Shown: positions 1 through 64,000 of the stretch, piece after piece
Position numbering within the stretch: the stretch's first letter is position 1
How the letters are laid out: each line of letters starts with the position of its first letter
Assembly (NCBI RefSeq): GCF_000378045.1
Contig: NZ_KB899093.1
Coordinates: forward strand, 62,001-126,000
DNA from: Marinobacterium rhizophilum DSM 18822
GTDB lineage: Bacteria > Pseudomonadota > Gammaproteobacteria > Pseudomonadales > Balneatricaceae
Direction of reading: 5' to 3'
Length of the DNA: 64,000 nucleotides
Program-made: the position numbers and the translations under genes
Notes under the pieces: generated by a model
What the model saw: only the letters and a program-made list of their open reading frames with translations
Database searches by the model: none
Told to the model about the DNA's origin: nothing

Positions 1-1
1 T

Positions 2-157
2 GTGCAGGTGCGCCCGGAAATCATTATGAATACCGAATCCAAGCATGATCCGATTGCGATCGTGATACTGGCCACGGGCGAGACGCTGGCCCTGAAAAAC
101 AGCTATGCCAGCGTGGTCGCCGAGCTCGACGAGGTGAACATGGTGGTCAGGCCCTGA
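2..157 (+). CDS. C-terminal fragment of an unrecognised protein
   Basis: An open frame enters from the left edge and stops with TGA at 155-157, giving 51 residues. It is soluble-looking and ends in a charged/hydrophobic stretch (VVAELDEVNMVVRP). No motif allowed me to name a family. The frame has G+C-rich third positions like the coding genes nearby, so I take it as a real gene cut by the window edge, but its function cannot be judged. Confidence 0.45.
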   Translation: MQVRPEIIMNTESKHDPIAIVILATGETLALKNSYASVVAELDEVNMVVRP

Positions 158-485
158 TGGCGTTTGCGCTCAGCTGTAGTCGCGAGGGGTACAAAGGATC
201 AACCGACCCACGTATAACAACCGGGCACAGAAGGGGCCGGCGTTACGCGGCCGGCCGCTTTGATTGTCGCAAACCTTGTGGCGCGTCAGCGTAACGCCGT
301 GACGCGCCGCCATATCATCCGCTTTTTCAATTTCAGCGGTGGACATGTTACCGGGCCTATAAATGCCGCCGCTCGGTCATCTGGCGAACACATCGGTGCC
401 CGGATTCATTGAACCGCTGCAGATCGTGACTGCCCTTAACGTCGAGCTGAAAAGTAGAGTCAGGGGGATTGGAGTAGAGCTTTAT
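158..485. other. Intergenic stretch, no convincing gene
   Basis: This 328-base stretch lies between the partial left-edge gene and the MetF-like gene, whose 3' ends face each other. A minus-strand frame of 58 codons (170-346) exists but has no ribosome binding site and no recognisable motif. The only clear structure is the G+C-rich stem-loop at 235-256. It may be decayed sequence. Confidence 0.4.
235..256. terminator. G+C-rich stem-loop, possible terminator
   Basis: GGCCGGC at 235-241 pairs perfectly with GCCGGCC at 250-256 around an 8-base loop, followed by a short CTTTG. The T tract is weak. The position, about 80 bases after the stop of the partial left-edge gene, fits a terminator for that gene. 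Confidence 0.35.
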
Positions 486-1391
486 CTATGAGCGGATACT
501 CGATACCTGCTTGTTCATCCAGCGGACGCCTTCCAAAATTCCACCGAATGGATAGAGGTGGTAACGGATATCGCCAAGGTTTTGCCGCGCCGCGCCGGTC
601 ACAAGATCTTTCCAATAGCGATCAGAGACGGAGTGGCGCAAAAGGTTGGTCAATGAGAAACCATATCGCCGGGCGATTGCCGTTGATGTTACGACGCCAA
701 ACTGCTTCGCGTATCGAAGGAGCTTCCCGACATCTGCCGGTCCTGGTACGCCGATACGAACGGGCGCGTCAATGCCTTCATCGCGTAGCCGTTGAGTCCA
801 GTGAAGGGCGGCATCGGTATCGAAACCAAACTGGGTGGTTATCTCCACCGTGCAGCCGCTGTCCCGAAGAAAGCGATGTTTCCATTTAAGAGATCGCCAG
901 AGGGTATCCGTATCGATCTTAGGGTGCCCTTCGGGATAGCCGACGATTCCGACATGACGAATGGCGTGACGTTGTACAACCCCGCTTGCAAGGAGCGCCA
1001 GCGAATCCCTGTACGGGCCTGCAGGCATGGAAGGATCGCCCCCTACAAAAATGAAGCGTGAAGGACTGGCGGCCTCGTTGAGCAGGTTGAGCAGGCTGTC
1101 GAGATCCCGTTCGGAGCGAAGGCGACGAGACGAGATAATCGGCACAGGCTCGAATCCGTATTTCCGTATGACCCGGGCGGCATTAACGCGCTGATCGTGG
1201 GTTTCATTTCCCAAGAACGCGATGTTGATCGATGTGCCCGGCGGAATCTCCGATGCGGACACCTCGACCTGACGGATGTCCTTACCCGTCACTTCAAGCG
1301 TATACGCCGGTGCTCTCCGTTGGTTTTGGGAATGCGCCTCGCTCCCGGTATTGACAGTATGCATTGGTCGACTTCCCAGAAAATAATTCAT
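486..1391 (-). CDS. MetF-like methylenetetrahydrofolate reductase
   Basis: The 301-residue product resembles the flavin-dependent methylenetetrahydrofolate reductase family, which reduces 5,10-methylene-THF to 5-methyl-THF. Visible family features are a TIM-barrel-length chain, TTQFGFD in the C-terminal half (the usual substrate/FAD region), an earlier GYPEGHP motif, and a FGGILEGVRWMNKQ-type end. It differs from the canonical housekeeping MetF in having a polar N-terminal extension, so translation might start at the second Met (residue 10). No methionine-synthesis gene is adjacent. Short MetF paralogues of this sort often serve one-carbon units released by demethylation in marine bacteria; that role is inference only. 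Confidence 0.75.
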   Translation of the reverse strand: MNYFLGSRPMHTVNTGSEAHSQNQRRAPAYTLEVTGKDIRQVEVSASEIPPGTSINIAFLGNETHDQRVNAARVIRKYGFEPVPIISSRRLRSERDLDSLLNLLNEAASPSRFIFVGGDPSMPAGPYRDSLALLASGVVQRHAIRHVGIVGYPEGHPKIDTDTLWRSLKWKHRFLRDSGCTVEITTQFGFDTDAALHWTQRLRDEGIDAPVRIGVPGPADVGKLLRYAKQFGVVTSTAIARRYGFSLTNLLRHSVSDRYWKDLVTGAARQNLGDIRYHLYPFGGILEGVRWMNKQVSSIRS

Positions 1392-1845
1392 AAGCGATTG
1401 AATATTTGATCGAAATCACCTGGATCGCCCCTGGCGTTTCAGGCTGGCCAACCCGTTAGTGCGTCTTCGTCGATATCCCATCGGCAGCCAGTTACTCCGG
1501 GCCAAAAAGACGGTTATCTACCTGCCCGATCTGCTGAACGCAAATCAAGCGGGCAGGAGCGGAGTTCTCGTTGATGGCGAGATGATGTCAAAGAGTAAAC
1601 ACTGGGTGTACGCCACAACCGGTAATGCGCGCTATGTCGGCGGGTATCAGCAGGGCGCAGAGCTGCGTCAGGGTACTATCCACTGAGGTCTCCTGGCCCA
1701 GGAGGCGAACACTGCGCCGAAGCAATATCAAGCTGTTCTTGTCCATGACAGTTGCTGGTCTGTAAATCTGACTAGAACGGGCTCGATTCTGGTGCAGGCA
1801 CAAACAAAGTGTGTGATCTGTATCGAGAGCGAAAGGCTTTTTGGA
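1392..1845. other. Intergenic stretch without a supported gene
   Basis: About 450 bases between the MetF-like and EamA genes. Open frames of about 70-75 codons occur on both strands (1459-1686 plus, 1588-1803 minus) and overlap each other. Neither has a good ribosome binding site or a recognisable motif. I see no RNA gene or repeat here. Confidence 0.4.
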
Positions 1846-2781
1846 TCAATGCTCACGTGACCACGCGACAGAGAACTTGTTCTTCAGCTTCCCTTGCCCT
1901 CCCAAAAGGATGAAAACACCAGACACAACAATCAGACCGCACCCCATAAACATTGTAAAACTCAACTGTTCGCCGAACAGGAAAACGCCGAAGAAAAGGC
2001 CGAATAGCAGCCGCGTGTACCTGAAGGGTGTCACGGCTGAAACCTCTCCGGTGCGCATCGCCTTCATCAGGGCTGAATACGCTGCGACACCCGACAGGAT
2101 AGCACCCAACAGGTACAGCGAGGTTTCGAGGTCGGGCCGCACGAAAACCTCGGGTTCCCAGAGAGAATAAGTGGCGCCGGCAGCTATAACAGCCAGAAAA
2201 CCGTACAGCCCCAATACCGAGGTGCCAAGCGAGGCAGGGGCAGCGCGACTGGCAAGATCCCGGCCGGCAAAACCGAGCATTCCAACGACTGCCAGAATCG
2301 ACAGCGTCGAAAAGCTTTCCGTTCCCGGGCGAATAATGGCAATTACGCCTGCCAGTCCGACGACAATCGCGGCCCACCGCCGCCATCCCACTTTTTCGCC
2401 AAACAACATGGCCGCGCCGGCCACAACCACTATCGGCGTTGCCTGCAGGATCACCGTTGCAACGGACAACGGGCTTAACGTGATGGCGAGCACGTAAAAC
2501 AGGCGGCCAAGAACCTCGAAGCCTGCACGGACGAGCATCGGACGGGAAATGACGTCTGCCGAGAGCAGCCTTTCCCGTTTGAGCTTGGCCAGGCAAGCGA
2601 ATACCAGGGCGCCACCCGAGCCGAAGAAGATGAGAATCTGACCGACAGGCAGCTTTTCGAATGCGGCTTTGACGAACACATCCTCTATGGCGAAAGCCGC
2701 CATCGAAAACACCATCCAGAAGCAACCCATCCTGTTGGCACGATGGTCGATTGCGGTAGCTTCGGTTATTGCCACCATCAA
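1846..2781 (-). CDS. EamA-family (DMT superfamily) transporter
   Basis: The 311-residue product is very hydrophobic, with about ten predicted membrane helices in two similar halves, the layout of EamA/RhaT drug-metabolite exporters. Examples are MVFSMAAFAIEDVFVKAAF at the start of half one and ALMKAMRTGEVSAVTPFRYTRLLFGLFFG in half two, the latter being a typical EamA second-half signature. It should sit in the inner membrane and may export a metabolite or amino acid; the substrate cannot be read. The start ATG at 2781 is near a run of short alternatives. It is transcribed alone, away from ccoG's promoter side. Confidence 0.85.
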   Translation of the reverse strand: MMVAITEATAIDHRANRMGCFWMVFSMAAFAIEDVFVKAAFEKLPVGQILIFFGSGGALVFACLAKLKRERLLSADVISRPMLVRAGFEVLGRLFYVLAITLSPLSVATVILQATPIVVVAGAAMLFGEKVGWRRWAAIVVGLAGVIAIIRPGTESFSTLSILAVVGMLGFAGRDLASRAAPASLGTSVLGLYGFLAVIAAGATYSLWEPEVFVRPDLETSLYLLGAILSGVAAYSALMKAMRTGEVSAVTPFRYTRLLFGLFFGVFLFGEQLSFTMFMGCGLIVVSGVFILLGGQGKLKNKFSVAWSREH

Positions 2782-2909
2782 CCTCGCTTCCGCCGGTATT
2801 CAGCCGGGCTGCCGACACCGTCATGCACGATAGGGGCGCAAACTGTGAAGCCGAACTGGATGCGAGACAAAAGCAATGTTGTTTCGTGCATCAGAAAAGT
2901 CCCGCTTGT

Positions 2910-4283
2910 CTATTTGCGTTGGGTCAGGAAGGTCGTTTCCTTGGAAGCTAAGGCTTGCGGACCTTGGAAGTTGAACGTCAAGGTGGAGCGCGGTTGTTCG
3001 ATATCGATTCCGCACACCCGGTATGGCAGCCAGGTGGAATTACTTTCGTTCAGGTCGATGGTCTCGGCACCGAACAATTCGAACTGCTCCGGGCCTTGAA
3101 CCGAGACATTGATCGGTGACAGCACCTTGGCAAAGCTTTCAACCTTGACGCGATAGTTATTGCAGACGGTATGTTCATCCAATTGGGTGAAGAGGGCGCC
3201 ACGATCCCTGCGGATTTCGACCAGTAGATCGGTGGTACCGGCAAAGCCCCAGAGCACCCCACCCATGGCCGCGATTATCACAGCGCCGTAGCCGGCCAGC
3301 CTGGGACGCAGGAGACGAGCTTTTTCGCCGGCAAATTCTGCTTCGGAGGCGAAGCGAATCAGGCCGGTCGGTCGCTGGATTTTCTCCATCACGTTGTCGC
3401 AGGCATCGATGCAGGCCCCGCAGTCGATGCAGGCAGCCTGCAGCCCGTCGCGGATATCGATCCCGGTCGGACAGACTTGGACGCAGATGCCGCAGTCGAC
3501 GCAGTCGCCGCTGTCGGCACCGGCGTTGCGGCGGTTCGCGCGCGGTTCGCCGCGACCATGGTCATAACTGACGGAGCGGGTTTCGCGGTCGAACATCACG
3601 CCCTGGAAGCGCGAGTAGGGGCAGGCGTGCAGGCAGATCTTCTCGCGAACCAGGCCCGCGTTGGCATAGGTCAGTGCGGCCATGATCACAATCCAGCCCC
3701 AGAGAGCGGGTGACATTTCAAGATTCACGCTATCGGCGACGATCTCGCGGATCGGTACGAAATAGCCGGTGAAGGTGGTGGCGGTGGCGGTCGCCAGCAA
3801 CATCCAGAGCCCGTGCTTGACGACACGGCGTAGCAGCAATGCCGCGGTAAGTGGCTGATGCTCCTGGCGCGCGCGCTGACTGGCGCGACCTTCGGTGAAC
3901 TGCTCGATGCGGATGAAGAGCCAGGTCCAGATGCTCTGTGGGCAGGCAAAACCACACCAGATGCGTCCCCAGGCGACGGCGAGAAAGAACAGCAGACTGG
4001 CGCCAGCGATCATTAGTCCCGCCAAGAGCGGCAAGTCATGCCAGGATAGGGCGCTGCCGAACAGGTTGATCCGCCGCTGCTCGAACGAGAACAGCAGCCA
4101 GGGCTGGCCGTCGACCCGGACCCAGACCAGACCGAAAAACAACGCAAGCAGCGGCCAGCTGGTCAGTCGGCGCCAGTTCTGGAAACGCCCTTCGATGAGG
4201 CGTACATGAAACTTCCCGTCCCGCGCAAGCGGGGGCGTATAGTCCTGCACAACATCAATTTTTTCCATAGTCGCTGTCCGCAA
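2910..4283 (-). CDS. ccoG: Cytochrome c oxidase accessory protein CcoG (FixG/RdxA)
   Basis: Inner-membrane ferredoxin-type protein needed for maturation of cbb3 oxidase, where it acts in copper handling. The 457-residue chain has several N-terminal membrane helices, a CGFACPQSIWTW motif, CLHACPYSRFQG, and a double 4Fe-4S cluster motif (CVDCGICVQVCP then CIDCGACIDAC). A further membrane helix and a C-terminal immunoglobulin-like FixG domain follow. Length and order match the family. A start at the second Met (4268, MEKIDVVQ) is equally plausible. The usual ccoNOPQ and ccoS neighbours are not next to it, which is odd. It diverges from the MocR regulator, with about 80 bases between them. Confidence 0.93.
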   Translation of the reverse strand: MRTATMEKIDVVQDYTPPLARDGKFHVRLIEGRFQNWRRLTSWPLLALFFGLVWVRVDGQPWLLFSFEQRRINLFGSALSWHDLPLLAGLMIAGASLLFFLAVAWGRIWCGFACPQSIWTWLFIRIEQFTEGRASQRARQEHQPLTAALLLRRVVKHGLWMLLATATATTFTGYFVPIREIVADSVNLEMSPALWGWIVIMAALTYANAGLVREKICLHACPYSRFQGVMFDRETRSVSYDHGRGEPRANRRNAGADSGDCVDCGICVQVCPTGIDIRDGLQAACIDCGACIDACDNVMEKIQRPTGLIRFASEAEFAGEKARLLRPRLAGYGAVIIAAMGGVLWGFAGTTDLLVEIRRDRGALFTQLDEHTVCNNYRVKVESFAKVLSPINVSVQGPEQFELFGAETIDLNESNSTWLPYRVCGIDIEQPRSTLTFNFQGPQALASKETTFLTQRK

Positions 4284-4365
4284 GTGTAACTTTGTGTGCA
4301 GCTTAACTTGGTGATTTGAATAGGATCAGGTATAAAAAAAATAAAGTCGATAGGGACAGAATCGA

Positions 4366-5766
4366 GTGGATTACCGATATCAACAACTGGAAAACTGGCT
4401 GTTGCAGGGCATACGGGAACAGCGCTGGCGGCTTGGCGAACGGCTGCCGTCGATCCGCACGCTGTGCGAACAACAAGGCGTATCGAAGGCGACTGTGCAG
4501 CATGCGTTGCAACGGCTCGAGGCGCAGGGGCTGGTCGAGGCTCGGCCCAAGGCCGGTTATTTCGTCAGGCTTCAACCAAAGACGATCCGGGCGCCGCGCA
4601 GCCGGGTTCAAGTAGAAGCGCCCCGTCCAGTGACGGTCAGCGAACTGTTTCTCGATGTCATGCGCCGCAGTGCGGCGTTCGACCTGCTGCCGGATCTGCA
4701 TGCGGGCGAGGTGCCGTCGGGCATCGTGGCGCTTAATCGCGCGCTGGGTCGCGCGCTGCGCCGCCAGAAAGGCGACGATCATCAGTACTACGATGAACCG
4801 GCGGGCGACCCCGGGCTGCGTGAACAGCTGTCGCTGCATGCGGCGCGACGCGGCTGGACGGTGCTGCCGGAGCAGCTCTGCATCACGTCGGGTTGCCAGC
4901 ATGCGCTGTTCCTGGCGCTGATGGCCTGCTGCGGGCGGGGGGACATCGTGGCGGTCGAGTCGCCGGGCTTTTATGGTGTGCTGCAGCTACTGGAACAGCT
5001 GGAGCTACAGGTGGTCGAGGTACCGAGTTCCAGCGAGCAGGGAATGGACATCGAGGCGTTGGAAGCCGCGCTGGAGCGCTGGGATATCAAGGCCTGCGTT
5101 GTCTCACCGGCCTTTGCCACGCCGGGTGGCGCGTTGATGCCAAAAGAGGCGCGAAAGCGTCTGCTGGCGCTGGCAGACGCCAATGACCTGGCGATCATCG
5201 AGGATGATATCTATGCCGACACCGCCTTTGGCCAGGTACCCGACCCGCTAAAGGCGCTGGACAGTTCCGATCGGGTCATTCTGTGCAGCTCCTTTTCTAA
5301 AAGTCTGTCCCGCGACCTGCGCCTTGGCTGGATATCCGGCGCGCGCTGGCACCAAAAAATCCTGCACCTGAAACTGGTGACGCAGCTGGCCAGCAGTCGC
5401 TACCAGCAGCAGGGGGTTGCTGAATTCATGCGCGACGGCAGCTACGCGACCCATCTGCGCCGCCAGCGCAACGAGCTGCGCACCCAGCGGGATCGCCTGA
5501 TCGCCTCCTTGCATGCATGGCCCGGGGAGATTCGGGTCAGTACACCGCTCGGTGGTCTGGCCATCTGGCTGGAATTGCCCGAGTCGATCGATACCCTCGC
5601 GGCTTACCCGGCGGCACTGCAGCAAGGCGTCGTGATAACGCCCGGCCCGCTATTTTCGGTATCCGGGCAATTCCGCAATTGTCTGCGCATCAGCTACGCC
5701 CATCCCTGGGATGGGCGCAGGATCGAAGCGCTAAGCCGCCTGCCGGAGCTGCTGCTGCGTCGCTGA
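4366..5766 (+). CDS. MocR-type (GntR/aminotransferase) transcriptional regulator
   Basis: Chimeric regulator of 466 residues. An N-terminal GntR winged helix occupies residues ~1-70 (LPSIRTLCEQQGVSKATVQHALQRLEAQGLV), and a fold-type-I aminotransferase domain fills the rest. The PLP-binding lysine is in SSFSKSLSRDLRLGW (about K312), with the preceding IIEDDIYAD and the SGCQHALFLAL segment that normally contact the cofactor. Translation begins with GTG at 4366 behind an AGGGA element. MocR proteins usually control a neighbour in response to an amino acid or PLP-reactive ligand; the candidates are ccoG (divergent) and the sulfite reductase pair downstream. Which of them is the target is unknown. 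Confidence 0.92.
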   Translation: MDYRYQQLENWLLQGIREQRWRLGERLPSIRTLCEQQGVSKATVQHALQRLEAQGLVEARPKAGYFVRLQPKTIRAPRSRVQVEAPRPVTVSELFLDVMRRSAAFDLLPDLHAGEVPSGIVALNRALGRALRRQKGDDHQYYDEPAGDPGLREQLSLHAARRGWTVLPEQLCITSGCQHALFLALMACCGRGDIVAVESPGFYGVLQLLEQLELQVVEVPSSSEQGMDIEALEAALERWDIKACVVSPAFATPGGALMPKEARKRLLALADANDLAIIEDDIYADTAFGQVPDPLKALDSSDRVILCSSFSKSLSRDLRLGWISGARWHQKILHLKLVTQLASSRYQQQGVAEFMRDGSYATHLRRQRNELRTQRDRLIASLHAWPGEIRVSTPLGGLAIWLELPESIDTLAAYPAALQQGVVITPGPLFSVSGQFRNCLRISYAHPWDGRRIEALSRLPELLLRR

Positions 5767-5871
5767 CCATCAATCTGTACTGATCGGAATTAAATTTTTT
5801 GAGCCTGCACCTGCGGTATCGGTTTCATTAGTCTGGGCGCCTTTCCACGAGAAAAATCAGGAGCGGACAGA

Positions 5872-7554
5872 ATGTACCGATACGATGAGTACGACCGCGC
5901 ATTGGTCCAGGCACGGGTCGAGCAGTTCCGCGACCAGGTCGCCCGGCGTATCAGTGGCGAGCTGAGCGAAGACGAATTCCTGCCGCTGCGTTTGCAGAAC
6001 GGCCTCTACCTGCAGCGTCATGCGTACATGCTGCGGGTCGCGATTCCCTATGGCACGCTGTCATCGGTACAACTGCGGACCCTGGCCCGGATTGCCGAGG
6101 ATTACGATCGCGGCTACGGTCATTTCACCACACGGCAGAATATCCAGTTTAATTGGATCGAGCTGGAACAGGTGCCTGATATTCTGCAGGTGCTGGCCGA
6201 TTCCCAGATGCATGCGATTCAGACCTCTGGCAACTGCGTGCGCAATATTACGACTGAGGCCTTTGCCGGCGTTGCGGACGATGAGCTGCTGGATCCCCGT
6301 CCGCTGGCCGAGATCCTGCGGCAGTGGTCGACGGTCAATCCCGAGTTCCTTTATCTGCCGCGCAAGTTCAAGATCGCCATTTCGTCATCCGAGGTCGACC
6401 GTGCCGCGCTGCGCGCGCATGATATTGGGCTCTATCTCTACCGTGGCGAGAACGGTGAGATGCTATTGCGCGTGATGGTGGGAGGCGGACTCGGGCGCAC
6501 ACCAATACTCAATGAACTGGTCCGCGAGGGGCTGCCTTGGCAACACCTGCTGACCTATGTAGAGGCTGTACTGCGGGTCTATAACCGCTACGGGCGGCGG
6601 GACAACAAATACAAGGCGCGGATCAAGATACTGGTGAAGTCCCTGGGCGTCGAAGCCTTTGCCGCCGAGGTCGAGCGGGAGTGGGAACAGATCCGCGACA
6701 GCGCCGGCGAGCTGACCCAAGCGGAGTACGAAAGGGTCGCCGAGGGGTTTGCGTCTCCGAATTACCAGAGGCTCGATGCACTGGATCCTGTATTCGGCGC
6801 CTGGCTGGCCCGGGATCCGGCGTTTGCCCGCTGGGCACAGACCAATACCCGGCCCCACAGGGTCTCTGGCTATACATCCGTCGTGCTGTCAACCAAGCCG
6901 ACGGAGGGCTCCGCCCCGGGGGATCTGGTGGGAGTTCAGATGCGCGCCGTCGCCGATCTGGCCGACCGTTATGGCTTCGGCGAGATCCGCGTGACGCACG
7001 AGCAGAACCTGGTGCTGCCGGATATCCGCAAGGGCGACCTCTACCTCGTCTGGAAGGCGCTCGACGATATCGGCATGGCGACGCCCAATATCGGCCTGCT
7101 GACTGACGTGATTTCTTGCCCGGGCGGCGACTACTGCAGTCTGGCCAGTACCCGATCGCTGCCGGTGGCCAAGGCCATCCAGACCCGGTTCGACGATCTC
7201 GATTACCTGCACGATCTTGGCGAAATCAGTCTCAATATTTCCGGTTGCGTCAATGCCTGCGGGCACCATCATATCGGTAATATCGGCATCCTGGGCGTCG
7301 ACCGTAAAGGTGAGGAGTATTTTCAGATCACAATCGGCGGAGCCCAGGGCAAGGACAGTGCAATCGGTAAGGTGATCGGACCCTCGGTCCGTGCCGAGGA
7401 CGTGTCGGATGTGATCGATCGAGTGCTGACAACCTACCTGCAGTACCGCGAGGCTGAGGAAACCTTCGTGGATACGCTGAACCGCATCGGCCTGGGACCG
7501 TTCAAAGAAGGGGCTTACGGCCGGGACCAGGTGGTTCAGGAGGCAGGAGCATGA
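5872..7554 (+). CDS. cysI: Nitrite/sulfite reductase hemoprotein (CysI-like)
   Basis: Siroheme/4Fe-4S enzyme that reduces sulfite to sulfide in assimilation; the same fold also covers ferredoxin-type nitrite reductases. The 560-residue protein has the duplicated ferrodoxin-like/NiSR halves, with GYGHFTTRQNIQFNW in the first half. The cluster cysteines C416 and C422 (CPGGDYC) and C459 and C463 (GCVNACGHHH) bind the 4Fe-4S center and siroheme. ATG 5872 follows an AGGAG sequence. It overlaps the DUF934 gene by four bases (ATGA), so the two are translationally coupled. This pairing with DUF934 is typical of sulfite assimilation loci, hence cysI is preferred over nirA. Confidence 0.9.
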   Translation: MYRYDEYDRALVQARVEQFRDQVARRISGELSEDEFLPLRLQNGLYLQRHAYMLRVAIPYGTLSSVQLRTLARIAEDYDRGYGHFTTRQNIQFNWIELEQVPDILQVLADSQMHAIQTSGNCVRNITTEAFAGVADDELLDPRPLAEILRQWSTVNPEFLYLPRKFKIAISSSEVDRAALRAHDIGLYLYRGENGEMLLRVMVGGGLGRTPILNELVREGLPWQHLLTYVEAVLRVYNRYGRRDNKYKARIKILVKSLGVEAFAAEVEREWEQIRDSAGELTQAEYERVAEGFASPNYQRLDALDPVFGAWLARDPAFARWAQTNTRPHRVSGYTSVVLSTKPTEGSAPGDLVGVQMRAVADLADRYGFGEIRVTHEQNLVLPDIRKGDLYLVWKALDDIGMATPNIGLLTDVISCPGGDYCSLASTRSLPVAKAIQTRFDDLDYLHDLGEISLNISGCVNACGHHHIGNIGILGVDRKGEEYFQITIGGAQGKDSAIGKVIGPSVRAEDVSDVIDRVLTTYLQYREAEETFVDTLNRIGLGPFKEGAYGRDQVVQEAGA

Positions 7555-8060
7555 ACAACTTGATCAAGATCGTTGATGGTGAGGCCAAGGTGGTCGATCG
7601 GGATCCGTGGGAAATTCAAGAGGATAGCGATGCCTCGGTGGCTGATAACAGGATTGTGCCTCTGGCACGTTGGCAGGTACTGACGGACAGCGCCAAGGTT
7701 AGGGCAGCGGTGCTGCTGTATCCAGATGACGATCCTGAGATCCTTGCGCCCTGGCTGGGGCAGATTGAACTCATTGCTCTGATGTTTCCGAGCTTTCGCG
7801 ACGGGAGGGCATATACACAGGCCGTGCTACTGCGTTCGCGCCTCGGGTTCGAGGGAGAGCTTCGCGCGGTGGGTGACGTGTTGCGCGATCAGTTGGCAGC
7901 GATGCGCCACTGCGGCTTCAGCTCCTTCGCGGTGCGCGAAGACCGGCCCGCCGAGGAGGCTTTGAAAGGCCTTTTCGGCTTCGACCGGATCTATGCCCGC
8001 ACGGTGTTGAGCCCGGAACCGCTTTTCCGGCAACGCACAACGCGAGCGTATCGAAAGTAA
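7551..8060 (+). CDS. DUF934 family protein, sulfite reductase partner
   Basis: A 169-residue soluble protein of the DUF934 family, which is regularly encoded directly after cysI in proteobacteria. Family-like segments are LYPDDDPEILAPWL, FPSFRDGRAYTQAVLLRSRLGF and the conserved RAVGDVLRDQLAAMRHCGFSSFAVRED. Its biochemical role is not established; association with assimilatory sulfite reduction comes from constant gene neighbourhood. Its start overlaps the cysI stop (ATGA at 7551). The insertion sequence lies 74 bases after its stop, so any gene that originally followed may have been separated. Confidence 0.88.
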   Translation: MNNLIKIVDGEAKVVDRDPWEIQEDSDASVADNRIVPLARWQVLTDSAKVRAAVLLYPDDDPEILAPWLGQIELIALMFPSFRDGRAYTQAVLLRSRLGFEGELRAVGDVLRDQLAAMRHCGFSSFAVREDRPAEEALKGLFGFDRIYARTVLSPEPLFRQRTTRAYRK

Positions 8061-8130
8061 CTCATGATCCGATATAGATAATTAGGGTGTTTTCCGGAAG
8101 CGACTTTATTAATGATCCATTTCTGTGCAA

Positions 8131-8134
8131 CTAA
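8131..8134. repeat. Left target-site duplication CTAA
   Basis: CTAA directly precedes the left terminal repeat and is matched by CTAA at 9310-9313 directly after the right terminal repeat. A 4-bp duplication of this type is characteristic of IS5-group insertion. Confidence 0.8.
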
Positions 8135-8153
8135 GGAACCTGTGATTAAGTCC
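8135..8153. repeat. IS5-type left terminal inverted repeat
   Basis: 19-bp end of the insertion sequence, paired with 9291-9309. Differences are at repeat positions 4-6 and 13. Confidence 0.85.
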
Positions 8154-8257
8154 TCATTTCCGTTGCGACTCGCACTCGCCGCAGCTGGAGCACAGATTCC
8201 GCACCACTCTCCTGTTTTTTCCGTCTATGGGCTACCTTTTCAGGCGGTTCAGACGGA

Positions 8258-9244
8258 TTAACCCTGTGCTCGTAACATCTGATCCACGCGCACGAGGTTT
8301 GACAGGGCAAACAGCATCGCCAGTTTGCCGTCATTTTTCTTCAGACCACGGTAATGGGCTTTCACGAAGCCGAACTGGCACTTGATGATCCGGAACGGAT
8401 GCTCAACCTTGGCACGGAGGCTGGCCTTCAGGTACTTGGTGCGGATCCTTACCTTGTTGATCCGGGGGTGCTTTTTCAGGGTTTTCAGCTTCCCGGGTTG
8501 CTCGGCAATGTGCCAGTCCGCGTTCACGTCTTTCAACTCCTCCCGCTTCTCGGCCCCCCGGTAACCCGCATCGGCGAAAATGAACGCTTCATCACCGTGG
8601 AGCAGGTGCTCGGCTTGGTTCAGATCGTGCTCATTGGCTGCCGAGGTAGTGAAGCTGTGCGTTAAACCGGTACGCGCATCCACACCGATATGCGCCTTCA
8701 TGCCGAAATGCCACTGGTTGCCCTTTTTCGTCTGGTGCATCTCGGGCGGTCCGCCGTTGCGGTCCCGCTCGCCCATGCGATTCTTGGTTGAGCTCGGCGC
8801 TTCGATAATGGTGGCGTCGATCAACGAACCTTCCTTGAGCAGCACGCCCGCCTCAGAAAGCCATTGATTAACCTCATCGAAGATCTGGCGCGCCAGGTCG
8901 TGTTGTTCCAGTAGGTGGCGGAACTTCAAAGTCGTGGAGTGATCCGGGATGGCTTTGTCCAGCGACAGACCGGCGAACAGACGCATGGAGGCAATTTCGT
9001 ACAGCGCATCTTCCATAGCCGGATCGCTGAGGGTATACCACTGCTGCAAGAAGTGAATCCGGAGCATGGTCGCCAGTGGGTACGGTCGGCGACCGTTACC
9101 GGCTTTGGGATAATGCGGTTCGATCACCGCCTCCAGCCGTGTCCATGGGATCAGTGTCTCCATCCGGCCAAGGAACTTTTCCTTGCGAGTCTGCCTGCGC
9201 TTGTTGCTGAACTCGCAATCGGCAAATGTGAGCTGCTGAACCAT
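8258..9244 (-). CDS. IS5-family transposase
   Basis: DDE transposase of 328 residues. The N-terminal region [20 protein letters not shown] followed by [19 protein letters not shown] and [19 protein letters not shown] is the DUF772-type IS5 start. The DDE core shows [12 protein letters not shown] (first D), then [12 protein letters not shown] (second D, the YRG signature), then [18 protein letters not shown] (the E with the typical HPFR.IK motif). All three acidic residues are present, so the enzyme looks functional. It is enclosed by the terminal repeats at 8135-8153 and 9291-9309. Confidence 0.96.
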
Positions 9245-9290
9245 CCGAGCTTCCTTGATGCAGTTGATGACCGCTATCGTCTCATGGGAC

Positions 9291-9309
9291 GGACTTGATC
9301 ACACCCTCC
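9291..9309. repeat. IS5-type right terminal inverted repeat
   Basis: Right end of the insertion sequence, upstream of the transposase start; partner of 8135-8153. It is followed directly by the CTAA duplication at 9310-9313. Confidence 0.85.
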
Positions 9310-9334
9310 CTAACCGGTCGGGGGAATGATTGAA

Positions 9335-9400
9335 GGAGCCCACCCTGTGGGCGAATGACGTCGCCATCGAACAGCTGCGCCAAAATAGTGGGCTCCCACA
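9335..9400. repeat. REP-like inverted pair (REPIN/BIME-type)
   Basis: GGAGCCCAC at 9335-9343 is the exact inverse of GTGGGCTCC at 9388-9396. Each side also folds on its own: CCCAC-CCT-GTGGG at 9339-9351 and GTGGG-CT-CCCAC at 9388-9399. Two small hairpins facing each other across about 40 bases form the layout of REP doublets in Pseudomonas and relatives. It lies in the gap between the insertion sequence and the coiled-coil genes. No second copy was noticed in this window. Confidence 0.55.
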
Positions 9401-9595
9401 GGTAACCTGCTGCAAACGCTTCGCCAGCCCGAGCAGCAGAAGCGGGAAGGGCGACTGATAAAAGCCGGAAAGAGGCCGTCGACGATTTCATAACGGCGTT
9501 TTGTCGCCAGGCCGAGGTTGTTTGCTAAAGTTTAGGGAACGATCCAAGTTACGCGATCGTTGTCTTTTTTACGAAGAACGCTGAGGAACCCTGCC

Positions 9596-9883
9596 ATGAG
9601 TATGAAAGAGGCATATGAGAAGAAAATGCATGCCCAGCTCGACGAGTGGGATGCCGAAATACGCAAGCTCAAAGCCAGGGCCGATAAGGCGCAAGCCGAC
9701 GGCCAGCTCGAATACTACAAGCAGATCGAGGATCTAAGGGAGCGCCAGCAGCGAGCCCAGGAAAAACTCGATGAACTGCGACGCGCCAGCGATACGGCCT
9801 GGGAGGACATGCGAGCCGGTATCGAGAGTGCCTGGGACTCCATGGCTGAGGCAATGCGCAAGGCATCCTCCCGTTTCAAGTAG
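9596..9883 (+). CDS. Small cytosolic coiled-coil protein
   Basis: A 95-residue, highly charged, almost wholly helical protein starting at the ATG at 9596 (MSMKEAYEKKMHAQLDEW), chosen because GAGGA lies 9 bases upstream. No signal peptide. It consists of heptad-rich coiled coil (RADKAQADGQLEYYKQIEDLRERQQRAQEKLDELRR) and an aromatic C-terminal segment DTAWEDMRAGIESAWDSMAEA. It resembles the small sll1863-type stress-linked coiled-coil proteins, whose biochemical function is unclear. The gene downstream is a related protein with a signal peptide; the C-terminal AW.DM..G...A..S...A pattern is shared. Confidence 0.75.
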   Translation: MSMKEAYEKKMHAQLDEWDAEIRKLKARADKAQADGQLEYYKQIEDLRERQQRAQEKLDELRRASDTAWEDMRAGIESAWDSMAEAMRKASSRFK

Positions 9884-9941
9884 TCTGCTCGTACTGGCCG
9901 TTTGCGTGATGCTTGTTCGAAGTCAATCCTGAGAAGAGGAA

Positions 9942-10415
9942 ATGACAATGAGATTCCGTTTACCCTCCGCCACCGGATGCCTGCTTGCAGCCACGCTCTG
10001 TTTTGCTCCGCTCGGTTATGGCGCAACTTCGGACGCCGAAACCTCGATGGCGGATGTCAGGCAGGAAACCCACGAATTTCTGGAGACCCTCAAGTCTTAT
10101 GGTGCCGAGCAGCGCGACGAAGCCGTCGAGGAGACCCGTGCCGCGCTTGAAGAGCTGGACCGTCGCCTCGACGCGCTGGGGCGGCGCATTGACGAGGAAT
10201 GGCAGCAAATGGATACCGCGGCCCGTGAACAGGCACGCGAGAGTCAGCGGGAATTGCGCCGTCAGCGCATTGAGCTGGCCGAATGGTACGGCAGCCTGAA
10301 AAACAGCTCGACCGATGCCTGGGATCACATGAAAGAGGGCTTTTCCGGCGCCTACCAGTCGCTGCAACAGGCCTGGGAAGAATCGGCCGAAGAGTTCGGC
10401 TCCGATAAACCCTGA
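9942..10415 (+). CDS. Exported coiled-coil protein related to its upstream neighbour
   Basis: A 157-residue protein with a signal peptide (residues ~1-27, ending LGYGA), followed by a long charged coiled coil rich in Glu, Arg and Gln. The C-terminal segment STDAWDHMKEGFSGAYQSLQQAWEE resembles the end of the protein encoded at 9596. It should be periplasmic. GAGGA lies just upstream of the ATG at 9942; the near ATG at 9948 is an alternative start. The spacing of 58 bases suggests co-transcription with the 9596 gene. A cytosolic and a periplasmic version of one helical module side by side hints at a paired envelope or stress role, but function is unknown. Confidence 0.75.
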   Translation: MTMRFRLPSATGCLLAATLCFAPLGYGATSDAETSMADVRQETHEFLETLKSYGAEQRDEAVEETRAALEELDRRLDALGRRIDEEWQQMDTAAREQARESQRELRRQRIELAEWYGSLKNSSTDAWDHMKEGFSGAYQSLQQAWEESAEEFGSDKP

Positions 10416-10720
10416 ACCGAGTCGCGCGTACCAGGCTCGGATCAGCCCGCCAGAGCGGTGTTTTCAGTCACGTTTAACAGCGTCATAGCCGGCCCGCCCG
10501 GTTACGACTTCCTGTCAGGGGCGCCCGCTACTGGACGACTGACGCGAGTCGCCTATGTGCTGTGCAAGCTGTCCGGCCTGTCGCCCCTCGGAGTTGAATT
10601 CGCGGACCTAAAGGTGATGGCGTCGCACGGTAGTCTCAGCCCCCGGAGGTTTAGGGGGCTGGCTTCGCAGCAGGGCTTTATTGCGATGATCTTGAGTCGC
10701 AAAAGGCGGCTCGGCTACAA
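10416..10720. other. Intergenic region between convergent genes
   Basis: About 305 bases between the exported coiled-coil gene and the minus-strand membrane protein gene. A plus-strand frame of 111 codons (10458-10793) overlaps the end of the latter and has no motif, so I do not call it. A perfect 7-bp stem, AGCCCCC at 10639-10645 with GGGGGCT at 10655-10661, lies here and may act in transcription termination, though no T tract follows. Confidence 0.4.
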
Positions 10721-11080
10721 CTACAACGTTGTGGAGTCGTCGGGAGTCGCTGACTCGGAGTCGCTGTCAGGGGTGAGCTCCTCCTGGATATAACGCTTAA
10801 CGTGGCCCTGAACCTTGCGGCTGGTGATATATGCCCATACACCCACCAGAGTGCCGGTTGCGCCGAAAATAATACGCCCTTCGGGTATGAACAGCATCAG
10901 CAGCAACGTCAGCGCAATAATAAACATTAAACCGTATTTGCCGCGGTTACCTACTGTCTCTATCAGCTGCTCGGCATCAGCCCGGGTGGTGACGCCTGCG
11001 CCTGGCAGTTTCTGTCGTAGCGAGGCGTATTCGCGCTCGCGTCTTTTCTCTTGGCGTCCGAAGGGGTCTTTGAGGTTCAT
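10721..11080 (-). CDS. Small two-helix membrane protein, unknown function
   Basis: A 119-residue protein. A basic N-terminal region (residues ~1-45) contains MNLKDPFGRQEKRREREYASL. Two membrane helices follow at about 49-66 (YGLMFIIALTLLLMLFI) and 70-87 (RIIFGATGTLVGVWAYITS). A polar, Ser/Asp-rich tail ends the chain. The start ATG has no close rival. I do not recognise the family. The tRNA-Leu gene lies upstream on the same strand, with its own terminator between them, so this gene is probably expressed separately. Confidence 0.6.
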   Translation of the reverse strand: MNLKDPFGRQEKRREREYASLRQKLPGAGVTTRADAEQLIETVGNRGKYGLMFIIALTLLLMLFIPEGRIIFGATGTLVGVWAYITSRKVQGHVKRYIQEELTPDSDSESATPDDSTTL

Positions 11081-11279
11081 CGGCTAGTCTCTGTGATTGT
11101 TGGTTTTGAGAGAGCCCGTTATTAACTTGCAAATAGCGTCTCGCCGCGTAAGCAGGGTGCGGGTGTCTGGAGCACTTCTTCACCCACTCTGGCGTCGTTG
11201 CAGCAACCCCATGTGCGGGGCCGTGACTGATTGCGCGCGCGGGCTGCCTGGCATCACGACGTTTACATCCGCCAGAAAC

Positions 11280-11306
11280 AAAAAAAGCCTGCATTTCTGC
11301 AAGCTT
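11280..11306 (-). terminator. Rho-independent terminator of tRNA-Leu
   Basis: Read on the minus strand, AAGCTTGCA pairs with TGCAGGCTT (9 bp, one G-U) around GAAA, followed by a run of T. It begins 10 bases after the tRNA 3' end. Confidence 0.85.
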
Positions 11307-11315
11307 CTTCTGACA

Positions 11316-11402
11316 TGGTACCAGTGGCCGGACTCGAACCGGCACGCTTTTAAGGGCGGGGGATTTTGAATCCCCTGTGTCTACCAATTTCACCACACTG
11401 GC
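11316..11402 (-). tRNA. tRNA-Leu (CAA)
   Basis: An 87-nt class II tRNA with encoded CCA. Acceptor arms GCCAGTG and CACTGGT pair, the D-loop carries GAAATTGGTAGAC, and the anticodon stem GGGGA/TCCCC encloses TTCAAAA, giving anticodon CAA, which reads UUG. There is a long variable arm, and the T arm contains GGTTCGAGTCC. It diverges from queA. Confidence 0.97.
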
Positions 11403-11527
11403 ACAGCGAGGGCATATTATAAGTAGCTTTGTAGCGGGGTCAATCACTGTGACCCGAAATGGCTGAAAAAAACTCCGCTATCCGGTACAATCCGCTGCCA
11501 TTTCAACAAACGTTTGCCAGAGCTGCG

Positions 11528-13710
<2,183 letters not shown>

Positions 13711-13745
13711 GTCACAGCATTTCAATGTTCAAGGAGTAAGGCTAC

Positions 13746-14078
13746 ATGAGCTTTCTGATTTCTTCGGCCCAGGCGGCAGAAGCCGGTGCCGGCGGCATGG
13801 ATCCAGGCATTTTCAATATTCTTTTTCTGGTTGGTTTTGGCCTGATTTTCTACTTCTTCATGTGGCGCCCACAGGCAAAGCGTGCGAAAGATCACAAAAA
13901 CCTGATCAGCAATCTGGCCAAGGGTGATGAAGTGCTCACCGCTGGCGGCATTATTGGCAAGGTTACCAAAGTCAGCGATGACTACGTGGTACTGGAAGTC
14001 TGCGAAGGTACCCAGCTGAGCTTCCAGAAAGCCCACGTGGCGGCGGCGCTGCCCAAGGGCACGATCAAAAATATCTAA
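13746..14078 (+). CDS. yajC: Sec translocon accessory protein YajC
   Basis: A 110-residue single-span inner-membrane protein of the SecDF-YajC complex, which helps SecYEG drive protein export. It shows the typical short N-terminus, the membrane helix IFNILFLVGFGLIFYFFMWRPQAK, the conserved RPQ, and the soluble tail with LAKGDEVLTAGGIIGKVTKV. It precedes secD and secF in the standard order, with a strong hairpin in between that should reduce read-through. Confidence 0.97.
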   Translation: MSFLISSAQAAEAGAGGMDPGIFNILFLVGFGLIFYFFMWRPQAKRAKDHKNLISNLAKGDEVLTAGGIIGKVTKVSDDYVVLEVCEGTQLSFQKAHVAAALPKGTIKNI

Positions 14079-14092
14079 CGCCTCCTTGACGG

Positions 14093-14122
14093 AAAACGCC
14101 ACTGTTTCAGTGGCGTTTTTAT
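14093..14122 (+). terminator. Strong intrinsic terminator between yajC and secD
   Basis: AAAACGCCACTG (14093-14104) and CAGTGGCGTTTT (14108-14119) form a perfect 12-bp stem with a 3-base loop and a T run. It sits 15 bases after yajC and 76 before secD, so secDF may depend on read-through or on a separate promoter in this gap. Confidence 0.9.
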
Positions 14123-14194
14123 TTAACCACCGGATTTACTGCCTGCCGCGTGCGCAGTTGGCGCAGGCGCGGCGCCGAACGAACAGGGCGACCT

Positions 14195-16048
14195 ATGCTC
14201 AATCGCTACCCTCTGTGGAAAAACCTGCTGATTCTGCTGCTGCTGGCATTGGGCCTGTTGTATGCGGCGCCCAACCTGTACCCCGATGACTATGCGATCC
14301 AGCTGTCGGGCACGCGCGAAATGTATCAAGTGGATGAGCCCCTGCTGGAGCGTATCTCCACGGTGCTGGAACGCGAAGGCATCAGCAATAAAGGTGTCGA
14401 GCTGCAGGATGGCAACGGCCTGGTGCGCTTTGCCGATGGTGAAAGCCAGCTGCGTGCCAAAGCGGTCATTGCCGGGCTGCTGGGCGACCAGTATGTGGTG
14501 GCGATGAACCTCGCGCCCACCACGCCGGACTGGCTCAGTGCGCTGGGTGCAGGTCCCATGAAACTGGGCCTGGACTTGCGTGGCGGCGTGCACTTCCTGT
14601 TGGAGGTCGATACCGTGCAGGCGGTGGCGCAGCGTCTTGATGTCTATGTGTCCGAGATCAAAACCAAGCTGCGGCAGGAAAAACTGCGCTACCGGTTGGT
14701 GGATCACCGCAGCGACGGCAGCCTTGAGGTCAAGTTTGCCGATGAAGCCGTGCGTGATGAAGCACGCAGCCTGCTGCGCAAGGATTACCCCGAATTTCTG
14801 TTGTCCGACGAAACCGTCGATGGCGCCTACTATGTGGTGATCAGTCTCACCGAGCAGACGGTGCGCGATATTGAGGACTATGCGGTTAAGCAGAACCTCA
14901 CAACCCTGCGCAATCGTGTCAACGAGCTGGGTGTGGCCGAGCCGCTGGTTCAGCGTCAGGGCCGCAACCGTATCGTGGTACAGCTGCCGGGAGTGCAGGA
15001 CGCCGCAGCGGCCAAACGCATTATTGGCAAAACCGCCAATCTTGAGTTCCGTCTCGAGGCTACGTCCCAGGCTCCGGCCGGCACCACCGAAACCTATGAG
15101 TTCCGCAGTCAGCCGGGCCGCACCGCCACGATTGAGCGTGACATCATCATTACCGGCTCCAGTGTGGCCAACGCCCAGGCAGCCTTCGATGAGAACGGCA
15201 TGCCGCAGGTTTCCATCACCCTGGATGCCAAGGGTGGCCAGATGATGGGCCGCGTGACACGCAACGCGATCCAGCGTCGCATGGCGGTGCTGTTTGTCGA
15301 ATTCAAGAACCGCACCCTGACCGAGACCGTCGATGGGGTGGTGCAGGAACGCCGTATTCCGTATGTCGAGAAGAAGATCATCTCGCTGGCGACCATTCAG
15401 TCGGTCCTGGGCTCGCAGTTCCGCATTACCGGTCTGGAAAGCGCCACGGAATCGTCTGAACTGGCGCTGCTGCTGCGTGCCGGTGCCCTGGCGGCACCGA
15501 TCTACTTCGTTGAAGAGCGCAGCATAGGGCCGAGCCTGGGTGCAGAGAACATCGAGCTGGGCGTCATGTCGGTGAAAATCGGCTTTGCGCTGGTGTTGCT
15601 CTTTATGGTGCTCTACTACCGTGTATTCGGCGTGCTGGCCAACATCGCCCTGACGCTTAACCTGATGTTGCTGGTGGCAGTCATGTCACTGTTGTCCGCC
15701 ACGCTGACCCTGCCAGGTATCGCCGGTATCGTGCTCACAGTGGGTATGGCGGTGGATGCCAACGTGCTGATCTTCTCCCGTATTCGGGAGGAAATGAGCA
15801 ACGGGGTGCCCTGGCAGTCGGCGATTAATGCCGGTTTCGGTCGTGCCTTTACCACCATTCTGGATGCCAACATCACGACCCTGATTGCGGCGCTGATTTT
15901 GTTCGCGATGGGCACCGGCCCGGTGAAGGGCTTTGCGGTGACGCTGTCGGTGGGGATCGTGACCTCGATGTTCACGGCGATTGTGGTGACGCGTGCGCTG
16001 GTGAATCTGACTTATGGCGGGCGCAAGCCCAGCCGGCTCGCTCTCTGA
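14195..16048 (+). CDS. secD: Protein translocase subunit SecD
   Basis: RND-like membrane protein that uses the proton gradient to pull exported proteins through SecYEG. The 617-residue product from ATG 14195 (MLNRYPLWKNLLILLLLALG) has the standard length and start; the frame extends upstream but without family character. It has one N-terminal membrane helix, a large periplasmic P1 domain (GLDLRGGVHFLLEVD near its beginning), and then a five-helix C-terminal block with ISIGPSLGAENIELG-like and GMAVDANVLIFSRIREE motifs. The latter is the conserved proton-path region. It is 10 bases from secF. Confidence 0.97.
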   Translation: MLNRYPLWKNLLILLLLALGLLYAAPNLYPDDYAIQLSGTREMYQVDEPLLERISTVLEREGISNKGVELQDGNGLVRFADGESQLRAKAVIAGLLGDQYVVAMNLAPTTPDWLSALGAGPMKLGLDLRGGVHFLLEVDTVQAVAQRLDVYVSEIKTKLRQEKLRYRLVDHRSDGSLEVKFADEAVRDEARSLLRKDYPEFLLSDETVDGAYYVVISLTEQTVRDIEDYAVKQNLTTLRNRVNELGVAEPLVQRQGRNRIVVQLPGVQDAAAAKRIIGKTANLEFRLEATSQAPAGTTETYEFRSQPGRTATIERDIIITGSSVANAQAAFDENGMPQVSITLDAKGGQMMGRVTRNAIQRRMAVLFVEFKNRTLTETVDGVVQERRIPYVEKKIISLATIQSVLGSQFRITGLESATESSELALLLRAGALAAPIYFVEERSIGPSLGAENIELGVMSVKIGFALVLLFMVLYYRVFGVLANIALTLNLMLLVAVMSLLSATLTLPGIAGIVLTVGMAVDANVLIFSRIREEMSNGVPWQSAINAGFGRAFTTILDANITTLIAALILFAMGTGPVKGFAVTLSVGIVTSMFTAIVVTRALVNLTYGGRKPSRLAL

Positions 16049-16058
16049 GGAACAGGCT

Positions 16059-16982
16059 ATGGCAAAGCAGAACAAAATTATTAACTTTATGGGCTTGGGC
16101 AAGGCGGCCTTCGCGCTTTCGGCGCTGCTGATCCTGATCTCAGTCGGCTCGCTGGCCATTCAGGGGCTGAAGTTCGGCCTTGATTTCACCGGTGGCAGCC
16201 TGGTGGAAGTGGGCTATCAGCAGGACGCCGATCTTGGCAAGATTCGTCAGATTCTGGGCGAGGCCGGTTACAAAGATGTCACGGTACAGAATTTCGGTGC
16301 CGCCACCGATGTGCTGATTCGTCTGGGGGAAACCCACGATCCGAAGCTGGGTGACACCGTCCTGGCGACGCTGCAGGCCAGTGAAACCCAGCAGCTGGAG
16401 CTGCGCCGCAACGAATATGTGGGCGCGCAGGTGGGTGAGGAACTGCGCGAGCAGGGTGGTCTGGGCATGCTGTTGGCGCTGTTCATGATCATGGTGTACA
16501 TCGCCTTTCGCTTTCAGTTCAAGTTCTCGCTGGGCTCCGTACTGGCGCTGGCGCATGACGTCATCATCACCCTGGGTTTCTTCTCGGTGCTGGGCATCGA
16601 GTTTGATCTTACGGTGCTGGCGGCGGTGCTGGCGGTGATCGGTTACTCGCTCAACGATACCATCGTGGTATTTGACCGGATTCGCGAAAACTTCCGCCTG
16701 CTGCGCAAGGAAGAGCCAGTGGAGGTGATCAACATCTCGCTGACGCAGACTCTCAGCCGGACGCTGATGACATCCTTTACCACCTTGCTGGTGGTGTTGG
16801 CGCTGGCGCTGTTTGGCGGCGAGACCATTCACGGCTTTGCACTGGCGCTGCTGGTGGGCATTGTGGTGGGTACTTACTCGTCCATCTATGTGGCCGCCAA
16901 CGTCATGCTGCTGATGGGCGTGAGTCGGGATGACCTGATTCCACCGCCCAAAGAAGAAGACGTTGTCGACGAGCTACCGTGA
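16059..16982 (+). CDS. secF: Protein translocase subunit SecF
   Basis: Partner of SecD in the export motor. The 307-residue product from ATG 16059 (MAKQNKIINFMGLGK) is of usual length and order: one N-terminal helix, LKFGLDFTGGSLVEVGY at the start of the periplasmic domain, and then five helices. The latter include AVIGYSLNDTIVVFDRIRENF, the functional counterpart of the SecD proton-path motif. It ends in an acidic tail. AGGAA precedes the start. A terminator lies 10 bases after the stop codon. Confidence 0.97.
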   Translation: MAKQNKIINFMGLGKAAFALSALLILISVGSLAIQGLKFGLDFTGGSLVEVGYQQDADLGKIRQILGEAGYKDVTVQNFGAATDVLIRLGETHDPKLGDTVLATLQASETQQLELRRNEYVGAQVGEELREQGGLGMLLALFMIMVYIAFRFQFKFSLGSVLALAHDVIITLGFFSVLGIEFDLTVLAAVLAVIGYSLNDTIVVFDRIRENFRLLRKEEPVEVINISLTQTLSRTLMTSFTTLLVVLALALFGGETIHGFALALLVGIVVGTYSSIYVAANVMLLMGVSRDDLIPPPKEEDVVDELP

Positions 16983-16992
16983 TAGACTCCCC

Positions 16993-17020
16993 GAGCCGGC
17001 TTTTGCCGGCTCAATTTTTT
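16993..17020 (+). terminator. Intrinsic terminator after secF
   Basis: GAGCCGGC (16993-17000) pairs perfectly with GCCGGCTC (17005-17012) around TTTT, followed by AATTTTTT. It closes the queA-secF block. Confidence 0.93.
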
Positions 17021-17279
17021 GTTTGACCGGACTGGCAGCTTAGCGAGCTGCACAAGAGAAGTGACAGGGCCTTAATCGAGCCCCCTCTTGTCGCCTGCGG
17101 GCACAGACCGCGCCGACACACAAGGCTGTCGGGTACGACCGGGTATTCAAACGGACCGGGTACGTTCGTTCAGAACCATGCCGCTGCGCAGGGCCGTGGG
17201 CGAGGGCGCAACGTCGCAGGCGTCCCACTGCATTCGCAACTATTATGTTTCTGGGATCAAGGACCTAATTGGATTATTA

Positions 17280-19724
17280 ATGACAAACGACTGGCTAAAA
17301 CGCGACCCCCAGGCTCAGGCCGAAGCAGAAAAATATGGCAAGCCGGCACCGAGCCGGGATTTCCTGCTGGAATTCTTGCAGGAGTGGGGTTCGCCAATCA
17401 GCCACGGCAGACTGTGCCGTGAGCTGGGTATTGAAGATGAAGACTGTGTTGAAGCGGTATCCCGCCGACTTAAGGCCATGTGCCGCGACGGGCAGCTTAT
17501 CAGTAACCGCCGCAGCGAATTCGGCATCATCAAGAAGATGGACCTTATCGCCGGCCGTGTTATTGGCCATCGCGATGGCTTTGGATTTGTTACGCCGGAT
17601 GCCGGTGGCGATGACCTGTTTATCAGTCCGCGCCAGATGCGCCAGGTGTTCGACGGTGACCGTGTGCTGGTGCAGGAAATCAGCATTGATTACCGTGGTC
17701 GCCGCGAAGGCAAGATTATTGAAGTGCTCGAGCGTGGCACCCGTACCCTGGTGGGGCGTTACAAAGAGCAGGGCGATCTGGGCTACCTGATTCCGGAAAA
17801 CCAGCGCATTACCCAGCAGATCATGATCGCGGCGGATCGCAGGGGCAGTCCTCCCTTCCGTGATGGCCAGCTGGTCGTGGCGGAGCTGATTCATCAGCCT
17901 GGCAAGCAGCAGATTCCCGAGGCCCGCGTGGTCGAGGTGCTGGGCGATCACATGGCGCCGGGGATGGAAATCAAGGTTGCCATTCACAACTACGAAATTC
18001 CCGATGAATGGCCCCAGGATGTGCGCGACGAAGTGGGCGGCCTGTCGGCCGAGGTGGAGGAATCCGCCAAGCTGAACCGTGTCGATCTGCGCCATCTTCC
18101 GCTGGTGACCATTGATGGCGAAGATGCCAAGGATTTCGATGATGCCGTCTATGCCGAGCGCAAGCGTACCGGCGGCTGGCGTCTGTGGGTGGCGATTGCC
18201 GATGTGTCCTGGTATGTCCGCCCCGGTACGGCGCTGGACAAGGAAGGCCTGAGCCGTGGCAACTCGGTGTATTTCCCCGAGTTTGTGGTGCCGATGCTGC
18301 CCGAGATTCTGTCCAATGGCCTTTGCTCGCTGAATCCCAAGGTGGATCGTCTGGCCATGGTGTGCGAGATGACCATCAGCGCCAGCGGCAAGCTGTCGGG
18401 TTATCAGTTCTACGAAGCCGTGATCCAGTCCCATGCGCGCCTGACCTATAACAAGGTTGCAGCCATGCTGACCGAGCCGAAAAGCCCGCAGGGCAAGCAG
18501 CTGCGAAGCGAGTACGCTGGCGTTGTGTCGCATCTGGAAGATCTTTACAGCCTTTACTTCGGTTTGCGCAAGGCGCGTGACGCGCGCGGTGCCATCGACT
18601 TTGAAACGACCGAAACCCGCATTCTGTTCTCCGAGGAGCGCAAGATCGAAGAGATTGTGCCGGTCGAGCGCAACGATGCCCACAAGCTGATCGAAGAATG
18701 CATGCTGTGCGCCAACGTGGCCACCGCGCGTTTTCTCGCCAAGCTCAAGGTGCCGGCGCTGTACCGTATCCATGAAGGTCCGAAGGAGCAGAAGCTGGTG
18801 AGCCTGCGTGCTTACCTTGGCGAGCTCGGGTTGTCCCTGGGGGGCGGCGAAAAGCCCACGCCGTCTGACTACCAGAAACTGGCGTCGCAGATCGAAAACC
18901 GTCCCGACCGCCTCGTTGTGCAGACCATGATGCTGCGCTCCATGCGCCAGGCCGTGTACAGCCCCGAAAACAAGGGGCACTTTGGCCTGGCCTATGCGGC
19001 CTATACGCACTTTACGTCGCCCATCCGTCGCTACCCGGATCTGCTGGTGCACCGGGCTATTCGCGCCGCTATCCATGCCGATAGTGACCGCTCACTGCTG
19101 GATCGCCTGAAGTCGGCGTTCCGGGGCAGCAGTTCGTCCAAGACCATGCGTTGGCCGGACGGTTTCAAGTCGAATCCGCAGTTCCGTTATCGCTACAACG
19201 ATGAGCAGATGCTGCAGCTCGGCGAGCATTGCTCCATGACCGAGCGTCGTGCCGATGATGCAACCCGCGACGTCATGTCCTGGCTCAAGTGCGAGTACAT
19301 GCTTGATCAGGTGGGCGAAGAGCACGATGGCGTTATCACGGCGGTTACCGGCTTTGGTGTCTTCGTTGAGCTCAAGCAGGTGTATGTGGAAGGACTGGTG
19401 CACATTACCGCGCTGCCGTCTGACTACTATCACTTCGATGCCGCCAAGCAGCGCCTGGTAGGCGAGCGCATGCGCAAAACCTACAAGCTCGGTGATCCGG
19501 TGCGTGTGAAGGTCATGCGGGTGGATCTGGATGAGCGCAAGATTGACTTCGAAATGGTCGACAAGCCCGGTTCCGGCAAGACCAAAAGCACGCGTCAGCG
19601 TCTGGCGGAAGGAAAGCTGGACGGTGGCCGTGCCGGCGACAAGCCTGCTGGCAACAAGCCGGCGGACAAAAAGCCGGCGGGCAAGAGCCGGCGGCCGCGT
19701 TCGCGCAATCGTCGTCCTTCATAG
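17280..19724 (+). CDS. rnr: Ribonuclease R
   Basis: Processive 3'-to-5' exoribonuclease that degrades structured RNA, rRNA and mRNA. The 814-residue chain from ATG 17280 (MTNDWLKRDPQAQAEAEKYGKPAPSRDFLL) matches RNase R in start and length. An N-terminal helix-turn-helix is followed by two cold-shock domains (GRVIGHRDGFGFVTPD). The RNB catalytic domain has DGEDAKDFDDAVYAE (metal-binding Asp cluster), GLCSLNPKVDRLAMVCEM and HFTSPIRRYPDLLVHRAI. An S1 domain (GVITAVTGFGVFVELKQVYVEGLVHI) and a Lys/Arg-rich tail complete it. The open frame upstream of 17280 is not conserved-looking. The ribosome binding site is weak. A 260-base leader precedes it. Confidence 0.97.
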   Translation: MTNDWLKRDPQAQAEAEKYGKPAPSRDFLLEFLQEWGSPISHGRLCRELGIEDEDCVEAVSRRLKAMCRDGQLISNRRSEFGIIKKMDLIAGRVIGHRDGFGFVTPDAGGDDLFISPRQMRQVFDGDRVLVQEISIDYRGRREGKIIEVLERGTRTLVGRYKEQGDLGYLIPENQRITQQIMIAADRRGSPPFRDGQLVVAELIHQPGKQQIPEARVVEVLGDHMAPGMEIKVAIHNYEIPDEWPQDVRDEVGGLSAEVEESAKLNRVDLRHLPLVTIDGEDAKDFDDAVYAERKRTGGWRLWVAIADVSWYVRPGTALDKEGLSRGNSVYFPEFVVPMLPEILSNGLCSLNPKVDRLAMVCEMTISASGKLSGYQFYEAVIQSHARLTYNKVAAMLTEPKSPQGKQLRSEYAGVVSHLEDLYSLYFGLRKARDARGAIDFETTETRILFSEERKIEEIVPVERNDAHKLIEECMLCANVATARFLAKLKVPALYRIHEGPKEQKLVSLRAYLGELGLSLGGGEKPTPSDYQKLASQIENRPDRLVVQTMMLRSMRQAVYSPENKGHFGLAYAAYTHFTSPIRRYPDLLVHRAIRAAIHADSDRSLLDRLKSAFRGSSSSKTMRWPDGFKSNPQFRYRYNDEQMLQLGEHCSMTERRADDATRDVMSWLKCEYMLDQVGEEHDGVITAVTGFGVFVELKQVYVEGLVHITALPSDYYHFDAAKQRLVGERMRKTYKLGDPVRVKVMRVDLDERKIDFEMVDKPGSGKTKSTRQRLAEGKLDGGRAGDKPAGNKPADKKPAGKSRRPRSRNRRPS

Positions 19725-19772
19725 GTCGTTTGTGCCTTGGCGGTAACGATTCCTGTTACTGCTCACGATAAG

Positions 19773-19801
19773 AAACCGGGCTCTTTAGCCCGGTTTTTTT
19801 A
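19773..19801. terminator. Intrinsic terminator between rnr and the DedA-PAP2 gene
   Basis: AAACCGGGCT (19773-19782) and AGCCCGGTTT (19787-19796) form a perfect 10-bp stem with a CTTT loop and a following T run. As the stem starts with A's and ends in T's, it could serve both convergent genes. Confidence 0.93.
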
Positions 19802-19846
19802 TTCGCACCGGCTGCACTCTGTGCGGATTGCTTTTTTGGCCGCCGG

Positions 19847-21199
19847 TCAGGACGGCATGGCCTGGTAGTACATAAGCCGGGCATCAAAATGCCAGAATGC
19901 CAGGGAGCCCAGCAGTAGCAGCACCGCGGCGCTCAGCAGGAGTACGTCGCGCCCTTGTATCGGCTTGAGTGCCCGCTGGGGACGCAGTAGCCAGAGTCGC
20001 AGCGCCGCGGCTGCCATGAGCCCCTCGCACCAGGCTGCCAGTACATCCAGCGGCCAGTGTGCACCCACCATGATGCGCGAAAGGCCGATGGCTACGGCGG
20101 GCACCAGGGCGCTCAGGTAGCCCAGGCGACGCCAGGGGAGGCGATGTCCGATGCCCAGCAGAATGGCCAGCATGGCGAAGAATGCCGCGCTGGTGCTGCT
20201 GTGGCCGCTGGGAAAGCTGAAGCCTGGGATTGTGGGACCAATATTCGGACGCGGCGCCTGAAAGAGTTCTTTCAGGACGCTGTTGAGTGCCACGCATAGC
20301 AACAGCAACAGCACCAGGCGCCAGCCATCACGCGAGCGCCTGAGGCCATGCAGACCGGCCGCCAGCAGCAGGGCGGCCGGAATCACACTGCTGCTGTCGC
20401 CGAGGCCGCTGATAAAGACCCACAGGGGGCGGGCCTGGGCTGCGCTCTGCCAGAGCAGCTGCTGGATGTGCTGGTTCCAGTCCTGGGCAGAGCCCAGATA
20501 TTGCAGGGCGCAGAGTATCAGCAGTCCGCTGCTGGCGGCAGTCAGCAGAAGCAGCGCCGCCAGGCGCTCCGGTTTCAGGCCCAGACGCCTGGCGCCCCAG
20601 CGCGCCAGAGGCTGATCTGGCTGCAGGTGCTGGTGCAGCACGGTGGCAATCAGCACCAGCACCACGAGGCCGAGGGCGGGGTAGAACAGTGCCTGCCAGT
20701 GCCCCAGCATGGCCTCGGCGGACTGGCCTATCCAATAGCCCGGCAGGATGGTGGCCGGTGCCCAGAGTGCGGCCGAGAGGGCATTGACGCCGAAGAAGCG
20801 CGCTGCGGGCATCTCAAAGGTGCCGGCCACAAACGGAACGATCGGGCGGATGGGGCCGATAAAACGCCCGGCGAGAATACTGAGCTGGCCATAGCGCATA
20901 AAGAAGTTTATGCCGCGCCGGTGCCAGTTCGGGTAGGCACTGAAGGGCCAGCGGTGTTGTAACCAGGGGTCGGCATAACGCCCCAGGTAGTAGCTCAGGC
21001 TGTCTCCGGCCACGGCACCGGCAAAGGCGCTGAGCAGCAGCGGCAGTAGTGAGAATTGCTGTTCGCCTGCGATCAGGGTGATGGTGAACAGCAGCGCGAT
21101 ACCGGGCACCAGTATGCCGACAAAGGCAAGGGACTCGCACAGTGCAATAAGTCCAATAAGCAGCATAAGTGCGGGCGGTGAAAGCTGTGCCAGATCCAT
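19847..21199 (-). CDS. DedA (VTT-domain) - PAP2 phosphatase fusion membrane protein
   Basis: A 450-residue integral membrane protein joining two lipid-linked modules; the start at 21199 (MDLAQLSPPALMLLIGL) is preferred over an upstream Met. Residues ~1-200 are a DedA domain with the GRFIGPIRPIVPFVAG motif, a family of lipid scramblase/transport proteins. The C-terminal ~230 residues are a type 2 phosphatidic acid phosphatase carrying all three active-site motifs: K-x6-RP (KELFQAPRP), PSGHSS, and SR-x5-H-x3-D (SRIMVGAHWPLD). It probably dephosphorylates an isoprenoid or phosphatidyl lipid at the inner membrane, with the DedA part moving the product. The exact lipid is unknown. Confidence 0.92.
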   Translation of the reverse strand: MDLAQLSPPALMLLIGLIALCESLAFVGILVPGIALLFTITLIAGEQQFSLLPLLLSAFAGAVAGDSLSYYLGRYADPWLQHRWPFSAYPNWHRRGINFFMRYGQLSILAGRFIGPIRPIVPFVAGTFEMPAARFFGVNALSAALWAPATILPGYWIGQSAEAMLGHWQALFYPALGLVVLVLIATVLHQHLQPDQPLARWGARRLGLKPERLAALLLLTAASSGLLILCALQYLGSAQDWNQHIQQLLWQSAAQARPLWVFISGLGDSSSVIPAALLLAAGLHGLRRSRDGWRLVLLLLLCVALNSVLKELFQAPRPNIGPTIPGFSFPSGHSSTSAAFFAMLAILLGIGHRLPWRRLGYLSALVPAVAIGLSRIMVGAHWPLDVLAAWCEGLMAAAALRLWLLRPQRALKPIQGRDVLLLSAAVLLLLGSLAFWHFDARLMYYQAMPS

Positions 21200-21332
21200 A
21201 TCTTTATCCCTGAGTGGTCGGCAAGGGCCGGCAGGCAAGCGAAAGCGGTGTCGCTGATGGGTAATTCAGGGGCGCCTTGTTATAATTCGCCGATAGTATC
21301 CTGTGGCCGATGCGTCTGTGAAGGCGTACTAG

Positions 21333-22577
21333 ATGGAATCATTCGTGAAAGAGATTATCCTGCTTACCGTGTCCGGTACCGACAAGCCGGGCGTCACCTC
21401 TGCAATCAGCGCCATTCTGGCGCAATACAATATCAATATTCTCGATATCGGCCAGGCGGTGATTCACAACACCCTCTCGCTCGGTATTCTGATCGAAGTG
21501 CCCGCCGCTGCGGAGTCCTCCGGGGTGTTGCGGGACCTGCTGTTCAAGGCCCACGAGCTGCAGATGACCGTGCGTTTTGAGCCGGTTGACGAGAGTGCCT
21601 ATGAGTCCTGGGTCGGCGTGCAGGGCAAGTCACGCCATATCATTACATTGCTGGCGCGCCGCATTACCTCGGCGCATATCGCCAAGGTGACCGAGATTGC
21701 CGCGCTGCATGACCTGAACATCGATAATATCAGCCGCCTGTCGGGCCGCGTGTCGCTTAATGCGGTGCCCAGCGCCGGTGATCGCACCAAGGCCTGTGTC
21801 GAGTTTTCGGTGCGTGGCGTACCGGCAGACAACACCGCGCTGCGGGAGGAGTTCCTCAAGGCAGCCAGTGACCTGGATGTGGATATCGCCTTCCAGGAAG
21901 ATAATATCTACCGTCGTAACCGTCGCCTGGTGGTGTTCGATATGGATTCGACCCTGATCGAAGCCGAGGTCATCGATGAGCTGGCCAAAGAGGCCGGCGT
22001 GGGGGATCAGGTGGTGGCCATCACCGAGGCGGCGATGCGTGGCGAGCTGGACTTTAACGAGAGTTTTCGCCAGCGCGTGGCGCTGCTAAAGGGCCTCGAT
22101 GCCTCGGTGCTGCAGCGCATTGCCGAAACCCTGCCGATGACCGAAGGCGCTGAAGAGCTGGTGTCCAACCTGCGGGCGCTGGGCTTCAAGACGGCGATCC
22201 TGTCCGGCGGCTTTAACTACTTTGCCCGTCATCTGCAGCAGAAGCTGGGTTTTGACTATGTCTATGCCAATGAGCTGGATATTGTCGATGGCAAGGTCAC
22301 AGGTGAAGTGAAGGGCGATATCGTCAACGGCCAGCGTAAGGCGGAGCTGCTGCGTGAAATTGCGGCGCGCGAAGGCGTGCGTCTGGAGCAGACGATTGCG
22401 GTGGGTGACGGTGCCAATGACTTGCCGATGCTGTCGATTGCCGGGCTCGGAATCGCATTTCGCGCCAAGCCACTGGTGCGCCAGAGCGCCAAGCAGGCCA
22501 TTTCCACCCTGGGGCTGGATGGCATTTTGTACCTGATCGGCTTTCGTGACCGGGATACGCTGCTGGGTGACAAGTAG
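21333..22577 (+). CDS. serB: Phosphoserine phosphatase SerB with N-terminal ACT domains
   Basis: Last step of serine synthesis: phosphoserine to serine and phosphate. The 414-residue protein begins with two ACT-type ligand-binding domains (LLTVSGTDKPGVTSAISAIL near the start and another from about residue 95), as in Pseudomonas-type SerB. The HAD phosphatase core has FDMDSTLIEAEVIDELA (nucleophile Asp at about 203 and acid/base Asp two on), ILSGGFNYFARHLQ and VGDGANDLPML with the metal-binding Asp pair. The ACT domains suggest feedback by serine or another amino acid. A TATAAT at 21281-21286 upstream could be its -10 box. Confidence 0.96.
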   Translation: MESFVKEIILLTVSGTDKPGVTSAISAILAQYNINILDIGQAVIHNTLSLGILIEVPAAAESSGVLRDLLFKAHELQMTVRFEPVDESAYESWVGVQGKSRHIITLLARRITSAHIAKVTEIAALHDLNIDNISRLSGRVSLNAVPSAGDRTKACVEFSVRGVPADNTALREEFLKAASDLDVDIAFQEDNIYRRNRRLVVFDMDSTLIEAEVIDELAKEAGVGDQVVAITEAAMRGELDFNESFRQRVALLKGLDASVLQRIAETLPMTEGAEELVSNLRALGFKTAILSGGFNYFARHLQQKLGFDYVYANELDIVDGKVTGEVKGDIVNGQRKAELLREIAAREGVRLEQTIAVGDGANDLPMLSIAGLGIAFRAKPLVRQSAKQAISTLGLDGILYLIGFRDRDTLLGDK

Positions 22578-22587
22578 CCTTATGCAA

Positions 22588-22647
22588 CAGGGCCTGTCGC
22601 AACGACAGGCTCTGTGAGCACGGGGCTGTGCTGCGCATGGCCCCGTG
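22588..22647. terminator. Two adjacent stem-loops between convergent serB and fimX-like genes
   Basis: CAGGGCCTGTCG (22588-22599) pairs with CGACAGGCTCTG (22603-22614) with one mismatch. CACGGGGC (22619-22626) pairs with GCCCCGTG (22640-22647). No strong T tract is present, but the position between two converging stops suggests termination. Confidence 0.6.
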
Positions 22648-22673
22648 TTGTTCTGCCTGGAGTGTCTTCGACC

Positions 22674-24809
22674 TTAGTGCTCGAAGAAGTCGTAGTCCAT
22701 GTGTTCTCGCGGGGGCTGCAGATAGTAGCCCTGGATCAGGTTCACGCCGGACTTCCAAAGCTTGCTCATCACCTTGGTGCCCTCAACCAGCGGCGCTATG
22801 GTGATGCGGCGGCTGCTGTTGAGCTGCTCGACCATCTTGTTGAAGCTGTTATCCAGCGAATTTCCGTTGGCCAGATCCTGCACGTAGGAGCCGTCGATCT
22901 TGATGTAGTCGGCTGCGATGGCCTTGGCCACTTCCCGGTAGCTGGTCGAAGTGCCGAAGTGCTTGATACAGATTCGGCAATGCAGTTCCTTGATGGCGTG
23001 GGTGAATTCGACGGCGGTCTGCAATTGCGATGATATGTCGGTTTCGCTGAGCTGGAACACGATACGGTCCGCCGGCAGGCGGAACTCGCGCAGAATGTCT
23101 GACAGCCAGGGCACCAGCTCCTTGTCTCTCAGGGTGCTGCCGGTGATGGTGATAAACAGCCGGTTGCGATGGCCTTTTTCCAGCTCGGTACGCAGCTGCT
23201 GCAGACTTTCCCGAATGACCCAGCGGTCCATGGTGATGCTGAGGTCGGCATGATCCACGGTGGCCAGAAAGATGTTGGGGGAAATTTCCCGATTCTCCGG
23301 GTCCAGCAGGCGGAGCAACACCTCGTAATGGTTGGCATCGGTTTCCTGGTGCAGTGCGACGACAGGCTGAAACAGCAGGCGGAAGCGCTGGTCCTTGACG
23401 GCCTCGCGCAGCATGCGCACGGTTTTGGAGTCGCTCGAGGTCATCTGGGTTTCGATTGCGTACAGCTTTACGCCATTGCCGCCATTCTGGCGGTCACGCA
23501 GACTTTCCGATGCCATGCGGGCGCGGGCCACGACTTCGTCCGGCCCGGGAGAGTTGTCGTTTATGGTCGTAACGCCGATAGAGCAGGTGACGTGCAGCAG
23601 CGTACCGTTGACGGTGCTCGTATTGTCGGCGATGGTACCGCACAGCTTGCGCGCCAGGCGCATGGACTTGTCGGGGCTCGGATCGCGATAAATGACCACG
23701 AAGATGTCATCGCTGGGGCGGGCGATCAGGTGGGCCCGGTTGACGTACTGACGCAAAATGTCGGCAATGTCGCGTGCCACCTGGTCGCAGCCCTCAAAAC
23801 CGATCTCCGAGCGAATGATGTTGTACTGGTCGATGCTGATATACAGCATATTGCAGTCATGGCCGCCATCAAGGGCATTTTGTACCGCGTCTTCCAGGCT
23901 CTGTTCGAGAAACTGGCGATTGTGGAGGCCGGTGACCAGGTCCTGCTGTGCGGCCTGTTGCAGCTCGCGGAACTGGCGGTCCGGGCGGATGGTGAGCTGC
24001 ACGCAGGGCTTGTCGTTGAAACGCGCCTCCTGCATTTCAAGGTTGGCAACGAAGTTGCTGCCATCGGAGCGCTCTGCCGACAGCTGCATCAGCATGTCTT
24101 TTCGCCGGGCATCCTTGAAAGCCCGCAGCTGTTCGGTCAGCTCTTCGCGGTCTTCGGTGATCATCAGGTGCTCAAACGGCTGGTTGATGAGCTGACGGTC
24201 ATCGTTATAGCCAAACAGGTGGCAGAAGCAGGGATTGGCGTACATGATGCGATCGCCATCCAGGCAGACAATGCCGTTGCTGGAGACATCCATCAGCTGC
24301 TGGCAGCGTCGTTCGGCATCGCTGAGCCGGGCCTTGGCCATGCGCAGGCTGCGGCGATGTTCAAGGCTGATCAGTTCCTGTTGCAGGGTCAGCAGCAGCA
24401 GTTCGGGATCCTGCTTGCTTACCACGGCGCGCATGCCTTCCTTGAGGCCCCTGGCCATGCGGCCGCAGTCCAGCTCGTCTGTCAGCTGAATAACCGGGAT
24501 GTCCTTGTCCAGGCGCAAGAGGTGGTGCAGCACGCGATTGTTTTTTAGCTCACCCTCGTTGGGAGAGCAGATGATCAGGTCCCAGGAGCGCTCGCTAAGG
24601 GCTTCGAGGAAGTCTTTTTCGTGTTCGATCTGTCGGCCGCGTGGCGCGATGCGTGCTGAGCGCAGCAGCGTGATAACCGGATCGGTTTCGCTCGATGCCA
24701 GGCCAAGAAAGAGAATATGAACGTTCTTGCGTAGACGGCGCGGGTCACGAGAGTCCTCGGTGGACTCTGCATGAGTGTCAGCGCTGCTTAAACCGGTTGA
24801 GTCTGACAT
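22674..24809 (-). CDS. FimX-like protein with degenerate GGDEF and EAL domains
   Basis: A 711-residue protein resembling Pseudomonas FimX, a c-di-GMP receptor for type IV pilus assembly. The start at 24809 (MSDSTGLSSADTHAES) drops a non-conserved 71-residue upstream stretch. Order: a REC-like domain without the usual phosphorylation pattern (~30-150), a PAS domain (~165-270), a GGDEF domain where the signature reads ARPSDDIFVVIY, and an EAL domain where EAL is replaced by EVLLRL. QGYYLQPP lies near its end. Both enzyme signatures are lost, so it likely binds rather than makes or breaks c-di-GMP. No pilus genes lie beside it. Confidence 0.88.
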   Translation of the reverse strand: MSDSTGLSSADTHAESTEDSRDPRRLRKNVHILFLGLASSETDPVITLLRSARIAPRGRQIEHEKDFLEALSERSWDLIICSPNEGELKNNRVLHHLLRLDKDIPVIQLTDELDCGRMARGLKEGMRAVVSKQDPELLLLTLQQELISLEHRRSLRMAKARLSDAERRCQQLMDVSSNGIVCLDGDRIMYANPCFCHLFGYNDDRQLINQPFEHLMITEDREELTEQLRAFKDARRKDMLMQLSAERSDGSNFVANLEMQEARFNDKPCVQLTIRPDRQFRELQQAAQQDLVTGLHNRQFLEQSLEDAVQNALDGGHDCNMLYISIDQYNIIRSEIGFEGCDQVARDIADILRQYVNRAHLIARPSDDIFVVIYRDPSPDKSMRLARKLCGTIADNTSTVNGTLLHVTCSIGVTTINDNSPGPDEVVARARMASESLRDRQNGGNGVKLYAIETQMTSSDSKTVRMLREAVKDQRFRLLFQPVVALHQETDANHYEVLLRLLDPENREISPNIFLATVDHADLSITMDRWVIRESLQQLRTELEKGHRNRLFITITGSTLRDKELVPWLSDILREFRLPADRIVFQLSETDISSQLQTAVEFTHAIKELHCRICIKHFGTSTSYREVAKAIAADYIKIDGSYVQDLANGNSLDNSFNKMVEQLNSSRRITIAPLVEGTKVMSKLWKSGVNLIQGYYLQPPREHMDYDFFEH

Positions 24810-25055
24810 GGAATGCACCAATTGCCATCGATCCTTATGGGCGAACTGTGCAGCAAGTGTAGCTTCTTTGTAGTGGCCTGTCAGGATCAGGATGGCAGGA
24901 TGTGCGTCCCGGTGAAGCCGGGGCCGGCAAGCAGGTTGCGAAAGGGTCTGCAGGGTACGCGTATGGGGCTTAAACCGAATCTGTTGCACGGATATGCCGC
25001 GAACCTGATCTGTTTTCAGCACTGAGACAAATAGGGAAAGAGTCGTTTGAAAGAG

Positions 25056-25130
25056 TGGCTGGGGTAGGAGGATTCGAACCTCCGCATGCTGGAATCAGAA
25101 TCCAGTGCCTTACCGCTTGGCGATACCCCA
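25056..25130 (-). tRNA. tRNA-Gln (CTG)
   Basis: A 75-nt tRNA with CCA. Acceptor TGGGGTA pairs with TACCCCA, discriminator G. The anticodon loop TTCTGAT lies between CTGGA and TCCAG, giving anticodon CTG. T arm GAGGTTCGAATCCTC. It is last in the minus-strand Met-Gln-Met-Gln array. The gene at 29221-29295 is identical. Confidence 0.97.
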
Positions 25131-25207
25131 ATACCTGGAAGAGTGTGCCCGGGGGCGGCTCTTCAATGCGCATGTTGCATGCGCAGATCTTTCATCATGG
25201 CTGTCAA

Positions 25208-25284
25208 TGGTGGCAATGGCGGGACTCGAACCTGCGACCCACGCATTATGAATGCGTTGCTCTAACCAACTGAGCTACATTGCC
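25208..25284 (-). tRNA. tRNA-Met (CAT), elongator type
   Basis: A 77-nt tRNA with CCA. Acceptor GGCAATG pairs with CATTGCC, discriminator A. The anticodon loop TTCATAA lies between ACGCA and TGCGT, giving CAT. A G1-C72 pair and the absence of the initiator GGG run in the anticodon stem point to elongator Met. Identical to the copy at 25444-25520. Confidence 0.96.
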
Positions 25285-25288
25285 ACTG

Positions 25289-25363
25289 TGGCAGGGGTAG
25301 GAGGATTCGAACCTCCGCATGACAGGATCAAAACCTGTTGCCTTACCGCTTGGCTATACCCCT
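25289..25363 (-). tRNA. tRNA-Gln (TTG)
   Basis: A 75-nt tRNA with CCA. Acceptor AGGGGTA pairs with TACCCCT, discriminator G. The loop TTTTGAT lies between ACAGG and CCTGT, giving anticodon TTG. Closely similar outside the anticodon arm and acceptor end to the CTG isoacceptor at 25056. It lies 4 bases from the Met gene on its left. Confidence 0.97.
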
Positions 25364-25443
25364 ACAGCCTTCAACAGCTATTTTACAATCACCCTGAGGG
25401 TGGTTTTCATTTACCGTTATTGCACATGGCAGTAACGATTAAA

Positions 25444-25520
25444 TGGTGGCAATGGCGGGACTCGAACCTGCGACCCACGCATTATGAATGCGTTGCTCTA
25501 ACCAACTGAGCTACATTGCC
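25444..25520 (-). tRNA. tRNA-Met (CAT), elongator type, second copy
   Basis: A 77-nt tRNA, same sequence as 25208-25284. It is first in transcription order of the Met-Gln-Met-Gln array, which looks like a duplicated Met-Gln unit whose Gln anticodons then diverged. It follows ychF on the same strand at 85 bases. Confidence 0.96.
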
Positions 25521-25605
25521 GTACCTGTTGAGGCGCGAATTATTCTCTGATTCTGCTTAGTTGTCAACAGCTTGGCTGTAAAAAATCTGATTTCCCGTGG
25601 CGCTG

Positions 25606-26697
25606 TCAGACGTTGAAACGGAAGTGCACCACATCGCCGTCCTTGACGATGTAATCCTTGCCTTCCAGGCGCCATTTGCCGGCTTCCTTGGCACCCTGTT
25701 CGCCCTTGTAGGTCACGAAATCCTCATAGCTGATAACTTCGGCGCGGATAAAGCCCTTCTCGAAGTCTGTGTGGATTACGCCGGCGGCCTGGGGGGCGGT
25801 GGCGCCGATCTTGACGGTCCAGGCACGGACTTCCTTCACGCCCGCTGTGAAGTAGGTCTGCAGGCCGAGCAGGCGGTATCCGGCGCGGATGACGCGGTCC
25901 AGACCGGGCTCTTCCATCCCAAGGTCCTGCAGGAACTCAAGGCGCTCCTCGTCATCCAGCTCGACGATTTCGGATTCCAGCTTGTTGCAGATGGCGACCA
26001 CTTCGGCGCCTTCAGTGGCGGCCAGGGCACGTACCTGGTCCAGGTACTCATTGTCCTCGAAACCATCTTCGGCGACGTTGGCAATGTACATGGTCGGTTT
26101 GGTGGTCAGCAGGTGGAAGCTGGGCAGCAGCTTGAGGTCGTCATCGGTCAGGCTCATGGAGCGTACCGGCTGGCCTTCGCTCAGGTGCGGCAGCAGCTTT
26201 TCAAGCAGGGCCTTGGCGCGAACGGCTTCCTTGTCGCCGCCCTTGGCGTTGCGGGCCACACGCTGCAGCTGCTTCTCGACAGAATCCAGGTCCGCCAGTG
26301 CCAGCTCCATGTTGATGATTTCGATGTCTTCCAGCGGATGGATGCGGTTGGCGACGTGAATCACGTTCTCGTCTTCAAAGCAGCGTACCACGTGGGCGAT
26401 GGCATCGGTTTCGCGGATGTTGGCCAGGAACTTGTTGCCCAGGCCTTCACCCTTGGATGCGCCGGCAACCAGGCCTGCGATATCGACAAACTCCATGGTG
26501 GTGGGCAACACGCGCTGTGGGTTGACGATCTCGGCCAGCTTGTTGAGGCGCGGATCCGGCATGGGAACGATGCCGGAATTGGGCTCGATGGTGCAGAACG
26601 GGAAGTTCTCGGCATCGATGCCGGCCTTGGTCAGTGCGTTAAACAGGGTGGATTTGCCCACATTGGGCAGGCCGACGATACCGCATTTGAAACCCAT
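25606..26697 (-). CDS. ychF: Ribosome-associated ATPase/GTPase YchF
   Basis: Universal Obg-like P-loop NTPase with ATP preference that binds ribosomes and affects stress responses. The 363-residue protein starts at 26697 ([19 protein letters not shown]). Motifs are G1 [10 protein letters not shown]2/G3 with [17 protein letters not shown], the coiled-coil insertion, CNKLE in the G4 position, and the C-terminal TGS domain ending [18 protein letters not shown]. Length is exactly standard. It is 17 bases downstream of pth, the usual pairing. Confidence 0.97.
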
Positions 26698-26714
26698 GGT
26701 GCTTGTCCTGTCAG

Positions 26715-27302
26715 TTAACCTTGAAAGCTGTGGAGCCCGTTCATGGCACGACCCCATTCCCCGGAAATGGCTTCGGGCAGGTAGCGCAGGGCTTCATCGG
26801 AGGCGGCGAGGGTTTTTTCCCGTTCGCTGCCGGGGGCCTTCTTAAGTACGAAGGCGGCGACCTGGCTGCTGTGGCCGGGGTGGCCAATACCTAAGCGCAG
26901 GCGATAGAAATTCTTGTCATTGCCCAGGCGGGTAATGATGTCGCGCAGGCCATTGTGACCACCGTGTCCACCGCCTTTCTTGAAGCGGGCGACGCCGGGG
27001 GGCAGGTCAAGCTCATCGTGAGCGACCAGAATGGACTGGGCTGGAATTTTGTAGAACGATGCCAGGGCCGCGACGGCCTGACCGCTCAAATTCATGAAGG
27101 TGTGGGGGATCAGCAGGTGGATGGCTTGGCCATTGATAATGATCTTGCCGTAGCGTCCGTGAAACTTGCGATCCGGTACCAGCGTGCAGTTATGCCAGGC
27201 AGCAAGCTGCCCGACAAAGTCGGCACCGGCATTGTGACGGGTCTGGTGATAATTGTCGCCCGGATTTCCGAGGCCAACGATCAGCTGAATCCTGTCATTC
27301 AT
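26715..27302 (-). CDS. pth: Peptidyl-tRNA hydrolase
   Basis: Releases peptide from prematurely dropped peptidyl-tRNA. A 195-residue protein with [20 protein letters not shown] (catalytic His in TRHN), [13 protein letters not shown] (substrate Asn) and HDELDLPPG, then [15 protein letters not shown], all in family order. The ATG at 27302 begins [15 protein letters not shown]. It is co-oriented with rplY upstream and ychF downstream, the common rplY-pth-ychF group. Confidence 0.97.
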
Positions 27303-27352
27303 GCCGGTACCCTGTAGGCAGTCTGTCGGGCGTGGCCGATCGTCACGAGGAG

Positions 27353-27446
27353 AAGGCCGATTTGAGTTAGTTTTTGAGCGCTTTTGAGGCGAATAGTGGT
27401 GCTATTTAACAAAAAAGAGCGCATAAAATAACCAAATTCGGCTTTT
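27353..27446 (-). promoter_or_regulatory. Long imperfect hairpin between rplY and pth
   Basis: AAGGCCGATTTGAGTTA (27353-27369) is nearly the inverse of TAACCAAATTCGGCTTTT (27429-27446), enclosing a second weaker inner pairing (GCGCTTTT against AAAAGAGCGC). In the transcript this makes a long stem with T/A-rich flanks. It could stop part of the rplY transcript or set the rplY:pth ratio. Confidence 0.5.
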
Positions 27447-27489
27447 CCGCAGTAGATCAGTGTTACGTCCTGCAGACTGCTAAGCAGTC

Positions 27490-28089
27490 TTACTTGGCGG
27501 CTTTGGCGCCACGCGGAGCGTAGACGTAGCCGATGCCCTGGTCGTGGTCACCGCCGCGACGCAGTGCAACGATTTCAACGCCTTCCGGCAGGCTGATGTC
27601 GGACAGGTGAAGTACCTTGCCGCCTTCAACCTGGCTCAGGTCGATCTGCAGTGCTTCCGGCAGCTGACCGGCGTTGCACAGGATCTCAGCAGTGTTTTTC
27701 TCAACAGCGAACTTGGCAGACGCTTTGGCAGCGGATGACTTTTCGAAGTTGATGAACTGCAGCGGAACCGTGATGCGGATACGGCTTTCGTTGGTTACGC
27801 GCTGGAAGTCGGCATGCAGAATCTGCGGACGAGCCGGGTGGCGCTGCAGATCCTTGATGATGACTTTCTGCTCTTCGCCATTCAGCTTGATGGTCAGAAT
27901 GCTGGAGAAGAACGACTGATCGTTCAGCTGCTTGACCAGTTCGTTGTTGTTGACGGAGATAGCGACCGGGTTCTTGTCGTTCTCGCCACCGTACAGGATG
28001 CCAGGCACGGATCCCTGAGCGCGCAGGCGGCGGCTCGCACCTTTGCCCTGATCCGCGCGGGATACTGCTTCGATTACAAAGTTAGTCAT
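27490..28089 (-). CDS. rplY: 50S ribosomal protein L25 (general stress protein Ctc form)
   Basis: 5S rRNA-binding ribosomal protein of the long CTC form (199 residues): an N-terminal L25 domain (MTNFVIEAVSRADQGKGASRRLR, GSVPGILYGG) and a C-terminal TL5 domain with PLQFINFEKS and LPEGVEIVALRRGGDHDQGI. The start at 28089 is behind AAGGA. The longer frame upstream is not protein-like. It lies downstream of prs, with a hairpin in the gap. Confidence 0.96.
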   Translation of the reverse strand: MTNFVIEAVSRADQGKGASRRLRAQGSVPGILYGGENDKNPVAISVNNNELVKQLNDQSFFSSILTIKLNGEEQKVIIKDLQRHPARPQILHADFQRVTNESRIRITVPLQFINFEKSSAAKASAKFAVEKNTAEILCNAGQLPEALQIDLSQVEGGKVLHLSDISLPEGVEIVALRRGGDHDQGIGYVYAPRGAKAAK

Positions 28090-28114
28090 GGGTATGTCCT
28101 TCAATAAATAAAAG

Positions 28115-28143
28115 CTGCAGACCTCGCGACCAAGGCTCTGCAG
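28115..28143 (-). terminator. Hairpin between prs and rplY
   Basis: CTGCAGA and TCTGCAG arms (28115-28121, 28137-28143) with an extended interior pairing. On the minus strand it is followed by CTTTTATTTATT. This could be a partial terminator or part of the rplY leader. Confidence 0.5.
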
Positions 28144-28211
28144 CATCGCTGTTGCCCTTTTGGGCATTAACACCGTCGCCTGGGCGCCGGTGCGGTTCAG
28201 GCAGTGTCCGC

Positions 28212-29153
28212 CTAGCGGAACATTGCGCTGATGGATTCTTCGTTGCAGACGCGGCGTACCGCTTCTGCCAGCATCGGAGCCAGGGTGAGCTGGCGAACCT
28301 TGCTGCATTCCCGGGCGGCCTTGGACAGCGGGATAGTGTCGGTTACGACCAGCTCGTCCAGTTCGCTGTTGGCCAGGTTCTGCATCGCAGGACCCGACAG
28401 CACGGCGTGGGTGGCATAGGCGTAAACGCGGGCAGCGCCGTTCTCTTTCAGTGCCTTGGCCGCCTTGCACAGGGTGCCGGCGGTATCGCACATGTCATCG
28501 ACCAGGATGCAGGTACGGCCTTCGACGTCACCGATGATGTTCATCACCTGGGATTCGTTGGCGCGCTCGCGACGCTTGTCAATAATGGCCAGATCGCAAT
28601 CCAGCTGCTTGGCAATGGCGCGCGCACGCACCACGCCGCCGACATCCGGTGACACGACCATGATGTCTTCGTACTGCTGATCGACGATGTCGTCGAGCAG
28701 GACCGGCGAGCCGTAGACGTTATCCACCGGGCTGTCGAAGAAGCCCTGGATCTGGTCGGCATGCAGGTCAACGGTCAGAACGCGGTCGATACCGACAGCG
28801 GAGATCATGTCTGCCACAACGCGGGCGCTGATTGCCACGCGGGCAGAGCGGGGGCGGCGATCCTGACGCGCGTAGCCGAAATACGGTACAACGGCGGTTA
28901 CGCGGCTGGCGGATGCACGGCGTAGCGCGTCGGCCAGTACGATGAGCTCCATCAGGTTGTCGTTGGTCGGTGCGCAGGTGGACTGGATGATAAAGACATC
29001 CTTGCCGCGGACGTTTTCCTGGATCTCTACGTTCACTTCACCGTCGCTAAAGCGACCTACGACTGCTTTGCCCATCGGAATATCAAGGCGCTCGACCACT
29101 TTCTGGGCGAGTTCCGGATTGGCATTGCCGGTGAAGACCATCATTCTAGACAC
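28212..29153 (-). CDS. prs: Ribose-phosphate pyrophosphokinase
   Basis: Makes PRPP from ribose 5-phosphate and ATP. The 313-residue class I enzyme has [37 protein letters not shown] (catalytic loop), [16 protein letters not shown] and [15 protein letters not shown]. The PRPP loop is [14 protein letters not shown] chose GTG at 29153 (translated [17 protein letters not shown]) because GAGAAGG lies upstream at a good distance and alignment with known Prs proteins places Phe at position 7. A tRNA-Gln gene lies just upstream. Confidence 0.96.
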
Positions 29154-29220
29154 GGCGAGCACCTTCTCGGTTGTTTCGGAGTTGGAATTCGAAGCTGACA
29201 GGGAGTAAGTCATGAGTAAA

Positions 29221-29295
29221 TGGCTGGGGTAGGAGGATTCGAACCTCCGCATGCTGGAATCAGAATCCAGTGCCTTACCGCTTGGCGATACCCCA
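29221..29295 (-). tRNA. tRNA-Gln (CTG), second copy
   Basis: A 75-nt gene, identical over its whole length to 25056-25130, including the anticodon CTG and encoded CCA. It sits between lolB and prs, where gammaproteobacteria commonly have a tRNA-Gln. Confidence 0.97.
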
Positions 29296-29417
29296 GTATC
29301 TCTCCTTTGGAGTTGGCCTCCCGAAAGAAGGCGCATATTCTGCTCAAACCGGCCCGATAGGTCAAGCACGAAGTGCAGTCAAAGAGAAACGAACGGCAAA
29401 ATAACCGTCGTGCCCGC

Positions 29418-30005
29418 TCAGGATGGGATCCACTCCTTGATGATCACCGTGATGGTCAGATCCGCGCGTTGCAATCTGACGCGCTGCGGCAACACATATC
29501 CATTGTTCCCAGAGTAGGCAGAATAATGGATCAACCATCCGCCCTGTTCAAGGGTTTCAAGTCGATTCTCGCTGAATGTCGGTGCATAGGGGAGTCCGGG
29601 CGCCGGCAGGCCGCGGATCCAGTAAGTCGCCTGTTTTACCGGGAAGCTCCAGCCCAGAAGGGATTGCAGCAATGCTTCGGGGCTGTCGGAGGTGTGACGG
29701 CCTTCGCCGGCGATATCGATGCTGACGCCGCTATCGTTGCCCTCGATGAGAGCACCGCCCTGGCCCAGTGGGCCGCTGATGGCGATGCGATAGTCCTGGG
29801 TCTGCTGCTGCCACTGCAGGCGGGCACTCTGGCTGTCATTCGGCGTGCGGATGCCGACCTTGCTTTCAAGCATCCAGCTCTGCAGTGCCAGCGCCTGTCG
29901 CTGGTATTCATCCCAGCTGCCGCTGCCAAAGGTTTGCGGTTCGGGTTTGAAGGTGCTGCAGCCGGCGAGCACCGACAGCACAAGGGTCAGCAGGATCGCG
30001 CGCAT
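29418..30005 (-). CDS. lolB: Outer-membrane lipoprotein receptor LolB
   Basis: Accepts lipoproteins from periplasmic LolA and inserts them in the outer membrane. A 195-residue lipoprotein: the signal peptide ends in LAGC, so Cys 16 would be lipidated, with no Asp at +2. Family-like segments are ALQSWMLESKVGIRTP, ARLQWQQQTQDYRIAISGPLGQGG, LLGWSFPVKQATYWIRG and IKEWIPS at the end. Its start overlaps the stop of the TPR gene by a single base (TGATG). The ispE gene that normally follows lolB is missing here. Confidence 0.93.
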   Translation of the reverse strand: MRAILLTLVLSVLAGCSTFKPEPQTFGSGSWDEYQRQALALQSWMLESKVGIRTPNDSQSARLQWQQQTQDYRIAISGPLGQGGALIEGNDSGVSIDIAGEGRHTSDSPEALLQSLLGWSFPVKQATYWIRGLPAPGLPYAPTFSENRLETLEQGGWLIHYSAYSGNNGYVLPQRVRLQRADLTITVIIKEWIPS

Positions 30006-31708
30006 CAGTTGACTCCGAGTGCCCTGGCTGCGTCACGCAGGTGCTCGTTCTGCGGATCTTCGCCCAGGTGCTGTTCCAGCAGTTCCCGAGCGCGGTTCTG
30101 GCGACCGTCGGCCCAATAGGCGCGAATCAGGTGGCCGGTGACTTCGGGATCCGGAAAGCTGTCGTAGGCCCGCTGTAGGTACTCGATCGCTTCGGGATAG
30201 CGCTGCAGGTTGAACAGTACCCAGCCCATGGAGTCGAGCACGGCCGGGTCGTCCGGTTTCTGCTGCAATGCCTGCTCGATCAGCTGGTAGGCTTCATCGT
30301 AGCGATCAGTGTACAGGGTCAGGGTGTAACCCAGTGCGTTCAGTGCGCTGGCGTTATCCGGCTCCATTTCGAGCACCTTGCGCAGGTCCTGCTCGATTTG
30401 CGGAAAGTTATCCGGATCAATCAGCATGGCGCGGGTATACAGCAGCGTAACCTCGTTGCCCAGTTCTGCCAGTCCCTGATCCAGAATGGCCAGCGCGGCA
30501 TCCCGGCTCTGGTGCTGATTAAGCCACTCGGCCTGCAGTCCGTAGAAGCGCGGCGCAAGATCCGGATAGCGGGCCCGGGCATCCTCCATTATCAGTTCGA
30601 TACGGGCCTGGTCGGTACTCTGGTCCAGCAGGTTGAGGGTGCGGGCATAGGACTGAAACAGGTTCGAGCCTTCGGTAACACGGCTGTAATGCTCGATGGC
30701 CTCTTCTTTGCGTTCCTGGGTCTGGGCGATGTAACCCAGATAAAAGTGGGGTTCGCTGTTGTCCGGGTTCTGCTCCAGCAGTTGTTCCAGTGCGGCGCGG
30801 CTGGGCTCAAGCTGGTCGTTGTCCAGCATCAGCAGCGCAAGATAGTAGTGCAGCTGAGTGTCGTCCGGGAAACGCCTGATCAGCGCGCTGGATGCAGCGA
30901 CGGCCTGTTGCTGCTGATTGTTGAGGAACAGCAGCTGCACCTGCAACACCTGTATCTGGCGGTTGTCGCTCTGGCTTTTCAGGTAGGGGCGCAACAGTTG
31001 CAGTGCCTCGCCGGGGCGATTGCTCAGGCGCAGCAGTTCCGCTTTGGACATGAGGGCATCGAGATCATCCGGGTTCTGGCTCAGTACTTGGCTAAAGTCC
31101 GCCAGCGCTGCATCCGTCTGATCCAGTTGCTTGAGCAGCTGGCCGCGGGTCAGCAGCAGGTAGCTGTCATCAGGGGTCTTTTCCAGCTGGCGGTTCAGCA
31201 TGGTGACATAGCCCTGAAGCTGCCGGGGGCTGATATTGCTGGCCTGGCCCAAAAGCAGCGCCAGCGCCTGGTGGCTGTCTTCGGCGAGGGCGCGCTCCAT
31301 CAGCGGCAAGGCCGCTTCATAGTCGCCCTCGTGCAGCAGCAGGCCGGCGGCGAGCTGATAGGGCTCAGGGTCATCCGGCTGTGCCTCAATCCAGAGACGG
31401 GCGGCTTGCAGCATGTCGTCCGGGCGCTGCAGGTACTGCGCAATGCGGGTTGCGCGCTCGGCGACGGCGGGGTCGCGGGTCAGCCTGGCTTGTTGCAGAT
31501 ATATCTCGAGTGCAACATCGAACTGGCGTCGCTGGCCGGCAATCTCGGCCTGCAGCAGTTGAAACAGGGATTCGCGGTTAAATTCGCCTGGCCGGTACTG
31601 CACAGGTTCCAGCGCAACGGGGGCTGCAGGTTCGGTCGCAACAGGCTTGATGCTGCAGCCTGTCATAACGAGCGTGCTGATTAAAATGCCGAGCAGGGTA
31701 TTGTTCAT
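30005..31708 (-). CDS. TPR-repeat outer-membrane lipoprotein
   Basis: A 567-residue protein starting with a lipoprotein signal (VMTGC; Cys 18), followed by a Pro/Ala-rich linker and then a chain of tetratricopeptide repeats from about residue 60 to the end. Typical repeat units are GWVLFNLQRYPEAIEYLQRAYDSFPDP and the DNSEPHFYLGYIAQ segment. Such TPR lipoproteins encoded upstream of lolB (between hemA and lolB) are conserved in pseudomonads and relatives. The role is unproven; scaffolding in envelope assembly is a fair guess. It diverges from hemA and is coupled to lolB. Confidence 0.9.
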   Translation of the reverse strand: MNNTLLGILISTLVMTGCSIKPVATEPAAPVALEPVQYRPGEFNRESLFQLLQAEIAGQRRQFDVALEIYLQQARLTRDPAVAERATRIAQYLQRPDDMLQAARLWIEAQPDDPEPYQLAAGLLLHEGDYEAALPLMERALAEDSHQALALLLGQASNISPRQLQGYVTMLNRQLEKTPDDSYLLLTRGQLLKQLDQTDAALADFSQVLSQNPDDLDALMSKAELLRLSNRPGEALQLLRPYLKSQSDNRQIQVLQVQLLFLNNQQQQAVAASSALIRRFPDDTQLHYYLALLMLDNDQLEPSRAALEQLLEQNPDNSEPHFYLGYIAQTQERKEEAIEHYSRVTEGSNLFQSYARTLNLLDQSTDQARIELIMEDARARYPDLAPRFYGLQAEWLNQHQSRDAALAILDQGLAELGNEVTLLYTRAMLIDPDNFPQIEQDLRKVLEMEPDNASALNALGYTLTLYTDRYDEAYQLIEQALQQKPDDPAVLDSMGWVLFNLQRYPEAIEYLQRAYDSFPDPEVTGHLIRAYWADGRQNRARELLEQHLGEDPQNEHLRDAARALGVN

Positions 31709-31890
31709 GGGGCTAAAGGTCAGGTCCCTTGGGGTGTTGGCTCACTATAGAGGAAGGCTGGCGCTATTGTCATGCGTCAGTTGGGCGGGCGTTTGAAAGG
31801 AAAGTTCCGATAGTCGGGTTTTCTTCTTGGACCTAAGAAGGTGTATTATGACGCGCCTGAATATTTCCGCTGAGGTTCTGCAACATCTCC

Positions 31891-33159
31891 ATGGCTCTAT
31901 TGGCGTTAGGTATCAACCACAAGACCGCTCCGTTAGAGGTGCGCGAGAAAGTGGCATTCGCGCCGGAGCAGCTGGTTGATGCCCTGGAGCATGCCCGTGC
32001 TTCGGGCCGGCTCAGAGAGCTGGCCATCCTGTCGACCTGCAACCGTACCGAGCTGTATTGCTCGACCGATGAGGCGGGTCTGGAGTCATTGCTGCAGTGG
32101 CTGGGCGAGTACCACCATCTTGCGCCCGCCATGCTGGCCCAGTGTATCTATGCGCACTGGGATGAGCAGGCGGCCCGGCACATGATGCGGGTGGCCAGTG
32201 GCCTGGATTCCCTGGTACTGGGCGAGCCGCAGATTCTCGGTCAGCTCAAGTCTGCCTATGCGGTGTCGCAGGAACAGGGCCTGGCAGGGGCAGAGCTCGG
32301 CCGGCTGTTCCAGCAGACCTTTGCCGTTGCCAAGCAGGTGCGCACCGATACCGCCATCGGTCAGAACCCCGTTTCAGTAGCTTATGCCGCGGTCAGCCTT
32401 GCGCAGCACATCTTTTCCGATCTGGGCAGCAGCCGTGCACTGCTTATCGGGGCGGGCGAAACCATTGAACTGGTGGCGCGTCATCTCAGCCAGGCTGGCG
32501 TGCATTCCATGATCGTGGCCAACCGTACCCTGGGCCGTGCACAGGCGCTGGCGGATTCCGTTGGCGGGCGTGCCATTGTGCTGGCGGATATTCCCAGGGT
32601 CTTGTCCGAGGCCGATATTGTGATTTCGTCCACGGCCAGCCAGCTGCCCATCCTCGGCAAGGGCGCGGTGGAAGACGCCCTGAAAAAGCGCAAGCACAAG
32701 CCGGTGTTCATGGTGGATATCGCGGTGCCGCGGGATATCGAACCGCAGGTGGGAGAGCTGGATGATGTCTATCTCTACAGCGTTGATGACTTGCGTGATG
32801 TGATTGAGGAAAATCAGCGCTCGCGTGAAACCGCGGCGCTGGAAGCCGAAGAAATTATCGAGCGCGGGGCGCTGGCCTTTATGCGCCAGTTGCGTGAACT
32901 GGATGCCGTAGACACCCTGACGGCCCTGCGTTCCAACGCCGAGGCCCTGCGGGACGAAGCGCTGGAACAGGCCATGAAGCTGCTGCGTAACGGCAAGCCG
33001 GCGGACCAGGTGCTGTCACTGCTGGCGAACCGGCTGACCAACAAGATGCTGCATTCGCCCACCATTCAGCTGCGCAAGGCCAGTGCCGATGGGCGCGAAG
33101 AAATGATGCAGCTGGTGCAGGAGCTATACCAGCTGTCCGATTCGGCAGACTCGAAATAA
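31891..33159 (+). CDS. hemA: Glutamyl-tRNA reductase HemA
   Basis: First committed step of C5 tetrapyrrole synthesis: glutamyl-tRNA(Glu) to glutamate-1-semialdehyde, with NADPH. A 422-residue enzyme with [15 protein letters not shown] at the start and the catalytic Cys in [12 protein letters not shown] (about C50). The region [15 protein letters not shown], the Rossmann segment [17 protein letters not shown] and the dimerisation helices at the C-terminus follow. The ATG at 31891 matches the family start. It diverges from the TPR gene and shares a 182-base gap with it. A second copy of its last codons lies upstream of prfA. Confidence 0.97.
33106..33138 (+). repeat. Diverged direct repeat at hemA 3' end, copy 1
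   Basis: Within hemA, encoding [11 protein letters not shown] near the C-terminus. It matches 33216-33248 at 27 of 33 positions, with most differences at third codon positions. The spacing to a TAACATGAAAA sequence downstream is also kept (55 versus 54 bases). Confidence 0.8.
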
Positions 33160-33215
33160 CATGAAAATGACCGGGTGCCACGGGCTGGGCCGGTTGCCTA
33201 CGTGCCCTAATACTG

Positions 33216-33248
33216 ATGCAGCTCGTGCGCGAGCTCTATCAACTGTCC
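33216..33248 (+). repeat. Diverged direct repeat at hemA 3' end, copy 2
   Basis: Lies outside hemA, just before prfA, and would encode [11 protein letters not shown]; it runs in frame into the prfA start. It looks like the tail of a second hemA. Confidence 0.8.
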
Positions 33249-33269
33249 TTACGGTTGACGCTGACTAAC

Positions 33270-34355
33270 ATGAAAACCTCTATACGCAACAAACTGGAAA
33301 AACTCACCGACCGGCACGAGGAAGTGTCGGCCCTGTTGAGTGATCCGGCCACGCTCGCCGATCAAAACCGTTTTCGCGATCTGTCACGCGAATACGCCGA
33401 GCTTGAGCCTGTGGTGGAAAGCTTCCGGGATTACCTGCGGGCGCAGGATGACCTGGCCGAAGCCGAGCTCATGCTTGATGACAGCGATGCCGAAATGCGT
33501 GAAATGGCGCGCGAGGAAATTGGCGGCGTGCGGGCCCGTCTCGAGGAGCTTGAAGCGCAGCTGCAGATACTGCTGCTGCCGCGGGACCCGAACGATGGCC
33601 GCAATGTGTTTCTCGAAGTGCGTGCCGGGACCGGTGGTGACGAGGCAGCCATCTTTGCCGGCGACCTGTTCCGCATGTATTCGCGCTATGCCGAACAGCA
33701 GGGCCTGCGCATCGAGGTGATCAGCGCCAGCGAAGGCGAGCACGGTGGCTACAAGGAGATCATCACCCGTGTGGTGGGGCAGGATGTTTATTCGCGGCTG
33801 AAATTCGAGTCCGGTGCGCACCGCGTGCAGCGCGTGCCGGAAACGGAGTCGCAGGGGCGTATCCATACGTCGGCCTGTACTGTCGCGGTGATGCCGGAAC
33901 AGGACGAGGTGGCCGAAATTGCCATCAACAAGGCCGACCTGCGGGTTGATACTTTTCGTGCCTCGGGTGCCGGTGGCCAGCACGTCAACAAGACCGACTC
34001 CGCCATTCGCATTACCCATATACCCACCGGCGTGGTGGTGGAATGCCAGGACGAGCGTTCGCAACACAAGAACCGGGCCCGTGCCATGTCGCTGCTGGCG
34101 GCACGGCTGCAGTCCGCCGAGCAGGAGCGCCATGCGGCCGACCAGGCCAGCACCCGCAAGAGCCTGGTCGGCAGCGGCGACCGTTCCGAACGTATTCGCA
34201 CCTACAACTATCCCCAGGGCCGGGTGACGGACCATCGCATCAACCTGACGCTCTACAAGCTGGGCGAAATCATGAACGGCGAACTGAATGCCATCATCGA
34301 TCCGCTGCTGGTGGAATACCAGACCGAGCAGCTGGGTGCACTCTCTGAGGAGTAG
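33270..34355 (+). CDS. prfA: Peptide chain release factor 1
   Basis: Recognises UAA and UAG stop codons and triggers peptide release. The 361-residue protein starts at ATG 33270 ([19 protein letters not shown]), the family start. The frame is open further upstream through the hemA-tail repeat, so an 18-residue extension from 33216 is possible but non-native. The GGQ motif is in [17 protein letters not shown]; the codon-recognition region, PET in [15 protein letters not shown], is intact. No strong ribosome binding site is visible before either start. It is followed by prmC, which methylates the GGQ glutamine. Confidence 0.97.
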
Positions 34356-34386
34356 AGCCGGATGAGTACGCAATGAGGCTATGCCG

Positions 34387-35238
34387 ATGAGCCTGACCAT
34401 CGCCACAGCGCTGCAGTGTGCCCCGCAGCTGGTTGCGAGCGACAGTCCGCGGCTGGATCTGGAGCTGCTGCTGTGCCATGTGCTCGAGTGCGGGCGCAGC
34501 TATCTCTTCATGCATCCCGAGCGTGCGCTGTCGCCACAGCAGGCGGCGGATTTCAATGCACTGCTGCAACGGCGCCTGGCAGGGGAGCCCGTGGCACACC
34601 TGACCGGACGGCGCGGCTTCTGGACGCTGGATCTGGAGGTGAGTGCCGACACCCTGATTCCCCGACCCGATACCGAGACCCTGGTTGAGCAGGCACTCGA
34701 GCTGCTGCCGAACGGTGCCTACCGCGTGGCGGATCTGGGAACCGGTACCGGTGCCATCGCACTGGCGCTGGCCAGCGAACGGAGCCAGTGGTCACTGGTT
34801 GGCTGCGATCGGGTCGCCGGCGCGGTTGCCTTGGCGCAACGCAATGCGGCGCGTCTTGGGCTGGCCAATGTGAGTTTTGTGCAGGGTAGCTGGTTCGAGC
34901 CACTGCAGGGGCGTTTCGCGATGATTGTCAGCAACCCGCCCTATATCGACCCTGCCGACCCGCATCTGGGGCAGGGCGATGTGCGGTTTGAGCCGCGCAG
35001 TGCCCTGGTGGCGGACGAGGCCGGTCTGGCCGATATTCGCCGCATTGCGGAAGGTGCGCGCAGTACGCTTGAGACCGGTGGCTGGCTGCTGTTTGAGCAC
35101 GGGTTTGATCAGGGCGAGGCGGTGCGGGCCCTGCTGAAGGGGCTGGGTTACTGCGAGGTGAGCACATTGCCGGATCTGGGGGGGCGCGATCGCGTCACCC
35201 GCGGGCGCTACGACAAAACATCTGCCAAGGAGTTATAA
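34387..35238 (+). CDS. prmC: Release factor glutamine methyltransferase PrmC
   Basis: N5-methylates the GGQ glutamine of RF1 and RF2. A 283-residue SAM-dependent enzyme with an N-terminal helical domain, then TLIPRPDTETLVEQAL, the SAM motif VADLGTGTGAIALALA and the catalytic NPPY (IVSNPPYIDPADPHL). The ATG at 34387 is preferred over 34381 because GAGG lies 8 bases upstream of it rather than 2. Between prfA and moeB as in many gammaproteobacteria; moeB starts one base after its stop codon. Confidence 0.96.
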   Translation: MSLTIATALQCAPQLVASDSPRLDLELLLCHVLECGRSYLFMHPERALSPQQAADFNALLQRRLAGEPVAHLTGRRGFWTLDLEVSADTLIPRPDTETLVEQALELLPNGAYRVADLGTGTGAIALALASERSQWSLVGCDRVAGAVALAQRNAARLGLANVSFVQGSWFEPLQGRFAMIVSNPPYIDPADPHLGQGDVRFEPRSALVADEAGLADIRRIAEGARSTLETGGWLLFEHGFDQGEAVRALLKGLGYCEVSTLPDLGGRDRVTRGRYDKTSAKEL

Positions 35239-35239
35239 A

Positions 35240-35998
35240 ATGCTGACAGATGAGCAGCTGTTGCGGTACAGCCGGCAGATCATGCTGCCGGAGGTCGAGA
35301 TCGATGGCCAGGAAGCCTGGCTTGGGTCCCGGGTTCTGATCATCGGGATGGGCGGCCTGGGCAGCCCCGTGGCCATGTACCTGGCGGCGGCAGGCGTGGG
35401 TGAGCTTGTGCTGGTGGATGACGACGAGGTCGACCTGAGCAACCTGCAGCGCCAGATCGTGCACAGTACACCGCGTATCGGCCAGACCAAGGTCGAGTCG
35501 GCGCGCCAGACGCTGACGGCACTAAATCCCGATATTCGTATCCAAGCGCTGTGCGAGCGGCTTTCTGACCAGCGTCTTGATGAACTGGTCGCCAGTGCCG
35601 ATCTGGTGCTGGATTGCTGCGACAATTTTGGTACGCGCTTTGCGGTGAACCGGGCTTGTGTTCGGCACCGACGCCCGCTGGTCTCGGGCGCCGCCATTCG
35701 AATGGAAGGCCAGGTTGCGGTATTTGACTCCAGGCAGCCGGGCGCGCCCTGCTACCAGTGTCTGTACCGTGATGGCGAGGAAGAAAACCTGACCTGTTCC
35801 GAGTCGGGGGTGCTGGCACCGCTGGTGGGCATTATTGGCTCGGTGCAGGCGATGGAAGCATTGAAAGTGCTGGCCGGTATCGGCCAGCCACTGGTGGGCC
35901 GACTGCAGCTGCTGGATGCGCGCAGTATGGAGTGGCGCACCTTGAAATTGAAGCAGGACCCCTCATGTCCAGTTTGTGGGCAGAGTGGCAAGGAGTAA
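35240..35998 (+). CDS. moeB: Molybdopterin-synthase adenylyltransferase MoeB
   Basis: Activates the MoaD C-terminus by adenylation so it can receive sulfur for molybdopterin synthesis; it may also serve other ubiquitin-like sulfur carriers. A 252-residue ThiF/MoeB protein with RYSRQIMLPEVEIDGQE, the nucleotide site IIGMGGLGSPVAMYLA, LSNLQRQIVH and DCCDNFGTRFAVN. Two CxxC zinc motifs are present (CYQC and CPVC). The start at 35240 is behind AAGGAG. It belongs to the prfA-prmC-moeB run and is followed by the CoA-binding gene. Confidence 0.94.
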   Translation: MLTDEQLLRYSRQIMLPEVEIDGQEAWLGSRVLIIGMGGLGSPVAMYLAAAGVGELVLVDDDEVDLSNLQRQIVHSTPRIGQTKVESARQTLTALNPDIRIQALCERLSDQRLDELVASADLVLDCCDNFGTRFAVNRACVRHRRPLVSGAAIRMEGQVAVFDSRQPGAPCYQCLYRDGEEENLTCSESGVLAPLVGIIGSVQAMEALKVLAGIGQPLVGRLQLLDARSMEWRTLKLKQDPSCPVCGQSGKE

Positions 35999-36003
35999 TA
36001 GGT

Positions 36004-36414
36004 TTGAACGACGATAAAATAATTCGAAAGATTCTTGAGAGCAGCAAAACCATCGCGCTGGTGGGCGCCAGCCCCCGGCCGCACCGTGCCAGTCATCAGG
36101 TCATGGGGTATCTGATGGCCAAGGGCTACCGTGTTATCCCGGTGAATCCGACCGAAGCCGGCGCCAGTATCCTGGGCCAGCCGGTGCTCGCATCGCTGTC
36201 GGATATTGATGAGCCCATCGATATGGTGGACATATTCCGTAACTCGGTGGATGCCGGTGATGCCGTGGACGATGCCATTGCAGTGCATGCCAAGTCGATC
36301 TGGATGCAGCTGGGAGTGGTGAATGAGCCGGCGGCAGAGCGTGCCCAGGCGGCGGGTATGGATGTGGTCATGGATCGCTGCCCGGCACTGGAAATTCCCC
36401 GTTTGAGTCTGTAA
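36004..36414 (+). CDS. CoA-binding domain protein (YccU-like)
   Basis: A 136-residue protein made of a single CoA-binding Rossmann domain: KTIALVGASPRPHRASHQVMGYLMAKGYRVIPVNP is its hallmark, with the later IDMVDIFRNS and IWMQLGVVNEPAAERAQAAG. I infer a TTG start at 36004 because AAGGAG sits 8 bases ahead of it and the first residues (NDDKIIRKILESSKTIALVG) match the family; an upstream ATG start would overlap moeB's end out of family register. Function of the family is not settled; some members may regulate acyl-CoA dependent enzymes. Confidence 0.88.
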   Translation: MNDDKIIRKILESSKTIALVGASPRPHRASHQVMGYLMAKGYRVIPVNPTEAGASILGQPVLASLSDIDEPIDMVDIFRNSVDAGDAVDDAIAVHAKSIWMQLGVVNEPAAERAQAAGMDVVMDRCPALEIPRLSL

Positions 36415-36552
36415 TCGGTATATCTTTGCTTTTTGCGCCAACTTCAAAGCATCTGCCTGCGCAGCGCGATTCTTCAGAGGATTTTGCCTGGTTGCCATGC
36501 ACCTGCTAAGTAAAATGGTCGCTTTATATCAGTCCAACGACAGGATAGACCG

Positions 36553-36906
36553 ATGAGCCTTACCCGTATGGAAACCGGCCAGCGCATGAGCCGGATCGTA
36601 ATTCACAATGACACTGTCTACCTCTGTGGCCAGGTTGCGGCCGATGCCACAGCCGATATCCGCGAGCAGACCCGCACCATGCTGGAAAAGGTCGACACCC
36701 TGCTGGCCCAGGCCGGCAGCGATCGCGAGCATCTGCTGTCCGCCACGGTGTATGTCCGCGACATGAAAGACTTCGCCGGCATGAACGAGGTCTGGGATGC
36801 CTGGGTACCACAGGGGCATGCGCCTGCGCGCGCCTGTGTCGAGGCCCGCATGGCACGTCCCGAGCTGCTGGTTGAGATTTCGGTGGTGGCCGCAGTAAAG
36901 CAGTAA
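36553..36906 (+). CDS. RidA/YjgF-family protein
   Basis: A 117-residue trimeric RidA-fold protein; many family members hydrolyse reactive enamine/imine intermediates from PLP enzymes. Seen: [29 protein letters not shown], the arginine-containing [19 protein letters not shown] and the end [23 protein letters not shown]. This subtype (length and the CVEA/ELLVEI ending) is a separate RidA subgroup from the canonical RidA, so enamine deaminase activity is not assured. A terminator follows the gene. Confidence 0.9.
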
Positions 36907-36926
36907 GTCTTCATATTTCCACCGCT

Positions 36927-36950
36927 CGAAAGCGCCCTTGGGCGCTTTCG
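36927..36950 (+). terminator. Terminator-like hairpin after the RidA gene
   Basis: CGAAAGCGCC (36927-36936) pairs perfectly with GGCGCTTTCG (36941-36950) around CTTG. The T tract after it is short (CTGTTT). Confidence 0.8.
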
Positions 36951-36967
36951 CTGTTTCAGGGCCCTGA

Positions 36968-38176
36968 ATGCCATCGTCGATACTGTCCGAACGCAATTAC
37001 CTCACCTACCTGGGTGGCAGCCTGTTTTCGACCCAGGGTGTCTGGATTCAGCGCATGACGCTGGGCTGGATGATGTGGGATCTGACCCACTCTGAAACCT
37101 GGCTTGGTCTGCTGGCCTTTCTGATGTTTTTTCCGGTCGTACTGGTGGGGCCCCTGTTCGGGGTTCTGGTGGATCGCATCAACCGCCGCCGGGCGGCGGT
37201 GCTGATCAGTCTGCTGCTGAGCGCGTTGGCGGGTACGCTGGCCATGCTGGTGAAGACCGGGCTTGTCGGGCCGTTCGGGGTGCTGTTGTTTGCACTGGGC
37301 ATTGGCATGACCAACAGCGCCTATCAGGCGGTAAGGCTGTCGCTGGTACCGGAGCTGGTCAGCGTGCCCAACATGTCCAGGGCGGTGGCGATCAATGCCA
37401 TTCTGTTCAACAGCGCCCGCTTCATTGGCCCAATGATCGCCGGTGTCCTGATCAATCTCTATGGCGGCGCGACGGCGCTGGCCGTGAGCGGGGCCTGCTA
37501 TCTTCCCCTCACGCTGGTGTTACTGTGCCTCAAGCTGGATGAACGGGCCCGCAGCCCCGGCGACGGGGCGCCAAGGCGCTTTCTGGCTGATCTTCTCGCC
37601 GGGGTGCGTTATGCCCGTAGCGAGGTGCTGATCGCGCGACTGCTGCTGGTGATCTGCTGCTCTGCCGTTCTGGGACGTGGTCTGCTGGAAATACTGCCGG
37701 CGGCCGTGGACGTGCTCTATGGGCGCGGCGTCGAGGCCCTGGCCATGCTGACCTCGGCGGCGGGGCTGGGCTCCATCGTGGCGGGGCTGATTCTGTCGGT
37801 GCAGCCACAGGCGCGGTTGTTGCCGGCGTTACGCTGGGCCGCATTAAGCGCCGGCGCCGTGCTGATCGTGTTTGGCCTGAACACGCGTTTTGAGGTGGGT
37901 CTGGTACTGGTGATGCTGCTCAGCTTTTGCGCCACCATCTGTGGCGTGGCAACGCAGTCGCTGATTCAGGTGTCGCTGGATAGCGCTTACCGAGGCCGAG
38001 TGATGAGCCTGTGGGGGGCGCTCAATGTGGGCGGCGGTGCCGTGGGCGGCCTGCTGTTCGGGTTGCTGACCGAGCATACAGGTTATGACCTTTCCCTGGT
38101 GCTGCTGGGGCTGTTCAGTGTGCTGGCCGCCGGGTACGCCACGCGGGGGCTGGCCGCACCCGCGCCTGGCCGCTGA
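36968..38176 (+). CDS. MFS transporter
   Basis: A 402-residue inner-membrane protein with about 12 helices and the major-facilitator loop GVLVDRINRRRAAVL between helices 2 and 3. The opening segment LTYLGGSLFSTQGVWIQRMTLGWMMWDLT and the later LINLYGGATALAVSGACYLP resemble the EntS-like MFS_3 exporters. Substrate unknown. No ribosome binding site is outstanding at 36968. It is convergent with the antiporter gene, separated by 28 bases. Confidence 0.88.
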   Translation: MPSSILSERNYLTYLGGSLFSTQGVWIQRMTLGWMMWDLTHSETWLGLLAFLMFFPVVLVGPLFGVLVDRINRRRAAVLISLLLSALAGTLAMLVKTGLVGPFGVLLFALGIGMTNSAYQAVRLSLVPELVSVPNMSRAVAINAILFNSARFIGPMIAGVLINLYGGATALAVSGACYLPLTLVLLCLKLDERARSPGDGAPRRFLADLLAGVRYARSEVLIARLLLVICCSAVLGRGLLEILPAAVDVLYGRGVEALAMLTSAAGLGSIVAGLILSVQPQARLLPALRWAALSAGAVLIVFGLNTRFEVGLVLVMLLSFCATICGVATQSLIQVSLDSAYRGRVMSLWGALNVGGGAVGGLLFGLLTEHTGYDLSLVLLGLFSVLAAGYATRGLAAPAPGR

Positions 38177-38204
38177 GCCGGACTAAGCCCGGCGGCATTG
38201 CGCC

Positions 38205-39914
38205 TTAATGCAGTTTCAGGCCCACCTTGGTAACGACGTCGCCTTCCACGGCCTTCACCACCAGGGTTACGGGGCCCAGCATGAAGCTGTCGCCCACAAC
38301 CGGGTGGCCATGCTGGTGGCGGGCGATACAGGCCGACAGCGTCTGGGTGGAGTCTTCCTGCTCGACGTGGATACCGTAGGCCTGCTCGACATCGCTGAGC
38401 AGGGCTTCGCCGTTGAGCACGAATTCGCCGAAGAAGGCCATTTCCGCCAGGTGTTTGGGGCCGTGCGGGGCGTTGAACTGGTGTCCCAGGGCATCGATCA
38501 TATCCGGGCGCGCCATCACGGCCAGCAGGTCACCGTCCTGCAGGGCGGTTTTCGCCTGCGGACGCATGTAGCGGCCCTCGCGGAATACCGCCGCGATGCC
38601 GGTATCGGCTGGCATGCGCAGGTCCCCCAGCGGGGAAGGGCGCAGCCAGCGTTTGCCCTGCAGCCGGAACAGCATCAATTCATGTTCACCCACCGCCGGC
38701 ACGTCGATGGGAAATCGGCGATAGGCCTGTTCGTGGCCTGGTACTTCCAGTTTCATCAGGCGTGCGACCGGTGCCAGGCTGGTTCCCTGAATGATCAGCG
38801 ACACCATGACGATGATAAAGGCGATATTGAAGAACAGCGGCGCCTGTTCCACGCCGGCCATGACCGGAAACAGCGCCAGTACAATGGGCACCGCGCCGCG
38901 CAGGCCCACCCAGGCAATGAAGCTGCGCTCGCGCCAGTTGAAGCGGAACGGCCACAGGGTGCTGAACGTCGCCAACGGGCGCGCCACCAGGATCAGTATT
39001 GCGGCCAGCAACAGCCCCGCCGGGGCAATCAGCAGCAGCTGGGACGGATCGACCAGCAGGCCAAGAATCAGGAACAGGCACAGCTGGGCCAGCCAGGCGA
39101 GGCCGTCGTGAACCTGTAAGATGGCCGGCATCATGCGCACCCGGGTGTTGCCCAGCAGTACGCCGGCCAGGTAAATCGCCAGGAAGCCGCTGCCGCCAAG
39201 GGCGTTGGTGCCGGCAAATACCACCAGGCCGCTGGCTGTGACCAGCAGCGGGTAGAGTGCGGTGACCAGATCGACCTTGTTAATCAGATAGACCAATACC
39301 TTGCCGCCGATCCAGCCAAAGGCCACGCCGATGACGATCTGCTGCAGCAGCATCAGCGGGGCGGACCACAGCGGTATATCGCCCTCCAGGCTGATCAGCT
39401 GCAGCAGTATCAATGTCAGGAATATCGCCATGGGATCGTTGCTGCCGGATTCAATCTCCAGCGTGGCGCCGACGCGGGCATTGAGGTTCAGTCCGCGGCC
39501 CTGGAGCAGCGCGAAGACGGCGGCAGCGTCGGTGGACGAGACGATGGTGCCAATCAGCAGGCCGTCGAGCCACGACAGGTCGAAAATGAACACCGCTGCA
39601 ATGCCCGTGACGAGTGCGGTGATCAGTACGCCCAGGGTCGCCAGCATGAGCGCGGGTCTCAGGCCAACCCGAAAGGTTTCGCCCCGGGTGCGCATGCCGC
39701 CGTCCAGCAGAATGATGGCCAGTGCCAGGTTGCCCACCAGAAAGGCGGTTTCGAAATCATCGAACTGGATATGGCCCAGGCCGTCTTCGCCTGCGAGCAT
39801 GCCAACGCCCAGGAACAGCAAGAGCACCGGCATGCCCAGCCGGTTCGACAGCGGGCTGAGCAGGATGCTGAGCATCAGCATCAGGGCGCCGACCAGCAGA
39901 AACAGAGACGTCAT
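38205..39914 (-). CDS. cvrA: CvrA/NhaP2-type potassium (sodium)/proton antiporter
   Basis: A 569-residue protein: an N-terminal CPA1 antiporter domain (residues ~1-385, about 12 helices; LLDGGMRTR, GTIVSSTDAAAVFALL and LEIESGSNDPMAIFLTL are the conserved ion-path motifs), a middle TrkA-C domain (~400-480, with KTALQDGDLLAVMA) and a C-terminal CorC/HlyC-like domain (~490-569, PVVGDSFMLGPVTLVVKAV). This three-part layout and length match CvrA (NhaP2), which exchanges K+ or Na+ for protons and helps regulate cell volume or ion balance. Start ATG 39914. Confidence 0.93.
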   Translation of the reverse strand: MTSLFLLVGALMLMLSILLSPLSNRLGMPVLLLFLGVGMLAGEDGLGHIQFDDFETAFLVGNLALAIILLDGGMRTRGETFRVGLRPALMLATLGVLITALVTGIAAVFIFDLSWLDGLLIGTIVSSTDAAAVFALLQGRGLNLNARVGATLEIESGSNDPMAIFLTLILLQLISLEGDIPLWSAPLMLLQQIVIGVAFGWIGGKVLVYLINKVDLVTALYPLLVTASGLVVFAGTNALGGSGFLAIYLAGVLLGNTRVRMMPAILQVHDGLAWLAQLCLFLILGLLVDPSQLLLIAPAGLLLAAILILVARPLATFSTLWPFRFNWRERSFIAWVGLRGAVPIVLALFPVMAGVEQAPLFFNIAFIIVMVSLIIQGTSLAPVARLMKLEVPGHEQAYRRFPIDVPAVGEHELMLFRLQGKRWLRPSPLGDLRMPADTGIAAVFREGRYMRPQAKTALQDGDLLAVMARPDMIDALGHQFNAPHGPKHLAEMAFFGEFVLNGEALLSDVEQAYGIHVEQEDSTQTLSACIARHQHGHPVVGDSFMLGPVTLVVKAVEGDVVTKVGLKLH

Positions 39915-40254
39915 CTATTCGATCCTTGAAGTTGCCGTGGCTACCCATCATCGCCTGAATGGCGACAGGGTGTCGCGTTTACTATTAATCTGTTCGCCCG
40001 TCACGCCTTGAAGGCGCGCATTCTCTCCGTGGCCAATGTGGTTCCCTGGAACCAGGATATTTCACCCAATTTCGCCCAGGTTTCAAAGGGGCAGTCAGGC
40101 CGGGCCGCAGCGCCCGTTTGATTGGTAGTATACGGTGGCCCCGGTGTGCGGCCAATGGCCATTCGGGATTCGCAGCGTGCATTGTCGAGCTTGCATCAGG
40201 GCGGGCGGGCAGGCGATAACGAACCTATAGAGAACTCGATCGGGAGGCGCAACG
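39915..40254. other. Divergent promoter region cvrA / MOSC gene
   Basis: A 340-base gap between the divergent starts of cvrA and the MOSC gene. It contains short G+C-rich runs and GGAGG before the MOSC ATG, but I see no RNA gene, repeat or confident promoter sequence. Confidence 0.5.
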
Positions 40255-40758
40255 ATGCGTGGTCAGATGGCGAAATTGCTGGCAACACTGCCCCAGTGCG
40301 GCGTGCTGGAACAGATACTGCTGCGGCCTGCGCGGGATCAGCCCATGCAGCAGGTGGACGAGGCGATCGTACAGCTGGGTGAGGGGTTGCGGGGGGATCG
40401 CTTTAGCGGGCGGCCTGACAGCAAGCGCCAGATTACCCTGTTTCAGGCCGAGCACCTTGCCGTGCTGGCATCCCTGTTGCACCGCGAGTCGCTGGACCCT
40501 GCGCTGCTGCGGCGCAACCTGCTGGTACGCGGCATCAGCCTGCATGCCTTGAGTGGGCGGCGCTTTCGTATCGGCGAGGTTGTGCTGGAGGGCGCGGGGC
40601 AGTGTCACCCCTGCTCGCGTATGGAGGCGGCGCTTGGCCCGGGGGGCTTTAATGCGATGCGTGGCATCGGGGGGCTCTGCGTGCGCATTGTCGAGGGCGG
40701 CACGATTCGCGTTGGCGATGTTGTGCAGGCGGTGCCTGAAGAGCCGGACCCGTCTTGA
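40255..40758 (+). CDS. MOSC domain protein
   Basis: A 167-residue stand-alone MOSC domain protein. Family evidence is the pattern EGLRGDRFSGRPDSKRQITLFQAEHLAVL, RRNLLVRGISLHAL, the Cys-containing CHPCSRMEAALG (the invariant Cys that can bind molybdenum cofactor sulfur) and the C-terminal RIGEVV-like and GDVV segments. MOSC proteins are linked to transfer or reduction chemistry on the molybdenum cofactor. It starts at ATG 40255 behind GGGAGG. Partner not obvious from neighbours, although moeB lies 4 kb away. Confidence 0.9.
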   Translation: MRGQMAKLLATLPQCGVLEQILLRPARDQPMQQVDEAIVQLGEGLRGDRFSGRPDSKRQITLFQAEHLAVLASLLHRESLDPALLRRNLLVRGISLHALSGRRFRIGEVVLEGAGQCHPCSRMEAALGPGGFNAMRGIGGLCVRIVEGGTIRVGDVVQAVPEEPDPS

Positions 40759-40776
40759 TGCGCATTTCAGCGCGTA

Positions 40777-41787
40777 TCAGCTTTGCTCGCCACAGATGGG
40801 GGTCTGCATCAGCTCACGAATGCGCGGCGCCGGCTGGCCGGTCGCGATGAGGAAGTGCAGCTTGGTGAAGGCGGCTTCAACGGTAAGGTCGCTGCCCGGC
40901 ACCACGCCAATATTGTTCAGCGTGGCGCCGGTGGCGTAGGCACCCTGGCTGACCTTGCCCTGCAGGCACTGGGTCAGGTTGACGACGACCTGGCCCCGGG
41001 CTGAGGCCTGTTTCAGTGCCTCCATGAGTTCGCGGTTTTTATCAGGCGGATTGCCGACGCCGAAACTGCGTATCAGGAGTCCTTTAAGCTGAGGGTCCGC
41101 CAGTAACTGTTCGGCGATACGCCCCGGCATGCCGGGATACAGGTGCAGTAACGAGACCGCGTTGGGGTTGAAGTCAGGCACCAGAAAGCGGGGTGCGCCG
41201 CGCTCGAGCAGCAGGTGCTCCTGCAGTTCAATATGAATGCCGGCCTGACCGAGCCAGGGGCAGTTGGGGGTGTCGAAGGCATCGAAGCCGGTTGCCCGCA
41301 GCTTGCAGGCCCGGTTGCCGCGCAGGAGCCGGCCGTTGAAGAAAATGCAGACCTCGGAAATCGGGTAATTGCCAGCCAGGACCAGCGCGGTAATCAGGTT
41401 GTCCAGCGCGTCGTTGCGCGGCTCGATCAACGGGATTTGCGAGCCGGTCAGAATCACCGGCTTGTCGAGCCCCTGCAGGATAAACGACAGGGCAGAGGCC
41501 GTGTAGGCCATGGTGTCAGTGCCGTGCAGAACAACGAAACCGTCGTAGTCCGGGTAATGTTCCACCAGGGTGTGCCCCAGGCGTGTCCAGTCCGAGGGTT
41601 GAATGTTGGAACTGTCGATCAGTTTTTCGAATTCCAGTATTTCAAAATGGGGCAGGTTCTGCTGTGCCTGCTTGCTCAGTCTTTGCTGCAGCAGTTCGTT
41701 AAAACCCGCGACGGGGACATAGCCCTGATCCGAGGGGTGCATGCCAATGGTGCCGCCGGTGTGAATGATCAGAACGTTTGATTTCAT
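40777..41787 (-). CDS. ansA: L-asparaginase type I (AnsA)
   Basis: Cytosolic hydrolase of asparagine to aspartate and ammonia. A 336-residue enzyme with the first catalytic Thr in IIHTGGTIGMHPS and the second in VLHGTDTMAYTASALSFIL. ILTGSQIPLIEPRNDALDN follows, and the C-terminal LIRSFGVGNPPDKNRELM matches the type I form; it lacks a signal peptide. The ATG 41787 start is typical (MKSNVLIIHTGGTIG). It is encoded beside an ankyrin-repeat gene in the same direction. Confidence 0.95.
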   Translation of the reverse strand: MKSNVLIIHTGGTIGMHPSDQGYVPVAGFNELLQQRLSKQAQQNLPHFEILEFEKLIDSSNIQPSDWTRLGHTLVEHYPDYDGFVVLHGTDTMAYTASALSFILQGLDKPVILTGSQIPLIEPRNDALDNLITALVLAGNYPISEVCIFFNGRLLRGNRACKLRATGFDAFDTPNCPWLGQAGIHIELQEHLLLERGAPRFLVPDFNPNAVSLLHLYPGMPGRIAEQLLADPQLKGLLIRSFGVGNPPDKNRELMEALKQASARGQVVVNLTQCLQGKVSQGAYATGATLNNIGVVPGSDLTVEAAFTKLHFLIATGQPAPRIRELMQTPICGEQS

Positions 41788-41833
41788 TATTGTCTGCCTT
41801 GGGCGGTCCGTATTTTGGAAGCGGTAGGGGCGC

Positions 41834-42508
41834 TCAGGCGCCTAGAAATTGCTGGCGGATAGCGTAGTCCTGCTGGCAGCGCCTCGCATAACGCAGGGTG
41901 TCCTCGCTAACGTGCGTTGTAAAGGTGCTGTCTGCCTGCGTATCCGGCAAGGCTGCGCCGGAGTGAATCAGAAACTGGATCAGTTCGAGCCTGTCACTGA
42001 GCAGTGCCAGCTGCAGGATGCTCTGCCCGCTGGCATCGAGGCAGTCTATTCGGGCACCGGATTCCAGCAGTCGGCTGAGGTGCAGCATCAGGCGGGCCGG
42101 TGCGCAGTGCGTAAAGCAGGCGTGCAGCAGGGGCGTATCTTCACTGTTGCGGCGGTTGGGGTCGGCGCCGGCCCGTAGCAGCGCACCGAGCAGCTCCAGG
42201 CTTTTGCCCGCCTGCCCATGGGTTGCCAGGGTCCGCCAGCTAAGGGGCTGGCCCTGCGGGTCTGTCGCGTTTGCATCGGCCCCGGCGTCTAGCAGCAGGG
42301 TCAGCAGTCTTGGACGCTGGATATCTATCGCCAGTTCAGTTGCGAGACGCCCCTTGTCCACAGGCTGCGTCAGCAGCGTTGCGGGAGCCTTGCGCAGCAG
42401 TTTGGCCAGGGCATCCGCATCATCGCGTTCGATGGCCTGGGCCAGTCTGGTCGCACTGGAGCCTGTAAGGAACTTGAGCATGGGCAGAAAATCTCTGGGC
42501 GCAGTCAC
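41834..42508 (-). CDS. Ankyrin-repeat protein
   Basis: A 224-residue protein with 3-4 ankyrin repeats: LATELAIDIQRPRLLTLLLDAGADANATD, LLGALLRAGADPNRRN followed by TPLLHACFTH, and ASGQSILQLALLSDRLELIQFLIHSGA. No signal peptide. These proteins bind other proteins; the partner here is unknown. Start ATG at 42508; an inner Met at residue 10 is possible. It diverges from the LysR gene with a 65-base gap. Confidence 0.88.
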   Translation of the reverse strand: MTAPRDFLPMLKFLTGSSATRLAQAIERDDADALAKLLRKAPATLLTQPVDKGRLATELAIDIQRPRLLTLLLDAGADANATDPQGQPLSWRTLATHGQAGKSLELLGALLRAGADPNRRNSEDTPLLHACFTHCAPARLMLHLSRLLESGARIDCLDASGQSILQLALLSDRLELIQFLIHSGAALPDTQADSTFTTHVSEDTLRYARRCQQDYAIRQQFLGA

Positions 42509-42573
42509 TCTATTTTGGCGCCTAGTCGTTTAGAATCATAGACTCTCGCATGATTCATTACTCAGGATTATGG

Positions 42574-43509
42574 ATGCCCGCGCAGATTTCATTCGACGCA
42601 CTCAAGGTGCTGGATGCCATTGATCGTCATGGCAGTTTTGCCGCCGCCGCCGAGGCACTGTTCCGGGTGCCATCGGCGATTACCTATACGGTGCAAAAAC
42701 TGGAGGAAGAACACCGCATCAAGGTGTTTGAAAAGCACGGGCGTCGCATGGTGCTGACGCCGGTGGGCCGCATGCTGTTGCAGCACGGACGCCAGATCCT
42801 GCAGGCCACCGAATCACTGTCCGAAATGGCGCAGCGCATGGCCCACGGCTGGGAAGCGCAGCTGACCATCGCGATCAATGCCCTGTTTCCCGTTGAGCTG
42901 ATCTATCCGCTGGTGAAGCGTTTTCAGCAGGTTCAGCCCGATATTCATGTGATTCTGCGTTATGAAGTCCTGGCCGGTACTTGGGATTGCCTGCAGGATA
43001 ATCGCGCCGACCTGGTCATCGGCGCACCGGGCCAGCCGCCGGAGGGGCGTTCATACGACTTGCTGGCGCTGCCAGTGATGCCGGATAACGCCTTCTGCTA
43101 TGTCGCAGCCCCGGAGCATCCCATCTGCCAGCTGGAGCAGCCGGTCAAGCGCGAAACCCTGCGCCGCTTTACCTCCGTGGTGATCCCTGACAGCTCCAGG
43201 CGGTTGCCGGCCCTGACATTCGGGCTGCTGGAAAGCCAGCCCCGCCTTTTTGTGCCGGATTCCGATGCCAAGCTCAAGGCGCACCTGGCGGGTCTTGGCG
43301 TTGGTTACCTGCCACGCTTTCGCGCCGCGCCTTATATCGCAACCGGTGAGCTGGTGGAAATCAGCGTCGACCTGATGCGTACCGACCACACCCATTATCT
43401 GGCCTGGCATAGCAGTAACCAGGGCCGGGCACTGCACTGGTTTATCGACGCACTGCGTGAAGAGAATCCGTTTGCCGAGATGATGCTGGGGACGCATGCA
43501 TCGCAATAA
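42574..43509 (+). CDS. LysR-family transcriptional regulator
   Basis: A 311-residue regulator with the N-terminal winged helix ALKVLDAIDRHGSFAAAAEALFRVPSAITYTVQKLEEE, then the LysR substrate-binding domain with LTIAINALFPVELIYPLVKRFQQ and DCLQDNRADLVIGAP. The start at 42574 (MPAQISFDALKVLD) is favoured over 42550 because it matches family starts. Orientation is convergent with the glucarate-dehydratase-like gene, so its target is not shown by position; ankyrin/asparaginase genes are divergent from it, with a 65-base gap that likely holds its own promoter. Confidence 0.92.
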   Translation: MPAQISFDALKVLDAIDRHGSFAAAAEALFRVPSAITYTVQKLEEEHRIKVFEKHGRRMVLTPVGRMLLQHGRQILQATESLSEMAQRMAHGWEAQLTIAINALFPVELIYPLVKRFQQVQPDIHVILRYEVLAGTWDCLQDNRADLVIGAPGQPPEGRSYDLLALPVMPDNAFCYVAAPEHPICQLEQPVKRETLRRFTSVVIPDSSRRLPALTFGLLESQPRLFVPDSDAKLKAHLAGLGVGYLPRFRAAPYIATGELVEISVDLMRTDHTHYLAWHSSNQGRALHWFIDALREENPFAEMMLGTHASQ

Positions 43510-43548
43510 ACGACGCGCAACAGGTTCGTCCGGTTCCATTCGCGGCGT

Positions 43549-44820
43549 TCAGTAGCGTGGAATCTTGCCGCTCCAGTCCGGCTGGTACTTTCTCATTTCG
43601 GCCACATCGTCGCGGGCGCGGATACCGCAGGTGAGATAATTCTGTGCCAGCACTGCCAGCGCTTCACGGTCCAGCTCCACACCCAGGCCGGGCTTGTCCG
43701 GTACCCGCACGGCGCCATTTTCAAACGCGATCTTGCCGCCGACAATGACTTCCTCTTCCTGCCAGGGGTAGTGGGTATCGCAGGCATACGACAGGTTGTC
43801 GATCGCCGCCGCCGCGTGGGTCATGGCCATCAGGCTGATGCCCAGGTGCGAGTTGGAGTGCATCGACAGGCCGATATTCCAGGTCTTGCAGACATAGGCC
43901 AGTTCCTGGGTCGCCTTGAGGCCGCCCCAGTAGTGGTGATCCGACAGGATGACCTGGACGGCATCGAGTTCAAGCGCTCGGGGCAGGTCAAAATTGCCGA
44001 TGACGCACATGTTGGTGGCCAGCGGAATGTCCGTGAGGGCGCTGACCTGGCCCATCGCCTCCTTGCCCGGCGCCGGATCTTCCAGGTACTGCAGCAGGTT
44101 GCCGTCAAATTGCGGCAGCAGGCGGGCGGTGGTTTCGACCGACCAGCCGCCGTTCGGGTCGATGCGCAGCGGGTGGTCCGGAAACGCCTGTTTCAGCGCC
44201 CGCAGCGCGGCAATCTCGGCCTCGGGCTCGAACACGCCGGCTTTGAGCTTGATGGAACGAAAACCGTACTGCTCGATCATCTTGCGTGCCTGCTCGACGA
44301 TGCCCTCGGGTGTCAGGGCTTCGCCCCAGCGGTCGACCCAGGGATCGTCACTGAAACGGTGGCGGTCGAACTTGTAGAACAGATAGGCGCTATAGTCGAC
44401 GCTGTCGCGGACCTTGCCACCCAGCAGGTCGCACACCGGACGGCCGGTGATCTTGCCCATCAGGTCCAGACAGGCGACTTCAAAGGCCGAAAAAATGCGC
44501 GGCACGGTTGTGGCACCCAGGGTGCCGGGTGCAATTTCCAGCCCGGACTTGGGGTCGGGCTGCTTGACGACCGCGGTAATCCTGTTGCGAATGGCATTGA
44601 GGTGAAAGACATCCATGCCGATGAGACTGGGGGCCACGGCCTGCAGCTGGCTGATGGTTTGCTCGTCGCCGTAGGACTCACCCAAACCATAGCGTCCATC
44701 GCGGGTCTTTACCTCGATAATGGTGCGCAGAGCCCAGGCTTCGTGCACGCCGTAGGCGTTCAGCAGCGGCGGATCACGAAAGGCGATGGGGGTAATCTCG
44801 ATGGATTCAATAAGGGACAT
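43549..44820 (-). CDS. Glucarate dehydratase-family enzyme (enolase superfamily)
   Basis: A 423-residue protein of the glucarate-dehydratase subgroup. Visible active-site elements: KxK (FRSIKLKAGVF, about residue 193), the metal ligand in LRIDPNGGW, then YLEDPAPGKE and ATNMCVIGN. The catalytic Asp/His arrangement SDHHYWGG and MHSNSHLGIS is present. Compared with the GudD at 56996 it is shorter and clearly distinct from the start (MSLIESIEITPIAFRDPPLLN). The substrate could be glucarate, an epimer or another hexarate. It lies beside a TRAP transporter in one direction, so it probably acts on the acid that TRAP system imports. Confidence 0.85.
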   Translation of the reverse strand: MSLIESIEITPIAFRDPPLLNAYGVHEAWALRTIIEVKTRDGRYGLGESYGDEQTISQLQAVAPSLIGMDVFHLNAIRNRITAVVKQPDPKSGLEIAPGTLGATTVPRIFSAFEVACLDLMGKITGRPVCDLLGGKVRDSVDYSAYLFYKFDRHRFSDDPWVDRWGEALTPEGIVEQARKMIEQYGFRSIKLKAGVFEPEAEIAALRALKQAFPDHPLRIDPNGGWSVETTARLLPQFDGNLLQYLEDPAPGKEAMGQVSALTDIPLATNMCVIGNFDLPRALELDAVQVILSDHHYWGGLKATQELAYVCKTWNIGLSMHSNSHLGISLMAMTHAAAAIDNLSYACDTHYPWQEEEVIVGGKIAFENGAVRVPDKPGLGVELDREALAVLAQNYLTCGIRARDDVAEMRKYQPDWSGKIPRY

Positions 44821-44928
44821 CTACAGACTCCTTGCTAAGACAGTGAGAGACCCGGCCCGCCGTCGAGACTTTTTGGCGTGTCTCGATTCGATCGTCGGGC
44901 CGGTGCAACACGGATAGAAAGCAACGGC

Positions 44929-45051
44929 TCAGGCAAAGCCCGCCGCCAGCGTAAACATTGTCACGATAATCACGCCGCACAGCAGCAGCCCGGCAATCCA
45001 GGGCTTGCTGCCGTACAGATCGATATCTTTATGGGTGTCGCGACCGATCAT
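44929..45051 (-). CDS. 40-residue membrane microprotein behind the TRAP DctQM gene
   Basis: An open frame of 40 codons, ATG at 45051 and TGA at 44929-44931. AGGAGG (complement at 45060-45065) sits 8 bases ahead, two bases beyond the TRAP gene's stop codon. The protein has a polar N-terminus (MIGRDTHKDIDLYGSK) and one membrane helix at about residues 18-38 (residues include WIAGLLLCGVIIVTMF), ending LAAGFA. The very strong, ideally placed binding site and coupling to the TRAP gene support translation. I do not recognise the sequence; it may be a small TRAP accessory subunit, by analogy to other membrane microproteins. Confidence 0.78.
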   Translation of the reverse strand: MIGRDTHKDIDLYGSKPWIAGLLLCGVIIVTMFTLAAGFA

Positions 45052-45067
45052 GTTTGATACCTCCTGG

Positions 45068-47146
45068 TTAACTGCCCAGCGCTTCAGGCAACCACAGTGC
45101 TATGTTCGGGAATGTCATGACCAGAATCAGCCCGACGATCTGCAGTCCGATAAAGGGCAATACGGACAGGAATATTTCCTGCAGCGTCACGTCTTTGGGT
45201 GCCACCGATTTCAGCCAGAAGCAGGCCGGGCCAAAGGGCGGTGAGAGGAAATAGATCTGGATGTTGAGGACGTACAAAATGCCAAACCATATCTTCGCCT
45301 GGTCTTCTGTCAGCCCCAGTTCCGGCGCCAGCGTCATCACGACCGGCGCGAACACCGGCACGGTAATCAGTACGATGGCGATCCATTCCATGAAGGTGCC
45401 CAGTATCACCAGGATCAGCATCATCACCAGGATAATGCCGATGGCGGAGAGGCCAAGGTTCATGAACAGGCTGCGCATGAATTCGCCGCCGCCGACCAGG
45501 TTGAAGATGCCAACGAAGGACACGGCACCCAGCACCAGCCAGATGATGGTGCCCACCGTGGTCATGGTGCCGATCAACGAGGCCTTGAGCATCGGCCATT
45601 TGAATTCATGGCGCACGGCCGCAACCAGCATGGCCCCCAGCGCTCCGACCGCGGCCGCCTCGGTGACCGAGGCGATACCGCCATAGATCGATCCCATCAC
45701 GGCGCCAATCAGCAAAATGCTCAGCAGCACGGCGTTCATGCGGGCGCGCGACAACTGATTGCTGGTGCCGGTCTTGATCGCCACCTCTGCGGCGGTGGGT
45801 GCCAGCCCTGGGTTGAGGTGTACGCGTATCAGTACATAGGCGGTATAGAACAGCGCCAGCATCAGGCCGGGCAGGGCACCGGCCATGAACAGGTCACCGA
45901 TCGAGACCTCGGCCGACAGGCCGTAGACGATCATGATGATCGAGGGCGGAATCAGGGTCGCCAGTGCGCCCGAGGCGCAGATCAGACCGATGGTCATTTT
46001 GCGGTCGTAACCCAGGCGCAGCATCTGCGGCAGCGCGACCAGGCCGAGCATGACGATCTCGCCACCCATGACGCCGGACATGGCCGCCAGGATCACCGCC
46101 ACCACCACCGTTTGAACGGCCACTCCGCCGCGCAGGTTGCCGGCAAAGATCGACATTGCATCGAACAGGTCTTCGGCAATGCCGGCCTTTTCCAGTATCG
46201 AGGCCATCAGTACGAAAAACGGAATGGCAATCAGCGTGTAGTGCTCGAGCAGCCCGGCCGCATTCGCAGACACCAGGTAGAGACCGCGGGGGCCGAAGAA
46301 GGCGATCGCCATCAGCACCGAAACGACCAGGGTCACGATACCGAGCGGCATGCCGGTCATCATCAGCGCCACCAGTACCAGCACCATGATCAGCGAGACG
46401 CTGCCCAGACCGTAGGCGCGCATGTCCAGAACGGCACTGGGGTTTGCCGCCTCGCCCAGGGCGCTGAAATAGCTCGCGATGACACCGAAGACCGACTCCG
46501 GACCGGTGACAAAGGCGAGCAGGCCGATGACGAAATACAGCAGTATGGAGGTCCCCAGTACCGTCACGCATTTCCTGGCCAGCCTGGACTGGACATGGCG
46601 GTGCAGGTTGACGACAAGCTGTGCCAGGTAGAGCAGACCGCCAAGGGCGAGCAGCAGCTTGAGCATCATGGGCATTGGCGAATTGAATGCACTGCCGGTT
46701 CTGTCGACATGCTCCACGGCGGCATAGGCGCGCAGGGTTGCATCGGATAGCAGCAGGAACAGCGCCGCGATACCGACCAGCATGGCGAAGAGATCCAGCC
46801 GCCACTGCGCCCGGGCCGAGACGATATTGTGGATAACGGTAATGCCGATATGGCGCTGCTTCAGCGTGATGTAGCCGGATGACAGCATCCAGGCGGTCGC
46901 ACACAGTACCATGACGACCTCGAACGCCCACTGGGTGGGGGCGTTGAAAACATAGCGGGAGACCACTTCCCACAGGGTGGCCCCGGCGGCAACCAGGTAG
47001 ATCAGCGATATGCCAATACCGCTAAAGTGGCTGATATGATCGATTAACGTGTAGTTCGAGTAGGCGACCGATTTCTCGTGGTGAATCGGATCGTCCTCGG
47101 CCACCTCGATAATAGCGTCGCGAGTCAGGCTCTCGACTTGGGACAT
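45068..47146 (-). CDS. TRAP transporter, fused DctQ-DctM membrane protein
   Basis: A 692-residue inner-membrane protein joining the small (DctQ) and large (DctM) TRAP subunits. The N-terminal ~230 residues carry four helices plus conserved DctQ-like EVVSRYVFNAPTQWAFEVVMVLCATAWMLSSGYITLKQRHIGI. The rest, with SLIMVLVLVALMMTGMPLGI, GGEIVMLGLVALPQML, GALATLIPPSIIMIVYG and GTFMEWIAIVLITVPVFAP, is DctM. It couples sodium entry to uptake of the acid delivered by the DctP protein encoded upstream. Such QM fusions are known. It is separated from dctP by a 130-base gap with a strong hairpin. Confidence 0.95.
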   Translation of the reverse strand: MSQVESLTRDAIIEVAEDDPIHHEKSVAYSNYTLIDHISHFSGIGISLIYLVAAGATLWEVVSRYVFNAPTQWAFEVVMVLCATAWMLSSGYITLKQRHIGITVIHNIVSARAQWRLDLFAMLVGIAALFLLLSDATLRAYAAVEHVDRTGSAFNSPMPMMLKLLLALGGLLYLAQLVVNLHRHVQSRLARKCVTVLGTSILLYFVIGLLAFVTGPESVFGVIASYFSALGEAANPSAVLDMRAYGLGSVSLIMVLVLVALMMTGMPLGIVTLVVSVLMAIAFFGPRGLYLVSANAAGLLEHYTLIAIPFFVLMASILEKAGIAEDLFDAMSIFAGNLRGGVAVQTVVVAVILAAMSGVMGGEIVMLGLVALPQMLRLGYDRKMTIGLICASGALATLIPPSIIMIVYGLSAEVSIGDLFMAGALPGLMLALFYTAYVLIRVHLNPGLAPTAAEVAIKTGTSNQLSRARMNAVLLSILLIGAVMGSIYGGIASVTEAAAVGALGAMLVAAVRHEFKWPMLKASLIGTMTTVGTIIWLVLGAVSFVGIFNLVGGGEFMRSLFMNLGLSAIGIILVMMLILVILGTFMEWIAIVLITVPVFAPVVMTLAPELGLTEDQAKIWFGILYVLNIQIYFLSPPFGPACFWLKSVAPKDVTLQEIFLSVLPFIGLQIVGLILVMTFPNIALWLPEALGS

Positions 47147-47246
47147 GATGGCATCCTCTGAATGTATGCAGCGCTGACCGGCGCCAGGGCGAAGTTATGG
47201 ATGGCGTTGAGTGCCGGAACTGACATGCCGCGGTGTGAGCAAAGAG

Positions 47247-47270
47247 GCGTGCGCCCGAGCGGGCGCACGC
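47247..47270 (-). terminator. Strong hairpin between dctP and dctQM
   Basis: GCGTGCGCCC (47247-47256) pairs perfectly with GGGCGCACGC (47261-47270) around GAGC. On the transcript it lies just after dctP and is followed by CTCTTTGC. Such intercistronic hairpins behind binding-protein genes can stabilise the upstream message and partly stop transcription, giving more binding protein than permease. Confidence 0.8.
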
Positions 47271-47276
47271 CGGTGA

Positions 47277-48308
47277 CTACAGCAGGCCTTTGCTCTTCAT
47301 GAACTTGACGTGGGTTTCATAGGCTTCTTTCGCCAGCGGAGACGCTGCAGCAAAGGCTTCCCAGGACTGCTGGGCAATCTTGCGGAACTTGTCGCGCTCG
47401 CCCTGGGGCCAGTCGATGATGGTCAGCTTGCCGGCGGCCTTGTCGCGGGCGACCAGTTCCTTGTCCTTGGCATCCAGCACGACGCGGATGTCATCGTAGG
47501 CCGCGATGAACCACTCGCTCAGTGCCTGCTGTTCGGTGTTCGTCAGCTTGTTCCAGGCCAGGTCGGACACCGTGAACTGCATGAAGGGCATGGAGTGTAT
47601 GCCGGGGTAGATCGGAAACTTGGCCACCTTGTGCATGCCGCTGGCGTCATTATTGGCATAGGCCGAGCTGTCGGCGGCATCGATAACGCTTTGCTCCAGT
47701 GCCGAATACACCTCGGAACCCGGCAGGGATACCGGGGCCGCTCCGGCCCGCCTGAAGACATCGGCCGCCAGCCCTTCCGGCGTGCGGATCTTCAGCCCCT
47801 TTAGATCGTCCACACTGTTGATGGCCACCTTGGAGACAAAGGCTTCCCGCTTTTCGGAACTGCAGCCGATGACGTGCACACCCGGCTGATGTTCATTGAA
47901 TAACTTTTGCAGCAGCTCCTTGCCGCCGCCATGCATGCAAAAGTCCTGAATCTGCTCCGGCCGGTCGTAGCCGGCAATGAGATCCCCCATCAGCGCAAAG
48001 GCGGGATCCTTGCCTGAAAAGTAGCTCGGCGTGGTCAGGTCTCCATCCAGAATGCCCATGGCGACGGCTTCCGGCGTTTCCTTGTGCGGCACCACGGCGC
48101 CAACTGGCAGCAGTTCGATTTCCAGCGACCCGTTGGTCATTTCCTTCAGCTTGGGGATCCAGTTTTCATTCAGGTGGGCCAGGCTGATGTGGCTGGCACT
48201 GAAACTGGTCTGAATCTTGAGCGTGCGTGCCTGGGCGGTCACAGAAAACGCGAGGGACGCGGTCGCGGCCATGACTATGCCGGTGGTGAGTAGCTTTTTA
48301 AAATACAT
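47277..48308 (-). CDS. TRAP transporter periplasmic binding protein DctP
   Basis: A 343-residue binding protein. The start at 48308 (MYFKKLLTTGIVMAATASLAFSVTAQA) gives a clean signal peptide ending AQA-R; the upstream frame lacks one. Typical DctP features: TLKIQTSFSASHISLAHLNE, LKGLKIRTPEGLAADVFRRAGAAPVSLPGSEVYSALEQSVIDA (the conserved ligand-binding region with Arg) and the C-terminal WEAFAAASPLAKEAYETHVKFMKSKG. The ligand is likely a dicarboxylic sugar acid given the dehydratase gene in the same run. An upstream palindrome at 48367-48380 may control it. Confidence 0.95.
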   Translation of the reverse strand: MYFKKLLTTGIVMAATASLAFSVTAQARTLKIQTSFSASHISLAHLNENWIPKLKEMTNGSLEIELLPVGAVVPHKETPEAVAMGILDGDLTTPSYFSGKDPAFALMGDLIAGYDRPEQIQDFCMHGGGKELLQKLFNEHQPGVHVIGCSSEKREAFVSKVAINSVDDLKGLKIRTPEGLAADVFRRAGAAPVSLPGSEVYSALEQSVIDAADSSAYANNDASGMHKVAKFPIYPGIHSMPFMQFTVSDLAWNKLTNTEQQALSEWFIAAYDDIRVVLDAKDKELVARDKAAGKLTIIDWPQGERDKFRKIAQQSWEAFAAASPLAKEAYETHVKFMKSKGLL

Positions 48309-48366
48309 GCTGGAACTCCGATTTTCTTGTTCTTGGTGTTTGGATCTCAGATTGAACGACTGAAAT

Positions 48367-48380
48367 ACTAATATATTAGT
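48367..48380. promoter_or_regulatory. Perfect 14-bp palindrome upstream of dctP, operator candidate
   Basis: ACTAATATATTAGT is a perfect inverted repeat, 59 bases before the dctP start and 88 before the divergent GntR start. An A+T-rich symmetrical site in a divergent promoter region next to a GntR gene suggests a regulator-binding site. It could overlap a -10 box. Confidence 0.55.
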
Positions 48381-48467
48381 TGAAATTCGCAAGCCTATTT
48401 TGTAGTTTTGTCATCAGATCGGCGTTTGAGCTGATACCCAAAGCGTGTGTATAGGAGTGACCCCACC

Positions 48468-49187
48468 ATGAAACCGCTCGATGTGAGTCAGCTGTTGCGA
48501 CAGCATCAGAGCCAGGTGCCGGAAATGGCCAGATCCGCCGTCGATCGCGTGTATGAGGATCTGCACCGGCGTATTGTCAGCCTGGAGCTGCCACCGGATG
48601 CGACGCTGACGCGGGCGCAGTTGTGTGAGGATTATCGGGTCAGCCAGACGCCGGTTCGCGAGGCCTTGCAGCGGCTGGAACAGGCCGGTCTGGTGAAGAT
48701 ATATCCGCAATCTCGCACGGTGGTATCGCGCATCGACGTGACGCAGTTGAACGAAACCCAGTTTCTGCGTGAGGCGCTTGAAACCGAGGTGATACGCCGG
48801 TTGTCGCGGTTGCAGGATGAGGATCTGGTTGCCAGGCTCTCGGCCCTGGTCGACATGCAGGAGTTACTGGCTAAAGATACATCCCAGCTCAGCGCTTTTT
48901 ACCGGCTGGACGAGCTGTTTCATGAGCAGATGTTTTCCGCGGCGGGGCAGCTCGGTCTTTACTGGCTGGTGCAGAGCAAGTCCGGTCACATGGCTAGGCT
49001 GCGACATCTTGACCTGCCCAGCGAGGGCAAGATGCGTGATGTCATCGAAGATCATCGCCGGATTGTCGACGCCATTGCATCGGGTGTGCCGGAACAGGCG
49101 ACCGAGGCTATGCGCCATCATCTGGAAGGAACATTGTCCCGTTACCAGCGCCTGCGTGAGGCCTATCCGAACTATTTCGCAGACTGA
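48468..49187 (+). CDS. FCD-domain GntR-family regulator
   Basis: A 239-residue regulator from ATG 48468, which has AGGAG 10 bases upstream; a possible GTG at 48447 lacks one. The winged helix is LTRAQLCEDYRVSQTPVREALQRLEQAGLVKIYPQSRTVV. The C-terminal FCD domain contains ARLSALVDMQE, LDELFHEQMFSAAGQ and DHRRIVDAIASGVPEQATEAMRHHLEGTLSRY, where the conserved Asp/His residues bind a metal and carboxylate ligand. It diverges from the dctP-dctQM operon and probably regulates it in response to a sugar acid or breakdown product. Confidence 0.92.
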   Translation: MKPLDVSQLLRQHQSQVPEMARSAVDRVYEDLHRRIVSLELPPDATLTRAQLCEDYRVSQTPVREALQRLEQAGLVKIYPQSRTVVSRIDVTQLNETQFLREALETEVIRRLSRLQDEDLVARLSALVDMQELLAKDTSQLSAFYRLDELFHEQMFSAAGQLGLYWLVQSKSGHMARLRHLDLPSEGKMRDVIEDHRRIVDAIASGVPEQATEAMRHHLEGTLSRYQRLREAYPNYFAD

Positions 49188-49278
49188 GCGTGGGCGCGGG
49201 GATTGCTTTGCGCCTCAACCGTTTAGTGGTACTTTGAGTCTCGATTTCCTTACTTGAAATGTTCACGAAAATCCTCCG

Positions 49279-50331
49279 ATGCCAATAAACACCGCAGATA
49301 ACAAAGACAAAAGCTCAAGGGATCAAAGGCATCAGGCATCGGGTTCAACACTCATTGACGTGGCCAAAGTGGCCGGCGTTTCGCCGATAACCGTATCCCG
49401 GGCGCTGAACCGGCCTGAAGTTGTCTCTGATCAAACACTGGAAAAAGTGCGCCGTGCGGTGGCAGAGGTCGGATACATTCCGAACATGCTGGCCGGCGGC
49501 CTTGCCAGCAAGCAGAGCAAGCTGGTTGCCGTTTTCGTTCCCACCATCGCGCATTCTCTTTTCTCTGATATGGTCCAGGCGCTGATGGACCAGCTCGGTG
49601 AGGCGGGTTACCAGTCCATTCTCGGGATTACGGGGTACTCGGTCGAGAAGGAAGAGTCCTTGCTGGGCGCGATTTTGGGGCGTCGACCCGATGCCATCGT
49701 GCTAACGGGGACGGAACACTCTGCGCTGACCCGCCAGCGGCTTGCCTCTTCGGGCATTCCGGTGGTCGAGGCATGGGATCTTTGCGACGACCCGATAGAC
49801 ATCCTGGTCGGTTTTTCCCACCGCGCCGTCGGCAAGGCCGTGGCGAGTCATTTGCTTGAAAAAGGATATAGGCGTTTTGCTGTCGTGTCCGTGAGTGATG
49901 CCCGTGCGGTCAAGCGTAACGAAGCGCTGGTGAACGAGCTGAATGCGCAGGGTGTCACGGATGTGCGGCAGGTGACTTTTCCGGCGCCGGCCACGCTCAA
50001 GGAAGGGCGAGAGGGGTTGAGTCAGTTGTGGTCACAAGAAGCCCGGCCTGAAGTCATTGTGTGCAGCTCGGATACCATTGCGCAGGGAGTCCTGGCGGAA
50101 GCGGCCGCCCGAGGCCTTAAGATTCCCGAGGATATTGCCGTGATGGGATTCGGTGATATGAGCAGCGCGGCGCAGCTGTATCCCGCATTGTCTTCGGTCC
50201 GGCTGGATGGCGCGCGCGTAGGAGCACTGATTGCGAGCGCGCTGCTGCAACGCCTGCAAAACCGGGACGATGACCGAACGCCTGTTCGCATCGATACGGG
50301 CTTTGAATTAATCGACCGGGTCAGTGCGTGA
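49279..50331 (+). CDS. LacI-family transcriptional regulator (GntR-like gluconate type)
   Basis: A 350-residue regulator with a polar N-terminal extension, then the LacI helix-turn-helix TLIDVAKVAGVSPITVSRALNRPEVVSDQTLEKVRRAV. A periplasmic-binding-like effector domain follows (KLVAVFVPTIAHSLFSDMVQALMDQL, and GFGDMSSAAQLYPALSSVRLDG near the end), similar to gluconate/idonate-type repressors. Effector unknown; a sugar acid is likely from the setting. It follows the GntR gene with a 91-base gap. A possible operator resembling the gluconate-repressor consensus (TGTTACCGGT) lies at 62767-62776. Confidence 0.9.
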   Translation: MPINTADNKDKSSRDQRHQASGSTLIDVAKVAGVSPITVSRALNRPEVVSDQTLEKVRRAVAEVGYIPNMLAGGLASKQSKLVAVFVPTIAHSLFSDMVQALMDQLGEAGYQSILGITGYSVEKEESLLGAILGRRPDAIVLTGTEHSALTRQRLASSGIPVVEAWDLCDDPIDILVGFSHRAVGKAVASHLLEKGYRRFAVVSVSDARAVKRNEALVNELNAQGVTDVRQVTFPAPATLKEGREGLSQLWSQEARPEVIVCSSDTIAQGVLAEAAARGLKIPEDIAVMGFGDMSSAAQLYPALSSVRLDGARVGALIASALLQRLQNRDDDRTPVRIDTGFELIDRVSA

Positions 50332-50780
50332 CCGCCTGCACAAAGAAGCCTTCATGCATGGATAAGGGCGTAGTCAGGGTGCCTGTTATCAGCCGGGCTG
50401 ACCCGTAGATTCCGATCCTGTTGGCCGAGCGTAGCGAGCCCACAGCCGTTCCCCTTTGTTTTGCCCCTCCACTGCTATCAGCTTCCGGAGTCCGACCCTG
50501 GAAGCTTTTCCCTATGAGTGCCTGCGTTACTTGCAAACCTTTCGGCGGCCCTGAAGCATCAGGTCGTTCTTGGCCACAGGTTTGCGCGCGATTGCCAGGG
50601 TCGCTGCGCCTTGAGCTTGATCAGCCGGCAATGGGTGGTCTCAAGGATTTGGAGAACCGCTTGCGAATCCTGTGCCCCGTACCCCGTACCCTCCGATGGA
50701 TGATGTAAACCTGTAAAGGGGGGCGTATACGGCTAAGGTGTAGTGCTGTTTAAGTTGGCCTGATAACTTATGGTTGCGCA
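50332..50780. other. Long non-coding gap upstream of tctC
   Basis: The 600-base gap between the LacI gene and tctC contains a decayed minus-strand gene fragment (50557-50690) and, near its right end, the GTATGAT repeat operator. A plus-strand frame at 50421-50708 and a minus-strand frame at 50321-50536 show no motif and I do not call them. Confidence 0.4.
50557..50690 (-). pseudogene. Decayed Fis-type helix-turn-helix fragment of a regulator
   Basis: On the minus strand, one frame reads DSQAVLQILETTHCRLIK, then a one-base shift gives GAATLAIAR, and a shift back gives NLWPRTT. Joined, these resemble the C-terminal Fis-type helix-turn-helix of sigma-54 activators (pattern ILE.T...KAA..L.IARTTLWRR). 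The frame is broken and only about 45 residues remain; no AAA+ domain is left in the region to its right. I infer a remnant of a lost sigma-54 regulator; this is a by-eye similarity. Confidence 0.35.
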
Positions 50781-50801
50781 ATCATCTGTATGATGTATGA
50801 T
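50781..50801. promoter_or_regulatory. GTATGAT direct-repeat site upstream of the tctCBA-garD operon
   Basis: GTATGATGTATGAT at 50788-50801 is a perfect 7+7 tandem repeat. With the preceding ATCAT (50781-50785) it also forms ATCAT-CTGT-ATGAT. The same 14 bases occur at 55829-55842 ahead of kdgD, and 12 of 14 at 62650-62663. The repeated use before genes of one pathway makes an operator likely. Confidence 0.65.
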
Positions 50802-50937
50802 TAATCGCGTCGGTCGCACAGCACAGAAACGTGTCAGGGTCGGGTGCTGCAACTGAATGACAAGTCGGCAACGGTGAGCTGCAACGCTGAAAGCGCCGCA
50901 ATGCCAGAAAAGAATTTTAATAACAGGAAAAATAAAT

Positions 50938-51981
50938 ATGAAACGTTTGATTTCCGGAATGCGACTGGGTGTCTGTGCACTGGCGGCAGCTGTGGCCATG
51001 CAGGCTGCGGCAGAGCTTCCGTCCAATATTCGCGTGGTGATCGGCTCCAAGTCCACCGGGGGCGATACCTACCAGTCCAGCAGCATCGTGGCCGAAGCGC
51101 TGTCCGAGAAGCTGGGTGTGAACTTCAAGGTTGATGCCACGGGTGCGCCGGCCGCGTTCAAGGCGGTAGAACGCAGCCGCAGCAGCGATGGCAGCACCAT
51201 CATGGTGTTCCACGATCAGGCGTATCTCGGCGTGCTTTACGGTCAGAAGGGCTACGACGATCCGTTTGCCAATTACAGTATCGGGCCGACGTTTGCGATC
51301 AACCCGGGCAATGCCTACCTGGTCAGCAAGAAATCGCCTTACAGCAGCGTCGAGCAGATTATCGATGCGGCGGGCAACGGTGAAACTGTCCGTGTGGCTA
51401 TCCAGCCCGGCGGCGTATCCGAAATCGGTTACAGTGCGCTGAAAAATGCCGTCAAGCTCAAGTACCCGGGCAAGGAAGGCAACCTGACACCGGTTAACAC
51501 CGGTTCGCAGGATTCCAAGAATCAGGCCATGTTCGACGGTCTGGCTGACGTGATCAACGGCAGTGTGCAGTCCAACGAGCAGTACACCCGCTTGCCGGCT
51601 GACGACCAGAAGGCCATGAGCTTTGTCTGGCTGACGGCACGCGAGCAGACCATCGCTCAGGCCAATGAAGATGGCATGGGCAAGACCACCCGCGCGGACC
51701 TGCTGAAGTTTGTCGCCCCCAATGTCCAGGTACCGATGGCCGAAGGCCAGGACTTCACCTTCGACAAGGAATTTTTCTTTCTCTACAACAAGGATATCGA
51801 TCCGGCATTCGTAGAGGCTATCGACAAGGCGCTGGGTGAAATCTACGCTGAGGGCAAGATCCAGGAAATGCAGAAGAAATCCTTCTTTATTCCCAACTTC
51901 AAGCCCGCAGCCGAAGCTCGGACCTACCTGAAAGAGAAGAACGACCGTATCGCCGACGTGATCAACGCGATCAAAGGCTAA
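50938..51981 (+). CDS. Tripartite tricarboxylate transporter binding protein (TctC-like)
   Basis: A 347-residue periplasmic protein with a signal peptide ending QAAA-ELP (about residue 25). It belongs to the TctC/Bug superfamily: NIRVVIGSKSTGGDTYQSSSIVAEALSEKLGVNFKVD is the Bug-like first lobe, and later segments include the GMGKTTRADLLKFVAPN region. It delivers a carboxylic acid, here likely a hexarate, to TctA/TctB encoded downstream. A hairpin separates it from tctB. The upstream GTATGAT repeat probably controls it. Confidence 0.9.
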   Translation: MKRLISGMRLGVCALAAAVAMQAAAELPSNIRVVIGSKSTGGDTYQSSSIVAEALSEKLGVNFKVDATGAPAAFKAVERSRSSDGSTIMVFHDQAYLGVLYGQKGYDDPFANYSIGPTFAINPGNAYLVSKKSPYSSVEQIIDAAGNGETVRVAIQPGGVSEIGYSALKNAVKLKYPGKEGNLTPVNTGSQDSKNQAMFDGLADVINGSVQSNEQYTRLPADDQKAMSFVWLTAREQTIAQANEDGMGKTTRADLLKFVAPNVQVPMAEGQDFTFDKEFFFLYNKDIDPAFVEAIDKALGEIYAEGKIQEMQKKSFFIPNFKPAAEARTYLKEKNDRIADVINAIKG

Positions 51982-52012
51982 CAAGCTCCTGTCTGGTTAG
52001 CGCCGGCAACGT

Positions 52013-52040
52013 CAGGGCCGCTCAGGGAGCGGCCCTGTTT
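52013..52040 (+). terminator. Strong hairpin between tctC and tctB
   Basis: CAGGGCCGCTC (52013-52023) pairs perfectly with GAGCGGCCCTG (52027-52037), followed by TTT. As in the TRAP operon nearby, a strong stem sits directly after the binding-protein gene and before the membrane subunits, probably for unequal expression. Confidence 0.8.
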
Positions 52041-52108
52041 CACTGAATCTGGGTGGCGGCAGCCTCGCAGCGGCCCCGTAAACCCTTCCTGACCCCTTCG
52101 GTGCAGTT

Positions 52109-52552
52109 ATGAGTCAGACACTTACGTCTCTGCTCGAAGTCTCGATCGACTTCGATCAATCCCATCTTTTTTTTCCAAAGCTGGTGGTTACTTTGCTGGC
52201 AGGGATGCTGCTGCTGATCGCCGTTATCCACCGTGCGCGTCTGGTTGAAATCGTGCGTACCCGAGGCGCGGGTCTGGCGTTCTTCGAAGAAAATGCCGAC
52301 AAGTTTCGCCTGTTCAGCACTGTGGGGCTGATCGTTATTTACTTTGTGTCGATGGATTATGTCGGGCAGCTGTTTCCCAATACCGGGCTGGGATTCCTGT
52401 TTTGTTCCATCGCGTTTATTGCCGCGTTATCCCTGGTGTATGTGCACGAAGTGACGCGTTCGGTACTGCTGGTGATCGCCTGCAATGCGCTGATCGCGCC
52501 GCTGGCGGTCTGGTACGTACTGGGCTCGCTGTTCGATATCACCTTGCCGTAA
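52109..52552 (+). CDS. Tripartite tricarboxylate transporter small subunit (TctB-like)
   Basis: A 147-residue membrane protein with four predicted helices (for example LVVTLLAGMLLLIAVIHRARL and FSTVGLIVIYFVSMDYVG), the size and layout of TctB. It is encoded between TctC and TctA, 18 bases from tctA. TctB sequences vary widely, so position supports the call as much as sequence. Confidence 0.88.
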   Translation: MSQTLTSLLEVSIDFDQSHLFFPKLVVTLLAGMLLLIAVIHRARLVEIVRTRGAGLAFFEENADKFRLFSTVGLIVIYFVSMDYVGQLFPNTGLGFLFCSIAFIAALSLVYVHEVTRSVLLVIACNALIAPLAVWYVLGSLFDITLP

Positions 52553-52570
52553 CGTACCGGAGTTATTTCG

Positions 52571-54082
52571 ATGGATTTCATTTCTCTGTTATCACCCGAA
52601 TACTTTCTGCTGGCGGCTGCGGGCTCGCTGGTGGGTATCATTTTTGGTGCCATTCCCGGCATGACCGCCACCATGGCCGTGGCCGTCTGCCTGCCTTTGA
52701 CCTATTCCCTGGGGCTGCATGAAGGTCTGGCACTGTTGCTGGGGCTCTATGTCGGCGGCATCTCGGGCGGTCTGGTGCCTGCTATTCTGCTCAACATTCC
52801 AGGTACGCCTTCGTCCATCACCACCACCTTTGACGGCCATCCCATGGCGCAACGGGGCGAGGCAGAGCGTGCGCTGAAGATCTGTATCGTCTCGTCCCTG
52901 GTGGGCGGGTTGTTCAGTGCCGTCATTCTGTTCTTGTTTGCGCCGCTTCTGTCGGATTTCGCAATCAAGTTCTCCTACGTCGAGAAGTTTCTGATCATAT
53001 TTTTCGCGCTGACGGTCATCGCATCGCTGTCCAGCAACATGCTGGTGGGTATTTTCAGTGGCATGATCGGGGTCTTCCTGAGCCTGATCGGCACCTATGA
53101 TGTGGGTGTGGGCGGTAACGGCGAGTACCGTCTGATGGCTGATTTCATGGTGCCTTACCTGGAAGAAGGCTTCTCGCTACTGCCGGTACTGATCGGCCTG
53201 TTCGGCCTGGCGACCATCTTTCTTGAGGCCGAGCGCGGTGCCAAGGATGAGGTGGGCGAAAAGCGCATTCAGCTGACGCAGGGAACCCCCTTTAAGCTGA
53301 ACGTGTTCCGCGGTCAGTTCGTCAACATGCTCAGATCCTCCAGTATCGGTACTTTCGTTGGCATGTTGCCGGGTATCGGTGGCAGCGCAGCTTCGGTGCT
53401 GGCGTACTCGCAGCAGAAAAACTTCTCCAAAGATCCTTCTAAGATGGGCAAGGGCGCGCCTGAAGGGCTCATCGCCTCGGAGTCCGCCAACAATGCCCTG
53501 ACCGGCGGTGCGCTGATTCCGCTGCTGTCACTCGGTATTCCCGGCGACAGCACAACGGCTGTACTGATCGGTGCCTTCACCCTGCAGGGGCTGCAGGTGG
53601 GGCCGCTCTTTATCGGCGAGAACCTGGATACCTGGTACTCGATGATGATCGGCCTGGTGTTCGCCAACCTGGTGATGTTCGGCATCATGTTCTTCGCAAT
53701 CAAGCATATCGCCAAGGTCGTCATGGTACCCAAGTACGTGCTGTATCCCATCATCATCATGATGTGTGTGGTCGGTGCCTACGCGATCAACTACGGCATC
53801 ATGTTTGATGTCTGGACACTGCTGATATTCGGACTGTTCGGCTATGTGGCGCAGAAGATCGGCCTCGAAATCGCACCGCTGGTGATCGGCTTTATTCTGG
53901 GCAGTTCGGCCGAGGTGTATTTCGTCAAGAGTCTCGAGTCCTTCGGCACGCTGAGCATCTTCTTTACCAAGAGCCCGATCGCGATTGTGCTTTGGCTCAT
54001 GATTGCAGCCTCGGTTCTGTTTTCCGTCTATCTGGCGCTCAAGGCCCGCCGCAACAGCAAGTCCCGGGCCATCGAAGTCTGA
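52571..54082 (+). CDS. Tripartite tricarboxylate transporter large subunit TctA
   Basis: A 503-residue integral membrane permease with the TctA signatures [62 protein letters not shown] near the start, and [26 protein letters not shown] with the later [25 protein letters not shown] in the second half. The duplicated Pro-Gly motif halves are the typical two-repeat topology. Sodium- or proton-driven uptake of the TctC-bound acid. The galactarate dehydratase gene follows, so the substrate may be galactarate or glucarate. Confidence 0.96.
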
Positions 54083-54150
54083 TCTTTTCCTCCTGCCTGC
54101 GCGGGCGCCGCATTGGCGCCGGCCAGGCCTCTTTCCCTGTCGAGGATGTC

Positions 54151-55728
54151 ATGAGTACAGCCATTGAATTGCCCATCACCATCAAGATGCATGAGGCGGA
54201 TAACGTCGCCATCGTCGCCAATGCCGGTGGCCTGAAAGCTGGAACGCTGCTGGATAATGGCACGCGCCTGCTGGACGATGTGCCACTGGGCCACAAGGTG
54301 GCGCTGGTGGATATTGCCAGCGGCGACATCGTTGTGCGTTACGCCGAGGTTATCGGTTACGCCCTGGACGATATCGCACAGGGGCGCTGGATTAACGAGG
54401 ACATGGTGAGAATGCCGGCGGCCCGGGCGCTGAATGAGTTGTCGATCGACCCCCGTCCGCTACCGGAAATGCCGCCGCTGGAGGGGTATACCTTTGAAGG
54501 CTACCGCAATGCCGATGGCACGGTGGGCACCAAAAACGTGCTGGCCATTTCAACCAGTGTGCAGTGTGTTGCCGGCGTTACGGATCATGTGGTGCGCCGT
54601 ATCAAGGCAGAACTGCTGCCGCGCTTTCCCAACGTCGATGATGTTGTTGCGCTGAATCATACCTATGGCTGCGGTGTGGCGATTAACGCCCCGGCGGCAA
54701 TCGTGCCGATTCGTACCCTGCAGAATATAGCCCGCAACCCCAATTTCGGTGGCGAAGTGATGGTGATCGGACTGGGCTGCGAGAAGCTGCTGCCGACCCG
54801 TCTGCTGCCGCAAGAGCAGGTCCTGCGGCTGGGGGAAAACGTCGCCCCAAGTGCAAAGGCCGCGCCTTCGCCGATCCTGAGTCTGCAGGACGACTCCTTT
54901 ACCGGATTCGGCGAGATGGTGGACGGCATTCTGGAACTGGCCGAATACCACCTGGAGAAGCTGAACCGGCGGCGGCGTGAAACCTGTGCGGCGGCCGAAC
55001 TGGTGGTCGGCATGCAGTGTGGCGGCAGTGATGCTTTTTCCGGTGTGACCGCCAATCCGGCACTGGGTTTTGCCGCCGACCTGATCGTGCGCGCCGGCGG
55101 CACCGTGATGTTCTCTGAAGTCACTGAAGTACGCGATGCGATTCATCTGCTGACCGCCCGAGCCAAGGACCGTTCCGTGGCTCAGGCGCTGGTGGACCAG
55201 ATGGACTGGTACGACAACTACCTCAGCCAGGGGCAGGTTGATCGCAGCGCCAATACATCGCCGGGTAACAAGAAGGGGGGGCTGAGCAATATCGTTGAGA
55301 AAGCGCTCGGCTCCATCGTCAAGTCCGGCAGCTCGCCCATTGTAGACGTGGTGGAGCCGGGCGAGCGTATCCGCAAACGCGGCCTGAACTTTGCGGCCAC
55401 ACCGGCCAGCGACTTCATTTGCGGCACCTTGCAGCTGGCAGCCGGCATGAACCTGCAGGTCTTTACGACCGGTCGAGGCACGCCCTATGGCCTGTCGATG
55501 GCACCGGTTATCAAGGTGTCGACCAACAAGACCCTGAGTCGCCGCTGGCACGACCTGATCGATCTTGATGCCGGACGCATCGCGACCGGGGAAGCGACCA
55601 TTGAGGATGTGGGCTGGGAGCTTTTTCGGCTGATCCTGGAGGTGGCCAGCGGTCGCCAGCAGGTGGCGGCCGACAGGCTGGGGCTGCACAACGATCTGGT
55701 GCTGTTTAACCCGGCACCGGTGACCTGA
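54151..55728 (+). CDS. garD: Galactarate dehydratase GarD
   Basis: Dehydrates galactarate (mucate) to 5-keto-4-deoxy-D-glucarate. A 525-residue protein from ATG 54151, with GAGGA at 54142-54146 supporting it; a longer frame overlapping tctA is unlikely. An N-terminal SAF-like domain contains [22 protein letters not shown]. The UxaA-type catalytic part has [65 protein letters not shown] and [22 protein letters not shown]. Length and order match GarD. It is last in the tctC-tctB-tctA-garD run. Confidence 0.95.
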
Positions 55729-55828
55729 TCGGGTCCTGTCTTGTACGGCCTGACGGGCTAATCCGGTGCGCGATGATGGTCGCAGTACTGCAGACAAATT
55801 AGCCAATCTAAGGCTTGCGTCTATAAAA

Positions 55829-55849
55829 GTATGATGTATGATGAATGAT
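55829..55849. promoter_or_regulatory. GTATGAT repeat site upstream of kdgD-gudD operon
   Basis: GTATGATGTATGAT (55829-55842) followed by GAATGAT (55843-55849), three head-to-tail 7-bp units with the last imperfect. It lies 160 bases before kdgD and 101 bases after garD. The first 14 bases are identical to 50788-50801. Confidence 0.65.
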
Positions 55850-56008
55850 AACTAGGGCATGACTTTAATTGCCTGGTAAACGAAGCGAGCACCTGTCGGT
55901 GGCCCGCGATTGCCATTCACGCGATCCGGGGCGCCGGCGACCTTGTCGGGACAGTCTCCTAATGTGCTCAAGGCCGGGTTGCGGCATTAACGAAAGAGGA
56001 ATAACAAA

Positions 56009-56920
56009 ATGGCGTTTTCTGTAGAGCTTATTCGACAGTCCCTGAGCGATGGTCTGCTGTCTTTCCCGATTACCGACTTCGATGCCAATGGCGAATTTAA
56101 CGCCGACACTTACCGTGATCGTATTGAATGGTTTGTTCAGCAGGGTGTATCCAGCGTGTTCGTCGCCGGTGGTACAGGGGAGTTTTTCTCGCTGTCCATG
56201 GATGAGTACAAGCAAATCTGCAAGATCGCCGTCGAAACGGTAGCGGGTCGCGTTCCCGTGATCGCCAGTGCCGGCAAGAGCATTCCGGAAGCACAGGCCT
56301 ACTGCAAAGCGGCTGAAGAAGCCGGCATCGATGGCATCCTGCTGATGCCTCCGTACCTGACCGAGTGCCCGGCCGATGGCGTGGTTGAATACGCCAAGGC
56401 CGTGATCAACAGCACCTCGCTGCAGGTGGTTTACTACAACCGTGGCAATGGCATTCTCGATGCTGAAAGCGTCAAGACGCTGGCAGCAGCCTGCCCGAAC
56501 ATGGTTGGCCTGAAGGATGGCGTCGGCAACATTGCTGCGCTCAATGACACTATCAAGACCGTTGGCGACCGCCTGGTATACATCGGTGGCGTGCCGACCG
56601 CTGAAATATTTGCCGAAGCCTACCTGGCCATTGGCGTGAACACCTACTCCTCGGCGGTGTTCAACTTCATGCCGGAAATGGCGATGAAGTTCTACAGCGC
56701 GCTGCGTGGCGGCGATCAGGCCACCGTGACGCACATTATCAAGAATTTCTTCATTCCGTTCTGCCGTCTGCGCGACCGCAAGAAAGGTTATGCCGTCAGC
56801 CTGATCAAGTCGGGTGCCGACATTATCGGTCGTCCGTCCGGCGACGTGCGTGCACCGCTGACCATGCCCACTGCGGCAGAGAAGGAAGAGCTGGCTGCGA
56901 TCATCAACGCCAACCGCTAA
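56009..56920 (+). CDS. kdgD: 5-dehydro-4-deoxyglucarate dehydratase KdgD
   Basis: Decarboxylating dehydratase that turns 5-keto-4-deoxyglucarate into 2-oxoglutarate semialdehyde. A 303-residue TIM barrel of the dihydrodipicolinate synthase/N-acetylneuraminate lyase family: the GGTGEFFSLSMDEY motif, the tyrosine in VVYYNRGNG (about Y142/Y143) and the Schiff-base lysine in VGLKDGVGN (K169) are present. AGAGGA precedes the ATG. It makes the chemical link between the aldarate dehydratases and the dehydrogenase encoded downstream. Upstream GTATGAT repeats suggest control with tctCBA-garD. Confidence 0.95.
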   Translation: MAFSVELIRQSLSDGLLSFPITDFDANGEFNADTYRDRIEWFVQQGVSSVFVAGGTGEFFSLSMDEYKQICKIAVETVAGRVPVIASAGKSIPEAQAYCKAAEEAGIDGILLMPPYLTECPADGVVEYAKAVINSTSLQVVYYNRGNGILDAESVKTLAAACPNMVGLKDGVGNIAALNDTIKTVGDRLVYIGGVPTAEIFAEAYLAIGVNTYSSAVFNFMPEMAMKFYSALRGGDQATVTHIIKNFFIPFCRLRDRKKGYAVSLIKSGADIIGRPSGDVRAPLTMPTAAEKEELAAIINANR

Positions 56921-56937
56921 GCCGTATGCATCGGTCA

Positions 56938-56967
56938 CCGGGTGACGTTGAAAAGACGCTCACCCGG
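56938..56967 (+). other. Stem-loop between kdgD and gudD
   Basis: CCGGGTGA (56938-56945) pairs with TCACCCGG (56960-56967), with a GT/AC inner pair in the 14-base loop. No T run, so an RNA stability or partial-stop element is more likely than a full terminator. Confidence 0.55.
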
Positions 56968-56995
56968 CTGCAGGCTTCGAGATTGAGGATAGGTA

Positions 56996-58321
56996 ATGTT
57001 TAGCAAAATCAAAAAGATGACAGTGGTTCCAGTGGCCGGTTACGACGGCTTCCTGCTGAATCTGAGTGGCGGACATGCTCCCTGGTTTATCCGTACCATC
57101 GTTATTCTTGAGGATGATGCCGGTCGCGTCGGGCTCGGCGAAGTCCCGGCCACCCAGGGTATCCTGAATACGCTTGAAAAGTGCCGCGAGCTGGTTGAAG
57201 GCCAGAGCGTAGGGCACTACAAGGCCATCATCAGCCGGGTGCGTCAGGCGACATCGGGCCAGGCCGAGGATGTACGGGGCAACCAGACCTTTGACCTGCG
57301 CATTGCGGTGCATGTGATCACGGCGATCGAGTCGGCGCTACTGGATCTGGCGGGGCAGAACATGGGGCTTCCGGTTGCTGATCTGCTGGGTCAGTTCGGC
57401 AAGCAGCGTGACGAAGTCGAGGCGCTGGGTTACCTGTTCCTGCTGGGCGATCCGAAGAAAACTGATCTTCCCTATCCGACCTGCGCCAACCCGCAGGACG
57501 ACTGGGACCTGGTGCGTACCCAGGAGGCGCTGACGCCCGAGGCCGTCGCCAACCTCGCCAAGGCGGCGTATGCCCGTTACGGTTTCCGCGATTTCAAACT
57601 CAAGGGCGGCGTGCTGGACGGCCGGCAGGAAGCGGAATGTATCGCGGCCCTGTATGACGTTTTTCCTGATGCGCGCCTGACGCTGGATCCCAACGGTGCC
57701 TGGACGCTGAAACAGGCCGTGGACTACCTGACACCCATCAAGCACATGCTCAGCTATGCCGAAGATCCCTGTGGTCAGGAAGGTGCCTGGTCAGGCCGTG
57801 AAATCATGTCGGAATTCAAGCGCCAAACGGGCCTGAAGACCGCGACCAACATGATTGCCACCGACTGGCAGCAGCTGCGCAATGCCGTGCGACTGGATGC
57901 AGTTGATATTCCCCTGGCAGACTGCCACTTCTGGACCATGCAGGGTGCTGTCGCCGTAGGCGAACTGTGCAATGAGTGGGGCCTGACCTGGGGCTCGCAC
58001 AGCAACAACCATTTTGACGTCTCCCTGGCGATGATGACGCATGTCGCTGCAGCTTGCCCTGGGGAGATCACTGCGATCGACACCCATTGGATCTGGCAGG
58101 ATGGCCAGCGTATTACCCGGGAGCCGCTGAAGATCCGTGAAGGCAAGCTCAAGGTGCCGCAAAAGCCGGGTCTTGGCATTGAGCTGGATCGTGCGAAGCT
58201 TGAAGAAGCGCACAGGTTGTACAAGAGCCTCGATGTGGGCCAGCGGGATGATGCCATGGCCATGCAGTACCTGATTCCGGGCTGGCGTTTCGATGCCAAG
58301 AAACCGTCGCTTGTCCGTTAA
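56996..58321 (+). CDS. gudD: D-glucarate dehydratase GudD
   Basis: Dehydrates D-glucarate (and often L-idarate) to 5-keto-4-deoxyglucarate. A 441-residue enolase-superfamily protein closely resembling the E. coli-type enzyme from start ([29 protein letters not shown]) to end ([15 protein letters not shown]). The catalytic KxK is in [13 protein letters not shown] (about residue 200). Metal ligands are in [18 protein letters not shown] and [10 protein letters not shown]. The Asp/His pair is in [10 protein letters not shown] and [15 protein letters not shown]. It follows kdgD in one operon. Confidence 0.96.
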
Positions 58322-58381
58322 TGGATGAATCGGGGATAATGGGGCTATATTCTCATTCTAAATAATCTCGGACATTCACTT

Positions 58382-59146
58382 ATGACCACTCAGAATCCAG
58401 CTGGCGGTACAGATTTGTTTCAGGTCGAACCTGTGCAAAAACGTGGCAGTTTGTCGAACCACGTGGCAAGTCAGCTGGAAAACATGCTCGCGCAGGGCAA
58501 GATCAGTGTGGGGCAGAAGCTGCCGACTGAAAATGCCCTGTGTGACATGTTCGGTGTGAGCCGTACGGTGATCCGTGAAGCCATTACGCAGTTAAAATCC
58601 CTCGGGTTGGTCGAAACCAAACGGGGCGTCGGGACGACGGTGCTGCGTAATTCGCCGGCTGAGACTTTCTATGCCCATGCGATTAATCCGACGGCGGTAG
58701 AGGATATTCTGCACATTCTCGAACTGCGTCTGGTGGTTGAAACTGCGGCCTGCGAGCTAGCGGCCATGCGCCGTGATGACGACGATATGCAGCGTATCGA
58801 AACCACGATGGAGGCCTTTCATCAGGCCCGCGTGGAACACAAGATGGCGCGCAAGGAAGATTACGACTTTCACCTGAGCATCGCGGCGGCCAGTAAAAAC
58901 CCGTTCTTTAAAAGTTTCTATGAGCAGTTCAATAAAAACATTATTCCGCGCGCCAGTATTGTTGACAGCAATATCGATCAGGCGGCGTCGGAAGAGTATC
59001 TGGACCGAATTGAAAAAGAACATTCGGATATCGTCGCAGCGATAAAAACGCAAAATCCGGAGGCTGCTCGCCAGGCGATGCATCAGCATCTGTACCGGGC
59101 TTATCATTTGTATGAAAAATACAAAAGAAACAGTTCGTTTGATTGA
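58382..59146 (+). CDS. FCD-domain GntR-family regulator of the hexarate genes
   Basis: A 254-residue regulator with an N-terminal winged helix (LENMLAQGKISVGQKLPTENALCDMFGVSRTVIREAITQLKSLGLVETKRGVGT) and an FCD ligand domain (HILELRLVVETAACELAA, KEDYDFHLSIAAASKNPFFKSFYEQFN, with the metal-binding Asp/His pattern). The position between gudD and the semialdehyde dehydrogenase gene makes it the first candidate for the protein that binds the GTATGAT repeats. FCD regulators usually release DNA when a carboxylated sugar binds. Confidence 0.93.
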   Translation: MTTQNPAGGTDLFQVEPVQKRGSLSNHVASQLENMLAQGKISVGQKLPTENALCDMFGVSRTVIREAITQLKSLGLVETKRGVGTTVLRNSPAETFYAHAINPTAVEDILHILELRLVVETAACELAAMRRDDDDMQRIETTMEAFHQARVEHKMARKEDYDFHLSIAAASKNPFFKSFYEQFNKNIIPRASIVDSNIDQAASEEYLDRIEKEHSDIVAAIKTQNPEAARQAMHQHLYRAYHLYEKYKRNSSFD

Positions 59147-59170
59147 TAAATTACTGCTCTTCAGCAATTT

Positions 59171-59200
59171 ATCTATGCCTGGAATCATTCAGGCATAGAT
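59171..59200 (+). terminator. Stem-loop after the FCD-GntR gene
   Basis: ATCTATGCCTG (59171-59181) pairs perfectly with CAGGCATAGAT (59190-59200), 11 bp with an 8-base loop. No T run follows, so termination strength is uncertain. Confidence 0.6.
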
Positions 59201-59214
59201 GCTGTCTCATCGCT

Positions 59215-59231
59215 TTAACCCGCTGGGTTAA
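59215..59231. promoter_or_regulatory. Perfect palindrome upstream of the dehydrogenase gene, operator candidate
   Basis: TTAACCC-GCT-GGGTTAA, 7-bp arms around 3 bases, 85 bases before the dehydrogenase start. Different from the GTATGAT repeats, so it may bind another regulator such as the LacI-type protein. Confidence 0.55.
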
Positions 59232-59316
59232 TAGAAATTAGTTATTTCAAGGTTTCGGTTTTCGCTGAATGCGTTAGTCGGGGCCCCAATCTTTCATATT
59301 AATTGCAGAGGTTTTC

Positions 59317-60894
59317 ATGCAGATTACAGGTGAAATGCTGATTGGCGCCCGCGCCGTTCGTGGCCAGGCCAAACCGATCCAGGGTATCAATCCAGCCACC
59401 GGCGAAACACTGTCACCGGCCTTCGCGGGCGGCGGGCAGGCCGAAGTCGATCAGGCCTGCACCCTGGCGGCACAGGCATTCGATACTTTTCGCGAATCCA
59501 CGCTTGAAGCGCGTGCAGCCTTTATCGAGGCGATCGCCGAGAATATTCTCAACCTGGGCGACGCCCTGATCGAGCGGGCCATGGCCGAGTCGGGCCTGCC
59601 GCGGGCGCGCATCGAAGGTGAACGGGGCCGCACGATGGGTCAGCTGCGTCTGTTCGCCTCCGTGGTGCGCGCCGGCAACTGGCTGGACGTGCGCATCGAC
59701 CCGGCCATGCCGGATCGTGCGCCCCTGCCCCGTGCCGACCTGCGTCTGCGCCAGATCCCGCTGGGACCTGTGGCGGTGTTCGGCGCCAGCAACTTTCCGC
59801 TGGCCTTCTCGGTCGCCGGTGGCGATACCGCTTCGGCCCTGGCGGCCGGCTGTCCGGTGGTGGTCAAGGCACACTCGGCACACCCGGGTACCTCTGAGCT
59901 GGTAGGGCGCGCCATTCAGCAGGCCGTGGCCGATGCCGGCCTGCCTGAAGGCGTGTTTTCGTTGCTGTTTGGTTCGGGCCGCGATGTCGGCGCCAACCTG
60001 GTGGCACATCCGGCGATCAAGGCGGTGGGCTTTACCGGCTCGCGCAATGGCGGTACTGCACTGATGAATATCGCCGCCAACCGTCCGGAGCCGATTCCGG
60101 TCTATGCCGAAATGAGCAGCATTAACCCGGTGTTCCTGATGCCGGCGGCGTTGCAGGCGCGCGGCGATGCCATTGCCAAGGGTTTTGTTGGCTCACTGGC
60201 GATGGGCGCCGGCCAGTTCTGCACCAACCCGGGCCTGGTCATCGCCGTTGAGGGTGCCGAGCTGGATCAGTTCCTGCAAACCGCGGCCACGGCGCTGGCT
60301 GATGTCGCTGCCCAAACCATGCTGACGCCGGGAATATATCAGGCCTACAGCGAGGGCGTGGCCCAGCTCAAGGGCAATGCCGGCGTGACTGCCGTGGCGG
60401 AAGGGATTGCGGGCCAGGGGCCGAACCAGTGCCAGGCCGGTCTCTATGTCACCAGTGCCGAAGCCTTCCTGGCGGATGAGCGTCTGTGCGACGAGGTCTT
60501 CGGTGCCAGTTCCCTGGTGATCAAGTGCCGTTCAATAGAAGAGTTTGCGCTGGTGGCCGAGCATCTCGAAGGGCAGCTCACCGCCACGCTGCAGCTGGAT
60601 GAAGCCGATATCGAACAGGCCCGGGCGCTGCTGCCGGTGCTGGAGCGCAAGGCTGGCCGTATCCTGTGCAACGGTTACCCGACGGGCGTCGAAGTGTGCC
60701 ATGCCATGGTACATGGCGGACCTTTCCCGGCGACCTCGGACAGCCGTACCACCTCGGTGGGCAGCGCGGCGATCCTGCGCTTCCTGCGCCCGGTCTGCTA
60801 CCAGGACCTGCCGGCAGCGCTGCTGCCCGAAGCACTGCAGGACGCCAACCCGCTGGGTGTACGTCGACTGTTCGACGGCCGTAACGAAGGCTGA
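59317..60894 (+). CDS. 2,5-dioxovalerate (2-oxoglutarate semialdehyde) dehydrogenase
   Basis: Oxidises the KdgD product to 2-oxoglutarate with NAD(P)+. A 525-residue aldehyde dehydrogenase of the KGSADH type: [45 protein letters not shown] (coenzyme site), FTGSRNGG, the general-base Glu in [11 protein letters not shown] (about E264) and the nucleophile Cys in [10 protein letters not shown] (about C302). The EMSSINP variant of the Glu motif is typical of KGSADH and separates it from ordinary ALDHs. It completes the pathway from hexarates to the TCA cycle. Confidence 0.93.
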
Positions 60895-61000
60895 AGTGAC
60901 GCCTGGCCGCCTGAACTAAACTGAACCGGTTCAAACGGGCAGGGCAGAACAGGCAGCTCTGGCTGCAATATGCCCACCCCGGCAGCCTTCAGTTATCGAA

Positions 61001-61026
61001 AAGCCTCGCATGTGCGGGGCTTTTTT
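61001..61026 (+). terminator. Intrinsic terminator after the dehydrogenase gene
   Basis: AAGCCTCGCA (61001-61010) pairs with TGCGGGGCTT (61013-61022; one G-U) and runs into TTTTTT. Ends the catabolic transcript before the AEC carrier. Confidence 0.9.
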
Positions 61027-61121
61027 GTCGGCGCTGTTTTGCCGTTAATATCCAGTGCGCTCTGCAGGCTATGTGGGCTGTGTATTCTCGTTAAGGTTCG
61101 TGCCAAGGATTGGATGTCCCC

Positions 61122-62072
61122 ATGGAAAATCCCTTTGCAATTTTGAACCAGATTTTTGCCGTGACCGGTCCGGTTTTCATCATGGTGCTGGTGGGCATGC
61201 TGCTGAAAAAAACGCGGCTCATTGATGAAGCATTTATCAACACCGCCTCGGCCCTGACTTTCAAGGCCACCATGCCGACGCTGCTGTTCCTCGGTATTCT
61301 CAAGGCGGATCTGGACGAAGCGTTGCAGCCTGCACTGGTCGGCTACTTTTGCCTGGCAACGGCACTGAGCTTTTTTGGTGCATGGCTCTGGGCGCTGCGT
61401 GCTGTCAAACGCGAGGATCGGGGCATCTATGTGCAGGGTGCCTTTCGCGGCAATTGCGGTATCGTCAGCCTGGCCCTGGCCGCCAATCAGTATGGCGATT
61501 ATGGCTTGTCGACCGGCGCGGTGATGTCCGGCATCGTGATTGTGCTGTTCAATATCCTCTCGACCCTGGTGCTGTCGGTATACAGTGCCGGTCACAGTGC
61601 GCAATTGCGACCGGTACTCAAGGGATTAGCGCGTAACCCGCTGATTCTCAGCGTAGTCGCGGGACTGCTGGCCTCGGTGCTGGAAGTCACATTGCCGAAA
61701 TGGCTCATGGTGTCGGGGGAGTATTTTGGTTCTATGACGCTCCCCATCGCGCTGATCTGCGTCGGTGGTTCGCTGTCGCTCACGTCACTGCAGGTATCGG
61801 GCCGGACGGCGGTCAGTTCCAGTCTGATCAAGGTTCTGTGGATACCTCTGATCTTTACGGCGATCGCCTGGGCGCTGGGCTTTGAGGGGCGCGAACTCGG
61901 TATACTGTTCCTGTTCCTGGCCAGTCCGACGGCGGCGGTAAGCTTCGTGATGGCGCGGGCAATGGGAAGCGACGGCAGGCTTGCTGCCAGTATTATTGCG
62001 TTGTCGACTCTCATCTCGATCGTCACCATCATGCTGGGTCTCTTCCTGCTGCATTACGCCGCCCTTATCTGA
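61122..62072 (+). CDS. AEC-family (auxin efflux carrier-like) transporter
   Basis: A 316-residue inner-membrane protein with about ten helices in two five-helix halves: TGPVFIMVLVGMLLKKTRLID at the start of half one, YVQGAFRGNCGIVSLALA in helix 4, and IALICVGGSLSLTSLQ in the second half. ATG at 61122 with AAGGA upstream; a TTG at 61110 is a weaker option. In bacteria AEC carriers move malonate, malate or other acids, so it may export or import a pathway-related acid. Expressed apart from the dehydrogenase gene, behind its terminator. Confidence 0.9.
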   Translation: MENPFAILNQIFAVTGPVFIMVLVGMLLKKTRLIDEAFINTASALTFKATMPTLLFLGILKADLDEALQPALVGYFCLATALSFFGAWLWALRAVKREDRGIYVQGAFRGNCGIVSLALAANQYGDYGLSTGAVMSGIVIVLFNILSTLVLSVYSAGHSAQLRPVLKGLARNPLILSVVAGLLASVLEVTLPKWLMVSGEYFGSMTLPIALICVGGSLSLTSLQVSGRTAVSSSLIKVLWIPLIFTAIAWALGFEGRELGILFLFLASPTAAVSFVMARAMGSDGRLAASIIALSTLISIVTIMLGLFLLHYAALI

Positions 62073-62491
62073 TCTGTACGACGTCCCGGTATCCCTGCGT
62101 CATCATTGGACCATTCTTTGAAAAAGATGGCCCAATGCTATTAACTTACCCCCTCTCCGCATTTTCTTTAATCCAAAAGAGTGGGTGCACGTACGTGAAC
62201 GTGCTGGTTTTCGTGGGGTTCGTATTACCCTGCGGGCAATGGTGAAGCGTCTCTGCTTCATGTATTAACTTGCGGGTTGCTAACGCTGCCTTTTCCCTTC
62301 CGAAAAAATCCGGCGTGTGCGCGCATCTGCGCCCGCTTTATTGTCAGGTTAATGCGCCGATCAACGCCGTACCGGCGGTGTTGCTTCGGTTGCTGCTGTG
62401 CCGCTGACTGGTGGTGCAGGGCTTCCTGAATGGGGTGTTCTGGTTGTCGGCGCTGGATGCTGTCATGTCCTCTGGCTTATGTTTCTTGTTT

Positions 62492-62508
62492 AATTTGTCC
62501 TACAAATT
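62492..62508. promoter_or_regulatory. 17-bp palindrome, operator candidate
   Basis: AATTTGT-CCT-ACAAATT, perfect 7-bp arms around 3 bases, in the A+T-rich leader. The same 7-3-7 shape as the site at 59215-59231 but a different sequence. Confidence 0.45.
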
Positions 62509-62649
62509 GTTCGGTGTTTGCTGTGTGTCGTCATGCATGGTCTTTCTTCATATCTTATATATTAATATTACCTTTATATATCAATTACTTATTTGTTATT
62601 TGGGTGTTTTTTGGTCTTTTTTGGATGTCTTACCATTGCATCGATACTT

Positions 62650-62663
62650 GTATGATGTAGTAT
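62650..62663. promoter_or_regulatory. Degenerate GTATGAT repeat
   Basis: GTATGATGTAGTAT matches the GTATGATGTATGAT sites at 50788 and 55829 at 12 of 14 positions. It lies 270 bases before the binding-protein gene start, so direct control is possible but less certain. Confidence 0.45.
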
Positions 62664-62766
62664 CTATCTGTGCTTGATGAATAGGCGCAACCCAACTAGG
62701 CCGGTACAGCGTACTTTAACGGGGTTTCGCGACAGAGACGGTAAGCAGTAGACGCTTGTTTTGATC

Positions 62767-62776
62767 TGTTACCGGT
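62767..62776. promoter_or_regulatory. Possible LacI/GntR-type half-operator
   Basis: TGTTACCGGT is the left part of the gluconate repressor operator consensus, which continues AACAT; here the next bases are CATT, so the palindrome is incomplete. It could be a site of the LacI-type regulator encoded at 49279. Confidence 0.3.
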
Positions 62777-62932
62777 CATTTTTACGATGTGAATCACTTT
62801 CTCTGAATTCCCTTATGAAGATTTAAGAGGATCAGCATTTCCCGCATGACTATTTGAATCTCAGGCCATGTCGATCAGGCAATTCATGGTCTGCAAGAAT
62901 TCATTCCATATAAAAATAACTGGGGGTTTTAA

Positions 62933-64000
62933 ATGCAAAACGTTATAAAAACGATCATAGGCGTTTCACTGCTAGGCGCCGCAATCTCTTCGGCATACGC
63001 TGCCGGTGACCAGGATGTGCGTATAGTGCTGAACGAGGAGCTCGATGTCGTTGAGCCCTGCATGGCGGCCAGGTCCAATGTGGGCCGTGTGATACTGCAG
63101 AACGTCAACGAGACACTCACGGAATTCGATGCCCAGCAGGGCGGTCTCAAGCCGCGCCTGGCCACCGCCTGGGAGCAGCTTGATGAATCCACCTGGCGCT
63201 TCAAGCTGCGCGAGGGCGTCAAGTTTCACAACGGCGAAGAACTGGACGCCCGGGATGTCAAATTCTCCCTGGAGCGTACCGTTGACAAGTCGATGATCTG
63301 TGAAGTGGGCGTCAAGTATTTCGGCGGAACCGAGATGGCCATCAAGGTGGTCGACGATCAGACCCTGGAAGTGACGACCACGCCGGCACAGCCGATCCTG
63401 CCGCTGCTGTTTTCCACCGTGCCGATCGTGCCGGACAGCACGCCACGCAATGAGTTTACCCGCAGTCCTGTGGGCACAGGTCCTTACGAATTTGCACAGT
63501 GGAATGTGGGCCAGAACATTATCCTCAAACGCAGCAACAGCTACTGGGGCGAGCAGCCGGCGGTTGAGACCGCCACCTACCTGTTCCGCTCGGACTCCGC
63601 GGTTGCCGCGGCCATGGTCCAGACCGGCGAGGCGGACATAGTCCCCAACATCGCGGTACAGGACGCGACCAACAAGGATACCGACTTCAGCTATCCCAAC
63701 TCGGAGACGGCCCGCCTGCGCATTGATGTTCAGGTCAGCCCGCTGGATGACCGTCGGGTGCGTGAAGCGCTGAACCTGGCTATTGACCGTGAGGCGCTGC
63801 GAGGCTCGATTCTCAGTGCGGACGTGATACCCGCGACCCAGCTGGTGGTGCCGACGACCAGTGGCTACAACAAGGACCTGAAAGTCTGGCCCTATGATCC
63901 CACGCGGGCCAAGAAACTGCTTGCAGCCGCCCGCGCGGATGGCGTCCCCGTGGATGCCGAGATCAAGATGATCGGGCGTACCAATATCTACCCCAACGCC
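62933..64000 (+). CDS. ABC transporter binding protein, family 5 (oligopeptide/dipeptide type), partial
   Basis: The frame from ATG 62933 runs unbroken for 356 codons to the window edge, so the C-terminus is missing. A signal peptide ends SAYA-AGD (about residue 24). The mature part shows family 5 features: VRIVLNEELDVVEPCMA, LKPRLATAWEQLDESTWRFKLREGVKFHNGEEL and DARDVKFSLERTV, and later RSPVGTGPYEFAQW, VREALNLAIDRE and YDPTRAKKLL. GGGG lies just upstream of the ATG. Substrate unknown. The other ABC genes should follow to the right. Confidence 0.93.
   Translation, partial: MQNVIKTIIGVSLLGAAISSAYAAGDQDVRIVLNEELDVVEPCMAARSNVGRVILQNVNETLTEFDAQQGGLKPRLATAWEQLDESTWRFKLREGVKFHNGEELDARDVKFSLERTVDKSMICEVGVKYFGGTEMAIKVVDDQTLEVTTTPAQPILPLLFSTVPIVPDSTPRNEFTRSPVGTGPYEFAQWNVGQNIILKRSNSYWGEQPAVETATYLFRSDSAVAAAMVQTGEADIVPNIAVQDATNKDTDFSYPNSETARLRIDVQVSPLDDRRVREALNLAIDREALRGSILSADVIPATQLVVPTTSGYNKDLKVWPYDPTRAKKLLAAARADGVPVDAEIKMIGRTNIYPNA

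Follow-up and report, generated by a model that had tools for sequence, protein, structure and literature searches.

A conserved single-helix microprotein linked to one clade of DctP-type TRAP transporters

We analysed a stretch of 64,000 nucleotides from Marinobacterium rhizophilum DSM 18822 (contig NZ_KB899093.1, positions 62,001-126,000, forward strand), hereafter the window. It contains a gene cluster for a TRAP transporter, and a short open reading frame directly follows the permease gene. Coordinates are those of the window:

43549..44820, minus strand: enolase-superfamily dehydratase, glucarate-dehydratase-like (PF13378, 8.4e-56); the same gene occupies the same place in another locus, L017
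44840-44905: strong inverted repeat in the intergenic region of the microprotein and dehydratase genes
44929..45051, minus strand: 40-aa microprotein with a predicted single membrane helix, residues 15-39 (open reading frame; homologues in 79 of 80 DctQM loci; signature of purifying selection)
45060..45065, minus strand: Shine-Dalgarno sequence AGGAGG, 8 bases 5' of the microprotein ATG and 2 bases past the dctQM stop
45068..47146, minus strand: dctQM, fused TRAP small and large permease, 692 aa (PF04290, PF06808; the model of a Marinomonas orthologue resembles HiSiaQM)
47277..48392, minus strand, start codon not settled: dctP, TRAP substrate-binding protein (PF03480, 2.9e-40; PDB 4pe3, 4.9e-83)
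48447..49187, plus strand: divergent GntR/FCD regulator (PF07729, PF00392); the same kind of gene occupies the same place in L017

The frame at 44929-45051 starts with ATG, has 40 codons, ends with a TGA stop, and encodes MIGRDTHKDIDLYGSKPWIAGLLLCGVIIVTMFTLAAGFA. Read 5' to 3', the junction consists of the dctQM stop TAA, CC, AGGAGG, 8 bases, and the ATG; 16 bases separate the dctQM stop from the ATG, which begins at the 17th base. A preliminary description of this DNA had reported the same 40-codon frame, ribosome binding site, and spacing behind a fused DctQM gene, and both the arrangement and the identity of the upstream gene (PF04290, 5.7e-17; PF06808, 1e-70) were confirmed.

The DctP, DctQ, and DctM parts of a TRAP transporter are all present in the window, each above the cut-off of its Pfam model (PF03480, PF04290, and PF06808), and the solved chain closest in sequence to the window DctP is 4pe3. 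The dehydratase gene is probably in the same operon as the TRAP genes. The encoded protein matches TIGR03247 at 1.6e-76, yet the score is far under the cut-off of this glucarate dehydratase model. A further clue to the cargo comes from Pseudoruegeria (L063), where a protein passes the cut-off for L-arabinonate dehydratase. Judged from the neighbouring genes, the transporter likely imports sugar acids or related hydroxy acids, and the divergent GntR/FCD gene is the probable regulator of the operon. The 110-base region around the inverted repeat has a folding energy of -40 kcal/mol (z -2.0; 8 of 200 shuffled sequences fold as well), and the repeat may form a hairpin that stabilises or attenuates the mRNA within the operon. 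Full-length matches to the window DctQM are few among the 116 genomes of its family (84% identity in G009, 59% in G002, and 42% in G134), and copies 70-80% identical to it occur in many marine Alphaproteobacteria. This distribution suggests that the operon may have been acquired horizontally.

A single-sequence search of these 116 genomes detected the microprotein in two of them, the window's own and one other, in which it is 70% identical and embedded in the same gene order. An alignment of the DctQM proteins from both genomes was used as the query against one genome per species, and the best 80 of 171 confirmed stretches, chosen by the permease only, were analysed. We found a homologue of the microprotein in 79 of these 80 DctQM loci. 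In 46 loci, an open reading frame of 39-41 residues with the same sequence pattern lies directly 3' of dctQM, and its start falls between 4 bases ahead of and 42 bases past the dctQM stop. The remaining 33 loci encode the microprotein on the opposite strand, upstream of dctQM and directly before dctP. The profile used for detection was built from 43 dctQM-adjacent copies and the window copy and searched over six frames; it recovered three more dctQM-adjacent copies and all 33 divergent copies, which are outside the profile that detected them and nonetheless score E values of 3e-16 to 1e-10. The one locus without the microprotein (L092) sits at the edge of a contig: only about 166 bases precede the permease match, so that its upstream side is out of sight. 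Together with the window copy, the set comprises 80 copies, which correspond to 60 distinct protein sequences, since many SAR116 genomes are near-identical.

The divergent arrangement, with microprotein and dctP on one strand and dctQM on the other, is found in SAR116 and some other Alphaproteobacteria (L106, L114, and 31 more). In all 33 of these loci, the next open reading frame starts between 20 bases ahead of and 50 bases past the microprotein stop and resembles a secreted DctP; it is DctP by Pfam (PF03480) in the two that were checked. As 28 of the 33 are titled SAR116, the relocation perhaps reflects only one or few events. The retention of the sequence pattern at another position of the cluster clearly speaks for a role of the protein itself. 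A four-base Shine-Dalgarno-like match precedes the start in all 80 copies, window included, as counted with a lenient pattern and no shuffled control; for this count, longer SAR116 frames were taken to start at the GTG or TTG that gives a 40-residue product.

Differences between the microprotein coding sequences concentrate at third codon positions. Nucleotide differences of 5-35% were seen in 414 of 2556 pairs of distinct coding sequences, and pN is lower than pS in every one of these 414 (median pN/pS 0.31); the pairs are not independent, so these counts do not amount to a formal test. When the differences of ten pairs were placed at random, none of 2000 trials had as few amino-acid changes as observed in seven pairs, and 15 to 86 of 2000 trials did so in the remaining three, all of them close pairs. 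The window copy and the second copy of its family differ at 33 nucleotides and 12 amino acids, compared with a mean of 20.3 amino-acid changes under random placement. The preliminary description had named, as grounds for giving up the frame, its loss in relatives or substitutions free of codon bias; we looked for both and found the frame in 79 of the 80 loci and pN below pS in 414 of the 414 pairs. By these comparisons, the frame is under purifying selection and is a genuine protein-coding gene.

The linkage to TRAP permeases also emerged from searches that were blind to gene neighbourhood. In 398 genomes of the phylum, all eight short-frame profile matches at E values up to 0.002 adjoin a TRAP permease; they come from seven genomes, the window's own included, and further weak short-frame matches exist at E values of at least 0.017. 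Eleven of 12 matches at E values up to 1e-4 in 385 alphaproteobacterial genomes (four of the 12 repeat matches of the 398-genome search) likewise adjoin one. The exception (G1049, E value 2e-5) has no TRAP permease in the stretch examined. This 45-residue, single-helix-like open reading frame (L174, 1456-1593; MLEEDPNDPMPDRMNIWTTIGGYGAGALIVFLMFYLALPATSSLN) is located directly 5' of a gene of the beta-eliminating lyase family; it may be unrelated and possibly represents another small-protein family. The sole match above noise in 244 genomes of the window's order was the window's own copy. On plasmids, a consensus sequence gave four matches (two with E values of 0.5-1), all beside TRAP permease genes. 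Profile matches within frames of at least 138 aa were dropped as unrelated, and those examined had no TRAP permease in their stretch.

Unfused systems have the microprotein, too. It is found behind separate dctQ and dctM genes, e.g., in G711 (MNIDNGSEPKNYEFGHWPEIVGVVITLGVLAFLFGYAEGML), and G781 has a second microprotein copy behind separate dctQ and dctM. Most copies share a [YF]GxWP motif at the mouth of the helix. The gene 3' of the microprotein varies (enolase type, IlvD/Edd type, alpha/beta hydrolase, or DctP), whereas the TRAP permease is constant. Similarly, the neighbouring regulator is of the GntR/FCD type in the window and Sulfitobacter and of the LysR type in Thalassospira, and the microprotein is retained.

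On a tree of 51 DctM sequences, all 33 microprotein-bearing permeases fall into one clade and none of the 18 sequences outside it has the microprotein (branch support 100/99). Two of the 33 clade members (L049 and L047, both from G002) were assigned as carriers by hand on weaker evidence: L049 has a diverged 45-residue open reading frame that resembles that of Marinovum algicola (11-13 bits), and L047 offers no more than a weak candidate (9-11 bits), located in front of dctP like the copy of its sister Sulfitobacter dubius. A first tree that did not include these hand labels had the microprotein in 40 of 42 rows inside the clade and in none of 28 outside. Nine of the 33 clade rows were first found via the microprotein and are thus not blind; L191, L193, L194, and the UR115 plasmid counterpart of L170 also turned up in the search with DctM alone. 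Of eight plasmid permeases found by DctM alone, six have the microprotein and the two that do not fall outside the clade; two of the six carriers are weak by profile and rest partly on position (L196, 18.7 bits; L195, 13.5 bits). We did not find the microprotein with the fused permease of G134 (L048) or with the plasmid-encoded DctM of Skermanella and Azospirillum (L197 and L198), all of which are outside the clade.

Permeases scoring at most 525 with the clade permease profile were scanned independently of the known sequences. Behind dctM, with a start from 25 bases before to 80 bases after its stop, none of 38 such permeases has a hydrophobic open reading frame of 28-80 aa, and a profile scan of the same 38 stretches, covering about 1.5 kb on each side, found no microprotein; a copy before a distant dctP is beyond the reach of both scans. 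In the profile scan, L055, whose microprotein frame sits inside a long open frame removed by the length filter, was set to present by hand on the strength of the 80-locus search. All 27 of these non-carriers that were placed on the first tree are outside the clade, and most other TRAP permeases examined do without the microprotein. The carriers include many marine Alphaproteobacteria, several Gammaproteobacteria, and one record titled Burkholderiales. On the tree of 51 DctM sequences, the microprotein marks one permease clade, in which fused and separate Q and M proteins carry it alike. A diverged sub-branch lacks the YGxWP motif (L196, 4245-4379, and the open reading frame behind dctM in L049). 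Both frames start at the dctM stop, and the next gene is of the dihydroxyacid dehydratase type (annotated in L196 and recognised by eye in L049).

The microprotein of the window matches no family in Pfam or NCBIfam at E values up to 0.1. None of 39 members has a match above a curated cut-off in these libraries; sporadic matches involve one to three members each, with a best E value of 0.01. Five divergent members matched no Pfam family, and a profile search of the PDB with the microprotein family returned no matches. The CydX model TIGR02106 was reached by only one of the 39 members (E value 0.1), which does not place the family with CydX. Among the matches listed in a search of the open-access literature, preprints being outside its scope, no TRAP microprotein is described, and the words TRAP, DctM, and tripartite are absent from the main text of a paper (PMC10903887) on the discovery of small membrane proteins. 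The earlier designation of the frame as undescribed thus holds within Pfam, NCBIfam, the PDB, and the open-access literature searched: this is a real, conserved TRAP-linked microprotein family that has no name in the libraries searched. The accompanying remark that gene finders can miss frames this short holds only in part. Three plasmid records annotate the microprotein or a diverged relative as a hypothetical protein (Acuticoccus, WP_309199684.1; Sulfitobacter, WP_276521414.1; and Marinovum, AKP00048.1, the diverged form), whereas in a fourth, from Thalassospira marina, the microprotein does not appear in the gene table, which is incomplete.

The membrane helix of the preliminary description is supported by structure prediction. 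AlphaFold2, run with 51 rows, predicts two helices separated by a break at G14, a short one at residues 7-13 and a confident one at residues 15-39, with mean confidence values of 98 for residues 21-30 and 90 for residues 31-40. The positions best conserved after M1 in the 60 distinct sequences are G14, G21, F33, A36, M32, Y13, and W18. Helix positions 18, 21, 25, 28/29, 32, and 36 line up on a single side, and the moment of conservation is larger than with shuffled columns (p 0.006-0.014 across four segment choices); F33, although among the best conserved residues, is off this face. Such a mostly one-sided pattern in a lone helix points to a partner helix, against which the microprotein would pack. 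Lysine and arginine average 1.75 in the 17 N-terminal residues versus 0.05 in the last six, which weakly favours an N-in orientation, yet this remains uncertain given that the polar head is net acidic.

We also modelled the DctQM of Marinomonas, read through its stop into the microprotein, and AlphaFold2 returned a structure of moderate confidence (mean pLDDT 72). The permease part of this model, which stands in for the window protein as its orthologue, has the TRAP/SiaQM fold: it aligns with HiSiaQM (PDB: 8thj) over 610 residues with a Z score of 36.8 and also matches PpSiaQM and IseQM, with Z scores of 35-37 over the SiaQM and IseQM structures. The alignments with the listed TRAP chains end at model residues 687-694, short of the microprotein, which begins at residue 699; they barely test the other parts of the chain, and we did not count the model as evidence for docking of the helix.

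We propose that the microprotein serves one clade of DctP-type TRAP transporters as a dedicated accessory subunit, a reading to which we assign a probability of about 0.72 from comparisons of sequences and gene order. The preliminary description had already raised the idea of a TRAP accessory subunit, for which tight linkage, movement within the cluster, and confinement to one permease clade now provide good support; that the protein is bound to the transporter and functional there is likely. According to this proposal, the microprotein would be made together with the permease, presumably through translational coupling, and would insert as a single helix, perhaps N-in, with its polar YGxWP head on the cytoplasmic side. 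The conserved face (W18, G21, 25, 28/29, M32, and A36) would pack against the membrane part of the permease, for which the most likely docking site is the scaffold made up of Q and the part of M that does not move. For PpSiaQM, Q is proposed to extend the scaffold so that the transporter can function as a monomer, and activity depends on lipids (PMC9971032). By analogy with KdpF and AcrZ and their transporters, the docked helix may stabilise the QM assembly or tune the elevator cycle. A stronger version, for which we see about even chances, is that the clade is obligately four-component, with a subunit of about 40 residues that arose once at its base, independently of the Q-M fusion, and is required for assembly or the elevator cycle.

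Other explanations account for parts of these observations. The microprotein could be regulatory, binding the permease transiently to inhibit or degrade it or to signal the transport state to a regulator in the manner of SgrT or MgrB, without being a standing subunit. Its single-helix size and conserved polar head are compatible with this, and there are known small transporter regulators, SgrT among them (PMC7267776). However, a start within -4 to +42 bases of the dctQM stop in 46 loci suits a partner that is made together with the permease, and the transcription regulator next door changes between loci whereas the microprotein stays; we consider a regulatory role unlikely, although it is the strongest of the rivals. 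Much less probable is an independent membrane protein that just shares the cluster and works for the neighbouring sugar-acid enzyme or, more generally, for the envelope. The microprotein gene does separate dctQM from a dehydratase gene, of the enolase type in the window and of the IlvD/Edd type in Pseudoruegeria, but the following gene, unlike the TRAP permease, is not the same in all loci, and the presence of the microprotein tracks the permease clade.

Two further explanations were rejected. Translation of the frame, rather than its product, might matter, e.g., through translational coupling as reported for cbrX, and the close spacing to dctQM, the Shine-Dalgarno-like sites, and the precedent of a coupling open reading frame (PMC9100948) would agree with such a cis-acting role. 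The dominance of silent changes indicates conservation of the amino-acid sequence beyond that of an open frame alone, and the sequence pattern is the same behind dctQM or before dctP, which leaves a role purely in cis very improbable. A chance frame that yields no product would fit the short length and the lack of a family match, but its probability is negligible in the face of homologues in 79 of the 80 loci, purifying selection, and a Shine-Dalgarno-like site in 80 of 80 copies; here, the conservation is decisive.

TRAP transporters are named and modelled as three-part systems, and both structural studies and reconstitutions treat P, Q, and M as sufficient. The tripartite importers of this clade probably have a fourth, overlooked part; if they do, reconstitutions of these transporters may miss a component. 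Carriers and TRAP systems that do without the microprotein would then offer a direct test of how a microprotein tunes a binding-protein-dependent elevator transporter. As SAR116 and Roseobacter-type marine bacteria are among the carriers, the microprotein may also bear on the marine uptake of dissolved organic acids.

Several known systems resemble the proposed subunit. KdpF, AcrZ, and CydX are, like the microprotein, about 30-50 residues long with one membrane helix, and KdpF and CydX are encoded alongside their partners. The combination of a single membrane helix and strict linkage to one transporter, which characterises KdpF- and AcrZ-like proteins, is also found here (predicted helix at residues 15-39; 79 of the 80 loci). 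KdpF raises the activity of KdpFABC, and AcrZ modulates AcrB allosterically (PMC7267776). The microprotein differs from all three in that its partner would be a TRAP QM permease, in that it has no convincing sequence match to them, and in that its binding is inferred. CcmD of CcmABC, another small single-helix protein of a transporter complex (PMC10903887), belongs to an ABC-type heme system and has an N-out topology; we liken it to the microprotein by description only.

Among TRAP systems, the window has P, Q, and M in common with DctPQM, SiaPQM, and IseQM, and the permease model fits the SiaQM and IseQM structures. These transporters are described as having three components, whereas a fourth is proposed for the window's clade. 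HiSiaQM itself has an extra single helix, the fusion helix, which is packed on Q and links Q and M (PMC10942642). A role of the microprotein as a replacement for this helix was rejected, since the window permease is already fused and the microprotein also accompanies unfused Q and M; the candidate subunit is thus found with both forms of the permease.
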